From positions 1 to 21,255 of the IMG/VR virus record IMGVR_UViG_3300033388_006767: a stretch of 21,255 bases of DNA; one strand, written 5' to 3'. This document shows, in pieces, positions 1 to 21,255 of the stretch (its first letter is position 1; each line of letters starts with the position of its first letter). A program made the translations under genes and the position numbers. Origin of the DNA: a virus. The notes under the pieces are model-generated. The model made no database searches, had not been told where the DNA came from, and saw nothing but the letters and a program-made list of their open reading frames with translations.

Positions 1-2
1 AT

Positions 3-1292
3 AAAATTTTAACCATGAAAATAAAGAAATTAAAAAAAGAATTTCTGGAATCAAAAACTGGTAGATTATGGGGGTATATCTATAATAAACCAAATCTTAA
101 TTCTGATCAACAATTATCAAATATCCTTTATAACAAATTACACGCTGAAGTTAAAAAAACTACTGAAAAAGGAAATCCAAGTACTGATAATGAATGTATA
201 GAGGCACTGCAAAAAGATTTTCCTGAGTTAGAAAAATTAGTACAGTATAAAAAGTTATCAAAGATGCAAGGAACCTATATTCAAAACATCCTCAAAGAAA
301 CAGTAAATGGGGTTATGCGACCTTCTTTTAGCCTTCATATTCCAGTCACTTTCAGATCTTCATCTCAAAATATTAATTTCCAGAACATACCCAATAGGGA
401 GGAAGAATTAAAAAAATTAATTAGAAAAGCATTTATCCCTCGGCCAGGTCATCAAATAATAGCAGCGGATTTTAGTGGAATTGAAGTTGGAATATCTTGT
501 TGTAATCATTTAGATCCAAAGATGATCTCATATGTAAAACACCCAGAAAAAAATAACATGCACACTGATATGGCAAAGCAAATTTATTGTCTGGATAAAT
601 GGAAAAAAGAAGGGGCTGAAAAAGTACTTAGAAAAGGGGCAAAAAATGGTTTTGTATTTCCTCAATTTTACGGGGATTATTATGGTAATAATGCTTTATC
701 TTTAGCTGCTTGGGGTGATTTACCCACTAAAGGAGCTTTTAAAAGAGAAACTGGATTAAAATTAATGACAAAAGTATATTTAAGTGATCATTTAAGAAGT
801 AAAGGTATCAGGACTTACAAAGCTTTTGAAAACCACATAAAAGATATAGAATACGACTTTTGGAATAATCGTTTTAAAGTTTATGGGCAGTGGAAAAAAG
901 ATAAGGTCAAGGAATACTACAAAAAAGGACATTTAGATATGTTGACTGGATTCACTTGTAGTGGGTTATTATCACCAAATGATATAACAAATTACCCAAT
1001 CCAAGGAGCGGCATTTCATTGTCTTTTAAAGACATTTATTAAACTCAATCAGGAAATAAAAGAACGAGGATTAAAAAGTAGATTAATTGGGCAGATCCAT
1101 GATGAACTTGTTCTTGATGCCCATCCGGCTGAATTTGAAACATTGCGAAGTTTAATTAGATGGATTGCCTGTGAATGGTTGCGGGAAGAATGGTCTTGGA
1201 TTATTATTCCTCTTGAAATAGAAATGAGCGTATTTGATGTAGATGCAAATTGGGCTACTAAATCAGAAACAGTGGTATTAAGAGCCTCTTAA
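3..1292 (+). CDS. DNA polymerase family A, polymerase domain (5' end cut by window)
   Basis: This is the replicative or repair DNA polymerase of the phage, related to the Klenow part of Pol I. Numbered from the Met at base 15, it shows a thumb-like region resembling Pol I (about residues 26-95, including PNLNSDQQL and GNPSTDNE). Motif A is AADFSGIEVGI with Asp152, motif B is RKGAKNGFVFPQFYG (206-220), NYPIQGAA lies near 327, and motif C is QIHDELVLD with His362-Asp363-Glu364. The frame stays open from the Met to the first base of the window and no ribosome binding site is visible, so the gene almost certainly begins upstream and a 3'-5' exonuclease domain may lie there. The segment between motifs B and C is longer than in Pol I. 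The Arg usual after the motif A Glu is replaced by Gly. The clamp-loader gene follows 65 bases later. Confidence 0.93.
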   Translation, partial: KILTMKIKKLKKEFLESKTGRLWGYIYNKPNLNSDQQLSNILYNKLHAEVKKTTEKGNPSTDNECIEALQKDFPELEKLVQYKKLSKMQGTYIQNILKETVNGVMRPSFSLHIPVTFRSSSQNINFQNIPNREEELKKLIRKAFIPRPGHQIIAADFSGIEVGISCCNHLDPKMISYVKHPEKNNMHTDMAKQIYCLDKWKKEGAEKVLRKGAKNGFVFPQFYGDYYGNNALSLAAWGDLPTKGAFKRETGLKLMTKVYLSDHLRSKGIRTYKAFENHIKDIEYDFWNNRFKVYGQWKKDKVKEYYKKGHLDMLTGFTCSGLLSPNDITNYPIQGAAFHCLLKTFIKLNQEIKERGLKSRLIGQIHDELVLDAHPAEFETLRSLIRWIACEWLREEWSWIIIPLEIEMSVFDVDANWATKSETVVLRAS

Positions 1293-1308
1293 AATAAATC
1301 ATTAGAGT

Positions 1309-1335
1309 TTGCCTATTTTTTTAGTATTATATAGT
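1309..1335 (+). promoter_or_regulatory. possible sigma70-like promoter before the clamp-loader gene
   Basis: The 65-base gap between the polymerase and clamp-loader genes holds TTGCCT (1309-1314) and TATAGT (1330-1335), 15 bases apart, which is short for a sigma70 promoter. A run of eight T (1316-1322 region) lies between them. In sequence this AT-rich such matches arise easily, so this is only a weak candidate. Confidence 0.18.
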
Positions 1336-1345
1336 AAATAAGAAA

Positions 1346-1351
1346 AAGGAG
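1346..1351 (+). promoter_or_regulatory. ribosome binding site deciding a TTG start
   Basis: A perfect AAGGAG lies six bases before the TTG at 1358. No ATG occurs near it, so it fixes the start of the clamp-loader gene at a TTG codon. Confidence 0.75.
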
Positions 1352-1357
1352 AATAAG

Positions 1358-2320
1358 TTGGAACTTTACAGAAAATATAGACCACAGAATTTAAAACAAA
1401 TGGTAGGGAATGCTTCCACTATAAAAGCACTTCAAAATTATATCAATAAGGATTCTTTGCCTCATTGTATTTTATTAACTGGGCCAACTGGATGTGGAAA
1501 AACAACAATTGCCAGAATTATTAAAAATGTAGTTCAAGCAGATGATAAATTTGGGTATCGGGAATTGGATGCTTCCGTATTCAGGGGTATTGATACTGCC
1601 CGGGAATTAAGTAAAGAAATTATCCACAGACCAATTAAAGGTAAAGCAAAAGTTATACTTCTTGACGAATGTCATAATTTTGGGATTGGTGGAGCTTCTG
1701 AAAAAAACCTATCCCAAAATGCTATTCTAAAAACATTAGAAAGTTGTCCTGAGTGGGCTTATTTTATCCTATGTACTACAAATCCAGAAATGCTGATTCC
1801 TACTTTAAAAGGCAGATGTACTAATTTTGCTATGGAAACATTGCAAGATAAGGATATGAGAAAATTATTAATTACTGTAGCAAAAAAAGAAAAAAAGAAA
1901 ATTGATAAAGAAGTCTCCCAATTAATTATTGATAATGCTTTCGGACATCCCAGAAATGCTTTACAAATCCTATCAAAAACCTTAGTGCTTGATAATCTGG
2001 AAGATATGAAAAAAGCAGTCAAGGAAGAAATACAAAAGAAAGCGGGAATTAATCAACTTTGTTATGCTTTATTAGATGGAAAAAAATGGCCAGAAATTAG
2101 AAAGATAATAGATGGATTGAAAGATGAACAACCTGAAACAATCAGAAGAGGTATGTTAGGGATGCTTAGTTCAGCTTTAGTAAAAGGATGGGGTGATTAT
2201 AAAAAAGTAAATCCCTTCTTTGTAATGTCTTGGTTTATTGAGAATAATACTTATGATTCCGGCATGGCTGGAATAGTTTATATATGTAGAGCAATAACAG
2301 ATAAAGTAGGGGCTGAATAA
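1358..2320 (+). CDS. Clamp-loader AAA+ ATPase (T4 gp44 / DnaX / RFC-small-like)
   Basis: The product is the motor subunit that would open and load a sliding clamp for the phage polymerase. The AAA+ motifs appear in order: Walker A GPTGCGKT (42-49), Walker B VILLDEC (99-105), sensor 1 CTTNP (139-143), an arginine-finger-like GRC (152-154, replacing the usual SRC) and a sensor 2-like GHPRNALQ with Arg199. The N-terminal YRPQNLKQMVGN is typical of DnaX/RFC proteins. At 320 residues it is close to T4 gp44 (319) and lacks the long tau tail of DnaX. The start is TTG, supported by AAGGAG at 1346. No sliding clamp and no gp62-like partner are visible in the window, so they would have to lie elsewhere or come from the host. 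Confidence 0.9.
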   Translation: MELYRKYRPQNLKQMVGNASTIKALQNYINKDSLPHCILLTGPTGCGKTTIARIIKNVVQADDKFGYRELDASVFRGIDTARELSKEIIHRPIKGKAKVILLDECHNFGIGGASEKNLSQNAILKTLESCPEWAYFILCTTNPEMLIPTLKGRCTNFAMETLQDKDMRKLLITVAKKEKKKIDKEVSQLIIDNAFGHPRNALQILSKTLVLDNLEDMKKAVKEEIQKKAGINQLCYALLDGKKWPEIRKIIDGLKDEQPETIRRGMLGMLSSALVKGWGDYKKVNPFFVMSWFIENNTYDSGMAGIVYICRAITDKVGAE

Positions 2321-2350
2321 ATTTTATAAAATACAAAAAGGAGGAAAGAA

Positions 2351-2860
2351 ATGACAGTAAATTATTCAAAAGATATTCCAATTGATGGGGAGGCCCTTGA
2401 TTTGGAATGGTTAAATCAACCTGAATTGGAAATGAGTTATATTGAGCAAGTTTCTGAATTACGAAAAGATATGATGGATGCTCAAGAACAAGTTAAAATT
2501 ATCAGATCAGAATTAATTAGGGAAGCTCATGAAAATCCTGAGGAAACTTGTAATACTAAAAAAGCAACAGGCCCACAAGTAGAAGCATATTATAGAACCC
2601 ACAAAGACTATAAGGAGGCAAAAGAAGAAGCTATCGAAACTCAGGATGCTTATGAGGTGGCAAAAGATATGAAAGATATGGTGCATTTTACAAGATCAAA
2701 AGCTTTAGAAAATATGGTAATTTTGCATGGTCAACAATATTTTGCAGGCCCAAGTATACCTCGAGATTTAAATAGAGGCGATATAGAGAAAACACTAAAG
2801 AAACAAAGGGCAAAAAAGAGAGACGTAAAAGTAGCAAAAGGTATGAGAAGGGCAAAATAA
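2351..2860 (+). CDS. Helical phage protein, possible recombination mediator (UvsY-like?)
   Basis: I do not firmly recognise this 169-residue protein. It is mainly helical, with a charged helix (about 30-60), a loop, a second long helix (about 78-127, AYYRTHKDYKEAKEEA onward), then LHGQQYFAGPSIPRDL (125-140) and a very basic tail (147-169). The TGPQVEAYYRTHKDY...RSKALE...LHGQQYF pattern resembles small phage proteins I recall near ssDNA-binding and RecA-like genes. That context and the layout of a helix pair plus basic tail suggest a loader of the recombinase onto gp32-coated DNA, as T4 UvsY does. This is inference from position, not a clear sequence match. GGAGG precedes the ATG, and the stop overlaps the next start by one base. 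Confidence 0.7.
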   Translation: MTVNYSKDIPIDGEALDLEWLNQPELEMSYIEQVSELRKDMMDAQEQVKIIRSELIREAHENPEETCNTKKATGPQVEAYYRTHKDYKEAKEEAIETQDAYEVAKDMKDMVHFTRSKALENMVILHGQQYFAGPSIPRDLNRGDIEKTLKKQRAKKRDVKVAKGMRRAK

Positions 2861-3048
2861 TGGAACAATTTCTTTTTTTTATATTTATTATTCTTGGAAT
2901 TATCCTGTTAATGTTACTTGCTAAATCTATGGGACATTCATTTGCCAGAGGATTTTTACAAGAGTTAAATATTTTTATAGATCATCAATTCCATAAATTA
3001 TTAAAACAAGGAGACCAAAACAATGGCAGGAAAAAAGAAAAGAAGTAG
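2860..3048 (+). CDS. Small single-pass membrane protein
   Basis: This is a 62-residue protein of unknown function. Residues 4-21 are almost entirely hydrophobic (FLFFIFIILGIILLMLLA), which indicates one membrane segment or an uncleaved signal anchor, followed by a cytoplasm-type basic tail (GRKKEKK). Its ATG overlaps the stop of the preceding gene (TAATG), with AAGGG upstream. Its 3' end overlaps the ssDNA-binding protein gene by 26 bases, so translation of the three genes is probably coupled. The overlap and good start make it likely to be real despite its size. Confidence 0.65.
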   Translation: MEQFLFFIFIILGIILLMLLAKSMGHSFARGFLQELNIFIDHQFHKLLKQGDQNNGRKKEKK

Positions 3049-4066
3049 AAGTATGGGGAAAGCAACATCAACGGAAAGGCAAAGCAGAAAATCAGGCCGA
3101 TCATGGTTGCATATTCCCAGTGGATTTAATATGTTTAGGGAAGAAGGAGGAGAAACTATCAAATTAGATTTCCTACCTTACGTAATTTCTAATTTAAAAA
3201 ATCATCCGCTTAAAGATAAAATTCCGGAGGATATTTGGTGGATAATGCCATACAAGTTACATAGAAATATTGGTCCTAATGGGGATTCTACTATAGTTTG
3301 TCCAGGAACTATTGGTAAACCATGTCCTATTTGTGAAGAACGTCAAGCGATATATGATGATCCAGATGGAGACGATGATTTGGCTAAAGGCCTTTTTGCT
3401 TCCCCAAGAGGTCTATATGTTGTCCGGCCTGCCGAAGGAAAACAAAAAGGTAAAATTTTAATCTGGGATATTTCCAATTACTGCTTTCTTGATCAGTTGG
3501 ATACTGAATTAGAAGATGGGGATGAAGATTGGAATTATTTTGCTGAATTAGAAGACGGGTATACTTTAAAAGTACGTTTTACAGAAGAAAAAATTGGCAC
3601 AACAAAATTTGCCAGTGCCAATAGAATTGATTTTGAAGAAAGGGATTCAGAAGATGAGGAAATTCTAAAAGATACCCCGGATTTACAAAGTTGTATAAAA
3701 ATCTTATCTTATGATAAAGTAAAAGCCTTATTCTATGGAGAAGAATTAGAAGAAGAATCTGAACCAGAGCTGGAAAAGAAAAAGAAATCAACCAGGAAAA
3801 AAAGAGCTGCCAGAACTTCCCATAAGACTACCGAGGAAGAAGAAGTGGAAGAGGAGGAGGAAGAAGTAGAAGAGGAGGAGGAGAAAGTAGAAGAAAAATC
3901 AAAAAAGAAAAAAAAGAAAAAGAAAACCACTTCAAAAAAATCTAAGGAAGAATGCCCATTTGCTTATAAAATTGGGGCTGATTTTGAAGAAAAAGATGAA
4001 TGTGATGAAGATGAATGCGAGATGTATGATAAATGTTTTGACCTATACGAAGAATTGCAGGGTTAA
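3023..4066 (+). CDS. gp32-like single-stranded DNA-binding protein with zinc site
   Basis: The product probably coats single-stranded DNA during replication and recombination, like T4 gp32. The key evidence is a zinc-site pattern His80-x12-Cys93-x7-Cys101-x2-Cys104 (CPGTIGKPCPIC), close to the H-x12-C-x9-C-x2-C of gp32. The N-terminus is basic, as in gp32, where it supports cooperativity. After about residue 240 comes a highly acidic stretch (about 271-291) and then a Lys-rich stretch (293-308). The last 37 residues form a second Cys cluster (Cys311, Cys327, Cys332, Cys338) rich in Asp/Glu, which T4 gp32 lacks. In T4 the acidic tail recruits partner proteins, and a similar role is likely here. 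AAGGAG at 3008 supports the start. UvsX-like recombinase follows. Confidence 0.85.
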   Translation: MAGKKKRSRSMGKATSTERQSRKSGRSWLHIPSGFNMFREEGGETIKLDFLPYVISNLKNHPLKDKIPEDIWWIMPYKLHRNIGPNGDSTIVCPGTIGKPCPICEERQAIYDDPDGDDDLAKGLFASPRGLYVVRPAEGKQKGKILIWDISNYCFLDQLDTELEDGDEDWNYFAELEDGYTLKVRFTEEKIGTTKFASANRIDFEERDSEDEEILKDTPDLQSCIKILSYDKVKALFYGEELEEESEPELEKKKKSTRKKRAARTSHKTTEEEEVEEEEEEVEEEEEKVEEKSKKKKKKKKTTSKKSKEECPFAYKIGADFEEKDECDEDECEMYDKCFDLYEELQG

Positions 4067-4074
4067 TCTAAAGT

Positions 4075-4114
4075 AAAGGGAAATGGTTTATAAAAGAAAT
4101 AATCATTTCCCTTT
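4075..4114 (+). terminator. Hairpin between ssDNA-binding protein and recombinase genes
   Basis: AAAGGGAAATG (4075-4085) and CATTTCCCTTT (4104-4114) are perfect reverse complements, and a G-T plus two A-T pairs can extend the stem inward to 14 pairs. The loop is about 12 bases. It sits in the 66-base gap between two abundant-type phage genes, which fits an intrinsic (possibly leaky) terminator or an RNA processing site. The T run is short and lies within the 3' arm, so termination strength is uncertain. Confidence 0.55.
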
Positions 4115-4132
4115 CCACTAAGGATACATAAA

Positions 4133-5245
4133 ATGAAAAGGGCAAAAAAACCAAGTAAAGCCAGGACAATGAGGAATTCAATTAAAGAAAGAACTCTTCC
4201 AAAAAAACTAATTACCAGAGGAGTAACAAAATGGATTCCTTCTGGTTCTATTATGTTTAATTTAACTTGTTCTAATCATTGGTCTGGGGCTTATAAACCA
4301 GGTACTATGGTTAATGTAATAGGAGATTCCAGTGCTGGAAAATCTATTATGGTATTATCTGGATTGGCAGAGATGGTTTATACTTCAGATTGGGATAATT
4401 ATACTTTGATTTATGATGATTCCGAATTTGCTAATTCTTTTGATATGGATAAATTATTTGGTAGTAAATTTACTAAAAGAATTCAAAGCCCAGATCCTAA
4501 AAATCCAGATGATTATTCAACTACAATTGAAGAATTTCAAGATTATTTATGGGATGCCATAGAAACGAAAAAACCTTTTGTATATGTATTGGATTCTTTT
4601 GATGCCTTAGATGCCTTAGATGAATTAAAAAAAGATAAAGCAAATAGAGTAAAAAGAAAAGAAGGCAGAGCTGAAGAAAGTAAAGGATCATATGGAACAG
4701 CTAAAGCAAAAAAAGCATCCTCTTTATTTCGTCAAGCTTGTGTTGAATTATCAAAGACAAAATCCCTTTTAATTATCATATCTCAAACAAGAGACAATCT
4801 AAGTGCTATGTCTTTTTCCCAGAAAACAAGGGCAGGTGGAAAGGCTCTTAAATTCTATGCAAGCATTGAAACGTGGTTGACTCATAAAGGGGTACTTAAA
4901 AAAATAATCAATTCTCAGGAATATCAGATCGGGGTAAAAACTCATTGCAAAATTACAAAAAATAAATATACCGGTAGAAGAGGATTTGCAGATTTCCCAA
5001 TTTATTACGATTATGGTATTGATGATCTTTCTGCTTGTATTGATTTTTTAGTAGATTATAAATGGTGGAATAAACGAAAAATGACTATAGATGCCCAAGA
5101 TATTAACATAGAAGCTTCTAAATCCAAATTAATAGAAATTATTGAAGAAAAAAATCTTCAGGAGGAAGTTTTTCAATGTTGTCAGAATTGCTGGGAAGAT
5201 ACCCAGAAAAAATTAAAATTAGATAGAAAAGGAAAATTCAAATGA
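4133..5245 (+). CDS. UvsX/RecA-like recombinase
   Basis: This ATP-dependent strand-exchange protein would form filaments on single-stranded DNA. Walker A is GDSSAGKS (64-71), and the DDSEFA stretch around 95-100 carries the catalytic-Glu region of RecA/UvsX. Walker B is YVLDS (151-155), IIISQTRDNL (214-223) matches the strand preceding loop L2, and TRAGGKALKFYAS (232-244) matches RecA GGxALKFYAS. The length (370) is near UvsX (391) and RecA (about 350). The C-terminal part includes a Cys pair cluster (FQCCQNCW, 347-354) of unknown role. It follows the ssDNA-binding protein gene across a hairpin and overlaps the next gene by four bases (ATGA). Placement beside gp32-, endonuclease VII- and gp46/47-like genes supports a T4-style recombination role. 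Confidence 0.92.
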   Translation: MKRAKKPSKARTMRNSIKERTLPKKLITRGVTKWIPSGSIMFNLTCSNHWSGAYKPGTMVNVIGDSSAGKSIMVLSGLAEMVYTSDWDNYTLIYDDSEFANSFDMDKLFGSKFTKRIQSPDPKNPDDYSTTIEEFQDYLWDAIETKKPFVYVLDSFDALDALDELKKDKANRVKRKEGRAEESKGSYGTAKAKKASSLFRQACVELSKTKSLLIIISQTRDNLSAMSFSQKTRAGGKALKFYASIETWLTHKGVLKKIINSQEYQIGVKTHCKITKNKYTGRRGFADFPIYYDYGIDDLSACIDFLVDYKWWNKRKMTIDAQDINIEASKSKLIEIIEEKNLQEEVFQCCQNCWEDTQKKLKLDRKGKFK

Positions 5246-5955
5246 TTATTCCTGGAAAAATATTTAAAAAATACATAAAAGTAAAACCACCTACTATTTC
5301 TGGTTGGTATTTATGTTATGTAAAACCAAAAGAAAGAGATGCAATTGATCACTTCCCTATTGCTCAGATGGAAGTTATTCGATTCAATAAAGGAAAATGG
5401 TTAAAATCGGTCATGGTAGTAGGTTGGATGGGGGCTTTACCTGTTTTGTCTTTGGATAAACTTGATGATTTCTCCCCATTTGAAAGTGGTTTAATTTTGT
5501 TTTTTATTGGTACTGAAGAAGAAGCGGAAACTGAAAATTTTAAGATGGGTGCTTTTTACAGAGAAAGCGAAGTTTTCTTACAAGAAGGGAAAGATGGTCA
5601 ATTTATTTACCAGATGAATTCTAGAACGAGTAAATTAATTAGAATATCAAAATGGAATGGTAAATGGAAAAGATTAAAAAGAGTAAAAACTATTAAAAAA
5701 ACAAAATCGGCATCTATTAAACGATCAAGTACAATATATGCTGTAAGTACCATTAAACAAATAATATCAAAAAATTACGAACCATTGGAAAATATTATTT
5801 CTGCAATGGGGAAAATGCCAGATAAAGGATACTATATCTTCGAAATAAACAGACGATCAATAGTACCTGTTTATAGATGGCGAAATGGTTGGGCAGAACT
5901 TTCAAAAAATCTGACGAGGAAAATTATCAATAGAATAGAGGGAGCAGGAGCATGA
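5242..5955 (+). CDS. Unknown protein with three divergent copies of a Gly-aromatic...Trp motif
   Basis: No family is recognised with confidence. The 237 residues appear to contain three copies of a short beta-rich motif that begins with Gly plus aromatics and ends in a Trp-containing strand: GWYLCYVKP...RFNKGKW (21-53), GQFIYQMNS...KWNGKW (119-142) and GYYIFEINR...YRWRNGW (196-217). The shape (P.GYYIF ... V.RW.NGW) recalls the DUF551 type of small phage domain, but I cannot confirm that link. A Lys-rich linker (about 143-161) joins copies two and three. The gene overlaps its neighbours by four bases on both sides (ATGA), so it is translated with the recombinase and the nucleotidyltransferase-like gene. 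Confidence 0.7.
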   Translation: MIIPGKIFKKYIKVKPPTISGWYLCYVKPKERDAIDHFPIAQMEVIRFNKGKWLKSVMVVGWMGALPVLSLDKLDDFSPFESGLILFFIGTEEEAETENFKMGAFYRESEVFLQEGKDGQFIYQMNSRTSKLIRISKWNGKWKRLKRVKTIKKTKSASIKRSSTIYAVSTIKQIISKNYEPLENIISAMGKMPDKGYYIFEINRRSIVPVYRWRNGWAELSKNLTRKIINRIEGAGA

Positions 5956-6371
5956 AATTTAAAAAATATATTGATATTCCAACTTTAGTAAAATATAAAA
6001 AAAGGGGATTTTTAACTGGTAGTTATAAATTTGGTTCTCGAAAAATGGCGAAAGACCGGGATTATTGTATTTTAACCAAAAACCAACAAGATGATTTTCA
6101 CAATCTAGTAAATTATTGTGGGGGACTTTATAATCAAGATTATAACGAATTTGATACTTTTACTTCTATTTATGTATCTACCGGAAAAGGAGTGCCCTAT
6201 AATTTCTTACTAATGGGGGAAAAAGAATTCAAAAGGTGGGAATTTGCCACAGAATTATTGGTAAAACTTTTAACATTTCCAGAAATTCAAAAAGCGGTAT
6301 ATGAAAATAAAGAACAAAGAATAAAATGGTTTGAACAATGCAAATTGACTTATAATACGGTTAATTGCTAA
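5952..6371 (+). CDS. Nucleotidyltransferase-like phage protein
   Basis: The N-terminal part has TGSYKFGSRKMAKDRDYCIL, which fits the nucleotidyltransferase superfamily pattern Gly-Ser (23-24) followed by Asp-x-Asp (Asp35, Asp37) that binds metal and NTP. The C-terminal half (NFLLMGEKEFKRWEFAT... about 84-139) resembles the shared tail of small phage proteins annotated as nucleotidyltransferases. At 139 residues it is a minimal domain with no recognisable substrate domain, so the acceptor cannot be named. Toxin-like MNT proteins and tRNA-modifying enzymes use the same fold. The start overlaps the upstream stop (ATGA), and the endonuclease VII-like gene follows two bases after the stop. Confidence 0.65.
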   Translation: MKFKKYIDIPTLVKYKKRGFLTGSYKFGSRKMAKDRDYCILTKNQQDDFHNLVNYCGGLYNQDYNEFDTFTSIYVSTGKGVPYNFLLMGEKEFKRWEFATELLVKLLTFPEIQKAVYENKEQRIKWFEQCKLTYNTVNC

Positions 6372-6373
6372 AA

Positions 6374-6889
6374 ATGAAAAGAGGAAAATCTCAACAAAAT
6401 ATAAAGAAAAGAATTATCCAGTTAAAACAAAAGGATATTCCTCTAATTAGAGAAAAAATTCTCAGAAAACAAAAAGGTAGGTGTGCTATTTGTGATCAAA
6501 TTCCAAAAACTCCTTGTTTGGATCATCATCATATAAAAAGGATAAAAGGAACCGGGCTTATTCGTGGGGTTCTTTGTAGTGCCTGTAATATTTTCATTGC
6601 CAAATCGGAGAACAATGCCATGCGCTACGGGGTAAGTAAAAATCAATTACCAGATAGATTAAGGGCCTTTGCAAAGTATCTTGAGAAAAAACAATATCCT
6701 TTTATGCATCCCAGTGAAGCTCCCCCAATTCCAAAATTAATGAAAGCCAGTTATAATCAATTAAAAAAACAATTAATAAAATCAGGCTATAAAAAGAAAA
6801 TACCACCATTTCCAAAATCAGGAAAATTAACTAAAGAAATAGAGTACTTATTTAAAACTACCAATTTAAAACCTAAATATTATAAATAA
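6374..6889 (+). CDS. Recombination endonuclease VII-like (T4 gp49-like) nuclease
   Basis: A His-Me finger nuclease expected to resolve branched DNA, as T4 endonuclease VII does during recombination and packaging. Numbered from the ATG at 6374: CAIC (37-40) and CSAC (68-71) form the structural zinc site, LDHHH (49-53) carries the catalytic Asp/His residues and Asn72 matches the conserved Asn after the second zinc pair. The GLIRGVLCSACN stretch is the family hallmark. An in-frame TTG nine bases upstream overlaps the previous stop, but it has no ribosome binding site, so I prefer the ATG. The C-terminal half (about 90-171) is basic and unassigned. Length is 171 residues, against 157 for the T4 enzyme. 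Confidence 0.85.
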   Translation: MKRGKSQQNIKKRIIQLKQKDIPLIREKILRKQKGRCAICDQIPKTPCLDHHHIKRIKGTGLIRGVLCSACNIFIAKSENNAMRYGVSKNQLPDRLRAFAKYLEKKQYPFMHPSEAPPIPKLMKASYNQLKKQLIKSGYKKKIPPFPKSGKLTKEIEYLFKTTNLKPKYYK

Positions 6890-6901
6890 GGATAAAGCCC
6901 A

Positions 6902-7300
6902 ATGACAAATAAAAAAAATAAAATGATAGAATCAATTAGTACTAAAACAGATGCCTATCTAACTGAAGAAAAAAAAATGATGGGTTTTTATCTGGATCAA
7001 GAACAAGCAAATCAAATGAGTTTATTTTCTTTTATCTATGGAAAATCTAAAGCATCCATAATTAAAGAATTAATTGAGAATTTTCTTTCTGAAGATAGTA
7101 TTAGTACAAAAAAATTAATGGAAAAAATAATTGATCTTGGAATTAAAGATTGGCAAAATTTTAAAAAAATAGATCCTGTTAAAGATAAAAAAAATCAATG
7201 GAATAGATATGAAGAAAAATTTAGAAAAACGCTAACAAGTAAAAGGATTCCTGAAGTAATAATTGAAGAACTTATTGAATTAATAAAAGGCAAAAAATGA
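6902..7300 (+). CDS. Possible ribbon-helix-helix DNA-binding protein
   Basis: Residues 27-63 (MGFYLDQEQANQMSLFSFIY then GKSKASIIKELIENFL) fit the ribbon-helix-helix pattern: a short strand, a helix, a turn with Gly, then a helix starting with small residues. Such proteins dimerise and bind operators with the strand. The rest of the 132-residue protein is charged and helical, with no motif I recognise, so a repressor/regulator role is likely but unproven. AAGGA precedes the ATG. The 3' end overlaps the Rad50-like gene by four bases (ATGA), which places it in the recombination operon. Confidence 0.6.
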   Translation: MTNKKNKMIESISTKTDAYLTEEKKMMGFYLDQEQANQMSLFSFIYGKSKASIIKELIENFLSEDSISTKKLMEKIIDLGIKDWQNFKKIDPVKDKKNQWNRYEEKFRKTLTSKRIPEVIIEELIELIKGKK

Positions 7301-8496
7301 TACAAAATATCCAAATAAAAGACTTTCAAAGCCACAAAGATTCCCAATTAACTTTAGACTCTGGGGTAAATGTGGTGATAGGGAGTTCAGATTGTGGAAA
7401 AAGTAGTATTATTCGGGCAATTAAGTGGGTAGCCCAAAATAGACCACAAGGAGATTCTTTCAGAAATAATCAACTCAAACCAAAAGAAGAAGTGCGGGTT
7501 GATCTTACTTTTAAAGAAGGACCTACAGTTTCCCGGCTTAAATCTAGTAAAACTAATTCTTATATAATTGGTAAAAAAGAATTAAAAGCTCTCAGATCAG
7601 ATGTTCCGGAAGAAGTAAAAGAATTAACCAGAATAAAAGAAGTTAATTTGCAAAGTCAACATCCTTCCGATCAGTATTTTTTACTAACTGATTCCCCAGG
7701 TCAAGTAGCTAAAAAATTTAATGAGGTAGTTGGTTTAGAAATTATGGATAAAGCCATGTATTCCATTAATTCAAAAGTTAGAGAAAATAACCAACAGTTA
7801 AAAATATATGATGATGAGATTCTGAATAAAAAAACAGAATTACAGAAATTAAAATGGGTTCTTGGTGCTAAAGAAAAAGCTCTTCAAATTGAAGAAATAG
7901 AAGAAGATACAGAAACTCAACAAAATAAAAAAGAACAACTGGAATCTTTACTTTTACTGATTACAGAAGTGCAGAATAATTTAAAGAAGTACAATGGAGT
8001 AAATCAAGCAATAAAAAAGATAAAAAATCTTATAATCCAAGAAGAACAAATCCAGAAATTAGAAAAGAAAAATAATACGATAAATCATCTCATTGATTTT
8101 ATTAAAAATACAACAGAAGAAAATACCAAATATCAATATTTATCACAAGCATTAAAAGAAATAAATAATCTTATAATTCAAGAAAAAGAAATACAGGTAA
8201 CAAAAAATAGAAGAAATATTATAGATACGGTAGTTAATTGCGTTATAAAAGCAGATACACAGGTTAGGGAATACCAATATATACCTGAAGCAATAACCAG
8301 CCTTAAATCGCTTCAAAATATGGTAAAAATAATAACAGAAAAGAAAAGAAAAACCAAACAAATACAAACAGAATTATTCTCAATTAGAAAAAAGGCAATA
8401 ATTAAAAAAGAAATTGATAAAAAACTTCTAGAAAAGCAAACCGCATTTACAGAATTATTAAAAACAAACCAATGTCCAATTTGTGGGAGAAAATAA
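7297..8496 (+). CDS. N-terminal half of a split Rad50/SbcC/gp46-like ATPase, ending in a zinc hook
   Basis: This encodes the N-lobe of an SMC/Rad50-type ATPase. MIQNIQIKDFQSH matches the conserved start of SbcC, Walker A is GSSDCGKSS (29-37), and the Q-loop region is LQSQHPSDQYFLL (near 115-127). The ascending coiled coil (about 160-385) includes a 47-residue tandem repeat. The protein ends at NQCPICGRK with Cys393 and Cys396, the CxxC zinc hook that joins two Rad50 molecules. In SbcC this hook is in the middle, followed by a descending coiled coil and the Walker B lobe. Here a stop codon comes three residues after the second Cys, and the missing lobe is encoded at 9912-10523. The next gene starts directly after the stop. 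Confidence 0.88.
   Translation: MIQNIQIKDFQSHKDSQLTLDSGVNVVIGSSDCGKSSIIRAIKWVAQNRPQGDSFRNNQLKPKEEVRVDLTFKEGPTVSRLKSSKTNSYIIGKKELKALRSDVPEEVKELTRIKEVNLQSQHPSDQYFLLTDSPGQVAKKFNEVVGLEIMDKAMYSINSKVRENNQQLKIYDDEILNKKTELQKLKWVLGAKEKALQIEEIEEDTETQQNKKEQLESLLLLITEVQNNLKKYNGVNQAIKKIKNLIIQEEQIQKLEKKNNTINHLIDFIKNTTEENTKYQYLSQALKEINNLIIQEKEIQVTKNRRNIIDTVVNCVIKADTQVREYQYIPEAITSLKSLQNMVKIITEKKRKTKQIQTELFSIRKKAIIKKEIDKKLLEKQTAFTELLKTNQCPICGRK
8005..8427 (+). repeat. Tandem 141-bp (47-codon) repeat within the coiled coil of the Rad50-like gene
   Basis: Units begin at 8005, 8146 and 8287, exactly 141 bases apart. The first two share 43 of their first 51 bases (encoding QAIKKIKNLIIQEEQIQ and QALKEINNLIIQEKEIQ). 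They also end alike (KYQYLS, EYQYIP), with KYNGVN just before the first unit. The third unit (EAITSLKSL...) is weaker, and a decayed one may begin near 7864. The period keeps the reading frame and lengthens the coiled coil. Confidence 0.7.
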
Positions 8497-8751
8497 ATGA
8501 CGCATTACTCAGATAATCCAGATAGCGTTTTGGTTTCTTTTTTTAAACAATCTGATAAATGGCACACAAATGAAGCTGTTATATGGACGGGGGCATACGA
8601 TCATCTGATACACGATGCTTTTGTGACAAGTTTACGAGATCATTTCAAAGATAACCCACAAAGATTATCGAATATGGATGCGATTTGTTTAAATCCTTAC
8701 CATGAAAATGCCCACCCGATTCAAATTAAAAATGGAGGTTGGAATAAATGA
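8497..8751 (+). CDS. Small conserved-looking protein of unknown function inside the gp46/47-like operon
   Basis: An 84-residue protein without a recognised domain. Visible features are an N-terminal SVLVSFFKQSDKWHTNEA segment, a helix containing IHDAFVTSLRDHF (38-50), and a C-terminal MDAICLNPYHENAHPI segment (60-75) rich in His, Cys and Asn. The last resembles conserved ends of small phage proteins I have seen without a function. It begins directly after the zinc-hook gene stop, with its GGGAG ribosome site inside the hook codons, and its stop overlaps the nuclease start (AAATGA). It therefore separates the Rad50-like N-half from the Mre11-like gene. There is no membrane segment. Confidence 0.68.
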   Translation: MTHYSDNPDSVLVSFFKQSDKWHTNEAVIWTGAYDHLIHDAFVTSLRDHFKDNPQRLSNMDAICLNPYHENAHPIQIKNGGWNK

Positions 8752-9677
8752 AATTTATAGCTTGTGCTGACTTGCACTTTACAGATAAAATTCCTCGTAA
8801 TCGCAAAGATGATTATTTTGCGGCCCAATTAATGAAGTTTGGTCAAATATTAGAAAAAGCGGAATATGACGAAGCTGATTTATTAATTGCAGGAGATGTT
8901 TTTGATTCCGTCAAAACTCCATATAAAATTACAAAAGCAATTATGGAAGTAATAAGCAATTATGGAGTTAATATATATACTACTTTTGGCCAACATGATT
9001 TAGTGTACCATTCAAAAGGATTAAATAATACTCCGTTAGGGATCCTATCTACAATGGATCAGGTTACTATTTTAAATAATAAAACCAAAATCAGTATAAC
9101 AGATGGAATAGAAGAAAGTACTTTAATTGGGGCCGGATGGAATCAAGTACCTAAAGAAGAAGCAGATATTTTAATTACTCATCAAATGGTAGTACATAAA
9201 AATCCTTTATGGCCCGGGCAAGAAGAATACAGCACAGCAACCCAAATAATGAAAAAATACCCATGGGCTAATTTTATTATTTCAGGAGATAATCATTTAC
9301 CATTTATAGTTGAAAAAAAGGAATATGGTAGATTTCTAATTAATTGTGGTTCAATAATGAGAAAAGGGAAAGATCAAATAAATCATGAACCTGTAATCTG
9401 GTTGATTAATACCCAAACAAGAGAAGTAGAAAATATAAAATTAAAAGTACAACCCTATAAAAAAGTGTTTGATCTTAGCAAAATTAAAAGAGAAGAAATC
9501 CAAGAAGAAATAAAAAACCAAACAAAAGAAGACATTGATCAATTTGTAAAATCCTTAGAAATGTCAGGGAATAAAAAACCAAATTTTAAAAATGTATTAA
9601 AAAAGGTAATACAAGAAATGAATCCAGATAATGAAGTTAAAGAAATAATTAATAATTTAATGGAGGAAATTGCTTAA
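8748..9677 (+). CDS. Mre11/SbcD/gp47-like metallophosphoesterase nuclease
   Basis: The product is the nuclease partner of the Rad50-like ATPase and would process DNA ends for recombination. The calcineurin-type metal motifs are in order: ADLH (Asp8, His10), AGDVFD (Asp50), GQHD (81-84, where most Mre11 proteins have GNHD), THQM (His145) and GDNH (180-183). The Asn-to-Gln change in motif III is notable because that Asn binds metal, though I recall GQHD in other phage gp47-like proteins. The C-terminal 60 residues are helical and charged and could form the region that docks on the Rad50 coiled coil. The length (309) is shorter than SbcD (about 400), consistent with a minimal capping domain. One-base overlap (TAATG) joins it to the next gene. 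Confidence 0.9.
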   Translation: MKFIACADLHFTDKIPRNRKDDYFAAQLMKFGQILEKAEYDEADLLIAGDVFDSVKTPYKITKAIMEVISNYGVNIYTTFGQHDLVYHSKGLNNTPLGILSTMDQVTILNNKTKISITDGIEESTLIGAGWNQVPKEEADILITHQMVVHKNPLWPGQEEYSTATQIMKKYPWANFIISGDNHLPFIVEKKEYGRFLINCGSIMRKGKDQINHEPVIWLINTQTREVENIKLKVQPYKKVFDLSKIKREEIQEEIKNQTKEDIDQFVKSLEMSGNKKPNFKNVLKKVIQEMNPDNEVKEIINNLMEEIA

Positions 9678-9910
9678 TGGATATTTTAAATTTACATAAA
9701 GTTTTAGAAAACAAAAAACAAGAACAAGCCAAAATTCAAGGCAAATTAGAAACCTATTTAACCAATCTTAAAGATTTAGGATTTGACTCAGTTAAAAAAG
9801 CGGAAAGTGCCGTTAAAAAATTAACAAAAGAAATCGAAGAAATGGAGATAAATTATCAAGATGATTTAGAAAAATTTGAAGAAGAATATTCTGAATTATT
9901 GGAAAATTAA
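9677..9910 (+). CDS. Small coiled-coil protein between the Mre11-like and Rad50 C-half genes
   Basis: A 77-residue, nearly all helical protein with heptad-like spacing on both sides of a central LGFDSVKKAESAVKKL segment (33-48). That hairpin-like layout suggests two helices folding back on each other. It starts on the stop of the nuclease gene (TAATG) and ends one base before the ATG of the Rad50 C-half. By position and composition it could supply the coiled-coil segment missing from the split Rad50, or act as an assembly factor. This is inference, since no family is recognised with certainty. Confidence 0.65.
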   Translation: MDILNLHKVLENKKQEQAKIQGKLETYLTNLKDLGFDSVKKAESAVKKLTKEIEEMEINYQDDLEKFEEEYSELLEN

Positions 9911-9911
9911 T

Positions 9912-10523
9912 ATGGGAATAAAAAAATACATAAAAAAATTAAATGAAAAAGATACCCAAAGAAAATTTGTTAAACAAGAATTACTTAAGTGGAAGAAAAG
10001 GAAAAAATACTCCACAACCTATTTAGATAAATTAGAACAAAGTAGGAGTATTATTCAGAAGGCTGCCCAGACTACTCAAAGTTATTTAAGTTTACAAATT
10101 TCCGGTATTGTAAGTAAAGCTCTAAAAGCCGTTTTCCAGGAAGAAGCCTATGATTTCAAAGTAGATTTTGTTCAACGAAGACAATCCACAGAATGTGATT
10201 TATTATTTACTAAAAATAATAAGGATATGAAGCCTCTTGATTCCTGTGGATATGGGGCTGCCGATATTGCCTCTCTTGCTTTACGAATTGCATATTGGAA
10301 ACTGGATGAAGAAGCCAGAAATGTAATTATTTTAGATGAACCCACCAGAAACCTTAGTTTGGATAAACAACCACTTGCTGGGCAAATCATTAAACAATTA
10401 TCGGATTCTTTAGATTTACAATTTCTCATTGTAACCCATAATCAAACTTTAGCAGACACTGCGGATAAATTATTCAATGTAACTAAAAATTCAGATATAA
10501 GTCTTATAACGCAAAAAGCGTAA
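9912..10523 (+). CDS. C-terminal half of a split Rad50/SbcC/gp46-like ATPase
   Basis: This is the second ATPase lobe. After a short helical lead (about 1-60) come the signature-type motif SCGYGAADIASLALRIAYW (111-129), Walker B VIILDEPTRNLS (138-149, catalytic Asp142-Glu143) and the H-loop VTHN (His176). There is no CxxC hook and only a short coiled coil, so this 203-residue protein must pair with the N-half at 7297-8496 to make an active ATP-binding head. The signature has GYGAAD instead of LSGGE. The ATG at 9912 is preceded by GGAAA at good spacing. A TTG further upstream (9876) would overlap the coiled-coil gene by 35 bases and has no ribosome site. Confidence 0.88.
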   Translation: MGIKKYIKKLNEKDTQRKFVKQELLKWKKRKKYSTTYLDKLEQSRSIIQKAAQTTQSYLSLQISGIVSKALKAVFQEEAYDFKVDFVQRRQSTECDLLFTKNNKDMKPLDSCGYGAADIASLALRIAYWKLDEEARNVIILDEPTRNLSLDKQPLAGQIIKQLSDSLDLQFLIVTHNQTLADTADKLFNVTKNSDISLITQKA

Positions 10524-10534
10524 AAGGAGAAAAA

Positions 10535-10831
10535 ATGAAAAATATATTTATAAAAGAAGCTTCAGAAATAGCGGCTCAATGCTGGTGTGATGCGGAAACA
10601 GAACAAAAAATAATGGACCCAGTTTTATGTAAGGCAGTAGCAAAAAGAATAGCCCTCTGGATGGCCACTGCTGCTCAAGCGCAAAGAAACACAAATTATT
10701 ACAGAGACTTGCTTATTAAATGTGGGGAAGCAATAGGAGAAAAAGCATATATTTCAGATGATGGTTCAAAACAACAAGATGTATTATGTGCCAAAATACC
10801 TGATTTAGTAAAAAATATAATAAAAAATTAA
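10535..10831 (+). CDS. Conserved small phage protein of unknown function
   Basis: A 98-residue protein. Its sequence style, with CWCDAETEQKIMDP (16-29), KRIALWMATAAQAQRNTNYYRDLL (37-60) and EKAYISDDGSKQQDVLCAKIPDLV (73-96), is one I associate with uncharacterised proteins common in phage replication modules. It is predicted to be a small helical soluble protein with four Cys (16, 18, 32, 63, 85 region) but no clear metal motif. AAAAGGAG lies just before the ATG. It closes the recombination operon, and the glycosyltransferase cluster begins 20 bases later behind an almost identical leader (AAAAGGAGAAAAAATGAAA). Confidence 0.72.
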   Translation: MKNIFIKEASEIAAQCWCDAETEQKIMDPVLCKAVAKRIALWMATAAQAQRNTNYYRDLLIKCGEAIGEKAYISDDGSKQQDVLCAKIPDLVKNIIKN

Positions 10832-10851
10832 AATAATTAAAAGGAGAAAAA

Positions 10852-12135
10852 ATGAAACCAACTGTGGCGATTCTTACTAATTTTATGGAATTTAATCCAG
10901 GTTATTCTTTAACCGGAATCGTAGTGGATCAGACATTGATGTTAGCGAGGGAAGGACATAAAGTAATTATCTATGTCAATGAATCATATAATCCCAAATA
11001 CGAAGAAGATTCCGGAATGAAAAAAGTAAAGGAAAAATTTCCAGATTTAGTTAAAATAAAACAATTAACCAAATTTATGCATCTTATCGATTACAGTACT
11101 AAAAAAGATATAACGGAAAAACATATTTATAAAGGGACAGACGCCGCTAATATATACAAGAAAGATTTCATAGAAGAAAAAATAAATATTGTTTTTACTC
11201 ATGATTTTGTTTTTACTGGTTGGAATGTACCATATGCAGAAGCGATTAAAATTGTAAATAAAAATTTACCAGAATTATTTTGGTATCACTGGGTACATTC
11301 CGTTCCTTCCGGAAATAGGGATTGGTGGAATTTAAATGACTACGGGGAAAATCATTTTATAGTTTTTCCAAATAAAACAGAAATCATGAGAGTGGCTGAA
11401 TCTTTTTTAACTACGGCAGATAGAGTTAAAATTATTCCACATATTAAAGATATTCGAACTTGGTATGATTTTGGAAATGATGCTTTTGAATTAACCGAAT
11501 TATACCCAAATATAATGTCGGCAGATATTATTCAAATTTATCCCTGCAGCACCGATCGTCTTTCTGCTAAACAATTAAAAGTGGTTATCAGATTATTTTC
11601 CCATATGAAAATAATTGGCAAAACTAATGTATTCTTAGTTGCGGCAAATCAATGGGCAACAGGAAGACAAAGAATAGAAGATGTAAATGAGTATATTAAA
11701 TTTGCTGAATCTTATGGGCTTATATATGGTAAGGATTTTATTTTTACTTCAGAAATTAAAGAAGAATTGGAAACAGGAATAAGTAAAAAAATGTTAAGGG
11801 AACTTCAATTACTTTCTAATTTATTTGTTTTTCCAACAATAGAAGAAAGTTTTGGATTAGTTGGCCCTGAAGCTGCTTTTTCAGGGGCCTTACCTATTAT
11901 CAATAGAAGTTTAACTATGATGTTTGAAGTTATGAGCACTCATCCGGCAGCCTTTGATTTTGGTTCTTTTCATCAAAATACTCCTGCTGTTGGAAATGAT
12001 GAATATATCGGAGCGGTTGGTAATGCCATCCTTCAACAATTGTATTCAAATTCCGCTGGAATGACCAAAACATTTTGTAGAAAACGATATAATATGGATA
12101 ACATTTACGCCAAGTATTATTTACCTCTTTGTTAG
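10852..12135 (+). CDS. GT-B glycosyltransferase (GT4-like)
   Basis: The product probably transfers a sugar from a nucleotide donor to an unknown acceptor. It starts like other GT-B enzymes (VAILTNFMEFNPGYSLTGIVVDQTLMLAREGHKV) with an N-lobe Rossmann strand. The C-lobe ends in NLFVFPTIEESFGLVGPEA (323-341), which holds the Glu-x7-Glu donor-binding motif (Glu332, Glu340) of GT4 enzymes. ALPIINRS follows as expected. The length (427) is typical. It is the first gene of the sugar cluster and lies ten bases before the 4,6-dehydratase-like gene. Confidence 0.87.
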   Translation: MKPTVAILTNFMEFNPGYSLTGIVVDQTLMLAREGHKVIIYVNESYNPKYEEDSGMKKVKEKFPDLVKIKQLTKFMHLIDYSTKKDITEKHIYKGTDAANIYKKDFIEEKINIVFTHDFVFTGWNVPYAEAIKIVNKNLPELFWYHWVHSVPSGNRDWWNLNDYGENHFIVFPNKTEIMRVAESFLTTADRVKIIPHIKDIRTWYDFGNDAFELTELYPNIMSADIIQIYPCSTDRLSAKQLKVVIRLFSHMKIIGKTNVFLVAANQWATGRQRIEDVNEYIKFAESYGLIYGKDFIFTSEIKEELETGISKKMLRELQLLSNLFVFPTIEESFGLVGPEAAFSGALPIINRSLTMMFEVMSTHPAAFDFGSFHQNTPAVGNDEYIGAVGNAILQQLYSNSAGMTKTFCRKRYNMDNIYAKYYLPLC

Positions 12136-12145
12136 GGATATTAAA

Positions 12146-13087
12146 ATGATAGGAGAAAAAATATTTATTACAGGTGGTGCTGGTTATTTGGGCACCCATT
12201 TAGTACAGCGATATTATCAAACCAATGATATAACTATTTATTCCAGGGATGAAGCAAAGCATTATTATCTACAGAAAAGATTTCCTAAAATTAAATGTGT
12301 CATTGGTGATATTAGAAATTATGATTTATTATTACAGGCTTCTAGAAATCATACTATTGGTATATTTGCTGCTTCCTTAAAACAAATAGGTTCTGTTGAT
12401 CAAAATGTTACAGAAGGAACTGAAATTATTATCAATGGAGCCCTAAATTCAAGGAGAGTAGCAGAAGAGAATAATTTTAAAGCCAGTACTTTTATTTCAT
12501 CTGATAAATCCAGGGCAGCCACTACTTTATATGGGGCGATGAAATTTGTAGCAGGGGAAGCTTTTATCGTTAATGCAGAAGAATCAAATGTAAAACTTTC
12601 CACCATTATCTATGGAAATGTAATGAATTCTACAGGTAGTATTATTCCTTTGATTTGGAATGCAATTAATAACAAGTATTCTTTAACTTTATACTCCGAA
12701 GAAATGACCCGATTTATGATTTCAATTGCAGAAGCAATAAATGTTATTGAAGCCGGGTTAGAAGTAGCAGGATATAACGTAATTCCAAATTTAAAGTCCT
12801 TTCTAATTAAAGATTTATTTGAAATTTACAATGAACTTTTTGGATTAGAATATACTATAGGAGTTCCAAGAATTTCAGAAAAAATTCATGAGACTATGAT
12901 CACAAAAGAAGAAACTCCCAGATCCTGTTATAATGTTGTTAATAATTGCTTCTATATGCACTATAAAAATATATTTAAAACTAATTGTTTAAAAAAGGAA
13001 TACAATAGTAAAAACCACGCTATGAATAAAAAAGGACTAAAAGTCTATTTAAAAGCCCATAATTATTTTAAATCAGGGGGTGCTTAG
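12146..13087 (+). CDS. UDP-GlcNAc 4,6-dehydratase-like SDR enzyme (PseB/FlaA1/WbjB type)
   Basis: An extended short-chain dehydrogenase expected to convert a UDP-N-acetylhexosamine to a 4-keto-6-deoxy sugar with bound NAD(P). The Rossmann motif is GGAGYLG (10-16), GDIRN (54-58) binds the adenine side, and AASLKQ (75-80) matches the AAALKQ of PseB/FlaA1. The catalytic set SSDKSRAATTLYGAMK (118-133) gives Asp120, Lys121, Tyr129 and Lys133, parallel to SLDKA...LYGATK in PseB. EMTRFMIS (near 190) matches the family TRF motif. The length (313) is slightly under FlaA1 (333). The RmlD-like reductase gene follows without a gap, pointing to consecutive steps. Confidence 0.85.
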   Translation: MIGEKIFITGGAGYLGTHLVQRYYQTNDITIYSRDEAKHYYLQKRFPKIKCVIGDIRNYDLLLQASRNHTIGIFAASLKQIGSVDQNVTEGTEIIINGALNSRRVAEENNFKASTFISSDKSRAATTLYGAMKFVAGEAFIVNAEESNVKLSTIIYGNVMNSTGSIIPLIWNAINNKYSLTLYSEEMTRFMISIAEAINVIEAGLEVAGYNVIPNLKSFLIKDLFEIYNELFGLEYTIGVPRISEKIHETMITKEETPRSCYNVVNNCFYMHYKNIFKTNCLKKEYNSKNHAMNKKGLKVYLKAHNYFKSGGA

Positions 13088-13840
13088 ATGAAAGTTTTAA
13101 TTTTAGGACATAAAGGAATGTTAGGGAATATGGTTCATCTGTATTTCCAATATCAAAAAATTGATTGTGAAGTTATTGAAGATAGATGGCCCAGTGAAGC
13201 ATTTAATGATAAAATAAGTACTTTTGATGGTAATTATATTATCAATTGTATAGGCGCTATTCCACAGAAAACGGAATCTTTTCTTATTAATTATCAATTA
13301 CCACAGACACTTGAAAAACGATCTAAAAAACATGTTAAAATTATCCACCCGGGGTCTGATTGTGAAATAGAAAATGATGGATATGGTTGTTCAAAAAGAA
13401 TGGCATCTGACTGGATTAAAGATTACGGACAAAAAACAAAGATTATTAAGGCTTCCATAATCGGGCCGGAATTAAATTCTGCTAATAATCTTTTAAGTTG
13501 GTTTTTGAGTTGCGATTCTATTACAACTATCTTAGGTTATTCAAAATGCTTTTGGAATGGGATCACCACTTTAGAATGGGCAAAACATTGTTACTGGGGG
13601 CATTGTTTTGACTGGGAACAAATGCCAAAAGAACAAATCCTAAGAACCGGGAATATCTCAAAATATCAATTACTGGAAGCCATAGGCCTAGAATATAAAA
13701 AAGATATCAAAATTACTCCAGTTAATAAACCTGTAATTAATAGATGTTTAAGTGGTGGTCTTCTGGTTAATAACATTGCTTCTCAACTAGAAGAATTAAG
13801 AATCTTTTATGAAAAATATGGAAATTACGAGGAAAAATAA
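13088..13840 (+). CDS. RmlD-like NAD(P)-dependent sugar reductase
   Basis: This SDR enzyme resembles dTDP-4-dehydrorhamnose reductase and the UDP-4-keto-sugar reductases WbvR/FnlB. The cofactor motif is GHKGMLG (7-13), NCIGA lies near 53-57, the active-site pair is YGCSK (Tyr99, Lys103), and WNGITTLEWAK (about 156-166) matches RmlD NGVTTLxWA. Placed directly after a 4,6-dehydratase-like gene, it most likely reduces the 4-keto intermediate. By analogy with WbvB/WbvR the pair could make a UDP-6-deoxy-N-acetylhexosamine, but the substrate is not shown by the sequence. The length (250) is shorter than RmlD (about 290). Confidence 0.8.
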   Translation: MKVLILGHKGMLGNMVHLYFQYQKIDCEVIEDRWPSEAFNDKISTFDGNYIINCIGAIPQKTESFLINYQLPQTLEKRSKKHVKIIHPGSDCEIENDGYGCSKRMASDWIKDYGQKTKIIKASIIGPELNSANNLLSWFLSCDSITTILGYSKCFWNGITTLEWAKHCYWGHCFDWEQMPKEQILRTGNISKYQLLEAIGLEYKKDIKITPVNKPVINRCLSGGLLVNNIASQLEELRIFYEKYGNYEEK

Positions 13841-13841
13841 A

Positions 13842-14513
13842 ATGAAGAAAACAATTGAATTTTTTATGCCAGTTATGAGACCTGATTCGGCAAGGAAAGT
13901 AATGGATGCTTTACAAAAACAAACACAATTAATTACTAAATTAATTATAGTAGATAATTCTGGAGAATTTTCTATTGCTGCCCCCAATCCTTATTCTTTC
14001 AAAGTATTAATAATAAGACCTTTACAAAATATAGGAGTAAATGCAGTTTGGAATTATATGTTTGATTCCGAGGCTGATTTTGTAGGCTTAATTGGGGATG
14101 ATTTTGAATTGGAATCAAATGTAATTGAAATACTTTCTAAAACTTTAACAGTTATTCCAAATGCTGGAGCAGTAACAGCTACTATTTTTCGAAATAAACC
14201 AATTGAACCACAATCACCTTTTGCGATATTAAAATACGGGGAAGTTGTTGGACGTGCCCATTTTGGAGTTTCCCTTTTTAAAAAATGCACGTTAAATTGC
14301 TTACCTAAAATTCCTAAAGAATTATTTATGTTTTATGGTGATCATTGGTTTGGTTATTGGTTGAAAAAGATAGGATATCCTTTACTTGAAGTTAATGTAG
14401 GAGTATCCCATTATGATAAAACTGATTTAAAAGAAAAATGTAATTATAAGAAAGTTTCTAAAGTAGAAAAAAATATTTGGAATCAGTGGAAAAGATCAGA
14501 AATTGAATTATAA
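13842..14513 (+). CDS. GT-A glycosyltransferase (GT2-like)
   Basis: A GT-A fold transferase. Visible elements are the start KTIEFFMPVMRPDSARKVMD, the nucleotide-binding IIVDNS (35-40), NIGVNAVWNYMF (63-74), the metal-binding LIGDDFELE (83-91, Asp86/Asp87) and a C-terminal FYGDHWFGYWLKKIGY (164-179) with the acidic residue expected for the catalytic base. His190 near the end could be a further metal ligand. I choose the ATG at 13842 because GAGG precedes it at good spacing. An in-frame ATG at 13809 would overlap the reductase gene by 32 bases and has no ribosome site. The acceptor is unknown. Confidence 0.83.
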   Translation: MKKTIEFFMPVMRPDSARKVMDALQKQTQLITKLIIVDNSGEFSIAAPNPYSFKVLIIRPLQNIGVNAVWNYMFDSEADFVGLIGDDFELESNVIEILSKTLTVIPNAGAVTATIFRNKPIEPQSPFAILKYGEVVGRAHFGVSLFKKCTLNCLPKIPKELFMFYGDHWFGYWLKKIGYPLLEVNVGVSHYDKTDLKEKCNYKKVSKVEKNIWNQWKRSEIEL

Positions 14514-14531
14514 AAAGAAAGTGAGATAGAT

Positions 14532-14708
14532 ATGGCAACCCATATGCAGATGCAATTTAATCCACCTCCTAAAATGTTTTTAGCTGCCCAAGTTTTATGC
14601 GGTTTTAAAATCACCAATAAAATAAGCATAACTAGTAATGAAAAAGAGGTTACTTGTAAAAGGTGTCTAAGAGATCTTAGAAGAATAAAACAGCGGAAAG
14701 GAAAATAA
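14532..14708 (+). CDS. Small CxxC (zinc-finger-like) protein
   Basis: A 58-residue ORF between two glycosyltransferase genes. VLCGFK (Cys23) and EVTCKRCLRDL (Cys42, Cys45) fit a recurring small-protein pattern in which ...LCG... is followed about 20 residues later by VTCxxC, with an N-terminal His (His4) as the possible fourth ligand. A basic tail follows (RRIKQRKGK). The ATG sits after AGTGAGATAG, a weak ribosome site, and the stop is three bases before the next gene. The function is unknown; it may bind nucleic acid. Confidence 0.6.
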   Translation: MATHMQMQFNPPPKMFLAAQVLCGFKITNKISITSNEKEVTCKRCLRDLRRIKQRKGK

Positions 14709-14711
14709 AAT

Positions 14712-15860
14712 ATGAAAGTTGTATTTTTATTTATGAGTAAAAGTTCCGCCCCAGCAGGAACAACTAAAACAAATGATTGGTTATTACAAGATTGTGGGGC
14801 TCAATATGAGCATTCATTTGGGGATCAATGTTATTTTAAAATGTTAGAAACATTATTAGAGGATGGCATTATTTCAGATTTAACTGTATTTTTTGAAAGT
14901 GCTGTAAATCCAGGTAGAGCTGATTTTGTAAAAGGTGCTAAATGTTTTGTTATTCCAGAAATCCAATTAGTTGATAAATTTATAGATAATGATACTGTTA
15001 TTTTTGTTAGAGGTGGATTCAGACATTGGCATGATTTTTTAATAAAATACAAAGGAAAAAATTGGTTAATACTTTATGCCGCAAATACTGGCCGGCAAAA
15101 GTGGACCTGGTGGGATGTAGTACTGGATGATTTAGAAATGGCAAATATAATTGATAGACATGGAAGATATCAATACCCCTTTGTAAAACCTACAAATGAA
15201 AGCGTTTTTGCCCCATTTTACAAAGATTCTCCAAAATATGATATATGTATAGGGGCTTCATTTATACATGATAAAAAAGGGCAGTATCATGGGGTTAAAT
15301 TAATGGAGAAATTCCACGAACTTTATGGATATTATCCTAAAGCAATTATGCCAGGATCGATCCGACATTCCACTCATACAAATCAAATGATACAAGATAT
15401 AATTTACCAGAATGAAGTTGTTTCTCCTGGCATGGTTTCTAAATCAGAACTTTGTAAAATTTATTCGGAATCAAAAGTTTTTTTACATCTAGGAACTGTA
15501 GGACAAAATGATAGAAGTGTATTGGAAGCATATGCTTGTGGAATGGTTTTAGGACTTAGAAATTTAAAAACCCATACTCCTTTATTAACTCCGAATAATA
15601 GTACTATTTTTCATTTTAATTTAGAAGAGGAGCCAAATTATACGAAATGGGCTCATTGGCTGTATTATATTTTAAAAGAATGGACTCCACGAATAAAATT
15701 AAACGCATATGAAAATTATAAAATAAAAATGGGCTACGATGAAAAAGCTCTTCCTTCTTTGCAGAAATTATTTGGAATTATTGGATTGGAAGGCAAACCA
15801 TCATTAAGAGGGAAAGAACATCTAAAAAGAATATTTGAATCTGGTAAGAAACTTAAATAA
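14712..15860 (+). CDS. GT-B glycosyltransferase (GT4-like, divergent)
   Basis: A 382-residue probable glycosyltransferase. The C-lobe has YDICIGASFIHDKKG (176-190), then SKSELCKIYSESKVFLHLGTVGQNDRSVLEAYACGMVLGL (243-282), the usual GT4 layout of a start-of-lobe strand, a helix with VFL, and an acidic donor-binding segment. Glu272 is the donor-binding candidate. The N-lobe shows NPGRADFVKGAKCF and VIFVRGGFRHW, less typical of the family. The gene starts three bases after the small CxxC gene. It differs strongly from the GT-B at 10852, so the two probably use different donors or acceptors. Confidence 0.75.
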   Translation: MKVVFLFMSKSSAPAGTTKTNDWLLQDCGAQYEHSFGDQCYFKMLETLLEDGIISDLTVFFESAVNPGRADFVKGAKCFVIPEIQLVDKFIDNDTVIFVRGGFRHWHDFLIKYKGKNWLILYAANTGRQKWTWWDVVLDDLEMANIIDRHGRYQYPFVKPTNESVFAPFYKDSPKYDICIGASFIHDKKGQYHGVKLMEKFHELYGYYPKAIMPGSIRHSTHTNQMIQDIIYQNEVVSPGMVSKSELCKIYSESKVFLHLGTVGQNDRSVLEAYACGMVLGLRNLKTHTPLLTPNNSTIFHFNLEEEPNYTKWAHWLYYILKEWTPRIKLNAYENYKIKMGYDEKALPSLQKLFGIIGLEGKPSLRGKEHLKRIFESGKKLK

Positions 15861-15872
15861 AGGAGGATTCAA

Positions 15873-16406
15873 ATGAATAAAAAACAAGAATATAGAAATT
15901 TTATTATTGAATTAGCTACCTTATTTCAACCACATACCTACGTGGAAATAGGAGCCAGATTTGGTTATATTTTTAATGAAGTATCTAAATACGTTAAAAG
16001 AGCTGCAGCGGTTGATATTACCCCACTGGATAATATTATAGTAAGAATAGGTTGTGTAGAACTTTATCAAATGGATTCCCAAGAATTCACGAAACAATGG
16101 AAAGATCCGATTGATCTTTTGTTTATTGACGCGGATCATAGGGAAGAATCAGTAATCAGAGATTTTACTTTATTATCTAAATTTGTAAAACCTCATACTG
16201 GTTTGATTTTACTACATGATACCTATCCAGTTAACGAAAGATTATTAAAAGATGATAGATGCTCAGATGCTTGGAAAGCGGCATCTAGAATACATAGATC
16301 AAATAGAATTTTTAAAGATTTTGAAATTGTAACTTTACCAGGTCCTTGGGCTGGATTATCAATTATCAGAAAAGTATATAATAAACATGGATGGATGGGG
16401 GAATAA
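15873..16406 (+). CDS. Class I SAM-dependent methyltransferase (Methyltransf_24 / CmcI-like)
   Basis: The SAM-binding strand-loop is YVEIGARFG (23-31), the acidic end of strand 2 is AAVDIT (45-50, Asp48), and IDLLFIDADHREESVIRDF (80-98) is the family's most recognisable stretch. FVKPHTGLILLHDTY (104-118) follows with His115-Asp116, which in CmcI-type enzymes can bind a metal. O-methylation of a sugar is a reasonable guess in this cluster, but the substrate is not determined. GGAGG lies nine bases before the ATG. The length (177) is short for the family. Confidence 0.8.
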   Translation: MNKKQEYRNFIIELATLFQPHTYVEIGARFGYIFNEVSKYVKRAAAVDITPLDNIIVRIGCVELYQMDSQEFTKQWKDPIDLLFIDADHREESVIRDFTLLSKFVKPHTGLILLHDTYPVNERLLKDDRCSDAWKAASRIHRSNRIFKDFEIVTLPGPWAGLSIIRKVYNKHGWMGE

Positions 16407-16426
16407 ATGAATAACAGGAGAAATAA

Positions 16427-16710
16427 ATGTCAAGGTCAAGAATAACAAAACAACTGAGGAAAAAGGTGTGGGCTAAATATGGGTTCAAATGCGCATATTG
16501 CGGAGAATTTATATCTTATACCGATATGCAAATTCATGCAGGGTGTGTAATCATTGGAAAGGTGTTTGGAATATAGAAGAATTTAGACAGGAAATACAAG
16601 AACAAACAAAGCGAGTATCTAAATATTCTTCAGGTTTTAGAATAGCTTTAAAATATGGACTGGTGAAAATATTAAAAACAAAAAAAGTTAAATTCTACTT
16701 TGAAAAATAA
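16427..16710 (+). pseudogene. Broken HNH endonuclease (core deleted, reading frame shifted)
   Basis: Two pieces of one HNH protein lie in different frames. The first (16427-16576, ATG after AGGAG) reads MSRSRITKQLRKKVWAKYGF followed by KCAYCGEFISYTDMQI, the classic start with the first zinc pair (Cys22, Cys25). After Ile36 it leaves homology and stops at 16576. In the other frame, from about 16544, NSCRVCNHWKGVWNIEEFR and then ...GFRIALKYGLVKILKTKKVKFYFEK run to 16710, the usual end of this family with the second zinc pair. The catalytic Asp-His and roughly 25-35 residues between are missing. The junction CAAATTCATGCAGG suggests deletion at a short repeat (AATT). It is therefore unlikely to be an active nuclease. 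Confidence 0.75.
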
Positions 16711-16713
16711 TAA

Positions 16714-16719
16714 AAGGAG
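16714..16719 (+). promoter_or_regulatory. ribosome binding site deciding a TTG start
   Basis: AAGGAG lies six bases before the TTG at 16726 and just after the stop of the broken HNH gene. It sets the start of the methyltransferase gene at TTG, because no ATG is near. Confidence 0.7.
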
Positions 16720-16725
16720 ATTGAT

Positions 16726-17331
16726 TTGAAAAAATTAAAAAATATTTACAAAAGAAGTTTTTTCGGAAAAAGATATAAATTGGAATGGCGGGCCCCAATT
16801 TTATGTGATGCAATAATCCATACAACAGGAATTGCCCCTCCTGGAAGAATTGTAGATGTCGGTTGTGCCACTGGAGAATTTATTGCGGAATTTAGGAAAA
16901 GGGGATATCAAAGTTACGGGATAGAAGGATCAGAAAATGCTTTTAAATTTATTCCAAAAAAGATTAGAAAATTTGTCCAGTTATTTGATTTAAGAGATGA
17001 TTTTTCTGAACTTATATTTTCTGAGAAATTCGATATTGCTATATGTATGGAAGTGGCGGAGCATATTGAAAAAGAATACAGTGATATCTTTGTGGATAAT
17101 TTATGTGGTTTATCTGATTATGTTATAATGTCCGCCGCCCCTCCTGGTCAGAAAGGGCATTATCATGTAAATTGCCAATTCTTAGAATATTGGGAAGAGA
17201 AATTTAAAATTTACGGATATAAAAGAATAACAGATTACGAGATAAAATTTGAAACATTTATGCGTCCTTGGATAAAGAAAAAAGGACTAAATGCTTATTG
17301 CCAAAACACACTAATTTTTAAAAAAAAATAA
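16726..17331 (+). CDS. Class I SAM-dependent methyltransferase (Methyltransf_23-like)
   Basis: Motif I is IVDVGCATGEF (42-52), the acidic end of strand 2 is YGIEGS (64-69, Glu67) and motif II/post-II is FDIAICMEVAEHI (102-114). HYHVNCQFLEYWEEKFKIYGY (145-165) is the common C-terminal feature of small phage methyltransferases that ends in the last strands. The substrate is unknown. Neighbouring sugar genes suggest sugar or glycan methylation, while a small-molecule or nucleic-acid substrate is also possible. The start is TTG with AAGGAG, and the sugar dehydrogenase gene follows ten bases after the stop. Confidence 0.83.
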   Translation: MKKLKNIYKRSFFGKRYKLEWRAPILCDAIIHTTGIAPPGRIVDVGCATGEFIAEFRKRGYQSYGIEGSENAFKFIPKKIRKFVQLFDLRDDFSELIFSEKFDIAICMEVAEHIEKEYSDIFVDNLCGLSDYVIMSAAPPGQKGHYHVNCQFLEYWEEKFKIYGYKRITDYEIKFETFMRPWIKKKGLNAYCQNTLIFKKK

Positions 17332-17341
17332 AGGAGACCAG

Positions 17342-18091
17342 ATGAAAAAAGTTTGTATTATTGGAAGTAATGGTTACGTAGGTAAGTCAATGGTGGAATT
17401 AATAAAGGATAAAGTTAATTTATCCACAAAAGAAATTGATGATCCTTATTCAGTTGTTGACGGAGTGGATGTTGCTATTATTTGTGTCCCTACTTTAATG
17501 TTAGAAGATGGATCTTGTGATACCTCTATAGTGGAAGAAGTATTAAAAGAAACAAATGCCAAATATTACCTTATCAAATCAACAATTCCACCAGGAACAA
17601 CCAGAAAACTTCTTCACAGATATAATAAAGAAATTGTTTTCTCCCCTGAATATATTGGGGAAGGTAGTTATCCAATTCCTTTCTGGCATGGGATTCCGCA
17701 TCCTACAAAAGCCAAGTGGCATGCTTTTATGATATTTGGAGGAAACAGAAACACAACTAATTATATGGTGGATTTATTCACTCCAATTATGGGGCCATAT
17801 TGTAAATTTTTACAGACAGATTCCGTTACTGCGGAAATGGTCAAATATATGGAGAATTCCTTTCTTGCTACAAAGATAGTTTTTTGCCATGAGTTTTCTT
17901 TAATAGCCAGAAACTTTGGGGTGGATTATCGTTCTTCTGCCATTTTTAACGATAAATTAGGTTTTGATGGTAAATGTCTACCAAAAGATATCAATGGAAT
18001 TTACCATGCAGCGAAAGAACATGGGTTTGATTCCAGTTTTCTGAAACAAGTGATTAAAACTAATGAAGAATTGAGGAAAAGAAATGGATGA
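17342..18091 (+). CDS. Minimal UDP-glucose/GDP-mannose 6-dehydrogenase-like protein
   Basis: The family oxidises C6 of a nucleotide sugar to a carboxylate with two NAD+. Visible parts are the NAD motif GSNGYVG (8-14), IICVPT (46-51), KSTIPPGTT (79-87), FSPEYIGEG (100-108), EMVKYMENSFLATKIVFCHE (165-184, Lys168 and Asn172) and the catalytic GFDGKCLPKDI (208-217, Cys212, Asp216). So all active-site elements are present. At 249 residues it is only about 60% of the usual 390-450, because the C-terminal nucleotide-binding domain is absent: the protein ends about 37 residues after the catalytic Cys. It may use another substrate, pair with a partner, or be non-catalytic. The last eight bases overlap the start of the broken GT2 gene. 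Confidence 0.82.
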   Translation: MKKVCIIGSNGYVGKSMVELIKDKVNLSTKEIDDPYSVVDGVDVAIICVPTLMLEDGSCDTSIVEEVLKETNAKYYLIKSTIPPGTTRKLLHRYNKEIVFSPEYIGEGSYPIPFWHGIPHPTKAKWHAFMIFGGNRNTTNYMVDLFTPIMGPYCKFLQTDSVTAEMVKYMENSFLATKIVFCHEFSLIARNFGVDYRSSAIFNDKLGFDGKCLPKDINGIYHAAKEHGFDSSFLKQVIKTNEELRKRNG

Positions 18092-18804
18092 TTTTGATAT
18101 TATTTGTACAGCAACGTTAAGACCTGAACTACTTAAGAAGACATTTGATTCTCATATTAAATATCTTTTTAAGGATGATATTAAAAAAGCAAATTTAATT
18201 CTTAATGTGGATATGATTGGAACTAAAAAATCTACGGACGCATTTGATAAAAATCCCATTTAAAACTATTACTTTAAAGCAGGGTTTTACTCCTCATTTT
18301 TCAAAAGCTTTCTATTGGGCACTTGGGGAAATAACATCACGATTGGTATTTAATCTTGAAGAAGATTGGGAATTAAAGGAAGATATTGATTTTAAATCAC
18401 TGACTTATTTATTTAGATCTCAACCAAATCTAGCCCATCTTCGGTTATCTCAATTTAAAAGCACTGGGGAGGATACCATGAAAGTTTGGAATAAATTTAT
18501 TCCATGGAATGGTGAGTATTTTGAAGTACCACAAGATTTAAAAGGAACTATTGGATGGGCCGGTCATCCTTCTTTAAATCGCTCTTCTTTTTTATTAGCT
18601 TTTAGAAAAATTATTGATCCAAAAAAGAACCATGAAAAACAAATAAAAGGGAATCATCCTTTAATTTTAAAATCCAGATTTGGAGTATTCCATCCTAAGA
18701 ACTCACCAGCAGCTATTGTTGATATAGGAAGAGTTTGGATGGTTGAACATAGATATCAGAAACAAGGGACAAAAGCTTTTTTTACAAAATGGGAGGGGGC
18801 ATAA
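18084..18804 (+). pseudogene. GT2-like glycosyltransferase interrupted by a one-base frameshift
   Basis: The first piece (18084-18263, ATG after GAGGAAAAG) reads MDDFDIICTATLRPELLKKT... LILNVDMIGTKKSTDAFDKN, the N-terminus of a GT-A transferase. A stop follows at 18261. The +1 frame continues without interruption from about 18249 to 18804: KIPFKTITLKQGFTPHFSKAFYWALGEITSRLVFNLEEDWELK and onward, with the expected metal-binding LEEDW. The 721-base span has one base too many. Removing one A from the run of five at 18249-18253 gives a continuous protein of about 239 residues (...STDAFDKIPFKTITL...). The TTG at 18217 has no ribosome site, so the second piece is not a separate gene. The cause could be a real mutation, phase variation or a sequencing error. 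Confidence 0.78.
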
Positions 18805-19248
18805 ATGACTGTGATTGCTTATAAAGATAACTTAATTGCCATGGATTCCAGAATGAGTGCTGGTAGTTATATTTTAGATGATAATTATCTAAAATACGCT
18901 CATAAAAAAGACTATCATTTTTTCTACACTGGTTCTGAATTTAATTTAGATGTTTTAATTGAACACACTATAGATAAAAAAATAGGAAAAAATCCTGGTT
19001 ATGATATAAGTTGTGCTGCTCTTGTATTAGATTCAAAAGGTCTTTTTTGGCAAGCTGCCTTTGATTATGATGATGGGTTTTGGGTAGCAAATAGAGATTT
19101 GAATAAATATTACGCAATTGGCCGTGGAATGACTCATGCTATAACTACTATGGACTTAGGTTTTACAGCAGAAGAAGCTGTTAAAATGGCAATTAAAAGA
19201 GAGGCAAGTTGTGGGGGAGAAATTAGAATTTTTAATTTAAAGACTTAA
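18805..19248 (+). CDS. Proteasome/HslV-like Ntn hydrolase
   Basis: The sequence MTVIAYKDNLIAMDSRMSAG aligns with the start of proteasome beta subunits and HslV (T.TI....G.V.A.D.R.T.G). If the Met is removed, Thr2 becomes the N-terminal nucleophile. Asp14 and Arg16 fit the conserved Asp-x-Arg, and Lys30 (in NYLKYAHKK) fits the Lys33 position of proteasomes. The middle has FFYTGSEFNLDVLIE (38-52) where the family has a T/AG strand, and the end has YYAIGRGMTHAITTMDL...AEEAVKMAIKREASCGGEI, like the family's A.GSG...A....A..A...GG. At 147 residues it is smaller than HslV (about 175). Whether it is a protease or only keeps the fold is unknown. It directly follows the broken GT2 gene. Confidence 0.75.
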   Translation: MTVIAYKDNLIAMDSRMSAGSYILDDNYLKYAHKKDYHFFYTGSEFNLDVLIEHTIDKKIGKNPGYDISCAALVLDSKGLFWQAAFDYDDGFWVANRDLNKYYAIGRGMTHAITTMDLGFTAEEAVKMAIKREASCGGEIRIFNLKT

Positions 19249-19271
19249 TCATTTGAAAAAGGGGAAAGTTA

Positions 19272-20294
19272 ATGAAAAAAGATTTAAGTATTATAGTACC
19301 ATTTGCAGGAGAATTTCCACAAGCTATTTTTACCGTACAAAGTATTGCCCAATCACTACTTGGTAAATTAGATTTTGAGATTATTGTGGTTGATAATCAT
19401 TGTCAAGAATTGGAGGATCAGTGGACAGCTGCAAGACAGCGTATGACCAATAATGCAAATGGATTATTTAAAAAGAAAGGAGGAATTGATGAATCGGAAA
19501 TTTTAGATATTGTTACTTCTCTTCCACGTGATATGTCCACTAAAACTGGAGAAACTTTTGAAGCCTGTTCCCGAGGAAATGAATGGCTGAAGTATATGAA
19601 ATATGATAAAAGACTTAGTCATTGGGAATGTAAAAGATTAGCCTGTGAAAAAGCTGAAAGTGATACATTTCTTTTCATTGATGCCCATTGTATTCCATCT
19701 TTAGGAATAGATCAGATGTTTAATATCTATCAATATTTCAGAGATCAAGGCACTTTCCATATGCCTTTAACTTATAAAATTCTGGAATGGAGAAAGTTAA
19801 TTTATAAACTCAAAATTCAAGATGCTTTTTATGGGTATTCTTTTACAGGATTTCGGGAAGAACCAGATCCATATAAAGTACCAGCTATGAGTACTTGTGG
19901 CATGATGATTTCTAGAGAAATTTATGAAAAAATAGGTGGTTGGCCCCATCATATGGCGGCATATGGTGGTGGGGAAAATTTTATGAATTTTACTTTAGCT
20001 GTTATGGGATTTTCTAAATGGATTTATCCTTCCGTTACCCTGCATCACCATGGGGATAAAAGAGACTACCACTACACATATGATGGTACTTTAAATAATC
20101 GTTTTATTGCTCACTATTTATTTGGGGGAAAGAATAAATTAAAAGCTCTGGCTCAGCAATCAAAAGGGCGCCCGGGAGTAATAGAAGATATGGTAAATAA
20201 TATTCTAAAAAATAAGGAACATAAGAAACAAAGAAAATTAATAAAATCACAAATTGAAGTAAACCTTGATGATTTTGTTAAAGCTTGGGCATAA
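19272..20294 (+). CDS. GT-A glycosyltransferase, polypeptide GalNAc-transferase-like (GT2/GT27)
   Basis: A GT-A transferase with the donor region DLSIIVPFAGEFPQAIFTVQ (4-23), FEIIVVDNHC (35-44), the metal motif FLFIDAHC (133-140), where Asp-x-His is the form typical of polypeptide GalNAc-transferases, and GGWPHHMAAYGGGENFMNFTLAVMGF (222-247) matching their W..GGEN.E motif. A conserved His cluster follows (LHHHGD, 257-262). The length is 340 residues. The motif set suggests a retaining transferase, possibly acting on protein hydroxyls, but the acceptor cannot be read from sequence. A GGGG-containing ribosome site lies before the ATG. Confidence 0.82.
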   Translation: MKKDLSIIVPFAGEFPQAIFTVQSIAQSLLGKLDFEIIVVDNHCQELEDQWTAARQRMTNNANGLFKKKGGIDESEILDIVTSLPRDMSTKTGETFEACSRGNEWLKYMKYDKRLSHWECKRLACEKAESDTFLFIDAHCIPSLGIDQMFNIYQYFRDQGTFHMPLTYKILEWRKLIYKLKIQDAFYGYSFTGFREEPDPYKVPAMSTCGMMISREIYEKIGGWPHHMAAYGGGENFMNFTLAVMGFSKWIYPSVTLHHHGDKRDYHYTYDGTLNNRFIAHYLFGGKNKLKALAQQSKGRPGVIEDMVNNILKNKEHKKQRKLIKSQIEVNLDDFVKAWA

Positions 20295-20305
20295 AAGGAG
20301 TTAAA

Positions 20306-20710
20306 ATGAGTGACTTAGAATTAAAATGGGCCAAAGAATACTTATACAATCTGGAAGTAAAAGTTATGTTAAAAGGGTACTCTAATAATGTATTCAAAAA
20401 GACAGCTATAATTGAAGTTCCTTTAAGAAAAAAGAAAATGAATTTTACAGACTTTGCTAATTTTATTGGAAGTGATTTTGAATTTCCAGAAGTACTGTCT
20501 TTTAATTACTACGGGCTATTTAAGATTTCTTCAAAGACAAAAGAAATAGTACAACAAAATAGTACAGCTTTTCCAGGATTAAGAACGATCAAATCAAAAG
20601 TCATCCATTTTAACTCTATCAGGATGGAGCATGTTAAAGAATTAGCTCCAGAATTATTATCAGATTTTCCAGATTTTAAACATTTTTTAGTTAATTTAAG
20701 GGGGTTCTAA
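20306..20710 (+). CDS. Protein of unknown function
   Basis: A 134-residue protein with no motif I recognise. It starts with an alternating pattern (LYNLEVKVMLKGY) suggestive of a beta strand and ends in a helical LAPELLSDFPDFKHFLVNL segment. The start at 20306 is chosen because AAGGAG lies five bases before it. An in-frame TTG at 20285 lies inside the previous gene and has no ribosome site. The next gene begins one base after its stop. Confidence 0.7.
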   Translation: MSDLELKWAKEYLYNLEVKVMLKGYSNNVFKKTAIIEVPLRKKKMNFTDFANFIGSDFEFPEVLSFNYYGLFKISSKTKEIVQQNSTAFPGLRTIKSKVIHFNSIRMEHVKELAPELLSDFPDFKHFLVNLRGF

Positions 20711-20711
20711 A

Positions 20712-20981
20712 ATGAATATCAGAATAGGAAATAATCGATTATCTTCCGATAGTATGAATTTTATGTTATCTACAATCAAAATTAAAGAAAAAACAGGAGA
20801 GGAATATGATAATATGGATAAAATGCCATGGGGTAAACATAAGGGATTAGTCATTAAATTTATACCTACTTCTTATTTACAATGGGTTAGAGATAATTGT
20901 GACTGGGATGATGTCATTGTAGTGGCCTTTGAAGAAGAAATAAATAGAAGAACAGATGAAAATGATCACGTGTGGAAATAA
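20712..20981 (+). CDS. DUF3820-like small protein
   Basis: Residues 38-59 (MPWGKHKGLVIKFIPTSYLQWV) match the hallmark of DUF3820 (MPFGKYKG..I..IP..YL.WL), a small domain found in phages and in a putative quorum-sensing-regulated virulence factor, with no established molecular role. The protein (89 residues) has about 34 extra N-terminal residues. The start follows the previous stop, with GGGG upstream. Confidence 0.75.
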   Translation: MNIRIGNNRLSSDSMNFMLSTIKIKEKTGEEYDNMDKMPWGKHKGLVIKFIPTSYLQWVRDNCDWDDVIVVAFEEEINRRTDENDHVWK

Positions 20982-20999
20982 AATAAAAAGGAGAGTAAA

Positions 21000-21255
21000 A
21001 TGGGAGAAATTATTCAAATAAGTCAAGAGAAAAAACCGGCTATGATTATTTGTCCAAAATGCAGAGAACAAATTAAAGTAGATATAATGCCATTCGCTAA
21101 AGATGTGTCTAATATTATGCAAGACAAATGCCCTAAATGCGGAGGAACTTTATTTGTAGGAATATTAATTTTAAGCCACCCTACATTAAAAGGAATTTTA
21201 AGTTGTATTAAAATAGTTGTGAATGCTTTAAATCCAGGAAATCAAAATTTAGTAA
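21000..21255 (+). CDS. Zinc-ribbon protein, 3' end cut by window
   Basis: An ORF of at least 85 residues that runs off the window. CPKC (18-21) and CPKCGG (44-49) form a zinc ribbon with 22 residues between the pairs. It is followed by VGILILSHPTLKGILSCIK, a hydrophobic stretch typical of small phage zinc-ribbon proteins I recall. The ATG at 21000 is preceded by AAAAGGAGAG. Its role is unknown; it may bind nucleic acid. Confidence 0.72.
   Translation, partial: MGEIIQISQEKKPAMIICPKCREQIKVDIMPFAKDVSNIMQDKCPKCGGTLFVGILILSHPTLKGILSCIKIVVNALNPGNQNLV

Follow-up and report, generated by a model that had tools for sequence, protein, structure and literature searches.

The long antiparallel coiled coil of Rad50 and the zinc hook in the middle of its chain are considered basic to the sensing and tethering of DNA ends by Mre11-Rad50. 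Natural archaeal Rad50 (Rad50-Mre11 entries 1f2t, 3qkr, 3aux, 9a9j) is a single chain with a mid-chain hook, a pair of matched coils and a signature of the S(G/A)G type; this signature has been described for Rad50 (PMC10418313). In the crystal heads 1f2t and 3qkr, the N and C parts are listed as separate chains. In phages, T4 gp46/gp47 and similar SbcCD proteins constitute the end-processing pair beside UvsX-type recombination genes, and the gp46-type ATPase is also one chain with a central hook and a canonical signature. SbcCD is near-universal in jumbo phages (PMC7824862). Fusions with Mre11 placed ahead of Rad50 are known from viruses and plasmids (Mimivirus R555 and a Clostridium kluyveri plasmid; PMC3175470), and a split, zinc or the hook is not mentioned in the text of that paper. 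No description of a split Rad50 was found in the open-access papers that were searched; most subscription papers were not covered and the absence is not a proof.

The window, i.e. the whole analysed virus sequence of 21,255 bases, very likely encodes a split Mre11-Rad50 (SbcCD-like) complex, inferred without biochemical evidence of interaction, ATPase or nuclease activity. Its Rad50 ATPase head comes as two separately encoded halves. The best sequence relatives of both are the archaeal Rad50-Mre11 proteins named above, with which the N-lobe, the C-lobe, the CPxC hook and the Mre11 partner are shared, whereas the single chain, the hook position, the matched coils and the signature of archaeal Rad50 are different. 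As with T4 gp46/gp47, an end-processing pair is found beside recombination genes: the split-Rad50 genes are located 3' of the recombination and replication genes, which encode from left to right a DNA polymerase, a clamp loader, a weak UvsY-like match, a UvsX-like recombinase and endonuclease VII. The window genes are best read as a T4-like recombination module around a split Mre11-Rad50.

The Rad50 N-half of 399 aa (7297..8496, + strand; AAA_23 1.6e-9) consists of the N-lobe (approximately residues 1-146), a repeat arm and a C-terminal zinc hook. As the initial annotation had it, this ORF carries Walker A and stops three residues after the hook: the Walker A sequence GSSDCGKS was read at residues 29-36 (7381..7404, + strand) and the CPIC motif at residues 393-396 (8473..8484, + strand), the latter in agreement with the CPxC hook of Rad50/SbcC. 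In the alignment of 79 N-halves, G29, G34 and K35 of Walker A and both hook cysteines were invariant. Of the 66 complete N-halves of the first survey, 64 had exactly one CxxC, and none of these motifs was further than 23 residues from the chain end; the two without a hook were those of Microbacterium phage Magritte and locus L071. The hook was terminal at every arm length seen. The N-half contributes Walker A, the Q-loop, the entire outgoing arm and the C-terminal zinc hook. It matched phrog_16465 in PHROGs (E 3.5e-34), and the profile of 79 relatives resulted in archaeal Rad50 as the best match among solved structures (3aux, E 5e-13). The AlphaFold2 model had a mean pLDDT of 85 and a pTM of 0.42, with a weak part at 276-298, which would still permit an arm folded back on itself; its top Foldseek matches were Mre11-Rad50 9a9j and Rad50 1f2u.

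The C-half of 203 aa (9912..10523, + strand, ATG start) comprises an N-terminal helix, residues 2-78, followed by the C-lobe; an alternative TTG start at 9876 would give 215 aa. It matched phrog_15167 (PHROGs, E 1.2e-24). With the profile of 85 relatives, archaeal Rad50 was again the best among solved structures (3qkr_B 1e-16, 1ii8_B 4e-16). For the AlphaFold2 model (pLDDT 95), an SMC head was the first Foldseek match, followed by Rad50 1ii8_B (8e-10) and 1f2u. The proposed Rad50/SbcC-like identity of the halves was thereby borne out, as Rad50 by sequence profile and as Rad50/SMC heads by predicted fold.

The C-half had been expected to carry both the signature motif and Walker B. The conservation was determined for 142 C-lobes, i.e. 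141 split ones and that of the outgroup L073. Walker B, ending in LDE at residues 141-143 (10332..10340, + strand), was found as expected, with D142 in 142/142 and E143 in 141/142, and the switch (H-loop) histidine is residue 176 (10437..10439, + strand; 137/142). The signature is not canonical: instead of LSGGE, a degenerate SCGYGAAD is present, of which CGYGAAD occupies residues 112-118 (10245..10265, + strand). The family pattern is xGxGxxD, with G113, G115 and D118 in 141, 138 and 131 of the 142 C-lobes, respectively. No signature serine is conserved, Ser being found at position 112 in only 69/142. G113 was aligned to the Rad50 serine by HMMER, and in the alternative register the serine was still not conserved. 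The head thus resembles Rad50/SbcC in Walker A, Walker B, the switch histidine and its relation to Rad50 in sequence and fold, and the S(G/A)G signature is lacking. The ATP site is probably active for hydrolysis with a changed trans-contact, an inference made without ATPase data. Because the signature is without the conserved serine which makes the trans contact to ATP, the ATP-driven closing may differ. Besides these motifs, the C-half brings a short helix for the arm base.

An 84-residue gene, the Mre11-like nuclease and a 77-residue coiled-coil gene had been annotated between the halves. The latter two were retained as conserved partners of the halves. The Mre11/SbcD-like nuclease of 309 aa (8748..9677, + strand; PF00149 9.7e-9, SbcD models) contains all five metallophosphodiesterase motifs of Mre11/SbcD. 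In 128 of the 129 loci, such a nuclease occurs together with the two halves. In the window group, motifs III and V are GQHD and GDNH, whereas Mre11 has GNHD and GHxH. The residue pairs at these motifs were (Q,D) in 70, (N,D) in 23, (N,H) in 46 and (Q,H) in none of 139 proteins. A linked Q/D change, as read from these sequences, is only suggestive; the independent-pair sign test on supported branches, with few pairs, resulted in p 0.125. The coiled-coil protein S of 77 aa (9677..9910, + strand) is encoded directly upstream of the C-half, with a median gap of -4 nt between the two genes among the relatives. The S profile matched in 137 loci, the size ranging from 75 to 100 residues, and no PDB match was obtained in the profile search of solved structures. 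A paralogous relation of S to the C-half helix was not accepted, since the hhalign match (62% probability, E 8e-5) stood against a coiled-coil background. The 84-aa ORF call (8497-8751), located between the N-half and the Mre11-like gene, is present but is not a part of the system. It was rejected as a subunit, its sole homologue among the ORFs of the surveyed loci lying far from the cluster in locus L144.

Split Rad50 occurs in hundreds of related viruses and in some Bacillota plasmids. When used as single queries against viral contigs, the window N-half matched only locus L008 and the window C-half had no match, and alignments were needed. The alignment searches of IMG/VR resulted in 65 loci with the N-half and 392 relatives with the C-half, the top 80 of the latter being examined; 13 further loci were obtained from genome contigs, all of them MAGs. 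The N and C parts were on separate ORFs in 129 non-duplicate loci. The gene order of the window proved to be shared by related phages, N-M-S-C (M, Mre11-like nuclease) being found in 103 loci, followed by N-S-C-M in 20, N-M-C in 5 and N-S-C in 1. Both lobes on one chain with a mid-chain hook, the arrangement of Rad50/SbcC, was not found in these 129 loci. A continuous ORF of SbcC length would have refuted the initial annotation, and none was encountered among the close relatives. The only two unsplit proteins met in the survey were outgroups: the gp46-like protein of L073 (583 aa, signature LSSGEKKR, central CPYC) and an Mre11-Rad50 fusion from a Vibrio phage (L006, 1054 aa), both with a canonical signature and a central hook. 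Half-proteins served as the queries of the survey, but fused proteins would have been detected equally well through a match to one of their lobes.

Separate tblastn searches of PLSDB with N-half (Bacillus-type) and C-half queries resulted in the identical set of nine Bacillota plasmids. In a Jeotgalibacillus plasmid the halves are about 75 kb apart. In the Geobacillus, Brevibacillus and Aneurinibacillus plasmids (L168-L170), Mre11 is fused ahead of the N-half in proteins of 801-937 aa, with the hook 19-20 residues from the C-terminus and S and C still on separate ORFs. In contrast to the published fusions (PMC3175470), these chains stop at the hook and the C-half is separate. The fusion of Mre11 is thus tolerated, whereas joined lobes were not seen.

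The descending coil had been described as mostly missing, which was confirmed and could be specified by the repeats of the arm. The helical arm of the window (N-half residues 147-392; 7735..8472, + strand) was divided into five units of about 47 aa by lag-47 self-similarity and AlphaFold2 helix breaks. Across the relatives, the arm contains 3 to 7 tandem copies of a 47-residue repeat, with both odd and even numbers occurring. Its length, counted from residue 147 up to the hook, is discontinuous, with clusters near 151, 197, 245, about 290-301 and 346. The hydrophobicity autocorrelation was best at lag 47 (0.53; 28 gap-free arms of 198 residues), and the arm profile similarity had peaks at lags 47, 7 and 94. 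Units 3 and 4 of the window arm have 15 identical residues out of 47 and a DNA identity of 63%, a score never reached by the shuffled background in 2,000 draws. A quick tree, for which the N-lobe and C-half sequences of 107 loci were used, required a minimum of 20 shifts between repeat classes and placed the five-unit window among four-unit relatives. The 47-residue step corresponds to about 13 alpha-helical turns, which by inference would hold the hook in phase with the head. Since the arm is composed of whole repeats, a longer or shorter arm would leave the orientation of the hook towards the head unaltered.

S (mean 86 aa) and the C-half (mean 212 aa) stayed roughly constant while the arm varied, and no overall lengthening of S+C together with the arm was detected (rho 0.16, p 0.33). 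The N length correlated with the S length at -0.33 (p 0.04) and with the C length at 0.39 (p 0.016), both without correction for phylogeny or start-codon uncertainty. As S and the C-half overall keep their lengths while that of the arm changes, there is no conventional descending coil that would be as long as the arm. Judged from lengths and not from a structure, the two matched antiparallel coils of equal length in Rad50/SbcC are accordingly lacking. The AlphaFold2 helix breaks in the window arm were at 185, 232 and 326, and a further break with low confidence was predicted at 276-299 (AlphaFold break 293-299), followed by a confident helix at 328-389. The remaining predicted breaks are 1-2 residues long and appear in the model as kinks, not turns. 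A single dominant break as the arm apex was rejected, the break positions being scattered without a common apex.

Model coordinates were lacking, therefore the arm topology was inferred from the lengths and helix breaks. A Rad50 without an intramolecular coiled coil is put forward tentatively: parallel N arms of 47-residue repeats leading to the zinc hook, a rod set by the repeat number, heads completed by the C-half, S as a cap and ATP read by the xGxGxxD signature. The arm could also be an antiparallel hairpin, in which the returning helix and the C-half helix form a normal coiled coil with the CxxC part-way down. The break and confidence loss at 276-299 ahead of the confident helix would suit a hairpin, and the helix lengths fit as well (146 outgoing, matched by 90 returning together with the 56 or so that the C-half adds). 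However, a hairpin would need paired changes in both strands, while odd and even repeat numbers arose in those 20 or more changes without a matching change in the C-half. The other breaks are seemingly mere kinks and the hook stays terminal whatever the arm length, so the hairpin is considered unlikely.

It is highly improbable that N and C are merely decayed remnants, or independent ATPase pieces, which no longer form one Rad50 head, although the signature serine is not conserved, two of the 66 N-halves have no hook and the C-half is broken in locus L009. Against this stand the nearly complete conservation of D142 and E143 and of Walker A and the hook cysteines over great divergence, and the joint presence of N and C in almost every locus and in one shared set of nine plasmids. 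Similarity to anti-phage ABC ATPases (MADS mad3, AriA, Gabija-like) was detected by PADLOC, the C-half matching mad3 (2e-14) and the N-half AriA (4e-10) and, more weakly, mad3 (8e-10). Mad3, however, is a single 374-residue profile spanning both lobes and too short for a long arm; the MADS, AriA and Gabija types are single-chain, and no full defence system is present. The Mre11-like protein and S were unmatched in PADLOC and the halves are on separate ORFs, unlike in MADS, Gabija or PARIS. With an Mre11 partner, replication and recombination surroundings and Rad50 as the best match among solved structures, a defence ATPase in place of a repair complex is very improbable. That an ordinary SbcC gene of this contig was merely broken by faulty sequencing or assembly, or by a recent frameshift, has no support beyond the window itself. 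More than a hundred independent split loci cannot be explained in this way, and the 129 split loci with their intervening genes, separate conserved lengths and separate PHROG families rule out the error at the split points that would have undone the initial annotation, leaving this explanation practically no probability.

The assembly of the two Rad50 halves in trans is strongly implied but has not been demonstrated. It is inferred from the conserved partnership, the complementary motifs and the separate-chain listing of the 1f2t and 3qkr heads, which indicates that a trans-assembled head is physically sound. In the proposed mechanism, the N-half and the C-half would join into one ABC head, and two heads would close on two ATPs with an Mre11 dimer held at the base. 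Zinc bound by two terminal CxxC motifs would join the far ends of two N-halves, and each arm would probably pair with the arm of the sister subunit, not with a descending coil within the same chain. S may brace the arm base or supplement the descending coil that is lacking. DNA ends opened and resected under the control of ATP could feed the neighbouring UvsX in a T4-like recombination-dependent replication. By this inferred function the system works like Mre11-Rad50, yet it fails three tested canonical features of Rad50.

If assembled as inferred, the complex is a natural test of Mre11-Rad50 construction, in which arm length, helical phase, hook position and head assembly become testable with small, separately expressed parts. 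The 47-residue repeat arm, the xGxGxxD signature and the plasmid Mre11-N-half fusion with a separate C-half are new here. The families phrog_16465 (exonuclease) and phrog_15167 (ATPase) are kept as unrelated, with names silent on a split Rad50; these two families and many "hypothetical" or "exonuclease" annotations become readable as halves of one machine.

Split Rad50 was also found in the isolated phages Bacillus vB_BboS-125, Microcystis Mvi-JY20 and Microbacterium Magritte and in an uncultured phage genome of 485 kb. In the record of Magritte, which has no hook, a long distance separates the halves. The Mre11 gene of vB_BboS-125 carries no annotation.

The Mre11/SbcD-like nuclease of the window deviated in two motifs: motif III reads GQHD in place of GNHD (8988-8999) and motif V reads GDNH in place of GHxH (9285-9296). 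In both motifs, the replaced residue is a likely metal ligand. Among 139 relatives, there were no cases of the motif III Q without the motif V D. In the published record of Bacillus phage vB_BboS-125, a complete Mre11 gene (phage positions 22423-23403, 9247-10227 of the surveyed locus L002) was left without annotation.

In the Bacillota plasmid loci L168, L169 and L170, Mre11 and the Rad50 N-half were joined in one fusion and the C-half was encoded separately. Two ORFs were found at 10207-10842 of locus L009 where the C-half is broken, possibly due to an error or an insertion. AP2-domain or HNH-like genes were observed 3' of the N-half in some loci, such as L002 (7407-7979) and L007 of an uncultured 485-kb phage (4448-5179); an ancestral gene might have been split by homing insertions. 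In L007, a sliding-clamp-like ORF (8285-9418) was apparently located, as judged by eye, between the small coiled-coil gene and the C-half.

In a PADLOC comparison, the C-lobe in the window's C-half (9912-10523) was similar to the MADS defence protein Mad3 (2e-14), and this resemblance hints at a common ancestry of the two.

Loci L075 and L154 were determined to be one 102,562-base contig, which IMG/VR lists and which also forms part of a MAG assigned to Candidatus Tenebribacter davisii; a host link with this organism is possible, as is a binning error. Elsewhere in the window, a weak match to the UvsY-like recombination mediator family (2351-2860; phrog_231, 3e-4) and a match to the HslV-type peptidase family (18805-19248; phrog_1040, 5e-26) were detected.
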